Notes under the pieces: model-generated | What the model saw: the letters and a program-made list of their open reading frames with translations, nothing else | Databases searched by the model: none | What the model was told of the DNA's origin: nothing | Translations under genes and position numbers: made by a program | Shown: piece after piece, positions 1-64,000 of the stretch | Position numbering within the stretch: the stretch's first letter is position 1 | How the letters are laid out: each line of letters starts with the position of its first letter | Assembly (NCBI RefSeq): GCF_020829495.1 | Contig: NZ_JAIVFQ010000011.1 | Span: 62,001-126,000 of the forward strand | DNA from: Nostoc favosum CHAB5714 | GTDB lineage: Bacteria > Cyanobacteriota > Cyanobacteriia > Cyanobacteriales > Nostocaceae | Direction of reading: 5' to 3' | Length of the DNA: 64,000 nt

Positions 1-108
1 CCCTAACTGGCTGTTACCATTGCAAATCCCGAAAACAACCGAAAAAATTTGAGTGTAAAAGGGTAGTAGATGGGGGTAGCTATCTTAGACGTGAATCAAC
101 ACTCCTGA

Positions 109-702
<594 letters not shown>

Positions 703-782
703 CGCTTAATCAAAATAAAACCCGATTTACACAATAAAATCAGGTGAAATAGTGAAAATCTACTATTTTGATGTGGTTTTGC

Positions 783-840
783 TTTTTTTCTGCCGACGAA
801 GGCGCAAGTATATATCTTGTAAAACTAAGTCGGCAAAAAA
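783..840. repeat. Inverted repeat between GNAT gene and tRNA-Pro
   Basis: TGCCGAC at 791-797 pairs with GTCGGCA at 829-835, and the arms are extended by a T-run on the left and an A-run on the right. The loop is 31 bases. It could form a hairpin on either strand, but no T-run follows the stem on the + strand, so it is not a standard terminator. Nothing else is recognisable between 703 and 997. Confidence 0.4.
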
Positions 841-997
841 CCTTTATTGTAAGAATGTAATCTATCTTGTATTTGGCAAAGGATAAAAAAGATTAGGCAT
901 AAGCGATCTGATGTGATATAGTTACCTTAATGCTTTTGGGAAAGCGCGATCGCTTTGATGGGATAAAACCAAACCACAAAAAGCAGATAAGTCGAAA

Positions 998-1071
998 CGG
1001 GATGTAGCGCAGCTTGGTAGCGCGCCTGCTTTGGGAGCAGGATGCCGCAGGTTCAAATCCTGTCATCCCGA
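998..1071 (+). tRNA. tRNA-Pro (anticodon UGG)
   Basis: A complete cloverleaf can be drawn. Acceptor arms are CGGGATG (998-1004) and CATCCCG (1064-1070) with discriminator A1071. The anticodon stem CCTGC/GCAGG (1025-1029/1037-1041) encloses loop TTTGGGA, giving anticodon TGG at 1032-1034. The T-loop is TTCAAAT. The CCA end is not encoded. The gene reads proline codons CCN with preference for CCA. Confidence 0.97.
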
Positions 1072-1682
1072 TTTGTTAAATAATTAATATACTTAACAGC
1101 TAAGGCGCATTGACTAAAGGTATCTTGCTAAGATGTGCTATTAAATTGTACATTTTTACCGATAAAAACAAATTGGCTGTTATAGTGTTGAGTTAGGTGT
1201 TGAAGCCTAACAGGCAAATTTCGCTTTTAAGCAGTAAGATATTCCTGGCACTAAGCTTTGTATAAATTTGAGAAGATATTAAAGCAAGCGCGATGGAACG
1301 ATTGATTAAGTAATAGCGTCACCCGATATTAGAGAAAGCCAGATAAAATGGCATTTATCATTTCCAAGGTCGAGAGACAGAGAGACTTTTGAGTGTTTGA
1401 GAAAACATGATAATAAGCATCTACAGGATTTCGTAGTAAATAGCAAAACGAAATCGATAAAAACACAAATTTAGCACAGTCGATTTTTCAAAATGCTACT
1501 ATAGCAACCCTAAATAGTTGTGGAATCTGGATTTTGACCGTTGACGGTTAACACTCAACCTCAACGTGCACAATGAATTTTTTACAATTGAAATAGATTG
1601 CTATATAACTAAAGCTAGTTGGTGCTGTGCAACATCCAACCATTTGTTTAATTTAATTGGACTATTCATGCAAGGAGCAGTC
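1072..1682. other. Non-coding stretch upstream of tic22-like gene
   Basis: About 610 bases without a convincing gene, AT-rich. A long open frame reaches back to 1566 but that part does not look like protein and precedes the natural start at 1683. I see no recognisable RNA, repeat array or operator here; it probably holds the promoter of the next gene. Confidence 0.5.
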
Positions 1683-2492
1683 ATGAAATCATTTATTCGC
1701 TTAGGCGCAACATTGGGTATAGCTGGCAGTGTATTTTTAACGGGGCTTTCAGGAATAGGCAATCTACCAGGAATAGGCAATCAAGAGGCGATCGCGTTGC
1801 CACAAGATCAGGTAGTGAAAAAGCTCCAAGAAGTACCTGTATTCACGCTCACCAATCCTAAAGGCGAATTCGTAGTACTTTCGAGAAACAACGCATCCAA
1901 GCCAATCTCTCAAGTGGGATTTTTTATTAGCAAGCAAGATGCTCAAAAATTCCTTGACAATCGGCTCAAAAAAGAAAACCCCCAGTTGGCAAGCACCCTA
2001 CAGGTTAGACCTTTGTCCTTGGCAGACTACTATAAAATAGTCCAAGAAAGCAAAAAGAAATCAGACTCTGTAATTTATACTTTAGTACCGACGCAAGCCC
2101 AGGTAGCTTCGGCAACAAATATGCTGAGTCAAAATGGTAAAAAAGCGGAGCAATTCAATGGAATTCCCTTATTTGTACCTAAATTTAAGAAAGATAATAG
2201 CTATCTGACCATTCCCGTCCCCAACGGCAAAGAGCGGTATATCCCTTTCTTTTTTGAGAAAGAGCAAGCAACGGCTCTGTTAGACGAATTCAAAAAAGCC
2301 GTGCCAAAGGAAGCAAACAACACTGAAATTCAGGTGGTGGATTTGTACGGTGTTATGGAAGCTCTGAATAGCAGTACCGACCCTAGTATAAATAAGATTG
2401 TTCTCTATCCATCGCGGGAGTCCATCAATTTTATTCGCTCGCTTGCACCGAATCAATCTCCATCTGCCAAGCCCGCTGCTCCGAAAAAATAA
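1683..2492 (+). CDS. Tic22-like secreted protein
   Basis: The start is placed at ATG 1683 because AGGAG (1673-1677) lies just upstream and a signal peptide follows directly (basic MKSFIR, then a hydrophobic stretch, then QEAIALPQ). The 269-residue protein has the Tic22 arrangement of two similar halves, each with phrases such as PVFTLTNPKGEFVVLS and GIPLFVPKF / TIPVPNGKERYIPFFFEKEQA. Tic22 proteins are periplasmic (cyanobacteria) or in the chloroplast intermembrane space and are proposed chaperones for outer-membrane precursors (family knowledge). It ends with a short Pro/Ala/Lys tail and is followed 25 bases later by prmC, so the two may be co-transcribed. Confidence 0.85.
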   Translation: MKSFIRLGATLGIAGSVFLTGLSGIGNLPGIGNQEAIALPQDQVVKKLQEVPVFTLTNPKGEFVVLSRNNASKPISQVGFFISKQDAQKFLDNRLKKENPQLASTLQVRPLSLADYYKIVQESKKKSDSVIYTLVPTQAQVASATNMLSQNGKKAEQFNGIPLFVPKFKKDNSYLTIPVPNGKERYIPFFFEKEQATALLDEFKKAVPKEANNTEIQVVDLYGVMEALNSSTDPSINKIVLYPSRESINFIRSLAPNQSPSAKPAAPKK

Positions 2493-2517
2493 AGGTTATG
2501 CACTCCAAGGTTGAGGC

Positions 2518-3402
2518 ATGGGGGAGAAACATCTGATATCTGGTTTACAACTTTGGCAGTGGCGCAATACTGCTCTCCAAGCAGCGATCGCCACTGATGT
2601 CTCACCAGCCGAGGTAGATTGGCTGCTGCTCGAAGTTGCTGGGTTAGACCGCTTGGCACTGCGTTTGGAGTCTTTTAAAAACTGGCCCCAAATTCAGCTG
2701 CAATTGCCTCTAGAAGAGTTAGATAGTTTGTGGCAGAGGCGATTAAATGACCGCTTACCAGTGCAGTATATTGCCGGAGTTACACCTTGGCGTAACTTTC
2801 AAATTGCAGTGTCCAGTGCGGTTTTGATTCCCAGACCAGAGACAGAATGCTTAATTGATTTAGCTTTAGCATCTGCTAGTAATACTTCAGGACACTGGGC
2901 TGATTTAGGCACTGGGAGTGGAGCGATCGCACTGGGATTAGCAGATGTCTTGCCAGCAACAATTCATGCAGTTGATTACAGTTTAGAAGCTCTGGCGATC
3001 GCACAAACCAACGCCCGTAATTTAGGTTTTGCTGACCGGATTAAATTTTATCAAGGTTCCTGGTGGGAGCCACTGACATTTCTCAAAGGTCAGTTCAGTG
3101 GTATGGTGTCGAACCCCCCTTACATACCCACCAGTATCTTACCTACCCTGCAACCAGAAGTAGTTAACCATGAACCACATCTAGCTTTGGATGGTGGCAC
3201 TGATGGCTTAAATTGCATTCGCCATTTGATAGAAATTTCTCCCAGCTATTTGCAACCTGGTGGCGTGTGGTTAATTGAGATGATGGCAGGACAGGCGGAT
3301 GCAGTGCGAGAACTTTTACAAAATCAAGGTAGCTATTGTAAAATTCAAATTCACGCTGATTTAGCTGGAATTGAACGCTTTGCCGTAGCTTATAAAAGTT
3401 AG
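2518..3402 (+). CDS. prmC: Peptide chain release factor N5-glutamine methyltransferase PrmC
   Basis: This 294-residue enzyme methylates the glutamine of the GGQ motif in release factors RF1/RF2 using S-adenosylmethionine. The sequence shows the N-terminal helical domain (1-85), the SAM-binding motif ADLGTGSGAIALG (GTGSG at 131-135) and the diagnostic catalytic motif NPPY (199-202). Length is normal for the family. The ATG at 2518 follows the tic22-like stop by 25 bases. The downstream Sua5-type gene starts about 80 bases later on the same strand; prmC and sua5/yrdC genes are often neighbours in bacteria, linking translation termination and tRNA modification. Confidence 0.95.
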   Translation: MGEKHLISGLQLWQWRNTALQAAIATDVSPAEVDWLLLEVAGLDRLALRLESFKNWPQIQLQLPLEELDSLWQRRLNDRLPVQYIAGVTPWRNFQIAVSSAVLIPRPETECLIDLALASASNTSGHWADLGTGSGAIALGLADVLPATIHAVDYSLEALAIAQTNARNLGFADRIKFYQGSWWEPLTFLKGQFSGMVSNPPYIPTSILPTLQPEVVNHEPHLALDGGTDGLNCIRHLIEISPSYLQPGGVWLIEMMAGQADAVRELLQNQGSYCKIQIHADLAGIERFAVAYKS

Positions 3403-3484
3403 GAGTGATGAGTTATGACAATTCCTCACTCCTAATTCCTGTACAGACGCGATTAATCGCGTCTCTACTCTTAACTTTGTAAAC

Positions 3485-4084
3485 ATGACACAAGTTTCTT
3501 TAACAAATCTAATAGCTGGCGCACGCGCTGGGCTTTTGGTGAGTTTTCCCACGGATACTGTTCCTGCACTTGCAGCGATACCAGAAAAAGCAGGATTAAT
3601 TTTTGCGGCGAAGCAACGCAGTCAAGACAAACCTTTGATTTTGATGGCTGCTAGTGCTGAAGATTTGTGGCTGTATGTTAAAGGTAATGAGAACGAGTAT
3701 AAAGTTTGGCGAGAATTAGCAGATAAATATTGGCCAGGAGGGCTGACGTTAGTTTTGCCAGCAAGCGATCGCCTACCAAAAGTTATGAACCCTATTGATC
3801 CTACGACAATTGGTATTCGAGTCCCAAACAGTGCGATCGCTCAAACTATTTTGGCGCAAACAGGCCCACTTGCTACTACTAGCGCCAATTTTTCTGGTCA
3901 GCCGCCTTTGCAAACGATGACAGAAATTGAGGTTCAGTTTCCCAAGGTTCTGACTTTAGATTACCAGAGTGAAATATCAGGGGTGGGTGTACCTTCCACT
4001 GTTGCTAAATGGACAGGAATAAATTGGCAGATTTTGCGGCAAGGTGCGATAAAGTTAGATATTTCCAGTGATAACCAAATATAG
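3485..4084 (+). CDS. Sua5/YciO/YrdC family L-threonylcarbamoyladenylate synthase
   Basis: The 199-residue protein is a single YrdC domain, without the extra Sua5 C-terminal domain. Visible family marks are the N-terminal VSFPTDTVPALAAI, the basic KQRSQDKPL loop, PGGLTLVLPAS, IGIRVPN, and TTSANFSGQPP. These enzymes make threonylcarbamoyl-AMP from threonine, bicarbonate and ATP, the first step of t6A37 modification in ANN-decoding tRNAs. It follows prmC on the same strand. The length is slightly short but complete; whether it is the cell's only TsaC/Sua5 cannot be told here. Confidence 0.9.
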   Translation: MTQVSLTNLIAGARAGLLVSFPTDTVPALAAIPEKAGLIFAAKQRSQDKPLILMAASAEDLWLYVKGNENEYKVWRELADKYWPGGLTLVLPASDRLPKVMNPIDPTTIGIRVPNSAIAQTILAQTGPLATTSANFSGQPPLQTMTEIEVQFPKVLTLDYQSEISGVGVPSTVAKWTGINWQILRQGAIKLDISSDNQI

Positions 4085-4599
4085 GTCGCTATAATGTTGT
4101 CTTCCTGGTTTTAGCAACAGAGAAATCTGGAACTTTAGTTTGCGCTGTTGTGGTCAAGTGAACTACCCCAACGTATAGACGAACGGGGCTTCCCAATTCA
4201 TCGGCAATAGCCTCTAGGACTCCGTAGTTCTATTGGTCTGACATTCCCTCCAAGGGCAGGAGTCCTGGTTCCCAAGACCCAAATCCTTTTCTTGCAACAT
4301 ATACCTATGAGCTTGGTTTTCGCTTATGGCATTGATGGTCAAGACAGTAACTATCGTACCAGAAAAATTGGTGATTCCGACGTTCGTTCCTCTTTACGAG
4401 ACGCTGCGCGTAGCTTGCTTCACTGTAAGAGTACGCTGCTAACGCAATGCTTACCATACATCCAGCATTTGTTTTTGCACAGCAAAAACAAATGCTGGAT
4501 GCAATGCAATCGTCATCACCCGCTCACAATCCCCACCTTATAAGTACATTGAAGGTAAGGACTTCCGCGTACTGTTAACAAGTTAATAATTGCCAGATT
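4085..4599. other. Non-coding region with dispersed-repeat debris
   Basis: About 515 bases without a convincing gene. It contains a piece of the dispersed GAGACGCTGCGCG-type repeat (around 4397-4425) and the perfect hairpin at 4459-4501. The part 4150-4290, with CTACCCC and GGGGCTTCC facing each other around 4159-4197, resembles end sequences of IS200/IS605-type elements, but this is a weak impression only. An 83-codon open frame (4292-4543) is repeat-derived and not believed. Confidence 0.4.
4459..4501. repeat. Perfect 20-bp inverted repeat with 3-base loop
   Basis: Positions 4459-4478 (CATCCAGCATTTGTTTTTGC) are the exact reverse complement of 4482-4501, separated only by ACA. On RNA this is a very stable hairpin; it has no T-run after it on either strand. 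It stands about 100 bases upstream of the kinase-like gene at 4600. Confidence 0.9.
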
Positions 4600-5544
4600 A
4601 TGAATTGGAGCAACTGGATATATCTAGGAGCAGGAATAGCACTAGGTATGATTTTCCGTCAGTTATTTGCGCGATGGCTACGCCTCCTGCCGCAGGCATC
4701 GCCTAATGTTTCATCTAGCTCATCCCCAGTAGCGCCATTAGATCAAGAAGATATGCCACCAATATCGCAACAGCTACAGCAAACGCAGCTGGCATACCTT
4801 ATGGCAAGGGAAATGAGCCAGTTTAAAGCTGGTTTTTTGGCGCGGACTACCCATGAATTGCGATCGCCTCTCAGTGGTCTGATAGGCTTGCATCAGTTAA
4901 TTTTGTCCGATCTGTGTGAAGACCCGGCTGAAGAACGAGAATTTATTGCCCAAGCTTACGAACGAACGCTGAAGCTACTCAAGCTGATGGATGAAATTCT
5001 CAGCGTTGCTAGAGCTGAACACGGTACTAATAAATTAGATATTCAGCCTAGACCATTAGCCCAAGTTTTGCAAGAGGTTCATAACTTAACTTATATGCTG
5101 GCGGCCAATCGCAATTTTGTCTTGCAATTGTTACCCGCCGACTCAGAAATTTATGTTTTGGCAGATTACCTCTGGCTCCGCCAAATATTGATAAGTTTAA
5201 TAGACACTGCCATTACTCAAATGGAGGAAGGCAGCATCTGTATTTCTAGCAGCACAGTACCTACAAGTAATTTTGTAAACATTTGGTTGGATGTACCAAC
5301 CCATGCCATACCCTGGAGCGAAGCGATTGATTTGATTATATCTGAAGATCAGCCGACCCAGATTGACCAAAAAAACGCTGCTCTTTCCCCAGGGATGAGG
5401 CTATTAATCAATCAGACTCTGGTGGAAGTTATGGGAGGAAAGTTAGAAATCCTGCCCTCGACCATTGCGAAGGAACCACATCAAGAGATTAGCAGACTAC
5501 AAATCTCTATCCCCCTAGTGATTCCTGAAGCTGAACTTCTGTAG
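4600..5544 (+). CDS. Membrane-anchored histidine-kinase-like protein, degenerate ATPase domain
   Basis: The 314-residue protein begins with one membrane segment (about residues 5-23), then a low-complexity linker, then a HisKA dimerisation helix pair with phosphoacceptor box FLARTTHELRSPLSG (His85). The part where the ATP-binding HATPase domain should lie (about 165-310) is recognisable by position but lacks a canonical N-box: LISLIDTAITQM replaces the usual NLL-NA-KF pattern, and no clear DxGxG or GxGLGL boxes are seen. It may be a signalling scaffold or an acceptor phosphorylated by another kinase (inference). Residues 24-35 come from a dispersed palindrome (4671-4702). The 3' end overlaps the convergent GNAT gene by 38 bases. 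Confidence 0.75.
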   Translation: MNWSNWIYLGAGIALGMIFRQLFARWLRLLPQASPNVSSSSSPVAPLDQEDMPPISQQLQQTQLAYLMAREMSQFKAGFLARTTHELRSPLSGLIGLHQLILSDLCEDPAEEREFIAQAYERTLKLLKLMDEILSVARAEHGTNKLDIQPRPLAQVLQEVHNLTYMLAANRNFVLQLLPADSEIYVLADYLWLRQILISLIDTAITQMEEGSICISSSTVPTSNFVNIWLDVPTHAIPWSEAIDLIISEDQPTQIDQKNAALSPGMRLLINQTLVEVMGGKLEILPSTIAKEPHQEISRLQISIPLVIPEAELL

Positions 5545-6031
5545 GAGGAACGAAAGCACGGTTAGGTTGGTTGTGTAACACCATCGTAGTGGTGGTGTTG
5601 GGTTGAAAACCAATCTTTTCGTAGAAACCCTGCTGGTGAGTAGTCATCAGGTAAACGCGCTCAACCCACTTCATGCGGGGATGACTCAAAACGGTTTCTA
5701 CTAACTTACTTCCTAGCCCACTACTTTGATATTCTGGATGAATCACAACATCCCAAATTGTGGCGCGATAGATGCCATCAGATGTTGCTCTAGCAAAGCC
5801 AATGAGTTGATCGCCATCGTAGACGGAAATCACTGGCTCACTGTTGGCAATGGCTATACCTAAATCTTCAATACTGCGACCTTTTGCCCAAAAAGCTGAA
5901 ACATTTAACAGTTCTTGGAGTTGGTAAAGGTCAATTTCAGACTTGCGTAGGCATAGCCCGTCGTAGACATCGCCTTTGGCGCAGCAGAACTGTTCGCTAA
6001 ATTTAATCTGAGACTCGTTCATGTATGGCAT
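5507..6031 (-). CDS. GNAT family N-acetyltransferase
   Basis: The 174-residue protein is a second GNAT, paralogous to the one at 151-702 (shared [28 protein letters not shown]). The acetyl-CoA loop is QSSGLGSK (102-109). Substrate is unknown. Residues about 17-30 (CCAKGDVYDGLCLR) are encoded by a dispersed palindromic repeat at 5944-5985, so the N-terminal region seems to have absorbed repeat DNA in frame. An alternative start is the Met at residue 4. The gene is convergent with, and overlaps, the kinase-like gene. Confidence 0.85.
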   Translation of the reverse strand: MPYMNESQIKFSEQFCCAKGDVYDGLCLRKSEIDLYQLQELLNVSAFWAKGRSIEDLGIAIANSEPVISVYDGDQLIGFARATSDGIYRATIWDVVIHPEYQSSGLGSKLVETVLSHPRMKWVERVYLMTTHQQGFYEKIGFQPNTTTTMVLHNQPNRAFVPPTEVQLQESLGG

Positions 6032-6122
6032 CTACCTTTAGATATATCTTTGTATGGTTAAGTCATATTTTGCGAGAAATTGCTGTACATGTACATCATA
6101 TATATGCAACGAGAAAGAAAGT

Positions 6123-6536
6123 TTAATGGCAAACCCACTTCCATAGAGGATGAGTTGGCCCCTGCTGACGTATCCGATAAACTTGTGTTTCTAAACGTTG
6201 TTTTTCCTGCTGTGGTAGTCCGAGTAAGATATTTCGACTTTGCCAAACTAAAACAGCAGCAGTCATTCCAATACAAAAGGCTAAACCAAAGGTAGACAGT
6301 GGATGGTAGAAGAGTCCATATCGCACCGCTACCCAGGTAAAATATTGTTGCCACAGAGAAATTTCTGCACGTAGACCCCACAAGCTAACAGGCGCAATGG
6401 TGAGCCACAAAAAGCCGACAAACAGCCACCTACCATATATTGTCAGTTGGTGTAGTCTTTGTACTTGTTGAGCAAAGGATGGGTCAGATTTTTCCAAGTC
6501 TGGGCCAGTAATTAATGGTTCTTCCGGTTGATCCAT
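6123..6536 (-). CDS. Conserved-looking two-TM membrane protein downstream of secF
   Basis: I do not recognise a named family. The start is placed at ATG 6536 (MDQPEEPLITGPDLEKSDP) since the longer frame to 6605 would need a TTG and begins with unconvincing sequence. The 137-residue product has two hydrophobic segments (LFVGFLWLTIAPVSLWGL and FGLAFCIGMTAAVLVW) separated by about 20 residues, then a basic, Gln-rich tail. It lies about 70 bases downstream of secF in the same direction and may be part of the pdhB-secD-secF transcription unit. Confidence 0.75.
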   Translation of the reverse strand: MDQPEEPLITGPDLEKSDPSFAQQVQRLHQLTIYGRWLFVGFLWLTIAPVSLWGLRAEISLWQQYFTWVAVRYGLFYHPLSTFGLAFCIGMTAAVLVWQSRNILLGLPQQEKQRLETQVYRIRQQGPTHPLWKWVCH

Positions 6537-6607
6537 AGGGGAATAAAATTCCAAAGCATAGGTGAGCAATTCAAAATCAGTAAACCAATTGTGAAATGCA
6601 CACAAGT

Positions 6608-7594
6608 TTAACTATCCTGGGAACTGGTAGATGTATCAATCGGCTCTAAGCTTTCTACCATTTGAGATTGACCCCTTTCTCGCCACCAAGTAAGGAGAGT
6701 ACTGGCGATGAAAATACTTGAATAAGCTCCCATCGTGAAGCCAATAATCAAAGCTAGAGCGAAATATCTCAGTGTTTCTCCGCCAAATAGAAAGATAGCA
6801 GATAATGTTAGCAACACGGTTAAGGTCGTGTTGATTGATCTTGTCAAAGTTTGGTTAACCGCATCATCTACAATTTCGGCAATTGGGCGTTCAGGATTGA
6901 TTTTAATGGTTTCCCGAATGCGATCGTAAATCACCACTGTGTCGTTGACTGAGAAACCTGTGATGGTAAGTAAGGCGACAATAAAAAGGCTATCTACTTC
7001 GATACCCGCCACCAAACCCAAAATTGAAAAAGCCCCTACCGTGATCAAAATATCGTGCAATAGGGCAACGATCGCAAACACGGCATAATCTAACTGGAAG
7101 CGGAAGCTCATATAGATAGTAATACCGATGAAGGAAACTATCAGAGCTAATATCCCAGACCTCAACAGTTCTTTTCCCAAAGTAGGGCCAACGGAGTCAA
7201 TTTGGTTTTTTTGCGGATCAAAAGCACCAATTTGTTGGCTTAAAGTATTTTGCAAGTTGGTGCGCTGATCGACACTTAAATCTTTTGACCGAATTAATAC
7301 ACCATTTTCTGCCCCATTTTCGGAGATAAGTTGGATGCTACTATCACCTAGCCCCTGCGCTTTAGCTACTTCCCGGACAGCGTTGATATCAATTGGTTTG
7401 TCGCAATTGCCTGGTTTGGTGCAATCTCGGACAAACTGCAACCGTGTACCACCGATAAAATCTAAACCGGGGCGTAAGGGTGCGTGAATATTGGGTTGTT
7501 GCCAAGAAATCACCATTGAGATGATACCGGCGAGAATAATCGCAGCAGAAATAGCCCACCAAAGCGATCGCGATTTGTTTATACTCAGTTTCAT
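6608..7594 (-). CDS. secF: Protein translocase subunit SecF
   Basis: SecF with SecD uses the proton gradient to complete export of proteins through SecYEG. The 328-residue protein has an N-terminal membrane helix, a periplasmic domain containing the family marks [13 protein letters not shown] and VGPTLGKEL, and five further membrane helices at the C-terminus (from about 145), including [15 protein letters not shown] and [18 protein letters not shown]. The start ATG overlaps the secD stop by 4 bases, showing translational coupling. Confidence 0.97.
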
Positions 7595-9024
7595 CGAGCC
7601 ACCTCTGCCTTATTCGATGCTGGCAGGTTTGGACAGAAAAGTTCTGTCTTCCGCAAAGAGGGAATTGAAATTGCCAAAAACAGCAATGTCCGACTACAGG
7701 TAATTGCGCTAAACATACTCACACCCACTCCCAAAGCTAAGGTCAGTGCAAAGCCTTTGACTAAACCAGACCCCAGCCAAAACAGGGCAGCACAAGCAAT
7801 CCATGTAGTGACATTGCTATCTAAAATACTAGAAAATGCTCGGTAAAAACCAGATTCCACAGAACGATATAGGGATTTACCAGCCCGCAATTCTTCCCGC
7901 GTCCGTTCAAAAATTAGCACGTTGGCATCAACCGCCATCCCAATACTGAGGATAAAACCTGCAATTCCCGGCAAAGTTAGGGTGACACCCAATAAAGCAA
8001 AGGTTGACCAAGTTAAGAGGGAGTAGATCACTAGTGACACATCCGCAATCAGTCCTGGTAATCGATAATAAAACACCATGAATATTAATACTAAAGTTAG
8101 ACCACCAACCCCAGCATAAATACTGCTTTGAATACTATCTTTACCCAAAGTTGCCCCTACTGTCCGCCTTTCTGCAATTTCTACTGGTACGGGTAATGCA
8201 CCACCACGTAGCTGCACGCCTAAATCATTGGCTTGTTGTGCGGTAAACCGTCCTGTAATTATGGCAGAGCCACCACTAATACCTGCGGCGGCAAATTCTA
8301 TACCCACGGTAGGAGCGCTGATCAGTTCATTGTCCAGAAAAACACCAATGCTACGCCCAGTACCGGCAAGATTTTTTGTCAAATTGGCAAACAGTTGACC
8401 ACCCTGTTGGTCGAAGCGAATGGCAACATGCCAGTTATTACCTTGACTGGGTTCACCATAGGCATCCTTGAGGTATTTCCCAATTAGCGGTGGATTGGTG
8501 CTTTCAAACAATTCTGCGATCGCTTGATTATTTGAAAGCAAATCTTCTTGATTCTTGACAATTGCTGCTTTGTCAGTACTCTTTCTCAACTCTTCTTGCT
8601 TGCCTTTCAATTCGGCTCTAGATGCTTGGAAAGCAAGCAGTTGGGTTTCTGTATTCGGCTTTTGGGTGCGAAATTCTAACTGCGCCGTACCGCCTAGCAC
8701 CCGTTCGGCTTGCTCTGGGTCATTAACTCCTGGTAGTTGCACCAGTATTTTATCTGCGCCGACTGTTTGGATCAATGGCTCAGAAACACCCAGACCATTA
8801 ATCCGACCTTCGACAACTTTCTTTACACCTTCCAATTCTCGTTCGGTGATTTGGGGAATATCGGCTGATGGTTTCACCTGAATTGTGAGCTGTGAGCCTC
8901 CGCGCAAGTCCAGCCCAAGAGGTATCGGAATTGTAGCAATCACCGTAATAGCGGCGATTATCAGGACTAAAATCAAAATTAATAGCGATCGCTGTCTTTG
9001 CATACCATAACTCGCAACTGACAA
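7591..9024 (-). CDS. secD: Protein translocase subunit SecD
   Basis: Partner of SecF in the export motor. The 477-residue protein has the N-terminal helix, the [16 protein letters not shown] motif, a large periplasmic region with [25 protein letters not shown]-type sequence and six C-terminal membrane helices with the family motifs GAT(L)GKDSI and [17 protein letters not shown]. The natural start could be Met8 (9003), since the [10 protein letters not shown] sequence fits the usual N-terminus. The C-terminus is extended by about 30 residues beyond the last helix. It lies downstream of pdhB across a repeat-filled spacer of about 220 bases. Confidence 0.97.
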
Positions 9025-9044
9025 AGGCTATAATAGCGCTCTTT

Positions 9045-9240
9045 TGAGGAGTTATGAGTTAGGAGTTGAGAGTTAGGAGTTGTGAATTAGGAGTTGTGAA
9101 CAAAAATGTAAATGTTTGGGCTTTGGTTGCTAATTTGTTGAGAGTTAGGAGTTGAGAGTTAGGAGTTGTGAATTAGGAGTTAGGAGTTGTAAATTCAAGA
9201 TTAAATTCTTAACTCCTCACTCCTAACTTTTAACTTCTAA
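9045..9240. repeat. Heptamer-type tandem repeats between pdhB and secD
   Basis: Repeated GAGTTAG / GAGTTGT / GAATTAG heptamers run on the left, and their complement (AACTCCT, CTAACTT) follows at 9208-9245, so the region can fold into a long hairpin. This is the short tandemly repeated repetitive DNA typical of Nostoc-type genomes. Related blocks are at 25270-25362 and 49655-49795. Confidence 0.9.
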
Positions 9241-9243
9241 CTT

Positions 9244-10227
9244 TTAAACTCGCAAAGCTACCATTTTTTCCACAGCTTCCACGATTTGCTCTGGTTGGAT
9301 GATTGTTAGTCGTTCCAGGTTGCCGTTGTAAGGCGTGGGGATATCTTGGGAAGAAAGGCGCAGTACTGGTGCATCCAATTCATCAAATAAGCGATCATTT
9401 ATTGAGGCGATGACTTCTGCTCCAATACCCGCAGTTCGCATGGATTCTTCCACAACAATGACTTTATGGGTTTTACGCACTGATGCACCAATGGTATCAA
9501 AATCTAATGGCTTGAGGGATATTAAATCAATAACTTCTGGATCATAACCTTGTTTTTCAAGTGTTTTTAATGCTTGCAGCACATGATGCCGCATCCGTGA
9601 ATAAGTGATAATTGTGACATCCTTTCCTTGACGCACAACTTCTGCTTTATCTAGGGGTAGTAAATATTCTTCTTCTGGTAAATCTTCTTTCAAGTTGTAA
9701 AGCAGAACGTGTTCAAAGAACAACACGGGGTTATCATCGCGGATAGCCGATTTCAGCAGTCCTTTGGCGTTTCTTGGTGTGGAGCAGGCAACAATTTTCA
9801 ACCCTGGCACAGCTTGGAAGTAAGTTTCTAGTCGCTGGGAATGTTCTGCGCCTAGCTGCCGTCCCACACCACCAGGGCCGCGAATTACCATCGGAATTTT
9901 AAAGTTACCGCCAGAAGTATAGCGCAGCATCCCAGCGTTGTTGGATATTTGGTTGAAGGCGAGCAGTAAAAAGCCCATATTCATGCCTTCAATGATGGGA
10001 CGTAACCCTGTCATGGCTGCTCCCACTGCCATGCCGGTAAAGCTATTTTCGGCAATGGGGGTGTCTAGAATGCGGAGTTCGCCATATTTTTGGTACAGGT
10101 CTTTGGTAACTTTGTAGGAACCGCCGTAGTGTCCGACATCTTCACCGAGAACAAATACACTGGAATCACGCGCCATTTCTTCATCAATGGCTTCCCGTAG
10201 GGCGTTGAAGAATAATGTTTCTGCCAT
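9244..10227 (-). CDS. pdhB: Pyruvate dehydrogenase E1 component subunit beta
   Basis: This 327-residue protein is the beta half of the thiamine-diphosphate E1 enzyme that decarboxylates pyruvate for acetyl-CoA formation. Marks are the start [55 protein letters not shown] (the conserved Glu that activates the cofactor lies in the PIAE segment), [18 protein letters not shown], and the C-terminal domain with [14 protein letters not shown]. The length is normal. It is first in a minus-strand group with secD and secF; the alpha subunit is not in the window. Confidence 0.97.
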
Positions 10228-10553
10228 TTAGACCTTTTAGTACGATTATAGTTTTAGAATTTTATCGTGCTGCTGTCGCAAATACGGTGAGCGATCGCAC
10301 TAGTTAGAGATTGGGTTTTTTAAACGAACCGCCCCAAGCATAGAGCGAGTAATTGCCATAACTATATCAACAGCTACTTTATTTAGATTTTAGAGGTTTT
10401 ATGAGCGATCGCCTCCCCCTCTGACAAATACGGCTAACTTGTTTATGTAATAAAACTTAGGACAAATGTATAAAATATGCTTCAATTTTCACGATTAAAA
10501 GCATAGTAACTTAACTCAAGCCATAAAAAATCTGTTATGGCAATAATTTAAAT
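10228..10553. other. Non-coding stretch upstream of pdhB
   Basis: About 325 AT-rich bases containing two HIP1-type GCGATCGC sites (around 10291 and 10404) and no recognisable gene. It must hold the pdhB promoter on the minus strand; I cannot assign -35/-10 boxes with confidence. Confidence 0.5.
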
Positions 10554-10727
10554 ATGCCTACTGTAGAACAATTGAAAACGTTGTTTATCTTAAGTTTTTG
10601 GGCTACTAAAATGTATTTACCTGTGTTTTTAGTGCGAATCGATGAACGAACAAAAAATGTTGTAATTCTCGCTGGTCAAGAAAATGAAATTATAATTTAC
10701 CTAGAGGGGAAATGGAGATATGTATGA
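10554..10727 (+). CDS. Short DUF6888-like protein
   Basis: A 57-codon gene read directly from the DNA: it begins MPTVEQLKTLFIL, continues ATKMYLPVFLVRIDER, KNVVILAGQENEIIIYL and ends EGKWRYV. I recognise this pattern (VFLVRIDER, VVILAG, GKWRY) from a family of tiny cyanobacterial proteins annotated as DUF6888; function unknown. The stop overlaps the next start as ATGA, the arrangement seen for DUF6888/DUF6887 pairs. The pair looks like a small two-gene module similar in style to toxin-antitoxin genes, but no toxic activity is implied by the sequence. Confidence 0.7.
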   Translation: MPTVEQLKTLFILSFWATKMYLPVFLVRIDERTKNVVILAGQENEIIIYLEGKWRYV

Positions 10728-10852
10728 ATAAGCCAGATTTTATGACAATGCCCCGTGTCCAATTGCGTCAATATATCCTTGACCATAGAGAAGATGATGA
10801 AGCTTTTCAAACTTATTTATCAGCGTTAAAGCTAGTGCATATTTCGAGATGA
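10724..10852 (+). CDS. Short DUF6887-like protein, probably C-terminally shortened
   Basis: A 42-residue product starting MNKPDFMTMPRVQLRQYILDHREDDEAF is read from ATG 10724, overlapping the preceding stop by 4 bases. The phrase LRQYILDHREDDEAF matches what I know of the DUF6887 family, an Arg/Asp-rich helical protein always found next to DUF6888. Family members are usually somewhat longer, so the end (SALKLVHISR) may be a frameshifted or replaced tail. Function unknown. Confidence 0.6.
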   Translation: MNKPDFMTMPRVQLRQYILDHREDDEAFQTYLSALKLVHISR

Positions 10853-10880
10853 TTTTTCACGACAAACTTGATATGAACGT

Positions 10881-10912
10881 CTAACGCATCACTAGATAGC
10901 ACGATGCGTTAG
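10881..10912. repeat. 10-bp hairpin after the DUF6888/6887 pair
   Basis: CTAACGCATC (10881-10890) and GATGCGTTAG (10903-10912) are exact reverse complements with a 12-base loop. It could be the end of the small transcript, although no T-run follows. Confidence 0.6.
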
Positions 10913-10958
10913 GTTAAAGCTGTAATGTACTCTACTTCTATCTGTCAAATTTAAACGT

Positions 10959-11190
10959 TTGCAACAAATGCTCTTCGATATATAAGAAACGCTTAAGTAT
11001 TTCTTGCAAATGTATAATCAGTTGCAGCAAACGCTTAATACTTTGCAACAATTGCTCTTCCATATATAAGAAACGCTTAAGTATTTCTTGCAAATGTATA
11101 ATCAGTTGCAGCAAACGCTTAATGCTTTGCAACAATTGCTCCTCCATGTATAACAAACGTTTAAGTCATTGCAACAATTGTTGTAACGAG
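10959..11190. repeat. 84-bp direct repeat, nearly three units
   Basis: Three copies start at about 10959, 11043 and 11127, with the same landmark 84 bases apart (10986, 11070, 11154). The first two are almost identical; the third is shorter and diverged. Each unit contains TTGCAACAA and TTGCAGCAAACGCTTAA, themselves partly palindromic. As 84 is a multiple of 3, the minus strand stays open with a 28-residue repeat, but no start context or family match supports a real protein. Confidence 0.8.
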
Positions 11191-11449
11191 CTTATGATTG
11201 ATTTACTACCGGAAATATCAAAATAATCTAAGTGAAGTTAACTAAACTTTTGTGAATGCGATGTAGTCTTGCCAAGGAGAAGGAAAAATTTACCCTTGGT
11301 AAATCTTGGGTGAGGTTTTAATTTGTGGGCTGTAAAGTCAATTTGGATAGGGAATTTTCGACTTGTGTGTACACAGTAGAGCCAGAGGTGGGGAGATGAG
11401 AGGGATCAGAGGTGATAATAGTTATTGAATGAGCAAAGGTAACTTTGAT

Positions 11450-11674
11450 ATGTCGTATAAAGTTAGCATCGTTATCGAAAAAGATGAACATGGATATTAT
11501 GCTTATTGCCCAGAACTACCTGGTTGTCAATCTCAAGGTGATTCACTAGAGGAAGTACAGGCAAATATTAAAGAAGCAGTTGAGCTTTATATAGAAACCT
11601 TGTCAAATTCAGAAAAACAGGCGCTTCATAACAAGGAAATATTCACAATAACCTTGGAGGTAAAAATTGCCTAA
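11450..11674 (+). CDS. hicB: HicB-family antitoxin
   Basis: The start is set at ATG 11450 (MSYKVSIVIEKDEHGYYAYC); a frame continues upstream to 11429 but the family begins at this point. The 74-residue protein is the partial RNase-H fold of HicB: HGYYAYCPELPGCQSQGDSLEEVQANIKEAVE. HicB proteins bind and neutralise the HicA mRNA interferase. The stop overlaps the start of the hicA remnant by 8 bases. The short form has no added DNA-binding domain, so autoregulation would need another factor. Confidence 0.9.
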   Translation: MSYKVSIVIEKDEHGYYAYCPELPGCQSQGDSLEEVQANIKEAVELYIETLSNSEKQALHNKEIFTITLEVKIA

Positions 11675-11882
11675 GCTGCCACGTTTAACTGCAATATAAG
11701 CTGAAAAACTCTTATTAGATGCAGGTTTTATTCAAATTAGAAGTAAAGGAAGTCACAGGATTTATTTTCGAGAAGAAGTGAGAGTCGTAATTCCTTTTCA
11801 TTCAGGAAAAGTATTGCACCCAAAAATAGTTAAACAGGTTCTACAAGCCATTGACATTTCTGAGGATGAAACGACACTATAA
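11667..11882 (+). pseudogene. hicA: hicA toxin gene broken by an early stop codon
   Basis: Reading from TTG 11667 gives PKLPRLTAI, then TAA at 11697-11699, then AEKLLLDAGFIQIRSKGSHRIYF and RIV-type sequence to TAA 11882. The downstream part is a near-complete HicA: the dsRBD-like fold with G-S-H-R (the catalytic histidine region) and VVIPFHSGKVLHPKIVKQVL. One stop codon where the family has a Lys/Glu breaks an otherwise intact 71-codon gene, so the mRNA interferase should not be made unless the stop is read through. Confidence 0.85.
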
Positions 11883-12045
11883 CAAGAAGTAATAACTGAG
11901 ACAAATGAGTAAGAATCCCACCTTGCCAATAGGCACTTTTGTCTCCCCCCGCCAAACAGATACGGAGTTGATTTATGCAGAATTGTCTCTCACGAATGAT
12001 TTAGGATTGCTATAGTAAGGTAAAAAGTTACTATTTATCGACCCC

Positions 12046-12264
12046 ATGCAAGTCAAAGATTTAACTATTGAAGAACTCAAGCTACTAATCCAGGAAACTG
12101 TTGCTGAAACCATTCAATCTCTACTGATTGACCCCGATGAAGGTAAACAAGTAAAGCCAGAAGTGAAGCAGCAACTACTTGACTCTCTACAGCGTACTCA
12201 AGCAGGAGAAGGTGGAGTTCCGGCTAAGGAAATAGCAAAAAAACTTGGTTTGCAGTGGGAATGA
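12046..12264 (+). CDS. Antitoxin-like protein of a RelE-type locus
   Basis: The 72-residue protein is helical and acidic: IEELKLLIQETVAETIQSLLIDPDEG followed by KPEVKQQLLDSL and a small VPAKEIAKKLGL segment. This is the typical antitoxin partner seen upstream of RelE/ParE toxins in Nostoc-type genomes (family knowledge, no named domain recognised). Its stop overlaps the ATG of the broken relE gene as ATGA. It would bind the toxin with its C-terminal half; the toxin is no longer produced here. Confidence 0.75.
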   Translation: MQVKDLTIEELKLLIQETVAETIQSLLIDPDEGKQVKPEVKQQLLDSLQRTQAGEGGVPAKEIAKKLGLQWE

Positions 12265-12521
12265 GTTACAGCGTTGAATTCACGAAATAAGCTATTACCA
12301 ATTTAGAAGCACTTGCATCAACTATCCAGGAACGCATCTTGCGTAAAGTTCATTGGTTATCTAAGAATTTCGATGATGTAACTCCCCAAGCTCTCAGCGC
12401 TGACCTCAGTGGTCTGTTTAAACTTAGAATAGGTGACTATCGAATTATCTATTCCTTTAATACAGAAGCGCATCTGCTCACAATTCACAAGGTTGGACAT
12501 CGCCGAGATATCTACAACTAA
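12261..12521 (+). pseudogene. RelE/ParE-type toxin gene broken by an early stop codon
   Basis: From ATG 12261 the frame reads MSYSVEFTK, then TAA (12288-12290), then AITNLEALASTIQERILRKV and HWLSKNF, LFKLRIGDYRIIYSFN, HKVGHRRDIYN. The conserved RelE end (LRIGDYRIIY, VGHRRDIY) is intact, so the gene is whole apart from the nonsense codon at position 10. Reinitiation at a TTG near 12339 would give only the last 60 residues. The antitoxin upstream is intact. Confidence 0.85.
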
Positions 12522-12572
12522 TTAAGTACAGAAAGTTGGGTGCATTACAAGACTGCTCGGTTAAGAATATTT

Positions 12573-12647
12573 GTAGGTTGGGTTAAGGCAATGCGTTACC
12601 CAACAAACCCCGCTAAATGTTGGGTTTCGTTCCTCAACCCAACCTAC
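12573..12647. repeat. Nested inverted repeat of the GTAGGTTGGGTT type
   Basis: GTAGGTTGGGTT (12573-12584) pairs with AACCCAACCTAC (12636-12647), and inside it CCCAACA pairs with TGTTGGG, so the 75 bases form a branched hairpin. It is a dispersed palindrome rather than a gene. Confidence 0.85.
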
Positions 12648-12763
12648 CCCAGAGTGCTTTTTTAGGCAAAACCTACGCAGTTCAGTCAAATAGTCAAAGA
12701 AGTTAGACAAGAACTTGGGAATGATATATGAGGATTTATTTAATCCAATAACGGAGTAAATTT

Positions 12764-13033
12764 ATGGAGACAGATCCAATTATCAGAGTAACTGACGAAA
12801 AGCAAATTAATCTCCCACCAGAAATTCAATATAAACTTCAACCGGGTGATGAATACCGAGTAACTATTAAAATAAATTGTATTGTTTTAGAAAAAATCAC
12901 TCACCCAAATGTAGATTTAGATGAATTTCTGCAAGGCTTAGAAGATTTAGAACCTGATCCTAATCAACCCACGCTGGAAGAAATTAGCGAAATTGTCAAG
13001 GATGTCCGACGGGAGTTATGGTCTAATCCATGA
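12764..13033 (+). CDS. Antitoxin of a PIN-domain toxin locus
   Basis: The 89-residue acidic protein starts METDPIIRVTDEKQINLPPEIQYKLQPGDEYRV, an AbrB/SpoVT-like swapped-hairpin beginning (a DNA-binding beta fold), followed by an acidic region DEFLQGLEDLEPDP that probably covers the toxin. Its stop overlaps the ATG of a PIN-domain gene start (13030) as ATGA, the normal layout for VapBC-like pairs. A good ribosome site (CGGAG, about 12750-12756) precedes the start. The partner toxin is only a fragment. Confidence 0.75.
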   Translation: METDPIIRVTDEKQINLPPEIQYKLQPGDEYRVTIKINCIVLEKITHPNVDLDEFLQGLEDLEPDPNQPTLEEISEIVKDVRRELWSNP

Positions 13034-13122
13034 GAGTTATTCTGGATGTCAATGTTTGGATTTCAGCGTTATTGTGGGGTGGTGTTCCTGGTAAGACTTT
13101 ATTGCGTGAAAACGTTTCCTAA
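13030..13122 (+). pseudogene. PIN-domain toxin, N-terminal fragment only
   Basis: Reading from ATG 13030 gives MRVILDVNVWISALLWGGVPG, KTLLREN, VS and stop at 13120-13122. The segment VILDVNVWISALLWGG is the start of a PIN RNase with the first catalytic Asp. After about 27 residues the PIN sequence ends abruptly at a junction with an unrelated gene fragment. The toxin lacks the other acidic residues and cannot be active. Confidence 0.8.
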
Positions 13123-13123
13123 T

Positions 13124-13486
13124 ATGGCATATAGTGATTTTACTTTAGAGAAAGTCAAACAGAACTTTCAAATAAATACTATTGAAAGAACTGATATTTT
13201 TGCTAATATACCTGATATAGAATGCAGTGATTTATTAAAAGAAATTCTTCAATATAATGTACCTATAGCTATTGCCAGTAATAGTGAAAAAGCTCGCTCT
13301 GAGATGATTATTTCTCCAATATTACTAGATTTGAGACGACAATTAAATGACCAGATAAATTTATTTTCTGGTGTTGAATTCAATGTTGATCCGGCACAAG
13401 GTTTAAATGGAATCTGTGATGACACTGAGCATAACTTTTATCATTCTTGCAATACACGTATGACAAGTACAACGCGGATTAGTTAA
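13124..13486 (+). pseudogene. Truncated hypothetical protein (N-terminal half)
   Basis: From ATG 13124 the frame reads MAYSDFTLEKVKQNFQINTI, ERTDIFANIPDIECSDLLKEILQ, then SNSEKARSEMIISPILLDLRRQL and a FSGVEFNVDPAQGLNGICD segment. I recognise this as the N-terminal half of a common cyanobacterial protein of about 200 residues whose second half carries a VVEAKNE, nuclease-like stretch. That half is missing: after residue about 101 the sequence (DTEHNFYHSCNTRMT) no longer fits. The fragment directly abuts the PIN remnant, so one rearrangement may have damaged both. Confidence 0.6.
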
Positions 13487-13525
13487 TTTTTTTTGGATTT
13501 CGCACCAGATCAAGCCAAAACACAA

Positions 13526-13586
13526 AAATCTCACGCCCAAACACTAAAACACAACTCTGTGTCTGAAGCGCCTCTGCGTGAGATTT
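13526..13586. repeat. Inverted repeat downstream of hemB
   Basis: AAATCTCACGC (13526-13536) and GCGTGAGATTT (13576-13586) are exact reverse complements with a 39-base loop that contains a smaller ACACA/TGTGT hairpin. It lies 30 bases beyond the hemB stop and may help terminate hemB transcripts coming from the minus strand. Confidence 0.6.
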
Positions 13587-13616
13587 CCCACTAAATTAGT
13601 ATTCAATATGCCTAGC

Positions 13617-14597
13617 CTACTTTAACCATCGCGCCGCATCTTTGGCATGATAAGTCAAAATCAAGTCTGCACCAGCGCGTTTAAACCCAGTTAAAGTTTC
13701 CAAAACCACCCGCTCTTCATCAATCCAACCATTGAGAGCCGCAGCTTTTACCATCGCATACTCACCAGAAACATTGTAAGCCGCAACAGGTAAGTTACTC
13801 GCTTCCTTCACCCGCCAGATAATGTCCATGTATGCCAGGGCTGGCTTAACCATGAGCATATCCGCACCTTCAGCAATATCTAATTCAATCTCTTTAATTG
13901 CTTCGCGGGCGTTACCTGGGTCCATTTGATAAGTCCTTCTGTCCCCAAACTGCGGTGTCGAGTCTGCTGCATCCCGAAATGGGCCATAATAACCCGAAGC
14001 ATACTTAGCAGCATAAGACAAAATCGGTGTATCTTGAAATCCGGCTTTATCCAAACCCTGACGAATTGCCTGGACAAAGCCATCCATCATCCCAGAAGGC
14101 GCGATGATATCGGCACCGGCTTTCGCTTGAGAAACTGCTGTTTTTTTCAACAATTCCAGAGTTGGGTCATTTAAAACTCGTCCTGTTAAATCACCAACTT
14201 GTAAATAACCACAATGACCGTGACTGGTGTACTCACATAAACAAGTATCGGCAATTACAATCAAATCTGGCACTGCTGCTTTTACCGCCGTCGCCGCTTT
14301 CTGAACGATACCGCAATCATGCCAAGCGCCAGTGGCATCAACATCTTTATCAGCCGGAATACCAAATAGAATAATCGAAGGAATTCCTAAGTCGTAAACT
14401 TCTTTTGCCTCTTCGACAATTTTATCTACCGAAAGTTGGTAGACTCCGGGCATCGATTTTACTTCGTTAGCGATTCCCTCACCCGGTACAGCAAATAGTG
14501 GGTAAATTAAATCGCTTGTTGTCAAAACAGTTTCACGAACCATCCGGCGCAGTTGAGGATGAGTACGCAGACGACGGGGGCGATGTATAGGAAACAT
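13617..14597 (-). CDS. hemB: Delta-aminolevulinic acid dehydratase (porphobilinogen synthase)
   Basis: This enzyme condenses two 5-aminolevulinate molecules to porphobilinogen, the first common step to haem, chlorophyll and bilins. The 326-residue protein shows both substrate-binding lysines (Lys198 in [16 protein letters not shown], Lys251 in [13 protein letters not shown]) and the cysteine cluster [14 protein letters not shown] (Cys119, 121, 129), i.e. the zinc-type site rather than the Asp-rich magnesium type of plants. The start [11 protein letters not shown] is the usual one. It stands alone between the accessory island and DUF4870. Confidence 0.97.
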
Positions 14598-15022
14598 AAA
14601 ATTTTATGAAGAAAAACAACGCGAATGGACACAAAACAAAGCGTCACAAAAGCAGGCTAAAATTTTCCTGCCGTCAGACAGACTACAAACAGTGCTTAAC
14701 TGTCCTTTGCCCTACTCTTAATCAAGTTGTGGGGCAATTTTGTATTCTACAGCTTGGTTGCATCTATCCGACGGGCTGGAAAAAAAACAACATAGTAAGC
14801 AATTCACGCATTCAAAATGATAAGACTGTCTGTTGGTAAAATCGTGGGGAATTGAGGGTTGAAATTTAAACGCAAAGGGGCGCAGAGGTAAACGCAGAGG
14901 CACGCAGAGAATTCGCTACGAATTAATGAGATGTTGTACTTGGTAGTAAATAAATGACAATTACCAATGACCTTATGCCCCATGCCCTATGCCCCATGCC
15001 CCATGCCCTATGATAATTTGTA
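14598..15022. other. Non-coding region with short repeats
   Basis: About 425 bases. It contains a GC-rich dispersed repeat around 14868-14912 (AACGCAAAGGGGCGCAGAGG, then AACGCAGAGGCACGCAGAG) and a tandem run of CCCATGCCCTATG units at about 14974-15012. The only open frames are short and unlike proteins. The hemB promoter should lie in the left part. Confidence 0.6.
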
Positions 15023-15382
15023 TTAAAAAACTCGGAAAATATAGGGATAACGGAAGGGTATATCAGGATTGCTGAAAACTTTTATGAGCGCCCAAATTGT
15101 TAATCCCCAGTGTAATAGATATCCCAGACCGGCTAATGGCCCCAGCAATAATAGAGGTAACACTAACCAACCGAATAGAAAAAACAGCGTTCCCAGAATT
15201 CCTCCATAAAGCCAGACGTTGAAGTGGAAATTAATGGATTCTTTGGCGTTTTCTTTAACAACAGGATCATCAGATACGAACAGTATGGCGATAGGTATAC
15301 CTACAGATATCAATGTCGTGCTGAGAAAAATAGCTCCATGCGATAAGGCGGATAGAAGCTTTCGCTTGTCTGTGTCGTACAT
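15023..15382 (-). CDS. DUF4870 family small membrane protein
   Basis: The 119-residue protein begins MYDTDKRKLLSALSHGAIFLSTTL and has three hydrophobic segments (about 12-36, 56-75, 77-105), with the family phrase ENAKESINFHFN in the middle and a C-terminal aromatic tail. This pattern (short N-terminal polar stretch, AK-x-x-INF/Q, three membrane helices) is that of DUF4870. Function is unknown. A ribosome-like AGGAG (on the minus strand at about 15390) precedes the start. It is divergent from prfC. Confidence 0.85.
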   Translation of the reverse strand: MYDTDKRKLLSALSHGAIFLSTTLISVGIPIAILFVSDDPVVKENAKESINFHFNVWLYGGILGTLFFLFGWLVLPLLLLGPLAGLGYLLHWGLTIWALIKVFSNPDIPFRYPYIFRVF

Positions 15383-15506
15383 TTCTTTCTCCTATTTAGT
15401 TGATTGTTGGTTATATTACGACCCTATCACGAGCATCGTTGTCTTAAGATTAAAAGACTTACTAGAGTCAAAAAAAAATTAAGCTAGCTAACAAACAAAT
15501 ACACTT

Positions 15507-17135
15507 ATGTCTACTGAACTTCAGTCTGAACTTATTCAAGCAGTTGAACTTCGCCGCAACTTTGCGATTATTTCTCACCCTGATGCGGGTAAAACTACAC
15601 TAACAGAAAAACTACTCCTGTACGGAGGTGCAATTCACGAAGCTGGGGCGGTTAAGGCGCGACGGGCACAGCGTAAGGCGACCTCTGACTGGATGGCGAT
15701 GGAACAACAACGGGGTATTTCTATTACTTCGACTGTGTTGCAATTTGAATACCGGGACTGTCAGATAAATTTATTAGACACTCCCGGACACCAAGACTTC
15801 AGTGAAGATACTTATCGCACCCTTGCCGCCGCCGATAATGCAGTGATGTTAATTGATGCGGCAAAAGGTTTGGAACCCCAAACCCGCAAATTATTTGAAG
15901 TGTGTAAGTTGCGGGGTATCCCGATTTTTACATTTATCAACAAGCTCGATCGCCCAGGAAGAGAACCTTTGGAACTTTTGGATGAAATTGAGCAAGAACT
16001 GGGATTACAAACCTATGCGGTAAACTGGCCGATTGGTATGGGCGATCGCTTTAAAGGTGTTTTTGACCGACACAAGCAACAAATTCACCTGTTTGAACGC
16101 AGCGCCCACGGCAGCCGAGAAGCCCGTGATACGATAGTGGAATTAGGCGATCCGAGAATAGAAGAGCAGCTAGAACAAAGCCTGTACTACCAACTGAAAA
16201 ATGATCTCGAACTGTTAGATGGAGTTGGGCCAGAGTTAGATTTGCAGTTGGTACACGAAGGCAAAATGACGCCTGTGTTCTTTGGTAGCGCTATGACCAA
16301 CTTTGGGGTAGAGTTATTCCTCAAGTATTTTCTCGACTATGCCCTCAAACCCGGTTCTCACTACAGCAGTGTTGGCGAAGTTCCCCCTACATATCCAGAA
16401 TTTTCGGGGTTTGTCTTCAAACTGCAAGCGAACATGGACCCGAAACATCGCGATCGCGTCGCATTTATCCGGGTCTGCACTGGTAAGTTTGAAAAAGATA
16501 TGATGGTGAATCACGCCCGCATTGGTAAAATCATCCGTCTGTCTCGCCCGCAAAAACTCTTTGCCCAAGAGCGAGAATCGATTGATGTGGCTTATCCTGG
16601 CGATGTGATCGGTTTGAACAATCCTGGTGTTTTTGCGATCGGGGATACAATTTACACGGGACAAAAGCTCGAATATGAGGGGATTCCGTATTTCTCGCCG
16701 GAACTGTTTGCATCTCTGAGGAATCCCAACCCCTCGAAGTCTAAACAATTCCAAAAAGGCGTTGCGGAATTGCGAGAAGAAGGTGCTGTGCAAATTATGT
16801 ATTCAACTGATGAAGCCAAGCGCGATCCAATTTTGGCGGCGGTGGGTCAGTTGCAATTCGAGGTGGTACAGTTTCGCTTACAAAATGAGTATGGTGTAGA
16901 AACCATATTAGACTTATTGCCCTACAGTGTTGCCCGTTGGGTTGAGGGTGGTTGGGAAGCTTTAGAAAAAGTGGGACGAATATTCAATACCACTACAGTT
17001 AAAGACAGTATGGGACGACCAGTGTTGCTATTCCGCAATGAATGGAATTGTCAACAATTACTGGGCGACCATCCAGAGTTAAAATTAAGCGCGATCGCCC
17101 CAGTTTTTTCTAGTCAACAACCAGTGGAGGAATGA
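15507..17135 (+). CDS. prfC: Peptide chain release factor 3
   Basis: RF3 is the GTPase that recycles RF1/RF2 from the ribosome after termination. The 542-residue protein has P-loop HPDAGKTT (24-31), switch/effector [17 protein letters not shown] (G3), [10 protein letters not shown] (G4), then domain II and the RF3-specific C-terminal domain with [21 protein letters not shown]. Length and all GTPase motifs are normal. The gene is isolated, with its own upstream region shared with the divergent DUF4870 gene. Confidence 0.97.
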
Positions 17136-17369
17136 AGAAGAATACAGAATACAGAATTCAGAATTCAGAATTAGTCCTACAAAAGAGCCAACTGAATTCT
17201 GACCAAAGCTAACGGAAACGTCTTTGGCTTTGCCCCTGACTTCTGAATTCAATCTTTATCATTCACTTGACAAGCAAAACTTGAGCGCGGTTGATTTCCA
17301 CGGCATCCGAGGTTCGCGCTTTTGCACAAACGTGGATCATTTAGAAGAGATTGGAGTGCCAGAATTTGT

Positions 17370-19637
17370 ATGCCTTCACATGCCAAACCGTCTTTGGAGG
17401 CTGGTTTAGTTGCCCTCAAGCAGGGAAATTACCAAACAGCGATCGCTCGACTAGAACCTATTGCTAGCAGCCAAAGTAATGGTACTGCTAGCTTACAAGC
17501 CCAGGTTGGTTTAGTGATGGCTTATGCACGGATTGGAGAAGCCTCCAAAGCGATCGCTATTTCTCAGAATCTCATTGAGAGTAACAATCCGCAAGTTCAA
17601 GAGTGGGCAACACGCGCTCTCGAACACCTGACAAAACGTCAAAAACGCGATCAAGAATCAAAAAATGTCGAAACTGGATTTGTTGCCTTTGATAACTCAA
17701 CCCCAGATTCTTCCCCAGTTACCCCCCCGGAAACTCCTACATTAGAGGAACAGCCAAAAGATCAAGTAATAGAAACCAAGAGCGACGAAACCCCGCCGAT
17801 GGTGCCACTAGCTAGACTCAAAGCTACAGTAGCGACACCACTGCCAGCAGCAGGATCTGTGCCCTTAAGCGGTTTCATGGGTTCTGTCACCCGCACCCAA
17901 GCTAAATTATTCGGTGTTATTTATTGGCGACAAGCACAACGCGCCAGAGCATGGCAACCCCTACGTAAACCGAAATTAATCCCTTTACGGTTGCTGACAG
18001 CAGGAACATTCATCGCTCTGTTTTGGGTGATGCGAGAAATGCTCAAATTAGCAATGGGATTCATCAACCAGACTTTAGTCAAACTACCTTATCTGGAGCC
18101 ATTGCAGCTTTTATACCGCGACCCTACTAAATTGTTGCTAATAGTATTGGTGCTTTTAATCGGAGTATCACCTTGGTTGCTGGATCTGCTACTGGCGAAC
18201 TTGTATGGTCAGCGAGAATTTCCCAAAGATGTATTGAATGCCCATAGCCGCGAAGCTGTTCGGGTGCTACAACGTTGTTGCCAACAGAGGCACTGGCCGT
18301 TACCCAAACTGCGGATTTTACCAATGGCTGCACCAATTATCCTGACTTATGGTAGTTTACCACGTAATGCCAGGATTGTTGTGAGTCAGGGACTATTAGA
18401 GCAACTAGCAGATGATGAAATCGCCATTATTTACGCCACGCAGCTAGGGCATATTGCTCACTGGGATTTTGCTGTGATGTCTTTGTTGCTGCTGGTGACA
18501 CTACCAATTCATCAGCTATATCAGCAAGTATCGAATTGGGGAGATAAAATATCAGGGATTTGGCGCCCTCCGGTGGCAATTCTAGCTAGTATCGTTTATG
18601 GAGTTTGGTGTTTGCTGACTGGGACTGCATTGTGGTTGTCGCGGTTGCGGCTTTATTATAGCGATCGCGTCGCCTCTGAAATTACAGGTAATCCCAATGC
18701 CCTGATTCGGGCTTTACTCAAAATTGCCATTGGCATTGCAGCTGATATCCAAAAAGAGGAACAGACCAGTTGGCAACTAGAAAGCTTAAATCTCTTGACA
18801 CCAGTCAGCCAGCAACAGAGCCTTTCTTTGGGCACTATTGCCAGCAATCTATCTTTTGAATCATTTTTGAAGTGGGATACTGCCAATCCCTATCGCCGAT
18901 GGTTTACGATTAATAATAGTCATCCCCTGATGGGCGATCGCATCGAACGCCTCTGCCAAATAGCCCGTCACTGGCATCTAGACACCGAATTACATTTTGC
19001 TAGCGAGCCATCAAAAGTTAAGCGTCAGTCTTTCTTATTACAAATCGCTCCCTGGTTGGGAATTCCTCTAGGGGTTCTGTTTGCAGGTTTAGTCTGGCTA
19101 ATGTGGCAACTAGCATTCGCACTCAAGTTTTTAAATCTAAAGTGGATATATGAAGATTGGTCTTTCATTACAGGCTGCCTTCTGATTGGCTTTAGCATCG
19201 GTACAGTGATGCGGATTAATTCTTTCTTCCCCGATATTAAACCTGCCACTGTGCAAACTGACGATTACCTACCCAACCTGTTAGCTGACCCTTCTGCTTT
19301 ACCAATTGATAGCATCAGCGTGCGTCTTGTGGGTAAATTATTAGGTCGTCAAGGCACTAGCAACTCCCTAGCGCAAGATTTAATCCTTCAATCCAGCGCA
19401 GGTTTAGTGAAATTACACCACATTTCTTGGCTAGGACAGCCAGTCAATCACCAGGATCTCATTGGTAGGCAAATTATTGTCACAGGTTGGTTCCGCCGAG
19501 GAGCAACACCTTGGATCGATATCCAAACCCTGGAAACTCAAAGTGGTAAAACCATTCATAGCCCTCATCCCATTTGGTCTACTTTTTTAGCAGTTGCAGC
19601 ACAGGCTTGGGGCGCATACATTTTTCTCACTGGTTAG
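17370..19637 (+). CDS. Membrane M48-peptidase-like protein lacking the HExxH motif
   Basis: I start at ATG 17370 (MPSHAKPSLEAGLVALKQGN); the frame is open upstream but poorly protein-like. The first 100 residues form TPR-like helices, then an acidic-Pro linker, two membrane segments (about 225-290 in the longer numbering), an M48-like domain, and further membrane helices near the C-terminus. Where M48 proteases have the zinc motif HExxH the sequence is ATQLGHIAHWDF, so His and Glu are replaced by Thr and Gln; the second conserved part (YYSDRVASEITGNPNAL) is present. It is therefore probably a non-catalytic relative. Neighbour prfC is unrelated. Confidence 0.8.
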   Translation: MPSHAKPSLEAGLVALKQGNYQTAIARLEPIASSQSNGTASLQAQVGLVMAYARIGEASKAIAISQNLIESNNPQVQEWATRALEHLTKRQKRDQESKNVETGFVAFDNSTPDSSPVTPPETPTLEEQPKDQVIETKSDETPPMVPLARLKATVATPLPAAGSVPLSGFMGSVTRTQAKLFGVIYWRQAQRARAWQPLRKPKLIPLRLLTAGTFIALFWVMREMLKLAMGFINQTLVKLPYLEPLQLLYRDPTKLLLIVLVLLIGVSPWLLDLLLANLYGQREFPKDVLNAHSREAVRVLQRCCQQRHWPLPKLRILPMAAPIILTYGSLPRNARIVVSQGLLEQLADDEIAIIYATQLGHIAHWDFAVMSLLLLVTLPIHQLYQQVSNWGDKISGIWRPPVAILASIVYGVWCLLTGTALWLSRLRLYYSDRVASEITGNPNALIRALLKIAIGIAADIQKEEQTSWQLESLNLLTPVSQQQSLSLGTIASNLSFESFLKWDTANPYRRWFTINNSHPLMGDRIERLCQIARHWHLDTELHFASEPSKVKRQSFLLQIAPWLGIPLGVLFAGLVWLMWQLAFALKFLNLKWIYEDWSFITGCLLIGFSIGTVMRINSFFPDIKPATVQTDDYLPNLLADPSALPIDSISVRLVGKLLGRQGTSNSLAQDLILQSSAGLVKLHHISWLGQPVNHQDLIGRQIIVTGWFRRGATPWIDIQTLETQSGKTIHSPHPIWSTFLAVAAQAWGAYIFLTG

Positions 19638-19642
19638 TTATT

Positions 19643-19735
19643 GGTCATTGGTCATTGGTCATTAGTCATTAGTCATTAGTCATTAGTCATTAGCAAAGGA
19701 CAAAGGACAAAGGACAAAGGACAAAGGACAAATAG
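19643..19735. repeat. Heptamer tandem repeats after the M48-like gene
   Basis: About seven copies of a GTCATTG/GTCATTA heptamer (19643-19691) are followed by about six copies of AAAGGAC (19694-19731). The array begins immediately after the stop codon at 19637. The same two heptamers recur in 21965-22030 before the hydrolase gene. Confidence 0.9.
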
Positions 19736-19781
19736 GAATGTAAACAAAAGTTGCAGGTTTTCTTTCAAAGTGTTACATTTA

Positions 19782-19810
19782 TTTACACAAACAATAGCAA
19801 ACGACATAAC
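19782..19810 (+). promoter_or_regulatory. Possible promoter for a small RNA
   Basis: TTTACA (19782-19787) and CATAAC (19805-19810) are 17 bases apart, a good sigma70-type geometry with fair match to TTGACA/TATAAT. Transcription would start near 19817, about 100 bases before the strong terminator at 19891-19915. Confidence 0.35.
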
Positions 19811-19816
19811 TCAGCA

Positions 19817-19915
19817 CTACAGCTTAGTTATGAATTCGGATGCTTTTCCCCCGCTCCATACTTTTTATCCTCCCAACACAGCAGGAAATTAACCAGCCAC
19901 TGGCTGGTTTTTGTT
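19817..19915 (+). ncRNA. Candidate small RNA or leader fragment upstream of the RRM gene
   Basis: The stretch lies between a promoter-like pair and an intrinsic terminator and holds no protein-like frame. It is about 100 nt, pyrimidine-rich in the middle (TTTTCCCCCGCTCC, TTATCCTCCC) and ends with the terminator hairpin. I do not recognise a known family (it does not match 6S, Yfr1 or Yfr2 motifs that I can recall). It could also be an attenuated leader of the RNA-binding protein gene 400 bases downstream. Confidence 0.35.
19891..19915 (+). terminator. Intrinsic terminator
   Basis: AACCAGCC and GGCTGGTT form an 8-bp stem around a short ACT loop (19891-19910), followed at once by a T-rich run TTTGTTT. 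This is the classical Rho-independent form on the + strand. Confidence 0.8.
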
Positions 19916-20325
19916 TCAAAATATGCTTGGTTGAATAAAAAATGTGTTTTATGTTACGATGCAGTAATACTAACGTCAGAAATGTATGCGCTAAACTAGC
20001 TACGTAGAAAATACCGTGGTAATGTAAGGAATGGTATTTGATTCTGCGAAAAAGGCATGGAAGAAAGCGTGTACTTTAGCAGGCAATAGACTATTAAATT
20101 TACAATTCTTAGAATTAAGGTGTTATTAGCTCACCATACATAGTGTGGGCTTTTGGATTAAACAAGCTTGATCCCGACGAAAAACTGTATTGTTGTATAG
20201 GTTGACAGTTTCGAGCAAAAAAATTGGTTTATGGCAGTCTTGGTCAATAGCATCTATTTAAAAGCCAAAGCCAAGTGATTGTTTTCTTGCCTTGCCATGT
20301 TCATTCAACTCTGGAGGTATAGTTC

Positions 20326-20835
20326 ATGTCCATTCGCCTATATATAGGTAATTTGCCTAAAGAAGAAATAGATCGTCAGGATCTGCAAGCAGTTTTTGCA
20401 GCAGAAGGTGATGCTGTAACTACTAAATTAATTAAAGACCGTAAAACTGGCAAATGCCGTGGTTTTGGTTTTCTTACAGTCAACAACGACGAACAAGCTG
20501 ACGAAATTATTGAAAAATATAATGGTCAGATGTTCAAAGACACTCCGATTAAGCTAGAGAAGGCATTACCTCGGACAAAAGGTGATGAGGGTGATGAGCA
20601 ACCTCCAAAACCAGTTACTCTTGCTGCTAGTAGTACCCCCACTCCTAGCCCTAATAGAGAAGGTAGCCGCCGCGAAAAAAGCTCTAAGAAGCCTCGTCGT
20701 GGCGGCGGCGGTGGCGGAGGTTCTCGTGAAAACAGCACCACAACCACCGATTCAGACGCTATTCGTCCAGATCCTCGTTGGGCTTCGGAATTAGAAAAGC
20801 TGAAGCAGATGTTAGCTGCACAAACTACGAATTAA
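20326..20835 (+). CDS. RRM-type RNA-binding protein with Gly/Arg-rich tail
   Basis: The 169-residue protein has a single RNA recognition motif (residues 1-80) with RNP2 LYIGNL (5-10) and RNP1 CRGFGFLT (44-51), then a charged linker, a basic patch SRREKSSKKPRR, a run of seven glycines and a helical end (ELEKLKQMLAAQ). It is a longer form of the cyanobacterial Rbp family, whose members bind mRNA and are often cold-induced. GGAGGT (about 20311-20317) precedes ATG 20326. A long upstream region with a candidate small RNA hints at RNA-level control. Confidence 0.9.
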   Translation: MSIRLYIGNLPKEEIDRQDLQAVFAAEGDAVTTKLIKDRKTGKCRGFGFLTVNNDEQADEIIEKYNGQMFKDTPIKLEKALPRTKGDEGDEQPPKPVTLAASSTPTPSPNREGSRREKSSKKPRRGGGGGGGSRENSTTTTDSDAIRPDPRWASELEKLKQMLAAQTTN

Positions 20836-20850
20836 TCCCTAAGGGAGAGA

Positions 20851-20898
20851 AATTAAAAATTAAAAATCAGAATTTTTTTTGATTTTTAATTTTTAATT
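20851..20898. terminator. AT-rich 19-bp perfect inverted repeat after the RRM gene
   Basis: AATTAAAAATTAAAAATCA (20851-20869) is the exact reverse complement of 20880-20898, with a T-rich loop. It begins 16 bases after the stop codon. It may act as a terminator, although its stem is all A-T and it is also of the dispersed AATTAAAAATT repeat type. Confidence 0.55.
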
Positions 20899-21538
20899 GT
20901 TGATTATTACCTAGCTGCTTAGTTAAAAGCTAATTGCAGCTAATTTGGTAAGTGGGTAGGCGCAGCCTAACCTAGGTATCGCATAGTAAATAGGACTTAC
21001 GCATTGACAAGAAGTATTAAATATGGAGCAACGTTAAAAACTATATCTTTCGTAAGGGCACAGCATTGCTGTGCCCCTACAACATGGTCTATTTACGATC
21101 GCAGAATAATTAAGAAAAGCCTGAAAACTTCCTATTTTAGGTAATGCACATCACGATGCATTTGTACAGTGCGTAACTCCTAGTAAAATCAAGCGACACA
21201 TAAATTTCACGCATTCCACATCCTTACGTAATAGTAAGTCTATACTGATACAACAATACCTTCCATAGAGTTACTGTTAGAGCTTGCTTATAAAAAAATT
21301 AAGTTTTTGTGATTAGGCGCATTGAAAAACCTGACTGAAAATGAATGCGATGCCTACGGCGGGCTGCGCCTACGCAATAATTGTCTAGATTTGACAGGTT
21401 ATAGCTAGCTGATATGCCAAGGTGAACCGGAGGCGCACAGGCGCAGCCCGCACTTCGACAAAGCTCAGTGACCACCGTAGGCATCGCTCTAAAGATAATC
21501 TACACTCAAGGTGATACCGATCATTTGCAGCTTCTGTT
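20899..21538. other. Non-coding region with dispersed repeats upstream of sufE
   Basis: About 640 bases without a gene. It includes an intact copy of the repeat GGGCACAGCATTGCTGTGCCC (around 21057-21077) and a pair of opposed GC-rich repeats: GATGCCTACGGCGGGCTGCG (about 21348-21372) and its complement around 21439-21487, which can fold together over about 140 bases. Confidence 0.6.
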
Positions 21539-21973
21539 ATGTCCTCAACTCTAGATTCTTTGCCACCTGCGCTCGCTAAAATTGTCCAGCGCTTTCAACG
21601 CGCTTCCGAACCGAAGCGACGCTACGAACAGCTAATCTGGTATGCTCAGAAGCTCAATGAGTTCCCAGAAGCTGATAAATTACCCGAAAATAAAGTTCCT
21701 GGTTGTGTGTCTCAAGTTTATATCACAGCAGCCTTGGATGACGGTAAGGTTGTGTTTCAGGGTGATTCCGATTCTCAGTTAACCAAAGGATTAGTCGGGC
21801 TTCTGGTTGAAGGATTACATGGACTAACGCCAAGTGAGATTGTCCAGCTGACTCCAGATTTTATTCAAGAAACAGGTTTAAATGTTAGCCTGACACCTTC
21901 CCGTGCTAATGGATTTTACAATATTTTTAAAACCATGCAAAAAAAAGCATTGGAATCTAAAATTGGTCATTAG
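21539..21973 (+). CDS. sufE: Sulfur transfer protein SufE
   Basis: SufE accepts persulfide sulfur from cysteine desulfurase SufS and passes it to the SUF iron-sulfur assembly scaffold. The 144-residue protein has the whole fold: an N-terminal helix, the motif VPGCVSQVYI with the acceptor cysteine Cys56, GLVGLLVEGLHGLTPSEIV, and the C-terminal SRANGFYNIFKTM. No other suf genes are in the window. The stop codon is embedded in a GGTCATT heptamer repeat, which encodes its last residues. Confidence 0.95.
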   Translation: MSSTLDSLPPALAKIVQRFQRASEPKRRYEQLIWYAQKLNEFPEADKLPENKVPGCVSQVYITAALDDGKVVFQGDSDSQLTKGLVGLLVEGLHGLTPSEIVQLTPDFIQETGLNVSLTPSRANGFYNIFKTMQKKALESKIGH

Positions 21974-22030
21974 TCATTAGTCATTGGTCATTAGCAAAGG
22001 ACAAATGACAAATGACAAAGGACAACTGAC
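21965..22030. repeat. Heptamer tandem repeats between sufE and the hydrolase gene
   Basis: GTCATTA/GTCATTG units (21965-21996) followed by AAAGGAC/AAATGAC units up to 22030. The block overlaps the sufE stop on one side and touches the possible ATG 22033 on the other, which itself lies in the ACAAATGACAAAT repeat. Confidence 0.85.
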
Positions 22031-22032
22031 AA

Positions 22033-22983
22033 ATGACAAATAAGGTACAACTACCAAAATTTAGTCTCATGTCAACAAATTTATTATCTACCCCTGCTGC
22101 TATTGGTTTTGGTGGAGTAGTTCAAGAATATCTCTGGAACTGGGAAAATCAGCAATTGCGAGTTGTTTATGAAACCCTCGGTAAAGGTTCACCGCTATTG
22201 CTGCTACCATCTTTCAGCAGTGTTTCGACGCGTTTGGAAGTAGGCGAACTTGCCAGGTTACTAGCTCCCAATTTTAAAGTTGTAGCCATAGACTGGCCAG
22301 GTTTTGGTGAATCTTCTCGCCCTAGCTTGAATTACCGACCAGAAATATATCAGCAATTTCTGGAAGATTTTGTCAAAACTATTTTTAATACTCCCATTAC
22401 TGTGGTGGCGGCTGGTCATGGTGCTAGTTACGTTTTACAATTAGCTGTCAAACAACCTGCTACTTTCTCACGAATTTTGTTGTTAGCTCCTACTTGGCGT
22501 GGGCCTTTACCAACAATGGGGGCAAGTCAGCAAATAGCTGGCATGGTGAGAGAATTGGTGCGATCGCCTATACTTGGTCAAGCTCTCTACAAACTTAACA
22601 CTAGCCAATCTTTCTTAAGTTTTATGTACCGCCGTCATGTCTTTACTGACGCGGCTAAAATTACACCCAGTTTCATTAAGAAGAAGTGGCACATGACTCA
22701 ACAACCAGGAGCGCGATTTGCTTCTGCTGCCTTTGTAACTGGTAATCTCGATGCTGTACACGAACAATCTGATTTTCTGGGACTTGTGCAGTCTTTAACT
22801 GTACCGCTCATGGTAGTAATTGGGGAATCCAGCCCCCCCAAATCACGAGAAGAAATGAACGCTTTGGTAGCCTTACCAGGAGTGAGAAGCGTTGTCATAC
22901 CTGGTTCTCTGGGACTGCATGAAGAATACCCAGCAGTTGTTTTAGAAGCAGTTCAAGATTTTTTGTTCTCTCGAAAAAATTAA
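22033..22983 (+). CDS. Alpha/beta-hydrolase-fold protein without the nucleophilic serine
   Basis: The protein of up to 316 residues has an alpha/beta-hydrolase fold: PLLLLPSFSSVSTR (oxyanion strand), VVAIDWPGFGESSRP, then the nucleophile elbow, a cap region, and a C-terminal VPLMVVIGESSPP with GLHEEYP (the His position). At the elbow it reads AGHGASYV, so Gly130 stands where the family has Ser (G-x-S-x-G). The catalytic Ser is thus absent and the protein is probably not an ester/peptide hydrolase, unless Ser132 substitutes. The first 12 residues are repeat-derived; ATG 22069 is a likely alternative start. Confidence 0.8.
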   Translation: MTNKVQLPKFSLMSTNLLSTPAAIGFGGVVQEYLWNWENQQLRVVYETLGKGSPLLLLPSFSSVSTRLEVGELARLLAPNFKVVAIDWPGFGESSRPSLNYRPEIYQQFLEDFVKTIFNTPITVVAAGHGASYVLQLAVKQPATFSRILLLAPTWRGPLPTMGASQQIAGMVRELVRSPILGQALYKLNTSQSFLSFMYRRHVFTDAAKITPSFIKKKWHMTQQPGARFASAAFVTGNLDAVHEQSDFLGLVQSLTVPLMVVIGESSPPKSREEMNALVALPGVRSVVIPGSLGLHEEYPAVVLEAVQDFLFSRKN

Positions 22984-23036
22984 ATTCTCGCACCAAGAGG
23001 CAAAGAATAATTTTGCACCTTGGTGCGAGATTAAGA

Positions 23037-23984
23037 TTAGTTCAAGCTACTGCGAGTAAGTTTTTGCAAGCGAGAAAGAGAAAGCGCTAGTAGACCGACT
23101 ATACCAAGACCAAGAACAGTTGATGACTCAGGCACTGTCTTGACTTCAAAATCAAAACTGAAAGTGCCAGACTCTTTAAAGGGAATACGGTGATTATCAG
23201 TGCCTAAATCCACTAATTTGAATGATGCAGAATAAGTTCCCAGTGGTGCAGCAGCATCAGTCCAAAAAGTAGGGGTGAACGAAAAATTATCACCACTGCC
23301 GATTGTGTAGATATCGCCGACTGACTTGACAATATCAACGCCTACTGAATCACCAATATTCAATCCACTACTAATTGAGGCTAATTGTAAACCAATATTT
23401 GCACCCTCAAGCGATCGCTGCCAACGACCATTAGAGCTATTGAACAAATACTGATTGTCTAATTCTTTTGAAGTTTTTAGAGATGCTATAGGTTCTATTG
23501 TCAGATTGCTATATTCCTTATCTGTTGCAGTACTAATCAAGCGACCAGTATAAAACCCTGTGCCAGGTAATAATGTTAGCGGCGGTTGTTCTGAGTAAGA
23601 CTCAGGAATTCGGTTATTTGTATTGGTTGGGTTAATGGTTGGGTTATCTAATGGCCCTGAGTAGCTATAAGCACCAATCCCGTGGAAATGGCTTGATTCC
23701 GGCGTGTCTTCATTCCTGTGTGCAAACAGAAGGGTCAAACGATTGTAGTTGGGGTTTTCCAATCCTGCGTATGTCCCTGTAGAGAGAGCCTCCAAACCAT
23801 CTAACCCAATGTAAAAGCCCGTTTCTTCCGAATGATTATGAGTATCATCTGCTTGTGCGGGTGCAAAAGTGGTAGATAAAACCAGTGGTGCAACGACTAA
23901 AAAGCTAACTGCAAGAGACGCAGATGCTTGACCTGTTTGAGTTACTTGCTTTTTCAAGCAGGTAGTGTTTCTTGAAACCACCAC
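23037..23984 (-). CDS. All3515-like PEP-CTERM protein of the zinc response
   Basis: The 315-residue exported protein begins after a GTG-type start (several GTG/TTG candidates; exact start uncertain), has a hydrophobic signal sequence ending ...APAQA, then a His-rich start DDTHNHSEETGFYIGLDGL, and finishes with a PEP-CTERM anchor: VPESSTVLGLGIVGLLALSL and basic end. The arrangement matches the Zur-repressed All3515 family of Nostoc (family knowledge), proposed to be involved in zinc handling at the cell surface. A Zur-like palindrome stands just upstream (24014-24030), and the CobW gene is divergent. Confidence 0.85.
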   Translation of the reverse strand: MVVSRNTTCLKKQVTQTGQASASLAVSFLVVAPLVLSTTFAPAQADDTHNHSEETGFYIGLDGLEALSTGTYAGLENPNYNRLTLLFAHRNEDTPESSHFHGIGAYSYSGPLDNPTINPTNTNNRIPESYSEQPPLTLLPGTGFYTGRLISTATDKEYSNLTIEPIASLKTSKELDNQYLFNSSNGRWQRSLEGANIGLQLASISSGLNIGDSVGVDIVKSVGDIYTIGSGDNFSFTPTFWTDAAAPLGTYSASFKLVDLGTDNHRIPFKESGTFSFDFEVKTVPESSTVLGLGIVGLLALSLSRLQKLTRSSLN

Positions 23985-24013
23985 GCTTCTCCATCAATGT
24001 ATAATTTTTATAT

Positions 24014-24030
24014 ATGATAATGATTATCAT
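24014..24030. promoter_or_regulatory. Zur-like operator before the PEP-CTERM gene
   Basis: ATGATAATGATTATCAT is a palindrome of 17 bases with a single central mismatch base, the 7-1-7 form of cyanobacterial Zur boxes (TGATAATNATTATCA). It lies about 30 bases before the possible GTG start of the All3515-like gene, right for repression in zinc-replete cells. Confidence 0.8.
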
Positions 24031-24248
24031 AAATTCCGTAGCAATGTCAAGGTACTAGCTTGCAAATTCCCACAGGGTAGGTCGGCTTATATGCAATGTT
24101 CCTATCAGCTACGCCAACTTGTGAATATTTACTACTTATTACAGATGCATAAAAATAAAATGTTTGGTGATTAAATTATGTGATTATTTTGCTGAAACCC
24201 AAAATAACAGCAAGTTCGCACAAAAATATAAAAAGATTTATCATAGGC

Positions 24249-24261
24249 GATAATGATTATC
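24249..24261. promoter_or_regulatory. Zur-like operator before cobW
   Basis: GATAATGATTATC shares the core of the box at 24014-24030 and lies about 30 bases before ATG 24291. The outer bases are less symmetric (GGC on the left, CAT on the right), so it may be a weaker site. Both divergent genes thus have their own operator. Confidence 0.75.
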
Positions 24262-24290
24262 CATAAGGTGAGACAAGAGGAATTTAGAGT

Positions 24291-25262
24291 ATGGTGGCTG
24301 ACGTAATCAACAATTCAGTTCCCGTTACTGTTCTTACAGGCTATTTGGGAGCAGGTAAAACGACTCTACTCAATCACATCCTCACCTACGAACATGGCAA
24401 AAAAGTTGCTGTGATTGTCAATGAATTTGGGGAAGTGGGTATTGATAATCAATTGATTATCGATGCAGATGAAGAAATTTTTGAAATGAACAACGGCTGT
24501 ATCTGTTGTACAGTGCGCGGCGACTTAATTCGGATCATTGGCAATTTGATGAAGCGGCGCGATAAATTTGACCATATAGTAATTGAAACGACTGGATTAG
24601 CCGATCCTGCACCAGTGATTCAGACATTTTTTGTAGATGAAGATTTGCAAAGCCAACTGTCTCTAGATGCGGTGGTGACAGTCGTAGATGCCAAACATAT
24701 TTGGCAGCATTGGGATGCAGACGAAGCACAAGAACAGATTGCCTTTGCCGATGTAATTTTACTTAATAAAACAGATTTGGTAGCGCCGCAAGAGTTGGAT
24801 GAATTAGAAAAACGGATTCGGGCGATGAATGCGATCGCAAAAATCTACCGTACCCAAAATTCTGAACTAGGAATAGATGCTTTATTAGGTGTAAAAGCCT
24901 TTGATTTAGACCGTGCATTAGAAATTGATCCAAATTTCTTAGGCGAAGATGCTCATGTACACGATGAAAGCGTCTTTTCTGTGGCTTTAGTAGAAGCAGG
25001 TGCAGTCGATGGAGAAAAATTAAACGCTTGGCTTTCCGAGTTACTGCGTACCCAAGGCCCAGATATTTTTCGGATGAAAGGCATTTTAAATATTGCTGGA
25101 GAAGATAATCGATTTGTATTCCAAGGAGTACACATGATATTTGATGGCAAACCCGATCGCCCCTGGAAACCAAGCGAAACTCCCAAAAACGAACTAGTGT
25201 TCATCGGTCGCAATCTTGATGCAGCCCAACTCAAGCAAGATTTTCTCGCTTGTCTAGTTTAA
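24291..25262 (+). CDS. CobW/COG0523-family metal-chaperone GTPase
   Basis: The 323-residue protein has a G3E-GTPase domain with P-loop TGYLGAGKTTLLNHI (16-30), the metal-binding motif CICC (70-73) in EMNNGCICCTV, ETTGLADP, and NKTDL as G4, followed by the CobW C-terminal domain (GILNIAGEDNRFVFQGVHM). COG0523 proteins load zinc or other metals onto target proteins. A Zur-type operator and the neighbouring All3515-like gene argue for a zinc-scarcity role rather than cobalamin synthesis (inference). The acidic-His stretch GEDAHVHDE (about 219-227) may bind metal. WD40 gene follows in the same direction. Confidence 0.9.
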   Translation: MVADVINNSVPVTVLTGYLGAGKTTLLNHILTYEHGKKVAVIVNEFGEVGIDNQLIIDADEEIFEMNNGCICCTVRGDLIRIIGNLMKRRDKFDHIVIETTGLADPAPVIQTFFVDEDLQSQLSLDAVVTVVDAKHIWQHWDADEAQEQIAFADVILLNKTDLVAPQELDELEKRIRAMNAIAKIYRTQNSELGIDALLGVKAFDLDRALEIDPNFLGEDAHVHDESVFSVALVEAGAVDGEKLNAWLSELLRTQGPDIFRMKGILNIAGEDNRFVFQGVHMIFDGKPDRPWKPSETPKNELVFIGRNLDAAQLKQDFLACLV

Positions 25263-25269
25263 AAAGCGA

Positions 25270-25362
25270 GTTAGGAGTTATGAGTGATGAGTTATGAGTT
25301 AAAAATTCCTAACTCCTAACTCCTAACTTCTAACTCCTAACTCCTAACTCCTAACTTCTCTA
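25270..25362. repeat. Heptamer repeats between cobW and the WD40 gene
   Basis: GAGTTAG/GAGTTAT units are followed by the complement CTAACTC/CTAACTT repeated about eight times. The two sides can pair as a hairpin of about 25-30 bases and could affect read-through from cobW. Confidence 0.9.
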
Positions 25363-25369
25363 CATAACT

Positions 25370-26431
25370 ATGAACTCTACAACCAGCAAATCTAAGGAAT
25401 TTGAACAACACTATTCGGAGACACTTTCAGATTATGTAACTGCGATCGCTTGGTCGCCACAAGGTAAAACTTTAGCAGCAACTTCCGCCGCCGGTGAAGT
25501 AGTTGTGTGGAATGATGGCGAACTCACAACCTTACAAACTGGTAACGGTAAATCATTAGACTGTCTAGCTTTTTCAACCGATGGAAAATTTTTAGCCGTT
25601 GGTGGACAAGATGGACAGGTGAAAATTTGGCGCGACACTGAATTAATCGCCACGTTAGAAAATGCCCCCGCATGGGTTGACAAGCTAGCTTGGAATTACA
25701 CCAGTAACCAACTGGCTTTTAGTTTAGGGCGTTACGTCCAAGTTTGGGATGCAGATACTCGTAAAATTGTTGTGACGCTGAATTTTGAAAACTCGTCAGT
25801 ATTGGGCATTGATTGGCGCATTGATGGGCAATACTTAGCCATTAGCGGTTATCAGGGTATCAAGATTTGGCATAGTCAAAACTGGGATGAAGAACCATAC
25901 ATCTTGGATATGCCTAGTGTCAGCGTAGCGATGGCTTGGTCGCCCGATGGCAAATTCCTTGCTTCTGGCAATATGGATCGTAGTGTCACCGTTTTAGAAT
26001 GGAATAACCCTGATCCTTGGGTAATGCGTGGCTTTCCTGGGAAAATTCGCCAATTGGCATGGTCAGAAGCTACTACTAAAGTGGGTGCGCCAATACTGGC
26101 ATCTTCTAGCGTTGAAGGTATTGTGGTGTGGGAAAAGCTAGAGGATGATTCTTTAGGTTGGGAAGCGCGAGTATTAACAAATCATGTAGATGTGATCAAT
26201 GCGATCGCCTTTGCACCCAAAAGCTTCCTTCTCGCTTCTGCTGCTGCTGACGGCTGGTTATGTTTGTGGAAGAAAGCTAAGGAAGTATCCCAAATTATCA
26301 CAGGTGTCTCAGCAGGCTTTTCCAGCCTAGCTTGGCATCCCCAAGGTAAGTTCCTGGCCGCAGGGGGTGAGCAGGGTGAATTAGTTGTATGGTCAAAGGT
26401 TTTGCGGGGTCAAGGATTTGGACGCAGTTAA
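25370..26431 (+). CDS. WD40-repeat protein downstream of cobW
   Basis: The 353-residue protein has about seven WD40 blades. Their recurring pattern is visible: ITAIAWSPQGKTLAATSAAGEVVVW, LDCLAFSTDGKFLAVGGQDGQVKIW and VAMAWSPDGKFLASGNMDRSVTVLEW are examples, and the last blade is LAWHPQGKFLAAGGEQGELVVW. It has no signal peptide or enzymatic domain, so it is probably a cytoplasmic propeller that binds a partner. The start lies 108 bases after cobW on the same strand, with a repeat block between. WD40 genes are known beside COG0523 genes in Nostoc, suggesting a shared zinc operon. Confidence 0.9.
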   Translation: MNSTTSKSKEFEQHYSETLSDYVTAIAWSPQGKTLAATSAAGEVVVWNDGELTTLQTGNGKSLDCLAFSTDGKFLAVGGQDGQVKIWRDTELIATLENAPAWVDKLAWNYTSNQLAFSLGRYVQVWDADTRKIVVTLNFENSSVLGIDWRIDGQYLAISGYQGIKIWHSQNWDEEPYILDMPSVSVAMAWSPDGKFLASGNMDRSVTVLEWNNPDPWVMRGFPGKIRQLAWSEATTKVGAPILASSSVEGIVVWEKLEDDSLGWEARVLTNHVDVINAIAFAPKSFLLASAAADGWLCLWKKAKEVSQIITGVSAGFSSLAWHPQGKFLAAGGEQGELVVWSKVLRGQGFGRS

Positions 26432-26494
26432 AATAATTCGTAATTCGTAATGACGCTCGAGGACTCGCTAACGCTGCGCTAACGTAATTCGTAA

Positions 26495-27610
26495 TTAAAT
26501 ACCGTTACATCCCAGATTTTGCAGGTTTCTCAGGTAAGTCCTGTAATATTTTCGGCAAGGGGCACCGAGAAACTGAAGAATCCAACGTCGTTCATCCGTA
26601 AGATTGGCAATTTGTTTAACGTTGGCGATCGTTACTAGATGAATCGACATAAAACACTGAAACACCCAACGCATAGTGGGAGTGGCAGTAGGCTTATCCA
26701 CCTGATTGTGGATGGTCTGTTTAGCTGAATCCAGAGCTTGACGCAGTGCCCTTTGTCCCAGAGAATAAACTAATAGGCACAGACCCATGACCATCGCTAG
26801 TGCTGCAACCCGGTCTGGTGAGTTAAGGAAGACACTTGAGGTGAAAAAAAGAGGGTCTTTGAGGAACCGAAAACCCCGCTCGGTAGATTGTTGAGCCTTG
26901 TACTCCCGCAGCAAGTCATCGTTGCTCAACTGCTCAACATCACTTAGTTGATTGGCATCAAGAACATTTGTCGCCAAGATAAACCTTCCGGCTTTTTGGA
27001 CTTCAACTTCTACAGCAGTTTCCTTGGGCGTTAGTGTTGCACAAATCCGGTAGTGAGAAGTCGCCACAGCATCCTTTCGGGGTCTGCCACGTCCTTTGTG
27101 TTGCTTGTTTTCAATTACTTGGATATCAACAAGCTGATATAAGGGCAGCTTAGATTCAAAGCGTTGAACTGCTAGTAGTGCATCCTTTTCACAGGCAAAC
27201 TGTTGTTGACATAACTGCCTGAGTTCAGATTGAGCTTTCGATAACTGTTTGGCTAAACGTTTGTCTAACTGTTTGAGGTCAGCCTCTTTCCGTGCTTGAC
27301 TCTCAACGACTACCCAACGTTGTTGCACATCAGCATAATTACTACAGCACGACGCAATACGGTAACCTGGCAATGAACTCTCCATAAACGCCTCTTGGTG
27401 GACGTTATCTAACAGGTGTTTAGCAGCAGTAAGGGTCGCAGGCACTCTTGAGAGCCAACGTAGTTGTTGCATTTGTTTCAGGTTTTCTTCCGTATAAAGT
27501 GCCGCGTCCGCTACAAACAAAGCGTCGATTTGCCACTGCTGTTTAAAGTTGGCGATATCCTGTACCCTGATATCTAATGGTGATGCTGTCATGATTCTAA
27601 AATGCAGCAT
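26495..27610 (-). pseudogene. Truncated IS1634/IS4-type transposase
   Basis: The 371-residue remainder covers the middle and C-terminal part of a DDE transposase: ALFVADAALYTEENL (second Asp region), a Lys/Gln-rich insertion domain, and the C-terminal signature REYKAQQSTERGFRFLKDP with the catalytic Glu, typical of IS4-superfamily IS1634 elements. Full-length relatives have roughly 500 residues or more, and here the first part is missing; the frame begins with an unrelated MLHFRIMTAS-like sequence. Inverted terminal repeats were not identified. The element is probably dead. It lies convergent with the WD40 gene. Confidence 0.8.
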
Positions 27611-28010
27611 TTAGGTCATTTTCAAAAATACAGCATTTACGATCGCACCTGCAGAATCTGGGTTACATCAAGGTATTTATACGCAGACTGAAAAAAAGCG
27701 CCACTTATAGACGTTGACCGAAAAGCGAGACGCAAGCCCCAAGATCAGACATGGGGATAAGTCGGTGGCGGATTTATCCGCAGTAAAACGATTGCGTGGC
27801 TTTAGCCACAGTGGTATAATCCCAGTAAGAAAAAGCGAGTAAGAATAACCATCTGCGTGTTGAACCATCCTAGTACGGAGCAATCCCGGCAACGGACATA
27901 TCCGACTCGATTCGGAATAGTTAAAGGGCAAATAATGGCAGGGTGTTGAGCGTACCTAACTGGCGTTGTGATGGACTCCCAAAGCAATAAAAAATTTGCA
28001 TATAAGCGCA
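27611..28010. other. Non-coding stretch between transposase and IS200/IS605-type remnant
   Basis: About 400 bases without a convincing gene; two short minus-strand frames exist but look random. It probably consists of sequence left by the truncated insertion and flanking DNA. I see no operator or RNA gene. Confidence 0.5.
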
Positions 28011-28134
28011 ATTGCAACACCTAATGCAATTGGTAGTTGTTTTGAGCGTCTAGGGTGTTTTTGCTCTTCCCCATTGAAAGTTCGTTTGTGGACTCTTCAA
28101 GAATCCCCGTCCCTTTAGGGCTGGGGAGTGTCAA
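28011..28134 (+). mobile_element. Right end of an IS200/IS605-type element (orphan)
   Basis: The stretch contains a block GAGCGTCTAGGGTG, TTTTTGCTCTTCCCC, GTGGACTCTTCAAG followed by the end AATCCCCGTCCCTTTAGGGC, TGGGGAGTGTCAA. The last part is a hairpin (CCCC 28105-28108 with GGGG 28123-28126, inner CCCTTTAGGG) and is the form of right ends of IS200/IS605-family elements that carry tnpB, where the guide RNA (omegaRNA) scaffold overlaps the end. No tnpA or tnpB frame is near. A second copy of the scaffold lies at 54771-54875. Confidence 0.65.
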
Positions 28135-28250
28135 ATTAGCCTCTGCCTTTGGAAGAAGAGTAATTAAACCCAAAAATTACGAATTATTAAAGTTGAACCT
28201 CGGCAATTTATTGGCTATGCTGTATCAGCAAAGGTGTATTTGTGTAAATT

Positions 28251-28523
28251 ATGAACATAATCAAACTGATTGTACTTGCCTGTCCCGCATTTCTAGTATC
28301 CATGCTGCTGGTAGTCAATCCAGCACACGCATCCAGCCTAAAATCTCTATACGCTACACAAATTATTACGGTAGCATCTACACAACAAATTCCTGATCTG
28401 GCAACACCAAAGTTGACTCAAACATCGAATCCGATTATTGATCAACTTGGTTGCAATTGTGCCAACTGTGTTCAGTCTAAATTTCAGTCGCTACAAGGCA
28501 AGCTGCCATCCGTCGGTTTTTAA
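28251..28523 (+). CDS. Small secreted protein with CNCANC motif
   Basis: The 90-residue protein has a signal peptide (MNIIKLIVLACPAFLVSMLL followed by VNPAHA), then a Thr/Gln-rich stretch and a C-terminal region with IIDQLGCNCANCVQ. The three close cysteines suggest a metal- or disulfide-bearing secreted peptide; I recall related cyanobacterial hypothetical proteins but no named family. Function unknown. Neighbours are mobile-element debris and an intergenic element, so nothing is learned from context. Confidence 0.7.
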   Translation: MNIIKLIVLACPAFLVSMLLVVNPAHASSLKSLYATQIITVASTQQIPDLATPKLTQTSNPIIDQLGCNCANCVQSKFQSLQGKLPSVGF

Positions 28524-28557
28524 TAAACTTAGGAATTATGAATATTGTAGGGGCACA

Positions 28558-28827
28558 GCATTGCTCATAGGTGTCAACTTAACGTAAAACCCTTGCAATG
28601 ACGTTATATCAAGTCCACTCAATTACTAATTAAGCCACTAATTAAGCCGTCGGAACCCCACCCCGCTTTTGTCTAACGACAAAATCTCCCCTCCCCGTGA
28701 ACGGGGAGGGGATTAAGGGGAGCCAGTGCGGTCTTGGGGTTCACCTGCGTGGAGCCGGATAGCGTGTGGGGTAAAATGACTGTGGAATGAAGCTCTCTGA
28801 CTTAAGTTGACACCAATGAGCATTGCT
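28558..28827. mobile_element. Small inverted-repeat element (MITE-like) with target duplication
   Basis: The ends TCATAGGTGTCAACTTAA (28565-28582) and TTAAGTTGACACCAATGA (28802-28819) are inverted repeats of 18 bases with one mismatch. They are flanked by GCATTGCT on both sides (28558-28565 and 28820-28827), so about 255 bp were inserted with a target duplication of 7-8 bp. The target is the dispersed repeat GGGCACAGCATTGCTGTGCCC, which is present uninterrupted at about 21057. Inside is a GC-rich hairpin, CCCCTCCCCG with CGGGGAGGGG (28688-28711). No protein is coded. Confidence 0.8.
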
Positions 28828-29125
28828 GTGCCCTTATTAATTTTATGAGCTTTTTGTCCGTGGCGATCGCCTACGGCACGCACTCGTTGCGGCATAATTA
28901 TTTATGATCTTCGCTAAAGGTCACGCCTGAAAAACAAGGTAGAGAAGCTGTTAGGTAAATTCCTAGATACTGAGAAAGCTGCTGGTCAGCCAGTGAAATT
29001 GGTGCAATCGCCATCTGCACCCAAGCTGTTAAGCTCTTGTTAAAAGAGCTAGTCCGGGGATTAGAAAACTTGCTAGAGTGAACAGAGTTAGCCTTAATGT
29101 CTAATCCCCAAAACCTATACATCTC

Positions 29126-30730
29126 ATGGATTTTGCTAATATTGCATCCCAGCTAAACGCTGGAACGATTTTGCCAGAGGGGATTGTTATTCTCACCCTC
29201 TTGGGGGTTTTGATTGTTGATTTGATTTTGGGGCGTACATCCGCACGCTGGATTGCATATCTAGCGATCGCAGGTTTATTTGCTTCGATTGTCGCCCTAT
29301 ATTTTCAATGGGACGCTCCTAATCCCATCGGTTTTACCGGTAGCTTTAATAGTGATGACCTGAGTATCGTCTTTCGCGGGATTATTGCCTTGTCTGCGAT
29401 CGCCACTATACTGATGTCAATTCGCTACGTTGAGCAAAGCGGCACCGCTTTAGCAGAATTTCTCGCTATTTTGCTGAGTGCTACTTTGGGAGGGATGTTT
29501 TTATCCGGGGCTAGTGAGTTGGTGATGATTTTCATCTCCCTAGAAACCCTGAGTATTTCCTCTTATCTATTGACAGGTTATACCAAACGTGATCCCCGCT
29601 CCAATGAAGCGGCGCTGAAATACTTGTTAATTGGAGCTTCCAGTACAGCAGTATTTTTGTACGGTGTATCACTGCTGTATGGACTATCTGGAGGACAAAC
29701 TGAACTAAGTGCGATCGCTAATGGCATTGCCACAGCTAAAGTGGGACAATCTTTAGGTTTAGTGATTGCGTTGGTTTTTGCGATCGCAGGTATTGGCTTC
29801 AAAATCTCCGCTGCACCCTTCCACCAGTGGACACCAGACGTTTACGAAGGCGCTCCCACCCCAGTCATCGCCTTTTTATCTGTTGGTTCCAAAGCAGCTG
29901 GGTTTGCCCTAGCCATCCGCTTGCTGACAACAGCCTTCCCCCTTGTTGCTGAGGAGTGGAGGTTTGTCTTCACTGCTCTGGCCGTTCTCAGCATGATTTT
30001 GGGTAACGTAGTCGCCCTAGCCCAAACCAGCATGAAACGGATGCTAGCTTATTCATCTATTGCCCAAGCTGGGTTTGTGATGATTGGCTTGATTGCTGGT
30101 ACACAAGCGGGCTATGCCAGTATGATATTCTACCTACTGGTTTACCTGTTCATGAACCTGTGCGGCTTTACCTGCATCATCCTGTTCTCACTGCGGACGG
30201 GAACCGACCAGATTGCTGAGTACTCTGGTTTATATCAAAAAGACCCACTCTTAACACTGGGGTTGAGTATCTCCCTGCTTTCCTTGGGTGGTATTCCACC
30301 ATTGGCTGGGTTTTTCGGCAAGATTTACTTATTCTGGGCTGGTTGGCAAGCAGGTCTTTATTGGTTAGTCTTGCTGGGCTTAGTTACCACCGTCGTCTCC
30401 ATCTACTACTACATTCGTGTAGTTAAAATGATGGTAGTCAAAGAACCCCATGAAATGTCCGACTCGGTGAAGAATTATCCACAAGTGCGTTGGGATCTGC
30501 CTGGGCTAAGACCTTTGCAGGTCGGGTTGGTGGTAACATTAATTGCCACTTCCATAGCAGGGATTTTGTCAAATCCACTGTTTACATTGGCGAACAATTC
30601 CATCTCCAATACCCCAATTTTGCAAGCAACAATCAACACTAATGTAAAAGCAGAAAATCCACTGCTTTTACCAAAGTTAGATTCGGTTAGTCAGTCTCAA
30701 CCCTCAGTTGATTATACCGCTAAGATTTAA
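29126..30730 (+). CDS. ndhB: NAD(P)H-quinone oxidoreductase subunit 2 (NdhB)
   Basis: NdhB is a proton-pumping membrane subunit of the cyanobacterial NDH-1 complexes used in respiration, cyclic electron flow and CO2 uptake. The 534-residue protein has about 14 membrane helices with the proton-channel glutamate in [15 protein letters not shown], and the conserved [21 protein letters not shown] loop plus [31 protein letters not shown]. Its C-terminal 30-odd residues form a polar tail. It stands alone; the first Met at 29126 fits the family start MDFANIASQ. Confidence 0.97.
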
Positions 30731-30760
30731 TCGAGTCTTAACCAAATTTTGTACTTAAAG

Positions 30761-30794
30761 AAACGTCTGTTTGCTAATGAGCAGACAGGCGTTT
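30761..30794 (+). terminator. Probable hairpin terminator of ndhB
   Basis: AAACGTCTGTTTGCT and AGCAGACAGGCGTTT form a 15-bp stem (with two G-U pairs) around an AATG loop, 30 bases after the ndhB stop. The run after it is ATATTATTT rather than poly-T, so efficiency is uncertain. Confidence 0.55.
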
Positions 30795-30990
30795 GTCATA
30801 TTATTTAATCCTTCTCTTTTTTCTCTTCCTTCGCGTTTTTCGCGTCCTTCTCTAACGAGACGCTGCGCGAACGCGGTAGCCTGCGGCAAGCCGCTTTGCG
30901 TCTACGTTAAAAAATAACTTTGACAAAAAGTTTTAGCCTTAACTTTTATTTTTATTAAAATTAACTTGAATAATTGGTATATTTGCTACT

Positions 30991-32034
30991 TTAATAAATT
31001 GGAATCGTGATTATAAACTCAGAACCTTCCCCTAACACAGAATTTACTTTAAAAGTTCCTCTATGTTTTTGGACAATTATTTGATAAGCGATTGATAATC
31101 CTAATCCTGTCCCTTTTCCGACAGGTTTGGTTGTGAATAAATGGTCAAACATTTTCTGCTGAACATCAGCCGATATTCCTACACCATTATCTTGAATCCG
31201 AATCAATGCGTGATTTGTATTTTCTATGAGGGCAGTATGAATTGTAATTTGATTGGGATTTTCCTTGATTTTATCAAAACTCAGTCCAGAGTTAGACTCT
31301 TCTACAGCATCAATAGCATTTGCCAATAAATTCATAAATACTTGATTCAGTTGTCCTGGAAAACATTTGATTGGAGGAAATTCGCCATAATCTTTAACTA
31401 CTTGAATATCAGGACGAATCTTATTAGCTTTCAACCGATGCTTGAGAATTATGAGAGTGCTGTTAATACCTTCATGAATGTTAAAAATAACTTTTTGTTC
31501 TGTATCTGCTCTAGAGAAAATTCGTAAGCTATTGCTAATGTTACAAATACGATCTGTGCCTTCTTTCATCGAGGAAATTAGTTTAGGCAAATCCTCGCGC
31601 ATATATTCAAGGTCAATCACTTCGATTGTTTTTTGAATTTCCTGAGATGCTTTAGGATAGGTCTGCTGATAAAGGTTTATGAGATGTAACAAATTCTCAA
31701 TATACTCTTGAGCCGGAGCCAGATTACCTGCTATAAAGCTAACTGGGTTGTTAATTTCATGAGCTACATCTGCAACAAGGCTTCCCAAACTAGACATCTT
31801 ATTCTGCATTATCTGAAGATTAAGAAGCATCATTTCTAGTTCCTGCCTTCTTTCTTCTAAGTTATTTTGATATTCCTTTAATTCCTCAATTACTGTCCTA
31901 AGCAAAGATTCTTTTTTTTTATTTATATCTTCAAGTTTTATCCGGTCTGATTCAGAACGCTCCAATTGCTTTTGGATAATTCTATTTGCTTTTTTTAGTT
32001 CCTTAATTTCTCGTTGATAATTTGCAATTTCCAT
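30991..32034 (-). CDS. Histidine kinase of the FIST operon
   Basis: The 347-residue soluble kinase has a long coiled-coil N-terminus (about 1-80), then the phosphoacceptor box VADVAHEINNPVSF, and a complete ATPase domain with N-box NLLANAIDA, IRIQDNGVGI and GKGTGLGLSIA. The HEINNP box is that of the HWE-free, bacteriophytochrome-like kinases common in cyanobacteria. It closely resembles the C-terminal half of the kinase at 33228-34547 and lacks any sensor domain, so it likely takes its input from a partner. It starts 6 bases after the FIST gene stop. Confidence 0.95.
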   Translation of the reverse strand: MEIANYQREIKELKKANRIIQKQLERSESDRIKLEDINKKKESLLRTVIEELKEYQNNLEERRQELEMMLLNLQIMQNKMSSLGSLVADVAHEINNPVSFIAGNLAPAQEYIENLLHLINLYQQTYPKASQEIQKTIEVIDLEYMREDLPKLISSMKEGTDRICNISNSLRIFSRADTEQKVIFNIHEGINSTLIILKHRLKANKIRPDIQVVKDYGEFPPIKCFPGQLNQVFMNLLANAIDAVEESNSGLSFDKIKENPNQITIHTALIENTNHALIRIQDNGVGISADVQQKMFDHLFTTKPVGKGTGLGLSIAYQIIVQKHRGTFKVNSVLGEGSEFIITIPIY

Positions 32035-32040
32035 CAGCTT

Positions 32041-33189
32041 CTACCGATTTCCCAAAATTAAAGTTACAAAAGTTTCATTGTGAAATTGCGTCTGGCTAAT
32101 TCTATCTATAGGAGCAATCTCTCCGTAAGAATAAAATCCACAGGCAGGTAAATAGCCAGTCAGACATTTCGTATTCTGGTACTCTTCTTGCGCCCTCGTG
32201 CCAAGTATTTGCCGACGAGCTACACATGAAAAAAACAACACAGCACTAGGTTCTGTACCTGGATAATTATCTAAGGCATTCATGAATGATGCTTTGGAAG
32301 CTTCAAGAATATCTTCATAAGCTGCTTCTGAAATTTGAATAATTGCTTGATCGGGAATATCTCCAAAAAAGGTTATGCTACCAGATTGCTGATTGTAAGC
32401 AATAGGTGCTCTTATATAAAACTTTTCTCCATTCTGATCAAAGACTGCTAGCGGATATTCCATTGAAGGAGGAAGCAAACCTAGATAATGATGATAAAAA
32501 TCTAAAGCTGGCTTACCATCTATTTCATAGAGAATATTCTTATCTACTTTAGTCACTTTGCTTGTTTGACCAATGGGATGCCAACCACTTGCAACACCGT
32601 GGGAAAACAATATTGTGCCGGAAAAAATTAGAATTGGTACAGAATCACTTAATACTTCTGTTTGAAAAAATTGATATGTATTTTTATATCTTGACTGATC
32701 GCCTGCCAAACCACCGAATATTGGCACATGTTGCCCAAGAGCTAGTTTTAAGCCATTTAATATAGACACACCACTAGTTGTGAGGCTCTCTGGGTGAGTT
32801 AAACATAGCTTTGGGGCTGCGGTACTTTTTGCTTTAGCTTGCTCCACAGCTTGTTTAGTTGCAGTAATTGGATCACCTGAAACTTTGCGTCCAACTGCTG
32901 CATGAATTTCAACTTCGTTTGAGCAAAATAACATCAAGGTGATTGAGTCCTGCTGAAATTCTAAGACTGAAGAAATTTCTCCATCTGTTGTTCCACCAAT
33001 CAACTCAATCCCCGGAAAAGCCTGATGAATTTGCTGCAAAATAAGAGAATGTTCAAAGTCAATTGCAGCAAAAAGAATTCCAGCTTTTGGTATATCTCCT
33101 GCAAGAAAACTGACACATTGCTGAATAACTTCTTCAACTGCTGATAGAGAATCTGGATCGTTACTGTGACCGACTACTGCTTTAAACAT
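32041..33189 (-). CDS. FIST-domain sensory protein
   Basis: The start is placed at ATG 33189 (MFKAVVGHSNDPDSLSAVEE); the frame extends to a TTG at 33231 that overlaps the previous gene by 4 bases, so 33231 is possible too. The protein of about 382 residues has FIST N and C domains: FAAIDFEHSLILQQIHQAFPG, IELIGGTTDGEISS, IFGGLAGDQ, and the C-terminal VLFFSCVARRQILG and GCY/CGFYSYGEIAP-type end. FIST proteins are proposed to sense small ligands such as amino acids and to feed kinases. It lies between two paralogous kinases in one operon, so it is the likely input. Confidence 0.93.
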   Translation of the reverse strand: MFKAVVGHSNDPDSLSAVEEVIQQCVSFLAGDIPKAGILFAAIDFEHSLILQQIHQAFPGIELIGGTTDGEISSVLEFQQDSITLMLFCSNEVEIHAAVGRKVSGDPITATKQAVEQAKAKSTAAPKLCLTHPESLTTSGVSILNGLKLALGQHVPIFGGLAGDQSRYKNTYQFFQTEVLSDSVPILIFSGTILFSHGVASGWHPIGQTSKVTKVDKNILYEIDGKPALDFYHHYLGLLPPSMEYPLAVFDQNGEKFYIRAPIAYNQQSGSITFFGDIPDQAIIQISEAAYEDILEASKASFMNALDNYPGTEPSAVLFFSCVARRQILGTRAQEEYQNTKCLTGYLPACGFYSYGEIAPIDRISQTQFHNETFVTLILGNR

Positions 33190-33227
33190 AACTTTATCTA
33201 TATGGAGAATTATTTTTGCTATGATTT

Positions 33228-34547
33228 TCAAACGGGAAGCTTAATTATGAACTCTGAACCTTGTTCTGGTGCTGAATTTACTTCCAGAGTTCCTCCATGT
33301 TTCTCGACAACAATTTGACGAGCAATTGATAACCCTAATCCTGTACCTTGACCCACAGGCTTGGTGGTGAATAAATGGTCAAAGATTTTTTGCTCGACAT
33401 CAGGTGACATTCCCACGCCATTATCTTTAATCCGAACCAAAATATGTTTTTTGTTTTCAGTGAGGCTAGTCTGAATCAAAACTTGATTGGGATTTGCTTC
33501 AATTTCAATATAGGTGCGCCCTACATTAGACTCCTCTAAAGCATCAATAGCATTAGCTAATAAATTCATAAATACCTGATTTAGTTGTCCGATAAAGCAT
33601 TCTATTTCTGGCAAATTATCGTAATTTCTAATTACCTGAATTTCGGGATGATCCTCAGATGCTTTTAAGCGATGTTTGAGAATCATGATTGTGCTGTCAA
33701 TGCCATCATGAATGTTGCAAGAAACTTTGCGATCGCTATCTGCTCGAGAAAAGGTTCTTAGACTGATACTAATGTCACGAATGCGCTGAACACCCTCTTT
33801 CATTGAGGAAATTAAGTTAGGTAGATCGGCAAGTATATACTTCAAATCTATCGCTGCAATTTCCTCTTTAATTTCTGGAACCGGATTAGGATAATACTGC
33901 TGATAGAGGTTAATGATATTAATCATGTCTTTAAAATATGCTGAAGCATGTTGGAGATTGCCATGAATAAAACCAACTGGATTATTAATTTCATGAGCAA
34001 CTCCTGCTACTAATTCACCAAGGGCAGACATTTTTTCTGTCTGTACAAGCTGAAGTTGAGACTCTTGTAAGTCTTTTAATGCCCTAGACAACGCTGCTGT
34101 CCTTTCTGTAACTCGTTTTTCTAAATTTTTTGTGAGATTTCGTAATTGAAGATGGGTTTTAATTCTAGCTAATAATTCTTCTTCATGAAAAGGCTTGGTA
34201 ATGTAATCAACTGCCCCTATATTTAGACCTTTTACCTTACTGTCAGTATCAGAATCCGCCGTCATAAAAATTACTGGAATATCACAAGTCACTGAGCTTT
34301 GTTTCAGTCTTTTGCAGGTTTCAAACCCATCTATACCCGGCATCATTACATCTAATAAAATCAAATCAGGAGGTTTAGATTCAACTTGCTTAATTGCACT
34401 TTCTCCATTCTTTTCTGTAGTAACGTTAAAACCTATATTAGTTAATATGTTAAAGACAATTTCTAAGTTTGTAGTAGTATCATCTACCACTAGAATGAAA
34501 CTATCTTCTGGTAAATCAAGCGTTTTTATATCTGTCTTGTAATTCAT
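33228..34547 (-). CDS. Response regulator-histidine kinase fusion
   Basis: The 439-residue protein is a receiver domain (about 17-135: VVDDTTTNLEI, LILLDVMMPGIDGFETC with the phospho-Asp, and K in GAVDYITKPFHEEE) followed by a short coiled coil, HisKA with VAGVAHEINNPVGF and a full ATPase domain (NLLANAIDALEE, IKDNGVGMS, GQGTGLGLSIA). It can both accept and pass phosphate. It is the first gene of the FIST operon and overlaps the next frame. The downstream kinase is its paralogue, lacking the receiver. Confidence 0.95.
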   Translation of the reverse strand: MNYKTDIKTLDLPEDSFILVVDDTTTNLEIVFNILTNIGFNVTTEKNGESAIKQVESKPPDLILLDVMMPGIDGFETCKRLKQSSVTCDIPVIFMTADSDTDSKVKGLNIGAVDYITKPFHEEELLARIKTHLQLRNLTKNLEKRVTERTAALSRALKDLQESQLQLVQTEKMSALGELVAGVAHEINNPVGFIHGNLQHASAYFKDMINIINLYQQYYPNPVPEIKEEIAAIDLKYILADLPNLISSMKEGVQRIRDISISLRTFSRADSDRKVSCNIHDGIDSTIMILKHRLKASEDHPEIQVIRNYDNLPEIECFIGQLNQVFMNLLANAIDALEESNVGRTYIEIEANPNQVLIQTSLTENKKHILVRIKDNGVGMSPDVEQKIFDHLFTTKPVGQGTGLGLSIARQIVVEKHGGTLEVNSAPEQGSEFIIKLPV

Positions 34548-35304
34548 GTATTTAACTGAATTTAACTCCTTGTTACTTATTCACTATTGGCTCTGCGATC
34601 GCAGCTAAGTCACCTTTGTTTTATTGGCGGGCTGATTGATAAATTTATAGCCTAACAATCCTATAGTTCCCAAAAACTCTGAGAACAGCAACATTCTCAG
34701 ACTAAATTGCTCTATGCGACCAGGGGAGCGATCACTACAGTATTTTGGTGCATTACGCAACGCTTTCGCACCCTACATATACTTAGATTTCTGCAAACAT
34801 CAAATCTTATAGATATCTGACTGTTTGGAGTCACAGGTTAAACGTCCCTTGTGTTTGTCCACAATAGACCTCTTGCATAAATCAAAAATAAAGAACCCCA
34901 CAGCAGTTTTGACAATGCCAATCTTTCGTAAGGGCACAGCATGGTCTATTTCCGATCGCAGGATAATTAAGAAAAAAGCCTGCCGTTCTGCTTCGATTAA
35001 GAGCAAACTGCGGCAGGTTTAGTGGGTATTGGGCTGCTTTGCTAGACTGTCAACTTCTTCTTTTACGAAGACGCTGTGTTTCGACTCCGCTCAACATAAA
35101 TTCGCGTTCGGGGAATTCAAAATTCAAAATTTATAGAGGTGCAGATAATTGCTAGTTATTTTTTCCTGCTTTTGAATTTTGTTTTCAACGATGATTTGTC
35201 AACATAAGTATTTTTGTACTAACTATTTTTACCCGCTTTTAATCGGACACCCGTTATTAGAAACGGGGTATTTTTGGCTGCGATAATAATAATGAGTACA
35301 AATG
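34548..35304. other. Non-coding region with dispersed repeats
   Basis: About 757 bases. From 34926 it carries a shortened copy of the dispersed repeat seen at about 21051-21120 (TTTCGTAAGGGCACAGCAT then GGTCTATTTCCGATCGCAG). CCTGCCG and CGGCAGG pair across 34979-35017. A small CCCGTT...AACGGGG hairpin with TATTTTT lies at 35250-35275. The region includes the promoter of the FIST operon on its left side. Confidence 0.5.
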
Positions 35305-36006
35305 CTACTTGATTTTTTGTTTAATAAAGGTCACAACCTGAGTTAGCTGTTTCTTCAAGCCATCGATTTCAGCTTGCATTTTGACAATTTTCTCATTTAA
35401 TGCATTAATTTCTGCGTTGGAGGCTTCCCCAGCACTAGGAGTAGCGTTGCTTGCCGCCGTAGGCATCGCAGTATTTGCAGCACTAGGAGTAGCGTTGCTT
35501 GCCGCCGTAGGCATCGCAGTATTTGCAGCACTAGGAGTTGCTACCGTAGCAGTGGCTACATTAGAAGTTGCAAATGTGCCATTTTTGACACTTGCTGCTG
35601 CTCCTACTGGCGCTAGCTCTGGGCGTGGCTGTTTCGCCTTGGTCATAGCTAACTTAATTGCGTTAATTAGTTGCTTCTGATCAAAAGGCTTACCCAGAAA
35701 TTCAAAGTATTCAAAGGGTTCTGTGATTTTCTCAGTCACCTCTTCCTTGCGACCAGACATGATCACCAAAGGAATTTTCCTTAACTCCGGATCGGCTTGA
35801 ACTTTCTGGAAAACCTCCCAGCCACTCATTTTAGGCAACAGGAAATCCAGCATAATCAGGCTGAGTTTTTCCTGAAGAATGAAATTTAGCCCTTCCAAAC
35901 CGTCTTTTGCTTCCAGTACCTCAAAATTGCCCGGAGGCAACATTTCTCGTACTTTTACCCTGACAACTGTAGTGTCATCGATAACTAAAATTTTGTTGCT
36001 TGCCAC
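35305..36006 (-). CDS. CheY-like response regulator with Ala/Pro-rich linker and coiled coil
   Basis: The start is set at GTG 36006 (reads MASNKILVIDDTTVVRVKVR after initiation), since the upstream extension does not look like protein. The 233-residue protein is a receiver domain (acidic pair ILVIDD, phospho-Asp in LIMLDFLLPKMSGW, Lys in EFLGKPFDQ), then a low-complexity linker of Ala/Thr/Pro/Ser, then a coiled coil AEINALNEKIVKMQAEIDGL. The linker has a 48-bp tandem duplication (35432-35479 and 35480-35527) built from a dispersed repeat. It resembles PatA/Ycf29-like regulators without output domains. Confidence 0.85.
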   Translation of the reverse strand: MASNKILVIDDTTVVRVKVREMLPPGNFEVLEAKDGLEGLNFILQEKLSLIMLDFLLPKMSGWEVFQKVQADPELRKIPLVIMSGRKEEVTEKITEPFEYFEFLGKPFDQKQLINAIKLAMTKAKQPRPELAPVGAAASVKNGTFATSNVATATVATPSAANTAMPTAASNATPSAANTAMPTAASNATPSAGEASNAEINALNEKIVKMQAEIDGLKKQLTQVVTFIKQKIK

Positions 36007-36333
36007 GACTGTTTGCTCTAACAGAAACTTTAAGTGTAAATAGCGGCTTTGCCGATTGTCATTGAGAATTCCCCCACTATATACAAAATTTTTAGCAATT
36101 GGGGGATAGTATATTTCGGTATAAATGACATTGCTAGAGGTGTTTTGCAAAACTTTTGCTTGTGCTCTTTTCAATTTGTGTCATGGTGATATTTAAGGCT
36201 TTAGCTTTGTTCTAAGGCATAAGGGACATGGTGACACCGAGACATGGTGCATCGGTGAGAGCATCCTTGCGTCTATTCTTATCTATCATTTGTTAATTAA
36301 CAGACCATTACTCTCTATCCGTATCTTGCTTAG

Positions 36334-37287
36334 ATGTCTATGATTTCGTCACAACAAGCCGAACTAAAGTCTGAAATTATGGCAATGCCTAGCTGGTTAC
36401 GTCGTCCTATTGGCAAAGCCAGTGAAATCTCTACCGTACAACGCATTATTAAGCAGCGCCAAATTCACACGATTTGCGAAGAAGGGCGCTGTCCCAACCG
36501 GGGAGAGTGCTACGCCCAAAAAACTGCAACTTTCTTACTAATGGGGCCTACTTGCACACGCTCTTGTGCTTTCTGTCAAGTAGATAAAGGTCATGCACCA
36601 ATGCCTCTTGATTTAGAGGAACCCCAAAAGGTAGCCCAGGCGGTGCAGCTTTTGGGATTGCGTTATGTGGTGCTGACTTCTGTAGCCCGTGATGACTTGC
36701 CCGATCAGGGCGCAGGGCACTTTGTAGAGACGATCGCGACTATCCGCCAATTGAACCCAGAGACTCAAATTGAAGTGCTGACCCCTGATTTTTGGGGTGG
36801 TGCTGGTGTTGGGCAGTCGGGTCAACGCCAACGAATAGAGATGGTTGTAAAAGCCAAACCAGCTTGTTTCAATCACAATATCGAGACAGTGAAACGGTTA
36901 ACTGGGCCAGTGCGCCGGGGAGCTAAGTACGATCGCTCCCTCTCTGTACTGGCTATGGTCAAAGAAATCGATCCGACAATTCCCACCAAATCAGGTTTGA
37001 TGCTGGGACACGGAGAAACACTTGATGAAGTCGTTGAAACAATGGCTGATCTAAAGGCTGTGGGGTGCGATCGCTTGACTATCGGACAGTATATGCGTCC
37101 AACTCTTGAACATCTGCCAGTCCAAAAATATTGGACTCCAGAGGAATTCGATCAACTTGGCAGATTAGCATGGGAAATGGGATTCAACCATGTTCGTTCT
37201 GGGCCTCTGGTTCGCAGTTCCTATCATGCTGGTGAGGAGGGAGTGGGGAGTGAGGGGATGAGGGAGCAGGGGGAGATGAGGGAGTGA
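36334..37287 (+). CDS. lipA: Lipoyl synthase
   Basis: LipA inserts two sulfur atoms into protein-bound octanoate, making lipoate for pyruvate dehydrogenase and related enzymes. The 317-residue radical SAM protein has both iron-sulfur sets: the auxiliary cluster C48-C53-C59 ([12 protein letters not shown]) and the SAM cluster C74-C78-C81 (CTRSCAFC), plus the C-terminal RSSYHA. The last 17 residues ([17 protein letters not shown]) are not LipA sequence but are read from a tandem repeat that begins at about 37231. The PdhB subunit at 9244 is one client pathway. Confidence 0.95.
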
Positions 37288-37380
37288 GGGAGTGAGAGAG
37301 TGAGGGAGTGAGGGAGCAGGGGAGGCAGGGGGAGCAGGGGAAGAAATAACCAATGCCCAATGCCCAATGCCCAATTCCCA
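37231..37380. repeat. GGGAGTGAGG-type tandem repeat reaching into lipA
   Basis: Imperfect units such as GGGAGTGAGG, GATGAGGGAG and GGAGCAGGGGGAG run from about 37231 to 37343 and are followed by three copies of AATGCCCA (37352-37373). The first 57 bases are inside the lipA reading frame. Confidence 0.9.
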
Positions 37381-37469
37381 ACTTCACACAAATATTCTTG
37401 AAGAATTTGAGTATTTGGTACACCAGTTTGGTATTTCTTAAAAAGTCCTGACATTAGGAGAATCGCATT

Positions 37470-37610
37470 ATGACTGCTAAAACGACGAAGAATTTACCAG
37501 TTGCCGACAGTGGAGCTAAACCTCCCTACGCCTTTCGCACAGGCTGGGCACTGTTCTTGTTAGCTATCAATTTTCTGGTAGCAGCCTACTATTTCCACAT
37601 TATTGAGTAG
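37470..37610 (+). CDS. psaX: Photosystem I subunit PsaX
   Basis: A 46-residue protein read directly from the DNA: MTAKTTKNLPVADSGAKPPY, AFRTGWALFLLAINFLVAAY, YFHIIE. The single membrane helix with FRTGWALFLLAINFLVAAYYFHI is the diagnostic PsaX sequence of filamentous and thermophilic cyanobacteria. PsaX is a small peripheral subunit at the edge of the photosystem I complex. The ATG (37470) has TAGGAG (37455-37460) at the right distance. It lies downstream of lipA, convergent with livH. Confidence 0.93.
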   Translation: MTAKTTKNLPVADSGAKPPYAFRTGWALFLLAINFLVAAYYFHIIE

Positions 37611-37631
37611 TTAGAAGTGGAGTGGTGCTGC

Positions 37632-38498
37632 TCAAATCGTTCCTTTGAATAAACCTTTGGGACGAATGAGCAGCACCAAAATCATGATTAACAGCGCTAC
37701 ACCTTGTTTGTACTGTGAACCCAGCCAAGGAGTGCTGATTTCTTGGACGATGCCAATGATAAAAGCTGCTGCGATCGCACCGTAAGGGTTGCCAATCCCA
37801 CCAAGAATTACTGAAGCAAATAATGGTAAAATTAAGAACCACCCCATATTCGGTCGCACGGCTGTAATCAACCCATACATACTGCCGCCCAAGGACGTAA
37901 GACTGCCAGCAATTACCCAAGTAAATAAAATCACTCGGTCAACATTGATACCTGAAACCCTGGCTAAGTCCAGATCGTCAGCAACTGCTCGCATCGCCTT
38001 ACCAATTTTGGTATTTTGCAGCAGGTAATGCAGTGCCAAAATTGCTAGCACCGCCAACCCCAATACCAATAATTGATTTTGCGGCACCTTTAAGCTAAAG
38101 ATGTCTAAAGCTGGCGTAACAGGTAAATTATAATTTTGGTTCTTGCCACCCCAGATAAAAATAATGCCGTTGCGAAGAAATAAGGCAAGTCCGATAGAAA
38201 TAATAATCAGCGTAGTGGAAGTAGCACGAATAGAGCGCATCTTTGACCACAGTAACTTTTCCGATAACAGCATTGCTGCTACTGTTCCTCCCGCCGCCAG
38301 GATCATCGACAGCCAAATATTAACTCCAATAGTGTTTATCAGCCAGGTTAGATAGGCTCCTAGAGTTAGAAAATCACCATGAGCAAAGTTAGATAGCCGT
38401 AAAATTCCGTAGGTAAGAGTGAGTCCGACTGCCGCTAAAGCAATAATGCTCCCCACTGCAATCCCATTAACGATTAGTTGAGCGAATTGTGTATCCAT
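37632..38498 (-). CDS. livH: Branched-chain/neutral amino acid ABC transporter permease (LivH type)
   Basis: The 288-residue protein is a membrane-spanning permease of about eight helices with the family marks VGLTLTYGILRLSNFAHGDFLTLGAY near the N-terminus and GKAMRAVADDLDLARVSGINVD (the coupling loop to the ATPase), followed by AGSLTSLGGSMYGL. In Nostoc, the similar NatD permease takes part in neutral amino acid uptake (family knowledge; orthology not proven). No binding protein or ATPase gene is next to it; those genes could lie elsewhere. Its start ATG 38498 is followed by a clear MDTQFAQLIVNGI. Confidence 0.9.
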   Translation of the reverse strand: MDTQFAQLIVNGIAVGSIIALAAVGLTLTYGILRLSNFAHGDFLTLGAYLTWLINTIGVNIWLSMILAAGGTVAAMLLSEKLLWSKMRSIRATSTTLIIISIGLALFLRNGIIFIWGGKNQNYNLPVTPALDIFSLKVPQNQLLVLGLAVLAILALHYLLQNTKIGKAMRAVADDLDLARVSGINVDRVILFTWVIAGSLTSLGGSMYGLITAVRPNMGWFLILPLFASVILGGIGNPYGAIAAAFIIGIVQEISTPWLGSQYKQGVALLIMILVLLIRPKGLFKGTI

Positions 38499-38703
38499 AA
38501 GCCTTAAGTTGCTTTAAAAAATTTTAGGTCAATGGTTCATATAATAATTTTTTTGGAATAGCAGCTAAATTTGACATCATAAGTTATGGTTTATAACAAC
38601 ATAAGTTATGGTTTATAAATAAAAAAGAATTGTCCGTTAATATACATAGAATCCTTTGCGGATTTTTATGCGTAGCTAAACCAGTTCAGCGGTCTAGTTG
38701 ACC

Positions 38704-40569
38704 ATGCAGCAGTACTCAAGCTTACCAGACCAGAACTCACAGATAGATGCAAGGCCAAAACCTTTGACAACAATTCAGCAACTTCGCGCCAGGTTGTGGC
38801 TGGAGAGCAGCTTGAACCAGTTGCAAAGTCGCCTTAATGATTGCCTGCTTTCTGCTTGTAAAACTGTCCCACAGGCAGGAGCCGCAGAAGCAGAAATTTT
38901 CCAAACTGTAGTCAACGAGATTAACAGTGCTGTCAACAGCAGTAATTTGGCGCTTACAGATTGTGCCGTAGGCATCGCTTTGTTTGAACCACAAGAAACT
39001 GTTGCCACAGTTTGCTATGTTTCTTGTTCTCTATCTTCAAACTCACAACCTTTATTTCTAGAATTGCTGACAGCAGAAAAAAAGCTGCTGTTGAGATTGC
39101 AAGAGGTCATAGAACTCGAATATTTGCAGCAGCTTGAGAATCAACAACCACCGAGCGCTTGGCGGTTAGCTGATGATTTTGGCAACGTCATGGGCTGGCT
39201 AATTATTGCCACAGCGCCCCTAAACTCTGCTCGTGAGTCGCTCATAAAATTACAAGCTCAACTCAAATCACAATTGATGGTAAGGTCTGCCAAGCTCTGT
39301 ACTACAGCCTTGGTACAACTTAGAAACATCCTATATTGGCAGCGACGGTATCAACAGTTAAGTAACTCTAATCAAGAATTGGAGCGCACCAATCAACTGA
39401 AAAATCAGTTTTTGGCAAACACCAGCCACGAAATTCGCACACCGCTTAGTTCTATTATTGGGTTTACCCACCTGCTTTTAGCCCAAGGGTACGAACCAAC
39501 TAAAGAACGCCAGCAAGAGTATTTAAATATCATTCAGTCTAGCGGCAAGCACTTGCTAGGTCTGATTAATGATATTTTGGATCTCTCTAAAATTGAAGCA
39601 AATCAGCTGGAGGTGCAGTGGGAAACAATTGATGTGCCAATGCTATGTAGCAATGTTTTCGCACTGGTGAAAGAGAAAGCCGCTAATAAGGGTTTGAAAC
39701 TCCGTCTAAAACTTGACCCCGATATCACAACCCTAGTAGCTGACCCCTTGCGACTCAAGCAAATGCTGTTGAATTTACTCTTCAATGCCCTAAAATTCAC
39801 CAGCAAAGGAAGTGTTGGCTTAGAGGTTGCTTCCAAAGGTCTATTTGTGGATTTTACAGTTTGGGATACTGGCACTGGCATTTCCCAAGAAGACCAGGCT
39901 CAACTGTTTGAACCCTATTTCCAAATTGCCAAGGCTGTCGCTGGTGGTGGTGAAGGTACTGGTTTGGGTTTAGCAGTAACTAGGAAACTCGCCCAAATTC
40001 ACGGTGGTTCTGTGAAAGTGGAATCTGAAGTAAATTGCGGTTCCCGTTTTACCCTTGTACTTCCCTTTAAGCAAGAAGTGGGAGTGGGGGGAGATGAGGG
40101 AGATGAGGGAGTGGGGGGAGATGAGGGAGATGAGGGAGCAGGGGGAGCAGGGGAAGAACAATCCTCCTCACCTCCTTTGCCTTTCACCCTTAGTTCTTCT
40201 GTAGATATTTTGCTGGTAGAAAATGACTTACCCAACGCTAATTTGATGCAAATTTATCTACGTAAATTGGGATATCAGGTGACTTGGGTTAAGAATGCTG
40301 CCGAGATGTGGGAAGCTTTAGCACAGTTAGACCCAGTGGTGATTTTGATGGATGTTCATCTGCCAGATGGAAATGGTCTTAAGTTGGTACAGCAGCTCCG
40401 AGAAAATCGGCAATATCAGACGATTCCGGTAATTGTTCAAACAGCAATGGCAATGAAAGGCGATCGCGAAACTTGTCTAGCAGCTGGAGTAAATGACTAT
40501 ATTTCTAAACCAATTGATTTACCACTTTTAGCCAGTCTGGTGGCCAAGTACAGCAAAGCCCCAATCTAA
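38704..40569 (+). CDS. Hybrid histidine kinase with receiver domain
   Basis: The start is at ATG 38704 (the TTG at 38698 in frame is less likely). The protein of about 621 residues has a GAF-like N-terminal part (40-200), a short coiled coil, HisKA with FLANTSHEIRTPLSSIIGF, a complete ATPase domain (NLLFNALKF, DTGTGI, GTGLGLAVTRKL), and a C-terminal receiver with LVENDLPNANL and VILMDVHLPDGNG. Between ATPase and receiver a 27-residue low-complexity stretch (GVGGDEGDE type) is read from a tandem repeat (40079-40157). No neighbour regulator is evident. Residues near 90 include another dispersed-repeat piece (GCCGTAGGCATCGC). Confidence 0.95.
   Translation: MQQYSSLPDQNSQIDARPKPLTTIQQLRARLWLESSLNQLQSRLNDCLLSACKTVPQAGAAEAEIFQTVVNEINSAVNSSNLALTDCAVGIALFEPQETVATVCYVSCSLSSNSQPLFLELLTAEKKLLLRLQEVIELEYLQQLENQQPPSAWRLADDFGNVMGWLIIATAPLNSARESLIKLQAQLKSQLMVRSAKLCTTALVQLRNILYWQRRYQQLSNSNQELERTNQLKNQFLANTSHEIRTPLSSIIGFTHLLLAQGYEPTKERQQEYLNIIQSSGKHLLGLINDILDLSKIEANQLEVQWETIDVPMLCSNVFALVKEKAANKGLKLRLKLDPDITTLVADPLRLKQMLLNLLFNALKFTSKGSVGLEVASKGLFVDFTVWDTGTGISQEDQAQLFEPYFQIAKAVAGGGEGTGLGLAVTRKLAQIHGGSVKVESEVNCGSRFTLVLPFKQEVGVGGDEGDEGVGGDEGDEGAGGAGEEQSSSPPLPFTLSSSVDILLVENDLPNANLMQIYLRKLGYQVTWVKNAAEMWEALAQLDPVVILMDVHLPDGNGLKLVQQLRENRQYQTIPVIVQTAMAMKGDRETCLAAGVNDYISKPIDLPLLASLVAKYSKAPI
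40079..40157. repeat. GGGAGATGAGGGAGATGAGG tandem repeat inside the hybrid kinase gene
   Basis: Two 33-bp units (GGGGAGATGAGGGAGATGAG with a short remainder) plus half units are present. The array is of the same family as the lipA-end array at 37231, and it reads through in frame as Gly/Asp/Glu-rich linker. Confidence 0.9.
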
Positions 40570-40617
40570 AGCGAAATTTGTTGAGTCGGGGCAGTGTCAA
40601 ACGGGAGCATCCCAAAT

Positions 40618-40740
40618 GTGTAAGTTATATCAAACCCACGTTATGAATTGTCATTGCGAGCGCAACGTAGTGGAGTGAAGCAATCCCATATCTTGCGATT
40701 GCTTCATTACGCTACCGCTTCATTCGCTTTTGACTTACAC
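40618..40740. repeat. Dispersed inverted repeat between hybrid kinase and larE-like gene
   Basis: GAAGCAATC (about 40677-40685) pairs with GATTGCTTC (about 40698-40706), inside a larger repeat flanked by GTAAGTTATATCAAACC. No gene lies in 40570-40886. Confidence 0.6.
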
Positions 40741-40886
40741 CTTCGTACAATTCTTTCCTAGAAGACGGTGTTGCTTGATTTTGCGGCTGTTGATTGACTT
40801 TCTGCTGAGTTTTTCTCTTGTCACTGCTGCTGTTTTTACTAGAATAGAATTTGCAGGGTGCTATCGGGTTTTGGCAGGATTGGGAA

Positions 40887-41717
40887 ATGATGCTGACAGA
40901 AAAATTTGAGCAATTAAGAGCTTTATTTCAAGAAATGGAGCAGGCGTTGATTGCCTACTCTGGGGGCGTTGATAGTACTTTGGTTGCCAAAATTGCTTAT
41001 GATGCGTTGGGCGATCGCGCTTTGGCTGTAACAGCTGTTTCTCCTTCGCTGTTACCAGAAGAGTTGGAAGATGCTAAAATTCAAGCTGCAACTATTGGGA
41101 TTGGGCATAAAATCGTCCAGACTCACGAGATGGAAAATCCCAATTACACTTCTAACCCTGTTAATCGCTGTTATTTTTGCAAAAGTGAATTGCACGATAC
41201 TCTCAAACCTTTAGCTTTAGAGTTGGGTTATCCCTATGTGGTAGATGGGGTAAATGCCGATGATTTGCATGATTATCGCCCAGGAATTCAGGCGGCGAAA
41301 GAGAGAGGGGCGCGATCGCCTTTAGCAGAAGTGGGTGTCACTAAAGTTGAAGTTCGGCAACTTTCGCAACAACTCGGTTTACCTTGGTGGGATAAACCTG
41401 CTCAACCTTGCCTCAGTTCGCGGTTTCCTTATGGTGAAGAGATTACTGTAGCTAAGTTACAACGAGTTGGTAGAGCAGAAATTTTCTTAAGAAAGCTAGG
41501 TTGGCAGAATTTGCGCGTGCGATCAGAAGTAGATACAGCACGCATTGAATTGGCATCAGAACAAATTAAAGAGTTTGTGTTAACTACGGATTTACAGAAA
41601 GTAGTTTTTGCATTTCAGGATTTCGGATTTCTTTACGTAACCCTGGATTTAGAAGGTTATCGCAGTGGTAAGTTGAATCAGGTTTTGAATCGGGAAGTCT
41701 TGGGCGTTAAACTATAG
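40887..41717 (+). CDS. larE: LarE-like ATP-dependent sacrificial sulfur transferase
   Basis: I start at ATG 40887 or 40890 (MLTEKFEQLRALF); the open frame extends upstream from a TTG. The 276-residue protein has the PP-loop IAYSGGVDSTLVAK (ATP pyrophosphatase), the LarE mark NRCYFCKSELHDTL, VVDGVNADDLHDYRPG, and PCLSSRFPYGEEI. LarE activates a pyridinium ring and gives up a cysteine sulfur for nickel-pincer cofactor synthesis in LarA systems; no larA, larB or larC is in the window, so the substrate here is open. Its end overlaps the convergent radical SAM gene by 11 bases. Confidence 0.85.
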   Translation: MMLTEKFEQLRALFQEMEQALIAYSGGVDSTLVAKIAYDALGDRALAVTAVSPSLLPEELEDAKIQAATIGIGHKIVQTHEMENPNYTSNPVNRCYFCKSELHDTLKPLALELGYPYVVDGVNADDLHDYRPGIQAAKERGARSPLAEVGVTKVEVRQLSQQLGLPWWDKPAQPCLSSRFPYGEEITVAKLQRVGRAEIFLRKLGWQNLRVRSEVDTARIELASEQIKEFVLTTDLQKVVFAFQDFGFLYVTLDLEGYRSGKLNQVLNREVLGVKL

Positions 41718-42771
41718 CATTTTCCTGGACTGTAGACACGGTTGTGCTTTTTTCACCTGCCTCACTTGTTTTTGCCAACTGCATCAGTGTCTCATACCAA
41801 TCCGTAATCGGTAGATGGGCAGGTGCTGTTAGCTCTTGATAAACCTGTTGGCAGAGTTCTCGAAAAGCCCGGTAGCGCTCTTGACGCCAATGCTTAGTGA
41901 GTTCGCTCAGAGATGCCTCATTAAGATTCCCTAGAGCATAATTGCGGTCAAAACCATGTTGCATTGGCACAACTGTCCCATCTGCTTCGATAATTAGGGG
42001 CGATATGAGTTCAGCAAAGCTGTAGTCTTCTTGATTTATTAACGATTCTTCTGCAAAAAAGCTACCGGGATTTGAACGCAGTAAATCTTGGTGAGTTAAA
42101 TCAATCTGAACAAACAGCTTGTCACCAAGGGCTTCTCGCAGACGCGTGGCTTTTAGGTAAGCATAGGATAAGATGCTGGGATTAGGTCTATATCCGACGA
42201 GGCTTTGGGTAGCATGTCCAACTTCCGCAAGTGGATGAATCTGCAATAATTTCGCCCTTTGCTCTAAGGCGAAGTTCGCAACCCAGTCTAACTCCCGGAA
42301 ATTTTGTTTTGTGAGTGTAAAAATAAACCCGAATGGGATACCAGATTGGCGAACCCCTTCGAGTCGAGCCGCCATTTTTTCAAAAGCTTGCTCTGAAGAA
42401 CGCATACGGTTATGAGAGGCTGGCATTCCATCAAGACTAATGGCAAGTAGATCAACCGCTCCAGTCAGCTGCTCTAAATGTCGCTCGTCCAAGAGTATGC
42501 CGTTGGAAGTAACCGTCGTATGCATCTGGCATTGATGAGCCTGTTTTAGCAGTTCGGGCAAAGGTTTGTAGACAAGAGGTTCTCCTCCTGAAAAGCTGGC
42601 AATGGTATATCCTTGTACACTTGCATCCGTAATTGCTTGTAAAAGGAGCGGGACACTGAGTTGGTCACGCTCCTCTGGGCTGGAAGAAGAGTAACAATGG
42701 AGACAGCGCAGATTGCACCGTCTGGACGGGTGGATTTGCAGAATGCGGTTAAAGTTTCCAGTAGATACCAT
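41707..42771 (-). CDS. Radical SAM enzyme, probable RiPP maturase with degenerate SPASM
   Basis: From ATG 42771 the 354-residue protein has the radical SAM cluster motif CNLRCLHC (Cys19, 23, 26) after RILQIHPSRR, SFSGGEPLVYKPLPEL (binding of SAM, GGEP), and AISLDGMPASHNRMR. The C-terminal region has the SPASM-like form LIIEADGTVVPMQHGFDRNYALGNLN, but the expected cysteine after P is Met and only one cysteine (in FRELCQQ) follows, so the auxiliary cluster is probably lost. Such enzymes modify peptides. The only peptide gene nearby is the precursor 128 bases upstream on the same strand. Overlaps larE by 11 bases. Confidence 0.85.
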   Translation of the reverse strand: MVSTGNFNRILQIHPSRRCNLRCLHCYSSSSPEERDQLSVPLLLQAITDASVQGYTIASFSGGEPLVYKPLPELLKQAHQCQMHTTVTSNGILLDERHLEQLTGAVDLLAISLDGMPASHNRMRSSEQAFEKMAARLEGVRQSGIPFGFIFTLTKQNFRELDWVANFALEQRAKLLQIHPLAEVGHATQSLVGYRPNPSILSYAYLKATRLREALGDKLFVQIDLTHQDLLRSNPGSFFAEESLINQEDYSFAELISPLIIEADGTVVPMQHGFDRNYALGNLNEASLSELTKHWRQERYRAFRELCQQVYQELTAPAHLPITDWYETLMQLAKTSEAGEKSTTVSTVQENAIV

Positions 42772-42922
42772 ATGCTTACTAATTACTAACTCCAATTACT
42801 CTTTCTGATCTAAAATTTTATGAAGCTTTGCAATGGTTAAGGGAAGGGTTAAAGGGTAACGATAAAAAGGAAAATTCCATCGCCACCCCTCTTCCCAAAC
42901 TTCTGGAAAAAGTCTTAGAATT

Positions 42923-43195
42923 TCAACCCTGCTTAGAGATATCTTTAGAGATATCTAGCCTGTTAGGATTGAAGGCGGGAATCCCATTAGGAAAAGGCTT
43001 AACAGGGATTAGAGGGGTATCTAGCTCCTTGATATCGGGGATGTCAAAGGCGGGAATCCCATTAGGAAGAGGATCATTGCCTCGTGGGAAACTGAATCCC
43101 CCTTTCACCTGTTCTAGTTCTTGTATTTCTTCTGGGGTTAGATCCATAAACAATTCGTCGCCTTGAATGTCTTGCCCTTCCAGACGGTTTTCCAT
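42923..43195 (-). CDS. Probable RiPP precursor peptide with duplicated core
   Basis: ATG 43195 follows a strong Shine-Dalgarno (AAGGAGA, about 43204-43210 on the complement), so the protein is 90 residues. The leader is acidic and helical, with DLTPEEIQELEQVKGG ending in Gly32-Gly33, the usual cleavage mark. The remainder contains the heptad PNGIPAF twice (44-50 and 69-75), in contexts PRGNDPLPNGIPAF and VKPFPNGIPAFN, followed by a DISKDISK-type end. Two repeats of one core motif behind a GG leader and beside a radical SAM gene is the picture of a modified peptide precursor. No transporter or peptidase gene is seen nearby. Confidence 0.75.
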   Translation of the reverse strand: MENRLEGQDIQGDELFMDLTPEEIQELEQVKGGFSFPRGNDPLPNGIPAFDIPDIKELDTPLIPVKPFPNGIPAFNPNRLDISKDISKQG

Positions 43196-43432
43196 GATAT
43201 TCTCCTTCGTTTTTACACTAAGTGCATAGGCATAGCCCATCGTAGACATCGCTAATTTCTGTGAGCGATCTGCACACATTTAATTTCATTCCCCTCAGAG
43301 GAACTTACGCAAATTTACTATTGAAATCACAAATATTTATATTTACAGACACTATTTGGCAGCCTGTCTACGCAATTTTCTAACTTATGGTGATGCGATC
43401 GCCCCAAACGTCGGCGTTGGCGTAGCGATCGC

Positions 43433-44500
43433 TCAATTTCCACGTTGAGTCAGCTTGTATTCTATCTGCTGTAGTGCTGATCGCCACACATCATAACCCT
43501 CTTGAGACAGGTGCAACCCATCTGTGGTCAACTCTGGGCGCAAATTACCTTCCATATCCGTAAACCAGCTATAAATATTTAGATAATTAGCGCCTTCTTG
43601 TTTGGCAATCTGCGTTAGTTGTGTGTTGATGTGACGAATACGGCTATTGGAAAGTTTTGCTAGGCGAGTAGGCAAAATTGATTGGACAATGATTTGAGCT
43701 TGTGGGTGAGTCTGCCGTAAACGACGGACAATTCGGCGATAATTACGCAAAATTGTTTGATCGCTATCGCCTTTTCGTAAGTCGTTAATCCCAGCCATGA
43801 CGTAAATGACATCCGGCCGGGTTGCCGAAAATGCCCCCAATCTTTTTAAAACGCCACTAGAAGTATCTCCAGATATGCCTTGATTCAGCCACAATTTACC
43901 AGCAGGTAGTTTTTCTCTAGGAAACCACATGCTCAAAGAATCGCCAACTAAGATACTTAGATGATTTGCACCTTGACCTTGAGCGATCGCTCTAGCTTCT
44001 AAAGCTAGTAAACTTTTCCAGTCGTCATAAGTTAATTGACGCTTCTTGATCGACTCCCACAATGATTGCAAATTATCACTATTTACGCGTGTATAAATCT
44101 GACCTGTTTTTAGAGCTGCCAATCTTTGGTAATAAAGTTGATTCCCAGATGTCAGTGAAAGACCAGTTGATTGGGCGCTGGGGTTGAGTGATGACTCTGT
44201 TGGGGCTGGTAATCCCTGACTACTGACTTCTGCTAAGGAGAGATCAACGCTGTTGATCTTTCTATCACCTGCTGTTGGCTGCGAACTTTTTAGGGGTTGG
44301 AACGCTTGGCTGCTGAGTTCTGGTAAGGAAAGATCAACACTGGGGATGATTTGTCTACTTACTATTGTCTGCGAACCTTGTTTTAAATCCCACAGGAATC
44401 TAGAATTTTCTGGCAGGACAATCGACAAATGTGGAAGAGCCGATGCTGGTATTGCTAATCCTGTTAACAAGCCTGCTGCCAACAGATAAGGGTCCCTCAT
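43433..44500 (-). CDS. Secreted SGNH/GDSL hydrolase
   Basis: The 355-residue protein has an N-terminal signal sequence (MRDPYLLAAGLLTGLAIPAS), a long Ser/Gln-rich linker (about 25-155) that contains a duplicated SLPELSSQ segment, then an SGNH hydrolase domain. Catalytic blocks are SILVGDSLSMWF (Ser of block I), GISGDTSSGV (Gly block II), VMAGINDLRKG (Asn block III) and TTDGLHLSQEGY (Asp/His block V). Such enzymes hydrolyse acyl esters on sugars, lipids or cell-wall material. No start-codon doubt (ATG 44500). Confidence 0.9.
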   Translation of the reverse strand: MRDPYLLAAGLLTGLAIPASALPHLSIVLPENSRFLWDLKQGSQTIVSRQIIPSVDLSLPELSSQAFQPLKSSQPTAGDRKINSVDLSLAEVSSQGLPAPTESSLNPSAQSTGLSLTSGNQLYYQRLAALKTGQIYTRVNSDNLQSLWESIKKRQLTYDDWKSLLALEARAIAQGQGANHLSILVGDSLSMWFPREKLPAGKLWLNQGISGDTSSGVLKRLGAFSATRPDVIYVMAGINDLRKGDSDQTILRNYRRIVRRLRQTHPQAQIIVQSILPTRLAKLSNSRIRHINTQLTQIAKQEGANYLNIYSWFTDMEGNLRPELTTDGLHLSQEGYDVWRSALQQIEYKLTQRGN

Positions 44501-45220
44501 CGCTTTGTCTCTCCTCTACTCACTGCTTTTCCCTATGACAGCATTAGTTGCCTGTATTCAGGAAAATTTTACTTCGGTTAAGTTATTATTCTTATTTAAA
44601 CTGTATAGTTCTGTAAAGCGTGTTAACAAGATTATATTTGACAATTCACGATCTCTTTAAATTACGGTTTTCCCGGTGGTATATAAGTCTTATTTGTGAA
44701 GATAGTTGTACTGAAAGCCCTCTTTTCACAAACCGACTACTTTTTATAACTCAGTTGCCACAAATATTACAAGTGTGTACGAAATCGGCAATTAGTAGGT
44801 GATTTTTGAGTATCTCAGGACAGAAGGTTTGGCTTTTGCCGTTGCTAATATAATAAATAACCATTTGATAAAGAAAAGAGGTTAGAGCCTAAATCAAAAA
44901 GGTTTGTATCGCTCTAGAGCGATCTATAGCGCTGTTAGACACTATACCCGTTATTCTGGGATAATAAAAGTTAAATTTATTTTCATCCAAAAGTAGATTC
45001 TTACCTTTGATGCAATAATTGAAGTTTTGATATAAATTTTACAGTTGTCGGACAGTGCCCTACACTTAGAAGGTTATTATCTACATACCTAATTTAAAAT
45101 TAATGTTTACTTATTGAAGTATGAGTTGAAACACATTGAAATTAAGTTTTAACTATAGAAAATAACTTCATGGGAGGTGCTAAGATTTAGGCTTAATCAT
45201 TAGTGTTTTCCTTTTATTCC
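44501..45220. other. Non-coding stretch
   Basis: About 720 AT-rich bases without a convincing gene; a 60-codon frame at 44620 is not protein-like. An inverted motif ATCGCTCTAGAGCGAT lies at 44909-44924. GGGAGGT at about 45170 belongs to no obvious start. I see no tRNA, repeat array or known operator. Confidence 0.5.
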
Positions 45221-45415
45221 GTGGCTAGAGCTAGTACAGCGATTGGTGTGAGTCCCATTATTAAAGAGATTGTGCAAAAACAGGCACATTCGACACGTTT
45301 GACCCTGAAAGAAGTTATTCTGATGGGGATGTTAGCAATTGACAAACTAGATGATCAAGGTCGTCAAGAGTTAGCGGATCAAGTTCATCAAATGCAGGTG
45401 AATGGAGAAATTTAA
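45221..45415 (+). CDS. Small hypothetical helical protein
   Basis: The 64-residue protein (GTG start 45221; a longer frame starts at GTG 45203) reads MARASTAIGVSPIIKEIVQKQ after initiation, then THE-like helices LTLKEVILMGMLAIDKLDDQ and ELADQVHQMQ. It looks like a small regulatory or antitoxin-type ribbon-helix protein, but I do not recognise a named family. No ribosome site is clear. It is the outermost gene of the toxin-antitoxin cluster that follows, but lies on the other strand. Confidence 0.55.
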   Translation: MARASTAIGVSPIIKEIVQKQAHSTRLTLKEVILMGMLAIDKLDDQGRQELADQVHQMQVNGEI

Positions 45416-45691
45416 GTGAGGAGTTATAGATTTTAACTCCTCAATCCTGGCTCTTTACTTAATGTGATTATTAAGTAAATCGATAACGACTTCCCATTAC
45501 ATAATCCTCGTTAATTTCAAAAGATATCCATCGGCGTTGCAGAGTCTGTGCCACAAACCCGCTTGTGTTAGAGCCTTTAATTTTAAAAGTTATTTTTTTA
45601 ACGCAGAGGAACACAGAGGGAAACGCAAAGTAACGCAGAGGAGTATATTTATTCAAAAGCTACCTGTATTCTTGATTTTCTATAAAAGCGA

Positions 45692-46321
<630 letters not shown>

Positions 46322-46400
46322 TTATAATTAAGTTTAATTTTAGGTGATACCTACGGCGGTAAACTACGCGGTTTTCAGTAGCTTGATAATAGACTTGAAA

Positions 46401-46748
46401 TTATGTCAGTTTCAAAGCTTGAAGCATTACTGTATTCAACTGCTGTACTTGATTTGCTCCTAATTTACCTATCCTTCTAGTGATTAGTCTACGCTCTATG
46501 GTAGTTATTCGAGTCACCCTAACTTTAGAAGCAACCCGTAATCCAGTACTAGTAAAATCTGGATCTGAAGGTTCTAAAATGAACTCTTCTGGACTCAAAC
46601 TACTTATATTTTGAGATGAAATAAAACATAAAGTGACATCATCGCCTATAGTATCTATCCATAAAACTAAACCAGGGCGTAGCTTTGTTCCACTCAAGTC
46701 TGTAAATGGAAATGGAACCAAGACGATATCACCTTTTTGGAGAGACAT
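46401..46748 (-). CDS. MazF/PemK-family mRNA interferase
   Basis: The 115-residue protein begins MSLQKGDIVLVPFPFTDLSG with the beta-barrel start of MazF/PemK toxins; RPGLVLWID, SKVRVTRITTIERRLITRRIGKL and ANQVQQLN follow the family pattern. Such enzymes cut mRNA or tRNA at short sequences. The ATG overlaps the antitoxin stop by one base (TAATG). This is the only locus of the two clusters with an unbroken toxin. Confidence 0.9.
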   Translation of the reverse strand: MSLQKGDIVLVPFPFTDLSGTKLRPGLVLWIDTIGDDVTLCFISSQNISSLSPEEFILEPSDPDFTSTGLRVASKVRVTRITTIERRLITRRIGKLGANQVQQLNTVMLQALKLT

Positions 46749-46954
46749 TAGATAGGTTCTCCGTCGTCAAGTGAGTATATGTCTGGTTCATTTTCAAGAA
46801 AGTTAAAGGCTTCTCCAGCCTGGGCAAGTAGCATCAAATCACGAGTTGAAGGCTCTGATGAATCGAAAAATAGTTTTTCTTCCAATAGCGATCGCTCCTC
46901 ATCAGAGAGAGACAGGATAACTTGCAAGAGTGATTCAACAAGTTTAGTATTCAT
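46748..46954 (-). CDS. Antitoxin partner of the MazF-type toxin
   Basis: The 68-residue protein is helical and acidic, starting MNTKLVESLLQVILSLSDEE and continuing EEKLFFDSSEP, LMLLAQAGEAFNFLENEPDIY. I recognise this as the common cyanobacterial partner of MazF/PemK-type toxins but not as a named domain. The C-terminal acidic part (SLDDGEPI) would cover the toxin. A decayed duplicate follows upstream at 47048-47239. Confidence 0.75.
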   Translation of the reverse strand: MNTKLVESLLQVILSLSDEERSLLEEKLFFDSSEPSTRDLMLLAQAGEAFNFLENEPDIYSLDDGEPI

Positions 46955-47047
46955 CTTGAGTTATAGGATATTATGCCAGTCTGTCATAATTACGACTGCT
47001 CACAACTAAGATTTATTTTAGGCGATCACTTTCTTTTTAGATAAATT

Positions 47048-47239
47048 TTGCATCTTTTAGTGAGTATATGTCTGGCTCATGGTTAATAAATTGAAAGGCT
47101 CCACCAGTCTAGTCTGAGCAAGTTGCATTAAGTCAATGGTTGAAGGCTCTGATGAATCAAAAAATAGTTTTTCTTGCAATAGCGATTGCTTCTTATCTGA
47201 GAGAGATAATATTACTTCAAGCAGAGATTTATTAAGGGA
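47048..47239 (-). pseudogene. Decayed duplicate of the MazF-type antitoxin
   Basis: The frame reads SLNKSLLEVILSLSDKKQSL, QEKLFFDSSEPSTIDLMQLAQ, which is similar to the intact antitoxin at 46748-46954, then becomes shifted: RLVEPFNLLTMSQTYTH replaces GEAFNFLENEPDIYS. Both DNA sequences still end ...CCAGACATATACTCACT. It lacks a start with a good site and is embedded in a longer frame (to 47326) without other homology. The copy is probably functionless. Confidence 0.75.
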
Positions 47240-47374
47240 CTTCCAAATAAAATTGATGGGAAGGTAATAGAACGATTTGGGCAAACAAACAAAATATGTT
47301 GTTTTAGCTAACAAAAAATCCCCCACCTTACGGCAGGGGATTTCTATTACTTAGCTACAAAACTAGCAGCCGAA

Positions 47375-49606
47375 TTAACCGAACTTACCAGCAGTAGAAG
47401 CAATCAAGAATGCGGCGTAAGTCAAGACATAGCCAACAGTGAAGTGAGCTAGACCAACTACACGACCTTGAACGATGGACAGAGCCACGGGCTTATCTTT
47501 CCAGCGAACTAGGTTAGCTAAAGGAGTGCGTTCGTGTGCCCAAACAAGGGTTTCAATCAACTCTTGCCAGTAACCTCTCCAGGAGATTAAAAACATGAAG
47601 CCAGTAGCCCAAACTAGGTGTCCAAACAAGAACATCCAAGCCCAGACAGACAGGTTATTCACGCCGTAGGGGTTGTAACCGTTAATCAATTGAGCAGAGT
47701 TAGCCCAGAGGTAATCGCGGAACCAGCCCATGAGATATGTAGAGTTCTCATTGAACTGAGCTACGTTGCCTTGCCAAATACCTAGATGCTTCCAATGCCA
47801 GTAGAAGGTAACCCAACCAAGGGTATTGAGCATCCAGAATGTAGCGAGGTAGAAGGAATCCCAAGCTGAGATGTCGCAAGTACCGCCACGACCGGGGCCG
47901 TCGCAAGGGAAGGCATAGCCGAAGTCCTTTTTGTCGGGCATCAGCTTAGAACCACGGGCATCCAAAGCACCTTTGACCAAGATCAAGGTGGTGGTGTGCA
48001 GACCCAAAGCGATCGCATGGTGTACCAAGAAGTCGCCAGGGCCAATTGTCAAGAACAGGGAGTTAGTACCAGCATTGATGGCATCTAACCAGCCTGGTAA
48101 CCAAACGTTGGCGTAGTTGGGCCATGCTGTATGGGCAATGCTATCTGGATTAGACAGCAAGGTGTCTAAGCCGTACAGTACTTTACCATGAGCAGCTTGG
48201 ACGAACTGGGCAAAGACTGGCTCAATCAGGATTTGCTTTTCAGGAGTACCGAAAGCAACCACTACATCGTTGTGGACGTACAAGCTGAGGGTGTGGAAGC
48301 CTAAGAAAAGGGATACCCAGCTAAGGTGGGAGATAATCGCTTCTTTGTGCTTCAACACGCGCTCAAGGACGTTGCCTTTGTTTTGTTCGGGGTCGTAATC
48401 ACGTACCCAGAATATAGCGCCGTGAGCAAAAGCACCAAGTATCAGGAAACCAGCAATGTATTGATGGTGCGTGTACAGCGCTGCCTGAGTTGTGTAGTCC
48501 TTAGCAATAAATGCATAAGGAGGCATGGCGTACATGTGCTGTGCCACCAAAGAGGTGATGGTTCCTAGAGCAGCTAGGTGAATACCCAACTGGAAGTGCA
48601 GTGAATTGTTATAGGTGTCGTACAACCCTTGGTGAGGCAGGTTGAACTGACCTTCACTTTTGCTACCAGGTACTAAACCGGATTTGGAGTTCAGCATTTC
48701 TTTGATGCTGTGACCAATTCCGAAGTTAGTCCGATACTGGTGACCGGCGACGATAAAGATAACTGCGATCGCCAAGTGGTGATGAGCTATGTCAGTCAGC
48801 CACAAAGCTTCTGTCTGGGGATGGAAACCACCCAAGAAAGTCAGAATTGCAGTACCTGCACCTTGAGATGTGCTGAATATATGCCCAGGAGTGTCAGGGT
48901 TTTGAGCGTAAACGCCCCAGTTACCGGTGAAGAAAGGTGCCAAACCTGCTGGGTGGGGTGGGGTGGATAGGAAGTTATCCCAACCTACGTGCTGTCCGCG
49001 AGCTTCGGGGATAGCAACGTGAATTAAGTGACCAGCCCAAGCCAAAGAACTAACACCAAACAAACCTGCTAAGTGGTGGTTTAGCCGATGTTCAGCACTC
49101 TTAAACCATGCCAAGCTAGGACGGTACTTGGGTTGCAAGTGCAGCCAGCCAGCAAACAAGAGTACAGCTGCGAACAACAACAGGAACACCGAACCTGTGT
49201 ACAGTTCACTGTTAGTCCGCATACCAATGGTGTACCACCAGTGGTAAACACCAGAGTAAGCAATATTTACCGGATTGCTAGCGCCAGCTTGGGTAAAAGC
49301 TTCGATCGCTGGTTTACCAAAGTGGGGGTCCCAAATCGCGTGGGCGATGGGACGGATATGAATGGGATCTTTAATCCACTGTTCAAAGTTACCTTGCCAG
49401 GCTACGTGGAACAGGAGGCTGGATGCCCACAGGAAGATGATTGCCAAGTGACCGAAGTGAGTTGCGAAAATCTTTTGGTAAAGATTTTCTTCCGTCATGC
49501 CATCATGGGTTTCAAAATCGTTGCCTGTAGCGATCGCATACCATATCCGACGAGTCGTCGGGTCCTGTGCGAGATCCTGGCTAAATTTCGGAAATTTTGT
49601 CGCCAT
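47375..49606 (-). CDS. psaB: Photosystem I P700 chlorophyll a apoprotein A2
   Basis: PsaB forms with PsaA the heterodimeric reaction centre that binds P700, A0, A1 and the FX iron-sulfur cluster. The 743-residue protein has 11 membrane helices with many His ligands to chlorophyll and the FX motif [21 protein letters not shown] (the two cysteines). The start [20 protein letters not shown] and the end SFGKFG-type are typical. It follows psaA (in the same direction, 203 bases apart) as a usual psaAB operon. Confidence 0.98.
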
Positions 49607-49654
49607 AGGTTTAATAAATCCTCTGACCTTTAGCCATCAAGTACCAGCTGGGAT

Positions 49655-49795
49655 AGTTAGGAGTTATGAGTTGTGAGTTATGAGTTGAGAATTATGAGTT
49701 GTCAGTTATGAGTTTTCAATTTTTATTTCTAACTCCTAACTTCATTCCTAACTCCTAACTTCATTCCTAACTCCTAACTTTTAACTCCTAACTTG
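49655..49795. repeat. Heptamer repeats in the psaA-psaB spacer
   Basis: GAGTTAT/GAGTTGT units (49658-49715) are followed by complementary AACTCCT/AACTTCATTCCT units (49730-49793). The two halves can form a long imperfect hairpin of about 40 bases a side between the psaA stop and psaB start. Same type as 9045-9240 and 25270-25362. Confidence 0.9.
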
Positions 49796-49809
49796 TAGAA
49801 AGCTGATTG

Positions 49810-52068
49810 CTACCCTACTGAAAGGATGTGTGCATGGAAGAACGCCCAAGTTGTGACAATTCCTCCTAAGAGGTAGTGAGCTACCCCTACAGCCCGACCC
49901 TGAATAATGCTCAGAGCGCGAGGCTGAATTGCTGGTGCTACCTTCAGTTTGTTATGCGCCCAAACAATGGACTCAATCAGTTCTTGCCAGTAGCCGCGAC
50001 CACTGAACAGGAACATCAAGCTGAATGCCCAGACAAAGTGAGCGCCTAAGAAGAGTAGACCATAGGCAGACAGCGCACTGCCGTAGGAATTGATGACTTG
50101 TGTAGCTTGTGCCCACAAGAAGTCTCGCAACCAACCGTTGATGGTGATGGCGCTTTGGGCAAAGTTACCACCAGTGATGTGAGTCACAGCACCATCTGCA
50201 TCTACAGTTCCCCACACATCTGATTGCATTTTCCAGCTGAAGTGGAAAATTGCAATGGATATTGTGTTGTACATCCAGAAAAGTCCGAGGAACACATGGT
50301 CCCAACCAGACACTTGACAAGTACCGCCACGACCAGGACCGTCGCAGGGGAAGCGGAAGCCCAGGTTTGCTTTGTCTGGAATCAGACGAGAGCTACGGGC
50401 AAACAGCACACCTTTGAGCAGAATTAGGACAGTAACGTGTATTTGGAATGCGTGAATGTGGTGGATTAAGAAGTCCGCCGTACCCAAAGCAATGGGCATC
50501 ATCGCTACTTTACCGCCTACAGCCAAAATCCCACCACCGAAAGCATAGCTAACGGGTTCTAGCGCATTGGGAGCAGTGCCACCAGGAGCTAAGGTGTGGA
50601 TATTTTGTACCCACTGGGCAAACACTGGCTGCAACTGAATTGCAGTATCAGAGAACATGTCTTGGGGACGCCCCAAGGCACGCATTGTATCGTTATGGAT
50701 GTAAAGTCCAAAGCTATGGAAGCCGAGGAAGATACACACCCAGTTAAGGTGAGAAATAATCGCATCTCGGTGACGAATCACCCGATCCAGTAAGTTGTTT
50801 TGGTTCACTACCGGATCGTAATCCCGCACCATGAATATGGCTGCGTGAGCCGCACCGCCGACTATACAGAATGCACCAATCCACATGTGGTGGGTGAAAA
50901 TGCACAACTGTGTAGCGTAATCAGTTGCCAAATATGGATAGGGGGGCATCGCGTACATGTGATGCGCGATGATGATGGTCAGCGAACCCAAGAAGGCCAG
51001 GTTAGTAGCCAACTGAGCGTGCCAGGATGTGGTCAGGTTTTCGTAGAGACCTTTGTGACCTTCACCAGTGAAAGGGCCTTTATGGTTTTCCAGGATCTCT
51101 TTAATGCTGTGACCAATACCCCAGTTGGTACGGTACTGGTGACCAGCAATGATAAAGACAACTGCGATCGCTAAGTGGTGATGAGCAATATCAGTCATCC
51201 ACAAGCCGCCTGTTACTGGGTTTAGACCGCCCTTGAAGGTGAGGAAGTCAGCATACTGACCCCAGTTCAAGGTGAAGAAAGGTGCTAAACCAGCAGCAAA
51301 GCTAGGATATAGCTCGGTCAACAAGTCTTTGTTCAAGATGAACTCGTGGGGCAAGGGTATGTCTTTGAGAGCAACGCCTGCATCCAAAAGCTTGTTGGTC
51401 GGTGCGGATACGTGGATTATGTGACCTGCCCATCCCAAGGAACCACAACCTAGCAATATTTGCAAGTGGTGATTCAGCATTGACTCCACATTCTGGAACC
51501 ATTCCAGTTTGGGAGCGCGTTTGTGGTAATGGAACCAGCCGGCAAATAGTAATAAGCCTGCTAATACCAAGCCACCGATCGCAGTCACGTAAAGCTGGAA
51601 GGAGTTTGTGATACCCCAGCCACGCCATACTTGGAACAAACCAGAGGTGATTTGAATACCGTGGAAACCACCGCCAACATCACCGTTTAAAATGTCTTGT
51701 CCCACAATGGGCCAAACAACCTGAGCACTTGGTCTAACGTTCAACGGGTCGCTTAACCAAGCTTCGTAGTTAGAAAACTTCGCGCCGTGGAAAATCATCC
51801 CGCTCAACCAAACCATTATTACGGCTAAGTGGCCGAAGTGGGCTGAGAATATCTTGCGGGATATGTCTTCTAAATCGCTTGTATGTGTATCAAAATCATG
51901 GGCGAGTGCGTGCAGGTTCCAAATCCATGTGGTGGTTTTGGGACCTCTGGCTAAGGATCTGTCAAAGTGTCCAGGTTGCGCCCATCTCTCGAATGAGGTT
52001 GGAACTGGGTCATTATCGACGATTACTCTTGCCTTTTTTTCCTCTCGCTCCGGAGGACTTATTGTCAT
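49810..52068 (-). CDS. psaA: Photosystem I P700 chlorophyll a apoprotein A1
   Basis: The larger reaction-centre subunit of photosystem I, 752 residues. The FX motif is [21 protein letters not shown]. The N-terminus [21 protein letters not shown] is that of cyanobacterial PsaA, and the C-terminal [20 protein letters not shown] is complete. ATG 52068 has an excellent ribosome site on the minus strand (AGAGGAGGT, about 52073-52081). Expression is normally lowered in high light through upstream elements in cyanobacteria; those are not identified here. Confidence 0.98.
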
Positions 52069-52610
52069 TCGACCTCCTCTCTTGATAAGGAATGAGGAAT
52101 CATGAATACCACAAAGTTAACCATTACCGCAAATTCCATTTTGCTGAAGCCGCGATGAAGACCTATGTGGATTGTTGTTTCTCGTTGAATTATAGAGTCT
52201 TCACTTGTACTTTGTTGGAGATAGTTGGAGATATTTTAACAATAATTCAAACTTGGTGAAATCTTGCTGGAATTCCTGCCTTAACTGCCTTTTAACTTCA
52301 AAGCCTTTGTCCAAAAGTCAATAGATTATCCATTTAATTTACAAAGAATAACAATTTGCAAATTTTATAGTTTGGCTGTATGAGCCGATGTTCCAGCTTT
52401 GGCTGCTATTACTCATGAATATTTGTGTCATATTTCCATTGTTGTAAGTAAAAAGCTGTAAAGAATATGACTTATTTTAAAATTTCCTGAGATATACAAA
52501 AGAAATTATGGGATGTGAGGCAGATTTCGTCTTTTGGGCTATAGTTCCAGATGGACAGTTTGAGCCAAAATAATCTGTAAATTGTCGAAGACTATCACTG
52601 GGTGCAACGC
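52069..52610. other. Divergent promoter region of psaA and the lipoprotein gene
   Basis: About 540 AT-rich bases without genes. The psaA ribosome site is at 52073-52081 on the minus strand. I cannot point to definite -10/-35 boxes; nothing repeat-like is present. Confidence 0.5.
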
Positions 52611-54062
52611 ATGAACTCGTGGCAGAAAAGGGTGTTAGAGAAGCTCCTCCCTGAGAGGTTCCCGATTTTCAGGTGGGTAATGACATTGGTGCTGGTATTA
52701 AGCTTGACCAGTTGTGGCGAGAAAGTCAGTAGCCAGGAAGTATCTACTGACTATAGAGAAAACCCTCCACAGATTTCTCAAATTTCAAAGCAATTTTCGG
52801 AAGTTTCCCCACCATCTGTTATCCAAGAACTGCGGACAATTTTGGAAGTTTATCAGCCACAAGTGACAATTGTTACTCCACAAGCTGATGAAGTTCTCCA
52901 AGACAACAAAGCCACAGCTAGTTTTCAGGTTAAGGATCTACCAATATTTAAGGACTCACAATTACAACTGGGGCCCCATCTACACGTAATTCTGGATAAC
53001 CAACCTTATATTCCTGTTTACGACCTGAATCAGCCCTTGGTTTTGCCAGACTTGTCTCCAGGTACTCATACTCTGCGCGTCTTTGCCTCTCGTCCTTGGC
53101 ATGAAAGCTTTAAGAATGAAGGCGCTTATGCCCAGACAACATTTCACGTCTTCACCAAAACCGACGACAACAACCCAGATCCTAAGTTACCCTTGCTAAC
53201 TTACAGCCGTCCTCAAAGTAGCTACGGAGCAGAACCAATCTTACTGGACTTTTACCTAACTAACGCTCCCCTGCACCTCGTCGGGAAGGAAAACGCTAAC
53301 GACGAATTCAGTGATTGGCGCATTCGCTCCACAATTAATGGTGAAAGCTTTATTTTCGATCGCTGGCAAGCAGTTTATCTTAAAGGCTTCCGTCCAGGAA
53401 AAAACTGGGTAAAACTGGAATTTCTCGATAACCAGGGAAATCCTCTCAAAAATGCCTTCAATACCACAGTTAGATTGATTGACTACCAGCCAAAGGGTAA
53501 AGACACTTTGTCGAGAATTGTCAGAGGAGAACTCGCAGCAGATGAGGTGCGTGGCATTGTAGACCCAAATTATAGACTCACACCATCCGTTGAAAAAACA
53601 CCCCAAATACAACCGAAGGTAGAAAAACAGCCGATTCCTGAAACTAAAGTTCCAGAAGAATCCAAAATAGAGCCAGAACAACCAAAATTAGAAGTTCCAA
53701 CGGCTGTACCATCTCCCACTTTATCCCCGACACTACCAGAAATTATTGAGTCTCCCATACCAGAACCACAGCCAACGGTAACGCCAACTCCTGAATCAAC
53801 GCCGTTACCCGAAAAAGTTGCTCCTCAGTCAACAAAACCTAGATTTGGCGGATTTTTTAACCGTCAGGCGGGCAAAGTTCCTACCCCACAAGCACCAGTT
53901 GCACCATCTCCTAGTTTGCCACCCACGCTACCAGAGATTATTGAATCTCCAGCACCAGAAATAATTACGCCAACACCAGAAACTAAACCCGAATCACAGC
54001 CAGAGGTAACGGTAACACCTCCATCGGCTGAATTCCCAGAAAAACAAGTGCAAAAGCCATGA
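52611..54062 (+). CDS. Hypothetical lipoprotein with proline-rich tail
   Basis: The start is set at ATG 52611; the GTG at 52602 in frame is possible. The 483-residue protein has a signal with lipobox LTSC (about residues 33-36 after MTLVLVLSLTSCGEK), then a beta-rich folded part (up to about 310) with HLHVILDNQPYIPVYDL, LPDLSPGTHTLRVFASRPWH, and FIFDRWQAVYLKGF, and a Pro/Glu/Lys/Thr-rich tail in which the segment LPEIIESP occurs twice. Similar proteins occur widely in cyanobacteria without known function. It is probably anchored in the outer membrane or periplasmic face and binds something by its tail (inference). Confidence 0.8.
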   Translation: MNSWQKRVLEKLLPERFPIFRWVMTLVLVLSLTSCGEKVSSQEVSTDYRENPPQISQISKQFSEVSPPSVIQELRTILEVYQPQVTIVTPQADEVLQDNKATASFQVKDLPIFKDSQLQLGPHLHVILDNQPYIPVYDLNQPLVLPDLSPGTHTLRVFASRPWHESFKNEGAYAQTTFHVFTKTDDNNPDPKLPLLTYSRPQSSYGAEPILLDFYLTNAPLHLVGKENANDEFSDWRIRSTINGESFIFDRWQAVYLKGFRPGKNWVKLEFLDNQGNPLKNAFNTTVRLIDYQPKGKDTLSRIVRGELAADEVRGIVDPNYRLTPSVEKTPQIQPKVEKQPIPETKVPEESKIEPEQPKLEVPTAVPSPTLSPTLPEIIESPIPEPQPTVTPTPESTPLPEKVAPQSTKPRFGGFFNRQAGKVPTPQAPVAPSPSLPPTLPEIIESPAPEIITPTPETKPESQPEVTVTPPSAEFPEKQVQKP

Positions 54063-54428
54063 ATCAATTCAAAATTCAAAATTCAAAATTCAAACATTTT
54101 ATACAGCCCGACACTAAGCGTGGGGTTTCCACCTGCCTTGGGAGACAAGGATTTTTTCTCTACGAGACGCTACCGCGAACGCGCCACTTGCGGGCGAGGT
54201 TTTAAACCTAACTTTTTTTCATAAAAAAAGACCTCTTCCTGGTTTTACTACGCAAAACCGTCCCTCTCCAAGCCGGAGAGGGATAGACTTGAACTTTTGT
54301 TCAAGGTAGGGAGAGGTTTATCGAACTCACGTTAAAAAGGAAATTTATCTGTTGAGGCGAGTAGAGGGAGCAGGGGAAGCAGGGGGAAAAAAAAGCCTAA
54401 CCCAAGCGTATTGACGCACTCCCCAACA
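54063..54428. other. Non-coding region with GC-rich hairpin
   Basis: Contains dispersed-repeat sequence CTCTACGAGACGCTACCGCG (around 54158) and a hairpin TCCCTCTCC/GGAGAGGGA (around 54263-54285). From 54361 another GGAGCAGGGG array begins. No gene-like frame. Confidence 0.5.
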
Positions 54429-54659
54429 AACGGAAGCGGTCTACCTTGTAACGGAAGCGGTCTACCTTGTAACGGAAGCGGTCTACCTCGTAACGGAAGC
54501 GGTCTACCTCGTAACGGGAGCGGTCTACCTTGTAACGGGAGCGGTCTACCTTGTAACGGGAGCGGTCTACCTTGTAACGGGAGCGGTCTACCTTGTAACG
54601 GGAGCGGTCTACCTTGTAACGGGAGCGGTCTACCTTGTAACGGGAGCGGTCTAACTCCC
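54429..54659. repeat. 21-bp tandem repeat, eleven copies
   Basis: Eleven copies of AACGGAAGCGGTCTACCTTG / AACGGGAGCGGTCTACCTTG-type units (21 bp with the final T) follow one another; variation is only A/G and T/C at two positions. Because 21 is a multiple of three and the unit has no stop in several frames, long open frames appear on both strands (heptapeptides NGSGLPC, KVDRSRY), but I do not regard any as a gene. Confidence 0.95.
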
Positions 54660-54770
54660 AATACAGTTCAGTTAAGCATTTCTTCTCTTGGCGTTCTTGG
54701 CGGTTCGTTAAAAAAATTGACTTTGACAAAGAGTTTCAGCCTTAACCTAAGCGTATTGACCAAAAAACGA

Positions 54771-54875
54771 ATTGCAACACCCCTCATACTGGTAGTTGTC
54801 TTGAGCGTCTAGGGTGTTTTTGCTCTTCCCCATTGAAAGTCCGTTTGTGGACTCTTCAAGAATCCCCCGGCTTTA
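54771..54875 (+). mobile_element. Second IS200/IS605-type right-end remnant
   Basis: The block from ATTGCAACAC through TTGAGCGTCTAGGGTGTTTT to GTGGACTCTTCAAGAATCCC is a near copy of 28011-28134. It stops within the end hairpin: after CCCCCGGCTTTAG the sequence turns into ACGGAAACACGG and codes for a kinase fragment. The element therefore lacks the proper right end. Confidence 0.65.
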
Positions 54876-54880
54876 GACGG

Positions 54881-54988
54881 AAACACGGAGGACAACTAAT
54901 TTGTAAATCTGAGGTGGGTAGTGGTACAGAATTCATCATTTCTCTTCCGATTCAAAAGCAGCATTTACCCGAAAATGCTCAACTCTAA
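54881..54988 (+). pseudogene. C-terminal fragment of a histidine kinase
   Basis: From 54881 the + frame reads KHGGQLICKSEVGSGTEFII, SLPIQKQHLPENAQL and stop at 54988. This is the last piece of a kinase ATPase domain (the HGG-x-L-x-C-S and GSGTEFIISLPI signature). It starts exactly at the edge of the IS605-type remnant and its last 24 bases overlap the end of the glutaminase gene on the other strand. Confidence 0.8.
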
Positions 54989-55879
54989 CTTTTGCGATAA
55001 AGCCTCAACAAAGGCAAGCCCCACTACCGGATTTCCTACCGTATCCAAGGTGGGACTGTAGCAAGCGATCGCTCCCTCACCTGGTACTATTGCTACAAGT
55101 CCACCACCAATCCCTGATTTCATCGGTAAACCAACTCTGACTGCAAACTGGGCAGAAGCTTCATATAACCCACAAGTTAACATCACAGCATTGACAATCC
55201 GGCGATTTTGTGGTGATAAATAGCCATTTTCACAAGCTAAGAGTTTTCCTAACAGGGCTAAATCTTCAACTCGCCCAGAGATACAGCATATTTGCTCGTA
55301 TGTGTCAAGTGCGGTTTCTGGATTTTCTAGATGACTTGTTTCGGCGAGATAGTTTGCGATCGCTTCATTGGTTGTTGAACGGGTTAATCGCACTGAAGCC
55401 AGCATTATCTCATCTAACCTTAGTTGGCAACCTGCTAATTGGTTGAGCCATTGACAAAATAACAAAGTGCGATCGCTTGCGTCCTTTCCTGTTAATTTAT
55501 CAGCTAGAGTAATTGCCCCACTATTAATCATCGGATTGCGAGGATAGCCGCGATCGGCAACCAACTGCTCTAAAGAATTGAAGGGTGCATCCGATGGTTC
55601 CACCCCAACCCACCGAAAAACCGTTTCTGCGCCAAAGTGTTCTAGCAGATAAAGTAAGGAAAATGTCTTAATAACACTCATTAGCGGGAACATACAAGCT
55701 GTATCCCCAAAGCTGATAGTTTTTCCCGATTTGCAGCAGATATGAACTGCAAACCAACCAGGATTAGCTTTAGCTAATTGCGGAATGCGATCGGCAACTT
55801 GTCCCTGTTTAGCCTGAATTTTAGCTAGTTGCACCCAGGCTAATAAGTCTGTAGTGGTTAGTTTGTCAAGTCCTTTCAA
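54965..55879 (-). CDS. glsA: Glutaminase
   Basis: Serine-dependent-type glutaminase converting glutamine to glutamate and ammonia. The 304-residue protein belongs to the GlsA/beta-lactamase-like fold: SVIK (Ser68-Lys71), NPMINSGAI, TRSTTNEAIANYL, and the Tyr in GLYEASAQFAV with SGIGGGLVAIVPGEGAIACYSP. Length is normal. The 3' end overlaps a kinase fragment. It is isolated between mobile-element debris. Confidence 0.93.
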   Translation of the reverse strand: MKGLDKLTTTDLLAWVQLAKIQAKQGQVADRIPQLAKANPGWFAVHICCKSGKTISFGDTACMFPLMSVIKTFSLLYLLEHFGAETVFRWVGVEPSDAPFNSLEQLVADRGYPRNPMINSGAITLADKLTGKDASDRTLLFCQWLNQLAGCQLRLDEIMLASVRLTRSTTNEAIANYLAETSHLENPETALDTYEQICCISGRVEDLALLGKLLACENGYLSPQNRRIVNAVMLTCGLYEASAQFAVRVGLPMKSGIGGGLVAIVPGEGAIACYSPTLDTVGNPVVGLAFVEALSQKLELSIFG

Positions 55880-56053
55880 AGTGTAAATTTTCTAAAAGTT
55901 TATGTATTAAATAGCAACTAACAGTGTAGTATGAGGCTTGTCAAGGCTTTGTAATAGCGGAAAAACATTTATAAGCTGCGAAATCTTTTTGAAAGTTATT
56001 GATATTAAAAGACAATATCAAGTTCAATCGGAACAAGCTTAGGAATATTAAAT

Positions 56054-56310
56054 TTACGCGATGTGCAACTTAATATCCTGAACTCACTTCCATTCCTTTT
56101 TCCTTGGAAGAAAGAGGCTTCTACAACACTTTGCAAGTAAATGAAGTACACCCCTCCCCAACCCTCCCCGATGTATTGGGGAGGATGCGCGAGTGCGCGG
56201 GTAGGGTTTTTTCTACCTCATAAACTTGAAATCTGCTGTAGTTCTCCCCATTCCTTACAAGGGTTGGGGGCTGGGGGGGTAGTTTTGAGTATAAGTTGCA
56301 CATGGCGTAA
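56054..56310. mobile_element. Small inverted-repeat element (copy 1)
   Basis: Ends TTACGCGATGTGCAACTTA (56054-56072) and TAAGTTGCACATGGCGTAA (56292-56310) are inverted repeats of 19 bp with one mismatch, giving a 257-bp element without coding capacity. Its interior has GC-rich pieces CCCCTCCCCAACCC. TA at each end suggests the TA target duplication of IS630/Tc1-type elements (inference). A shorter relative lies at 57726-57872. Confidence 0.8.
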
Positions 56311-56375
56311 GTTGATCTGCCAGAACAAAAGCATTGTGAAACAAAATCAATTTAACGCTCAAGGAGGAAAAACTT

Positions 56376-56963
56376 GTGAAACCTAATTTAAACAAGCGTA
56401 CAGCGATCGCAGTTGGCTTCGTTGGCTCGCTGTTATGGGGAGCAACTTGCGTTCTAGAAAATCAAAATGCTATTGCACAAGTAGGGGGATTCTTTATAAT
56501 AAACGAACTATCCAACAAGTGCATTGATGTAGTTGGAGATCCTGGCACAGCGAATCGTGCGCGATTGGCACTTTTTGATTGCGAACTATCTGGATTTACC
56601 GGTTCCGGTAGAATCACAGATCAAAAATGGGAATTTCTTCGTGGTGGATTTCTCAGAAATAAATTATCCAACAAATGCATTGATGTAGTTGGAAATCCTG
56701 GCACAGCGAATCGTGCGCCATTGGAACTTTTTGATTGCGAACTATCTGGATTCACCGGTTCAGGTAATACCACAGACCAGAGGTGGGAATACATTGGTGC
56801 AGGATTTCTCAGAAATGGATTATCCAACAAATGCATTGATGTAGTTGGAAATCCTGGCACAGTTAATGGTGCGCGATTGGAACTTTTTGATTGCGAACTA
56901 TCTGGATTCACCGGAACCGGTGCCAGATCAGATCAGAGGTGGCGGTTGCAACCAAGTCTTTAA
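56376..56963 (+). CDS. Secreted ricin-B-like trefoil protein with three repeats
   Basis: The start is GTG 56376, preceded by AAGGAGG (56361-56367). After a signal peptide (about 1-36) the 195-residue protein has three nearly identical repeats of about 51-53 residues, each with SNKCIDVVGNPGT, ELFDCELSGFTG and a DQ(R/K)W-x-(F/Y/L) end. This is the ricin-type beta-trefoil form (the QxW motif as DQRW), suggesting carbohydrate binding. The DNA of the repeats is nearly as alike as the protein, so the triplication is recent. It has no enzymatic domain. Confidence 0.85.
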   Translation: MKPNLNKRTAIAVGFVGSLLWGATCVLENQNAIAQVGGFFIINELSNKCIDVVGDPGTANRARLALFDCELSGFTGSGRITDQKWEFLRGGFLRNKLSNKCIDVVGNPGTANRAPLELFDCELSGFTGSGNTTDQRWEYIGAGFLRNGLSNKCIDVVGNPGTVNGARLELFDCELSGFTGTGARSDQRWRLQPSL

Positions 56964-57257
56964 GAATACTGCTTGAGTGGAACCGGATGAGTTGCCCAGA
57001 GCTAAGGTAGATGATTTCGTAAATTCGTAGGGAAAAAATTACTACTTATTAAATCTCTGCGTATTTACCGTTCCCCTACCAGGAAGCAAGCTACGCATAG
57101 CGTCTTTGACTGGAGAAGTTCTTATCTAAGAGGATGTTTTAAAAGTATTTTTGGTAACATCAAAGTACAGGTAAAATCAAAAATACCCTCATCAGCCAGA
57201 ACATTCTATATGTAAAGTTAAAAACTGGCTAGCTTTGAGAACTGCCAGTTTTTAACT

Positions 57258-57446
57258 TTAAACTTGTTGGCGTTTTAACTCTTGTATCAATACTTGGCAG
57301 CGCTTGCTAGCTTCTCTTGCCTGTTGCCTAAACTGTTTGGCTTGCTCTTGATTAGTTAAATACACTTCAGATGCTTTTTGCCTGAGTTCAACAGCTTGTT
57401 TACTGAGTTCCTTAATACGAGTCTTTAATTCTTCAATTGTTTTCAT
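57258..57446 (-). CDS. Small coiled-coil protein B
   Basis: The 62-residue protein reads MKTIEELKTRIKELSKQAVE followed by LRQKASEVYLTNQEQAKQF and QAREASKRCQVLIQELKRQQ. It is almost all helix with heptad pattern. Its start overlaps the stop of the next gene by 4 bases (57443-57446), and CAGGAG stands before it. Function unknown; no family recognised. Confidence 0.65.
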   Translation of the reverse strand: MKTIEELKTRIKELSKQAVELRQKASEVYLTNQEQAKQFRQQAREASKRCQVLIQELKRQQV

Positions 57447-57643
57447 CTTTGCTCCTGTTCTGAAATCACAATTTCCAAATTTTCTGCTTCTTCATAAAGT
57501 CTATCTGCTCTACTAGCCAGCAAGCTAGCATCATCAAAATCATTGTTTGCTATTGCTCTGTCATGAGCTTCGTACAACTTATCAATGATTTCTTGTAATT
57601 GTGCGTAAGCTTGTAATAATACATTTCGTGTTTCTGACTTCAT
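57443..57643 (-). CDS. Small coiled-coil protein A
   Basis: The 66-residue protein reads MKSETRNVLLQAYAQLQEII and ends DRLYEEAENLEIVISEQEQR; it is helical and acidic. It is the first of a two-gene operon with the basic coiled-coil protein at 57258-57446, overlapping by 4 bases. An acidic/basic pair of small coupled genes may form a complex (inference). No family recognised. Confidence 0.65.
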   Translation of the reverse strand: MKSETRNVLLQAYAQLQEIIDKLYEAHDRAIANNDFDDASLLASRADRLYEEAENLEIVISEQEQR

Positions 57644-57725
57644 ATTTACTGGTTAAATATCTAATTCTCCTGGAATTAAACTTCGGTTTAGTTTTGTCTA
57701 AGTCTTTAGTAGCAACACACGGGAA

Positions 57726-57872
57726 TATATCGCGCGGTGTGCAACTTTCTCTCAAACCTAACCCCCAACCCCTTCCCTAAGAGGGAAGGGGAGCAAGACT
57801 TAAAGCCTCTCTCCGCTTCGGGGAGAGGAATGGAAGTGGGGTTTTAAGAATAGGTTGCACATCGCGTTATAT
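57726..57872. mobile_element. Small inverted-repeat element (copy 2)
   Basis: CGCGCGGTGTGCAACTT (57731-57747) and AGGTTGCACATCGCGTTATA (57852-57871) pair as inverted ends with some mismatches, framed by ATATAT/TATAT. Length is about 147 bp. The interior includes CCCCTTCCCT with AGGGAAGGGG (about 57769-57791), a strong hairpin. Same end type as 56054-56310. Confidence 0.7.
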
Positions 57873-57938
57873 CATTATTTTTCATCAGTTTATTTCAGAA
57901 AATTGCTATAAACATCCTCTAAAAGTAAAGTATATTTT

Positions 57939-59456
57939 ATGATTCCCCGTGTCAGAGCGCCAGAATTACCGCAAAATTACTCTTGGCTCAACACCGAAAA
58001 ACCCTTGTCTCTTAAACAACTCAAGGGTAGAGTCGTAATTTTAGACTTTTGGACATATTGCTGTGTCAATTGTCTGCATATTCTGCCAAACCTGAAATAT
58101 TTAGAACAAAAATATAAAGATAGTCTTACTGTTATCGGCGTTCACTCCGCCAAATTTGAGAACGAAAAAGAAACAGAAAATATTCGTCAAGCTATCCTGC
58201 GCTACGACATTGAACACCCAGTTGTAGTTGACAGCAATTTTCGAGTTTGGGAAGAGTATGCTGTGCGTGCTTGGCCTACGTTAATAATTATTGATCCAGA
58301 AGGTTACGTGATAGGCCAGATTTCTGGTGAAGGAAACCGTGACACTTTAGACGAGTTGATTCAGAAGGTAATTCAGCAACACCAACACAAAGGCACAATT
58401 AATTTCCAAGAAATCAGCTTGACTTTAGAAAAACAGTGCCAACCATTAATCACACCCCTAGCTTTTCCTGGTAAAGTTCTAGCTACTCCAACGGGTTTAT
58501 TCATCGCTGACTCTGGACATCATCGCCTAATTATGAGTAGCTTTGATGGGGAAATTTTACACTTGATTGGTACTGGAAAATCTGGCTTAACTGATGGTGC
58601 TTTTAACGAAGCGCAATTTTTTGCACCACAGGGAATGGCTTTTGATGCCGAAAATCAAATTCTTTATGTTGCTGATACAGAAAATCATACACTGCGGCGA
58701 GTTGATTTAAAGCACCAAGTGGTGGAAGCGATCGCAGGAACTGGTGAACAAAGCCGCAATATCCGTCCTCATGGCGGTGCTGGTTTAGAAACTGCGCTAA
58801 ATTCCCCTTGGGATTTAGTCAAAGTGGGAAATACCTTATTTATTGCAATGGCTGGGCCTCATCAAATTTGGGAAATGGATTTAGAAACTAGTATTGTGAA
58901 AACTTATGCTGGTACTGGTGCAGAAGCTTGCGTTGATGGTTCACTTACTGAATCTGCCTTTGCTCAACCTAGCGGTATCAGCACAGATGGGAATGAATTA
59001 TATATTGCTGACAGTGAAGTTAGTTCAATTCGTAGTGTTGGAATTGTAGAACCGTATCAAGTGCGAACCGTTTGTGGTAGTGGGGGTTTGTTTGGTTTTG
59101 GCGATGTAGACGCACAAGGTGAAGATGTCCGTTTGCAGCACTGTTTAGGAGTGGAATACGCTGAAAATTTTCTGTGGGTAGCAGATACCTATAACCATAA
59201 GATTAAATTAGTGAGTCCTACTACAGGGAATTGTCAAACAGTTTTAGGAGATGGTACTAGTGGCTTACAAGATGGCCAGGGTAAAAACACTCGGTTTTTT
59301 GAACCTTCGGGATTGAGTGCGATCGCTTCTTTTTTATATATTGCTGATACCAATAATCATGCCATCCGCCGCGTGGATTTGAATGCTCTTGAGGTGACAA
59401 CACTAAAGTTTCTTGGATTATGTGCGCCAGATGTTTGTATTCCGCCAAATTTATAA
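57939..59456 (+). CDS. Thioredoxin-like domain fused to NHL-repeat propeller
   Basis: The 505-residue protein starts with a thioredoxin-like domain (1-150) with CCVNC (41-45) in LDFWTYCCVNCLHILPNLKYL and AWPTLIIIDP. From about 165 to 490 there are about five NHL-type blades of the form GLFIADSGHHRL, VADTENHTLRRVDL, WVADTYNHKIKL, LYIADTNNHAIRRVDL. The design matches NHLRC2-like proteins. The role in cyanobacteria is uncertain; redox signalling is possible. ATG 57939 lies about 66 bases after the inverted-repeat element. Confidence 0.9.
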   Translation: MIPRVRAPELPQNYSWLNTEKPLSLKQLKGRVVILDFWTYCCVNCLHILPNLKYLEQKYKDSLTVIGVHSAKFENEKETENIRQAILRYDIEHPVVVDSNFRVWEEYAVRAWPTLIIIDPEGYVIGQISGEGNRDTLDELIQKVIQQHQHKGTINFQEISLTLEKQCQPLITPLAFPGKVLATPTGLFIADSGHHRLIMSSFDGEILHLIGTGKSGLTDGAFNEAQFFAPQGMAFDAENQILYVADTENHTLRRVDLKHQVVEAIAGTGEQSRNIRPHGGAGLETALNSPWDLVKVGNTLFIAMAGPHQIWEMDLETSIVKTYAGTGAEACVDGSLTESAFAQPSGISTDGNELYIADSEVSSIRSVGIVEPYQVRTVCGSGGLFGFGDVDAQGEDVRLQHCLGVEYAENFLWVADTYNHKIKLVSPTTGNCQTVLGDGTSGLQDGQGKNTRFFEPSGLSAIASFLYIADTNNHAIRRVDLNALEVTTLKFLGLCAPDVCIPPNL

Positions 59457-59487
59457 AATCATCTGAGCCTTACCCGCATCTATGAAT

Positions 59488-60294
59488 TTATTTATCAGAT
59501 ATATAGATTTTCAGTTGAATACTTTCTTTCAAGCTGCTAAGGTAAGTTATCAATGCATAAATAAAAATCACAATTCCTGTCATTTCCAAAAACTCTTCAA
59601 TAACTATACCAATTACCGTTATGAAACTGCGCCGACTAAAATAGTCTATCAAAAGCCCACCTATCATTTCCATACCTAATGTTCCACTCACATAAACAAC
59701 TGCGGCAATCAAAAATAAATACCGAGTTTTAGAAGGTAAATCGAGCCAAAATTTTAGATATTTAAATGCAAAAAATGCTACTAAAATAGCACCAGGAATA
59801 ACCCAGGTTTGGAAAAATATAGGATTGAGATTAAGTGATTGTCGTAATGATGGAATGATAAAAATCTCGTGAAAACTAAATGCTTCATCCAAACTCAAAT
59901 ATACAAATATAAAATATAGAGTTTTCCAGTAAGAGAAATGACGGTCTTTCCTATTAATAACAGTAATTACTTTAAGTAATCCCGAACAAAATAATAGAGA
60001 AAATGCGGAATACCAAGCAGGAATATTCAATTCTCTATCAAGGCTAAATAGTTCGTAAAACCATTGGCTAGCTGGGAAGGGAAACTCTGAGAGCCAGAAA
60101 TAGCTACTTAAAACGCCTGCGAAGGTGAGGCTGATAACTATGAGTATTAAACGTCGAGCAATTGTTTTAGCACAGAGATGAATTGGTAACTCTACACTAG
60201 AGCTTGATACTTGCCGCATACTAATATTGAGTAATTTCCTTTGTGTAAAACAATTGGTGAAAAACAATCTCATACCCGTAAATGATATGAGCAA
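59488..60294 (-). CDS. Hypothetical multi-spanning membrane protein
   Basis: The protein of 243-268 residues (natural start probably ATG 60219, MRQVSSSSVE) has about six membrane helices, among them LILIVISLTFAGVLSSYFWL, GAILVAFFAFKYLKFW and LFLIAAVVYVSGTLGM. A conserved-looking segment is LYFIFVYLSLDEAFSFHEIF. It shows Glu/His within or near the membrane (SLDEAFSFHE), which may bind metal or substrate. I do not recognise a family. The gene ends about 30 bases from the Trx-NHL gene, convergent. Confidence 0.75.
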   Translation of the reverse strand: MLISFTGMRLFFTNCFTQRKLLNISMRQVSSSSVELPIHLCAKTIARRLILIVISLTFAGVLSSYFWLSEFPFPASQWFYELFSLDRELNIPAWYSAFSLLFCSGLLKVITVINRKDRHFSYWKTLYFIFVYLSLDEAFSFHEIFIIPSLRQSLNLNPIFFQTWVIPGAILVAFFAFKYLKFWLDLPSKTRYLFLIAAVVYVSGTLGMEMIGGLLIDYFSRRSFITVIGIVIEEFLEMTGIVIFIYALITYLSSLKESIQLKIYISDK

Positions 60295-60701
60295 AATGTT
60301 ACAGAACTTTCACTAATAAAAACTTAGATTTGTGAATGGAATTGCTAGTTTACTACATTAAATCTACATTAAATCTATATTAATACTTTCCGCCACGCTA
60401 GACGTAGCTTGCTTCCCTCTAAAGGTACGCCCAAAGAGCGACCCTAAGAGAGATAGAGCATTGTTAGCGAGTCATACACTTAAGGATTTGCTAACGCTAC
60501 GCGAACGGCGCGAATATTTTGGTGAAGTTTACAGCAGATTTAAGCTTGGTTCAGTACACAAGCTAGGTTCCAAAGTAAGATATAAAGCCTGTTTTGCTCC
60601 TGAATTATGCTGTATTAATTGACTTAGACGAGTTCAGAAGCCCAACTAAAAGAATTCCGCGCTTTACTTAAAGAACGGGGAATTAATAATCCAGAGCAAT
60701 T
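60295..60701. other. Non-coding stretch with dispersed repeats
   Basis: About 405 bases, AT-rich left part and a repeat-rich right part (GACGTAGCTTGCTTCCCTC around 60401; GCTAACGCTACGCGAACGGC around 60489). No gene-like frame is present. Confidence 0.5.
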
Positions 60702-61742
60702 GTGACCGAATTTAATTTACAAATCCAAGAAAATAGCGATGGCTTTGCCAACGCCAAGGGCGAACGCTTGTCAACTCCGCTAGAGGATGCAGCGTCTAGC
60801 TTACTTCCCTTCAGGGATACGATACACTGCGTCAACACTAAAGGCAATGATCGCCTTGACCGTTACCTTTCCCAAGAATTACCAGACTTATCCCGTTCCC
60901 GCATCCAACAGTTAATCGAACAGGGTAATGTCCAACTTAACGACAAAGTTTGCACATCTAAGAAGATCAATGTCAAGTTAGGCGATCGCATCACTGTCAA
61001 AATACCAGAAGCGCAACCTTTAGAACTCCTTGCAGAAGATATCCCCTTAGATATCCTCTACGAAGACGACCAGCTACTCATTCTCAACAAACCCGCAGGC
61101 TTAGTTGTCCATCCTGCACCTGGTCATCCAGATGGCACTTTGGTAAATGCTCTATTGGCACATTGCCCCAATTTACCAGGAATTGGTGGATTCCAACGTC
61201 CGGGAATTGTCCATCGATTGGATAAAGATACAACGGGGGCGATCGCGATCGCTAAAACAGAAGTTGCCCATCATCACCTACAAGCACAACTCAAAGCTAA
61301 AACCGCACGCAGAGAATACTTGGGCGTAGTTTACGGTGCGCCAAAAGTTGAAAGTGGCAGAATTGACTTGCCCATTGGTCGCCATCCGCAAGACCGCAAA
61401 AAAATGGCTATTATGCCTGTTGAACAAGGCGGACGAGCCGCCGTCACTCATTGGCAAGTACTAGAACGCCTCGGTAATTTCACCTTAATCCACTTCCAAC
61501 TGGAAACTGGACGCACCCATCAAATTCGAGTCCACAGCGCCAAAATGGGTCATCCCATTGTCGGCGACCCAGTTTATGGTTCTGGTCATTCAGTGGGGGT
61601 AAATTTGCCCGGCCAAGCACTGCACGCTTGGCGACTAAAATTGCAGCATCCCATATCTGGAGAGTTGATTGAGGTGACAGCAAACCCTCCCAGCCATTTT
61701 ACAAAACTTTTAGAGATGTTAAAAAGACGAATTGCACTTTAG
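60702..61742 (+). CDS. RluA-family pseudouridine synthase
   Basis: GTG start 60702. The 346-residue protein has an S4 RNA-binding domain (about 51-105: NDRLDRYLSQELPDLSRSRI) and a catalytic pseudouridine synthase domain with the RluA motif GIVHRLDKDTTG (Asp174 is the catalytic Asp) and GRTHQIRVH. It is closest in form to RluD, which modifies helix 69 of 23S rRNA; substrate is inferred. Residues about 14-42 before the S4 domain are encoded by dispersed repeats (60738-60830), an in-frame insertion relative to what I expect for this family. Confidence 0.93.
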   Translation: MTEFNLQIQENSDGFANAKGERLSTPLEDAASSLLPFRDTIHCVNTKGNDRLDRYLSQELPDLSRSRIQQLIEQGNVQLNDKVCTSKKINVKLGDRITVKIPEAQPLELLAEDIPLDILYEDDQLLILNKPAGLVVHPAPGHPDGTLVNALLAHCPNLPGIGGFQRPGIVHRLDKDTTGAIAIAKTEVAHHHLQAQLKAKTARREYLGVVYGAPKVESGRIDLPIGRHPQDRKKMAIMPVEQGGRAAVTHWQVLERLGNFTLIHFQLETGRTHQIRVHSAKMGHPIVGDPVYGSGHSVGVNLPGQALHAWRLKLQHPISGELIEVTANPPSHFTKLLEMLKRRIAL

Positions 61743-61855
61743 CTCATCCCACATCTGAAAACAGAGCCATTTCGGGACTTCCAACTAAAAAAATATCCTA
61801 TCGCGGTGTAGGCAGGGGGAGGTGAGGGAGTGAGGGACAAGGAGAATTAGAGACT

Positions 61856-62023
61856 GATTCATCCACCTCGGAACTGGATTCATCCACCTCAGAACTGGGT
61901 TCATCCACCTCAGAACTGGATTCATCCACCTCGGAACTGGATTCATCCACCTCAGAACTGGGTTTATCCACCTCGGAACTGGATTCATCCACCTCAGAAC
62001 TGGGTTCATCCACCTCAAAGACT
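61856..62023. repeat. 21-bp tandem repeat, eight copies
   Basis: Eight units of GATTCATCCACCTCGGAACTG-type with small variation (CAGAACTGG, GGTTTATCC) fill 61856-62023. Another 21-bp array of different sequence lies at 54429-54659. The complement is open as a Ser/Glu/Val/Asp heptapeptide repeat (SSEVDEP), probably a by-product of the period. Confidence 0.95.
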
Positions 62024-62222
62024 GATTAAACGAGTTCAAATACTCATTCATCTAGCTCAAAATCTCCAATCCCCAACGCCCGTTAACAACTAGCGTGCAT
62101 CAGACATGGGATAGAGTCTGTTCCACTAGTTATACCTAAATGAAACTCCTACATAACCCAAGACTTATGCACGCTATAAAATGATTAAATGGATGTACTA
62201 GACAGCCGTCGAAGAAAAATCG

Positions 62223-62990
62223 TTATTTAATTCCTGCCAGTTGCCGATAAGGTACAGACTTTTCGATATCGATGTTGAATGACGAGATCCTTTGTGGAGT
62301 ATTGCCAGTCGCATTGACACTTTGTGCCATAGACAAGAATAGAGCTGGATCGCCTGCCTTGGGCTTTTGCTCTTGTGGAAGGAATCTGCGTACTTCGACC
62401 TGCCAAATGATTTGGGGGAAACCCAGTTTGGCACGGTGGTAAGCTTCGTATCGTGGAGATTTGATGTTGAATGGCAACTCACCCTCAGCGCGGGATGGCA
62501 GTATGCGACGGCGCTGATAAGGCACTGTAGAGTCTCCAAAATTGCTCAGGTACTCTTCAGTGTTGAGGACTTCATCAACAAAGCCTCTAATACCTTTGGT
62601 TGCGACTACAATTGACCAGGCAATTTTTTCCCGCTCACTGTATGGGTCGCGTCCTAGAACGCGCTGGATTACTTGCTCAACAAAGCGATAATTATTGTTG
62701 AGGTCGTAGAAGCTTTTCTTAAAGGTATTGGAAAGCAGCAATCCACGAATAAAGTCCCGCACTGTAATCTGTCCATTACGGAGTTGAGACTCTAAATATG
62801 TTTCGCGATCGGCAGCAAAGGCATGAAAGAAAATTTGACGATATGCTGCTTCGATCAGAAGGTCTAAATCTGACGGAGAAAGCAAATTGTCTGTAGAAAA
62901 AATTCTGGGCTGTTCATCACCCGGTACTTCGTATGCAGCTACACGCTGGTTTTGACTTGAAGGGTCGTATGTTAACAGAGGAATTGCCAC
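62223..62990 (-). CDS. cpcG: Phycobilisome rod-core linker CpcG
   Basis: CpcG joins phycocyanin rods to the allophycocyanin core. The 255-residue protein has the linker domain at the N-terminus ([17 protein letters not shown] start, then [39 protein letters not shown], and the [24 protein letters not shown] part) and a C-terminal rod-core end (ESQNRFLP-like, [16 protein letters not shown]). The length is normal for CpcG. It is an isolated member, as the usual cpc operon is not present in the window. Confidence 0.95.
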
Positions 62991-63414
62991 TCTAAAGCCT
63001 CCATATTCTTAATTAAAGTTAACAACTTTAGATCACATATTAAGGGAGTAGTTGTATCAAAACTTCAGATTCTGATAAAATTTCATGAAACTTAACTAAG
63101 GGGAATGTAACTATTCCAAAAAACAAGGATTAGCTTGTTGGACTCAACCCATAGCTAATCTATAAAGGGAGTGCGGCTTTCAGCCTAATAACTACCTAAA
63201 AAACTTTGTTCACATACTTCAGATTAGAAGATTCAGTTTCACCTTTTTGAAATAAAGCAATATTTTTTAACATGTAGCAAAAGAAATTAATGGGGAGTGG
63301 GGAGTGGGGAATGGGGAATGGTGAAAGACTTGTTGCAAGTTCTCACCTCTTGTCACCTTGTCTCCCCTGCTCCCCCTGCTCCCCCTGCTCCCCCTACTCC
63401 CTACTCCCTACTCC
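62991..63414. other. Non-coding stretch with CTCCCTACTCC repeats
   Basis: The stretch upstream of cpcG contains AT-rich sequence, then a tandem GGGGAGTGGGGAATG repeat (63293-63318) and a CTCCCCCTGCTCCCC / TACTCCCTACTCCC array (63360-63432). The right-hand array reaches into the next gene. No RNA or operator was recognised. Confidence 0.6.
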
Positions 63415-63969
63415 CTACTCCCTACTCCCTTGACCTATCCAAAATTCAAGGGGATCTATGGTTGACTTACAGTAAGGCCAGCTACGCAAAGTTGCTTCCA
63501 TCCCTGCCTCCCAATAGGGAGGTTCCAATCCCAGTCCTAAACATAAATGAGATAGGATGCTAGCAAACTGCTGATTATGACCAAAGTCTCCTAGATGGGC
63601 ATGGGCGTATTCATGGATGACTACACCAAACCAGTCTCTAGGTGCAACTCGACCAACATCTACCAGAATAGTGATTGGGTTTGTGAGAATGTTGCATAGC
63701 CCGTCGATGCCGAAGGATTGAGCTATGGGGACTGCAAAAATTTGGATGTGGCGACGCTCTTGAGCATGAAAGCACTCATGACAAAGGTCTAGATAAGTGT
63801 TGATCTGAGCGTTAACGGTGTTAATATTATCGCCGATCCAAGTACAAATGGGGATGCGATCGCGCACGTTATCGAACACATCCACCATACCCGGTTCTAG
63901 GGCAAACCCCCGTACCCGATGCAGATAATCTCGGCCACGAGTAAAAGCATCGGTCTGCTTAAGAATCAT
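63415..63969 (-). CDS. Hypothetical HExxH protein upstream of cpcG
   Basis: The 184-residue protein contains the zinc-protease-type motif VVIHEYAHAHLGDFGH (His119-Glu120-Tyr-Ala-His123), preceded by ILTNPITILVDVGRVAPRDW, and a C-terminal ILSHLCLGLGLEPPYWEAG. A helix with cysteines and His (LDLCHECFHAQERRH) lies upstream. It is probably a metal-dependent protease or a protease-like protein of cyanobacteria; no named family recognised. The final residues (IGQGSRE) are read from the CTCCCT repeat array. It lies upstream of cpcG on the same strand, 424 bases apart. Confidence 0.8.
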   Translation of the reverse strand: MILKQTDAFTRGRDYLHRVRGFALEPGMVDVFDNVRDRIPICTWIGDNINTVNAQINTYLDLCHECFHAQERRHIQIFAVPIAQSFGIDGLCNILTNPITILVDVGRVAPRDWFGVVIHEYAHAHLGDFGHNQQFASILSHLCLGLGLEPPYWEAGMEATLRSWPYCKSTIDPLEFWIGQGSRE

Positions 63970-64000
63970 TCACCAGCCCAAAACTGAATAAAACTGTCTT

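Follow-up and report, generated by a model that had tools for sequence, protein, structure and literature searches.

A cyanobacterial radical SAM enzyme paired with a double-glycine leader precursor peptide, and a tentative case for epimerisation

A radical SAM enzyme gene of Nostoc favosum CHAB5714 and the small peptide gene immediately upstream of it almost certainly constitute a RiPP module. That the pairing is real and beyond chance is supported since it was found in 13 genomes, the enzyme is under purifying selection and the motif G[IV][PVL] is dense in nine of the 13 core peptides. For the reaction that the enzyme performs, we lean tentatively, with somewhat less than even confidence, towards L-to-D epimerisation of an Ile or Val in the core. 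A largely open-access literature search, with queries other than the motif letters, found no description of the pair, and neither did Pfam and NCBIfam scans of the window proteins and of some of the relatives. Throughout, the window is the whole stretch of 64,000 nucleotides that was analysed, and coordinates refer to it (Table 1).

Table 1. Positions in the window of the pair, its sequence elements and its flanking genes.
Feature	Position	Strand	Evidence or remark
larE	40851-41717	+	TIGR00268, 320.5 bits
Radical SAM enzyme, degenerate SPASM-like C-terminus	41707..42795	-	Radical_SAM 80.6 bits, SPASM 24.5 bits (weak)
Precursor peptide gene, 90 aa	42923..43195	-	ATG start; 12 further genomes have a homologue adjoining the enzyme
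Second core motif PFPNGIPAF, residues 67-75	42971..42997	-	Candidate modification site; sequence and motif conservation
First core motif PLPNGIPAF, residues 42-50	43046..43072	-	Candidate modification site; sequence and motif conservation
Ribosome-binding site GAAGGAGAA of the precursor	43200..43208	-	Predicted from sequence
GDSL lipase gene	43433-44500	-	Pfam

The window precursor consists of a 33-aa double-glycine leader and a 57-aa core. The original prediction had described a 90-residue peptide upstream of the radical SAM gene, on the same strand and with its own ribosome-binding site, and this is present as claimed, the site reading GAAGGAGAA; the leader end DLTPEEIQELEQVKGG, the two copies of PNGIPAF in the core and the enzyme motifs CNLRCLHC and VPMQHGF also read exactly as given there. 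A longer ORF of 118 aa exists at the precursor, in which an in-frame upstream stretch adds 28 codons. No Pfam or NCBIfam family matched the window precursor at E≤1, and no NCBIfam match was obtained for the precursors of two relatives, G728 and G766 (our genome labels). A Pfam search with the G728, G766 and G016 precursors returned a single match, that of G728 to Bacteriocin_IIc, which lies below the cut-off (16.9 of 27.1 bits). The yield of a promoter and terminator scan was not above that from shuffled sequence. The enzyme ORF has 362 codons counted from a TTG; the ATG at window position 42771, corresponding to M9, appears the likelier start because M9 is present in every row of an 11-row enzyme alignment. 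The best 25 of its 85 NCBIfam matches were all below cut-off (top score 95.8 of 650).

We searched for the enzyme in 59 genomes comprising its own and relatives (6 matched), 217 genomes of the family (10 matched), 386 of the phylum (3 matched), 29 of the order of G492 (1 matched) and 388 order genomes (5 matched). The sets overlap and the limits vary from 1e-20 to 1e-50. In the large searches only the best first-look candidates were scored per genome (at most 5 for phylum and order, at most 9 for the family), and absences are therefore not proof. Across all searches the enzyme was present in 14 distinct cyanobacterial genomes (G000, which is its own, G025, G177, G004, G164, G013, G028, G101, G016, G162, G492, G728, G752 and G766), being split across two contigs in G028. 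As expected of the radical SAM RiPP pair that had been predicted, a precursor with a GG leader lies upstream of the enzyme, beside it, in 13 of these 14 genomes; none was seen in G752, where 384 bases separate the start of the enzyme from the end of a contig. The pair is kept together in at least five different neighbourhoods. In a search of the phylum with a family profile, the matches drop from 2.9e-179 to 9.2e-25, the latter spanning positions 15-181 only, and the enzyme therefore stands apart as a clade of its own in the phylum sample. One scan of a viral collection returned no relatives.

A precursor profile run against the 217 family genomes matched 18 of them at E≤0.05. Strong matches (2.6e-16 or better) came from 11 genomes, namely the 10 that carry the enzyme and G015, and weak matches (E 0.006-0.044) from seven other family genomes; G162 has a second match, which is weak. 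As a candidate for a precursor living free of the enzyme, G015 was rejected: its ORF follows the precursor to about residue 61 and then continues in frame with enzyme residues 320-362 and, judged by this composition, is the remnant of a deletion that joined the precursor to the tail of the enzyme. The co-occurrence check suggested with the original prediction thus came out in its favour, strong precursor matches in the family occurring only together with the enzyme (10 genomes) or as the G015 remnant. With dN/dS values of 0.13-0.29 over 21 pairs, the enzyme is under purifying selection. The corresponding values for the precursor are noisy (leader 0.07-1.44; core 0.42-1.27 where defined). A tree of the 14 enzymes is poorly resolved, with one of its 11 inner branches starred and one branch very long.

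The pair sits between larE and the GDSL lipase gene in the window, with larE and the enzyme gene sharing 11 bases at their ends. We surveyed this site in 30 Nostoc larE loci out of 53 genomes, all 53 of which have larE. At 23 of the 30 loci, 74-531 bases separate larE from the GDSL gene and neither enzyme nor precursor is matched; the other seven comprise four with both genes, one with a cut enzyme, one with the remnant and one with larE alone. Because both genes are absent together from the 23 gaps, enzyme and precursor look like a unit that was gained or lost as one. Five larE-GDSL gaps were read, and three of these (L083, L098 and L099) hold an ORF of 120 aa, the one tested being DUF4864 (3.4e-44); in these pair-less gaps the ORF occupies the place of the pair, as if one had replaced the other. 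The stretch at window 43220-43253, which precedes the precursor in frame, is met again in many larE-GDSL gaps and is presumably an interspersed Nostoc repeat. By eye, the G101 pair likewise adjoins larE, and in G492, G016/G162, G728 and G766 the pair has other surroundings. Farther along the window, at 45843-46748, are small ORFs that resemble, by eye, a MazF/PemK-type toxin gene and a DUF5615/DUF433 pair.

GG closes each of the 13 leaders. A published consensus for double-glycine leaders includes ELx3E[IL]x2[IV]xGG (PMC3140520), which the G016 leader, ELTPEELENVKGG, fits and the window leader fits less exactly. The original prediction had reported no exporter gene next to the pair, and none adjoins it in the window, where the flanking genes are larE and the GDSL lipase gene; the same genome has five C39 matches above cut-off, in trans to the pair. 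Three relatives have a C39-peptidase exporter near the pair, G016, G728 and, by eye, G162. The G016 pair is accompanied by two other GG peptides, together with an HlyD-like protein and a C39 ABC exporter, and the ORFs near the G162 pair are near-identical to those of G016. The two extra GG-leader peptides (L037:9700-10189 and L038:9219-9708) follow the enzyme and precede the C39 exporter, and those of L037 matched no NCBIfam model at E≤0.01. The C39 exporter of G728 lies with an HlyD-type protein within 7 kb of the pair on the other strand, and a gene for a Nif11-class maturase (TIGR04103, 826.9 bits, above cut-off) and two more GG peptides are also near.

The invariant part of the core is G-[I/V], which is found in 13 of 13 cores, in 1 to 5 copies per core and 25 in total, and the prevailing motif is phi-P-x-G-[I/V]-P. 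Over the 25 motifs, x before the Gly is N in nine, V in five, Y in four, I in four and L, H or M once each, and G-[I/V] is followed by P (19), V (5) or L (1). Three residues before the Gly stand F (12), L (5), I (4) or P (4). P-x-G-[I/V] is present in 11 of the 13 cores, the exceptions being those of the near-identical G016 and G162. The G728 core contains PVGIPVGVPV and PVGIPVGIPVGILVP, and its precursor (L148:8063-8332) carries a tandem P-V-G-[I/V] array and could be an iterative substrate. In comparison with shuffled cores, G[IV][PVL] is denser (p<0.02) in nine of the 13, and the four single-copy cores give p values of 0.06-0.24; the motif was picked after the cores had been viewed and the cores are related to each other. 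These data do not bear out PNGIPAF as the invariant part. Nor do they favour the Phe cross-link that had been proposed for the core ends: 'AF' occurs in two cores, those of G000 and G025, which are identical, its place elsewhere being taken by AL, AI, AD, SD, YP, VN and others, and the enzyme lacks the auxiliary-cluster cysteine set.

The alignment of enzyme cysteines has 15 rows, 14 of them cyanobacterial (one cut by a contig end) and one from Mycolicibacterium. Invariant are the radical SAM triad C27, C31 and C34 and a single further cysteine, C315, which is kept in all 14 rows that reach its column, the Mycolicibacterium row among them. At positions where Cys follows 'P' or 'G' in many SPASM relatives, the cyanobacterial rows carry M, V or L. 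The earlier reading of a SPASM-like C-terminus from which the expected cysteines have mostly gone is supported. Since C315 is the sole invariant Cys beyond the triad, a second Cys-ligated (auxiliary) cluster is not expected from the alignment. C315 may itself be a remnant SPASM cysteine. AlphaFold gave a weak model of the enzyme (mean pLDDT 61.3, pTM 0.59).

We favour epimerisation because the cysteine pattern of the enzyme matches that of the proteusin epimerases and because Ile/Val is invariant in the core. Proteusin epimerases are described as holding the radical SAM cluster only, PoyD homologues as having a single strictly conserved cysteine, Cys372, that is the proposed H-atom donor, and EpeE as using Cys223 and holding two clusters; Val and Ile are among the residues epimerised (PMC8326336). 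The enzyme here likewise has one strictly conserved Cys, C315, in addition to the triad. In the proposed mechanism, this single-cluster enzyme would generate a 5'-deoxyadenosyl radical and act on the neighbouring peptide. The radical would remove one hydrogen from the motif, the alpha-H of its invariant Ile/Val being the likeliest candidate. C315 would then give a hydrogen back from the opposite face to leave D-Ile or D-Val, the overall reaction being a redox-neutral epimerisation, and a C39-peptidase ABC exporter would cut the leader after Gly-Gly and export the core. The tight motif fits this proposal poorly because the known epimerases are described as promiscuous (PMC8326336), and it also counts against epimerisation at Ile/Val that the Gly is equally invariant and that F occupies position -3 in 11 of 13 cores. 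No RRE was found among the five Pfam matches of the enzyme, and such domains may escape family models. The wider proposition is somewhat more doubtful: the enzyme would be a third, independently evolved radical SAM peptide epimerase, a former SPASM maturase that has no auxiliary clusters, uses one Cys as H donor and flips Ile/Val at phi-P-x-G-[I/V]-P, sometimes repeatedly, in a peptide exported by way of a double-glycine leader.

Among the other reactions considered, chemistry at the invariant Gly or at a peptide bond, such as alpha-functionalisation, cleavage or a tyramine-type excision as in spliceotides, is unlikely, even with a Gly as invariant as I/V (13 of 13 cores). The splicease motif is XYG, which suits only the four of 13 cores that have Y-G, and a spliceotide was rejected for want of this trait; moreover, a partner gene common to the neighbourhoods was not seen by eye. 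Tyramine excision itself is known in a spliceotide (PMC8326336). We give a low probability to a cyclophane of the triceptide type at F-P-x, in which the Phe three before the Gly would be linked to the side chain at i+2 (F-P-N, F-P-Y or F-P-H). At least one motif with this Phe is present in 11 of the 13 cores and the second motif of the window has exactly F-P-N, a Phe-to-Asn i/i+2 link being known in XncB and OscB, but L, I or P stands there in 13 of the 25 motifs, including three of five in G728 and the first in the window, x is variable, and the enzyme lacks the SPASM cysteines whereas the descriptions of XncB, OscB and MscB include SPASM (PMC11002830). With one invariant Cys beyond the triad, the auxiliary-cluster cysteines of triceptide enzymes were looked for and not found. 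Side-chain chemistry on the invariant Ile/Val, such as desaturation or the formation of a cyclopropane of the kind that TvgB makes, is similarly improbable. A beta-branched residue is invariant in the cores, and TvgB modifies the Val of TVGG repeats, but it is reported to bind two clusters or more and its reaction removes 2 Da (PMC9062424), and the conserved cysteines of the present enzyme are too few for a second Cys-ligated cluster; TVGG is in none of the 13 cores and a TvgB-type cyclopropylglycine peptide was accordingly rejected. A sactipeptide or ranthipeptide thioether was rejected as well, a Cys donor being present in 0 of 13 cores. The cores and the cysteine pattern thus made four readings less likely, namely a cyclophane at the core end, a thioether, splicease action and a cyclopropane. 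That enzyme and peptide are mere neighbours, the substrate being something else, is very improbable given that the two stay together in at least five neighbourhoods and are both missing from 23 larE-GDSL gaps, even though the enzyme has two other GG peptides next to it in G016/G162.

If epimerisation is the correct reading, the mass of the peptide would be unchanged, and the loss of 2 Da per core that was originally suggested as a test would miss the reaction. The pair would then form a compact system of two genes, with an enzyme that has lost the SPASM clusters and is still a peptide maturase. It would also offer a direct test of whether auxiliary clusters separate oxidative cross-linking from redox-neutral epimerisation, and the short motif, together with the repeat-bearing G728 precursor, would make it an attractive means of introducing D-residues at chosen positions.

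The best solved relative by sequence is SkfB (6efn), a SPASM RiPP maturase (4.7e-19, positions 16-229), which is also the top match by fold, the model being weak. Sactipeptide maturases link Cys; unlike SkfB-type maturases, the system described here has neither a core Cys nor the auxiliary-cluster cysteines. The triceptide enzymes XncB, OscB and MscB have in common with it a radical SAM protein and a motif-bearing precursor, and F-P-x is present in 11 of 13 cores, but the aromatic residue at i is missing from some motifs and the SPASM cysteines are absent here. A more distant actinobacterial relative is the radical SAM protein WP_155921908.1 (L035:7929-9068) of the Mycolicibacterium plasmid pCBMA213_1, with 30% identity by BLAST over about 311 columns, in which the LC..Y motif and the degenerate C-terminus recur. 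The protein of 118 aa encoded just upstream of it (7542-7898) could be a substrate and is unlike a short GG-leader peptide. Plasmid matches in Actinomyces, Nocardia and Indioceanicola (among 61 records) were set aside, having many C-terminal cysteines.

Closest in proposed chemistry are the epimerases. Proteusin leaders are nitrile-hydratase-like, and the window precursor matched no proteusin-type model. Compared by description, the proteusin epimerases PoyD, PlpD, OspD and AvpD, several of them cyanobacterial, resemble the present enzyme in one conserved extra Cys and, in line with the site proposed here, have Val and Ile among their targets; they are described as holding the radical SAM cluster only, as the cysteine pattern leads one to expect of the present enzyme, and as having a C-terminal RRE, of which none was matched here (PMC8326336). 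The short conserved core motif is a further difference from them. EpeE/YydG resembles the proposed system in its radical SAM core, a precursor with a cleaved leader, Val/Ile targets and a critical Cys, but its sequence similarity to the enzyme was confined to the radical SAM core (profile positions 7-104) and it has two clusters, unlike the single one expected here (PMC8326336). Because neither a proteusin leader nor an RRE was found and EpeE holds two clusters, the enzyme would act like an epimerase yet appears to belong to neither the proteusin nor the epipeptide family.
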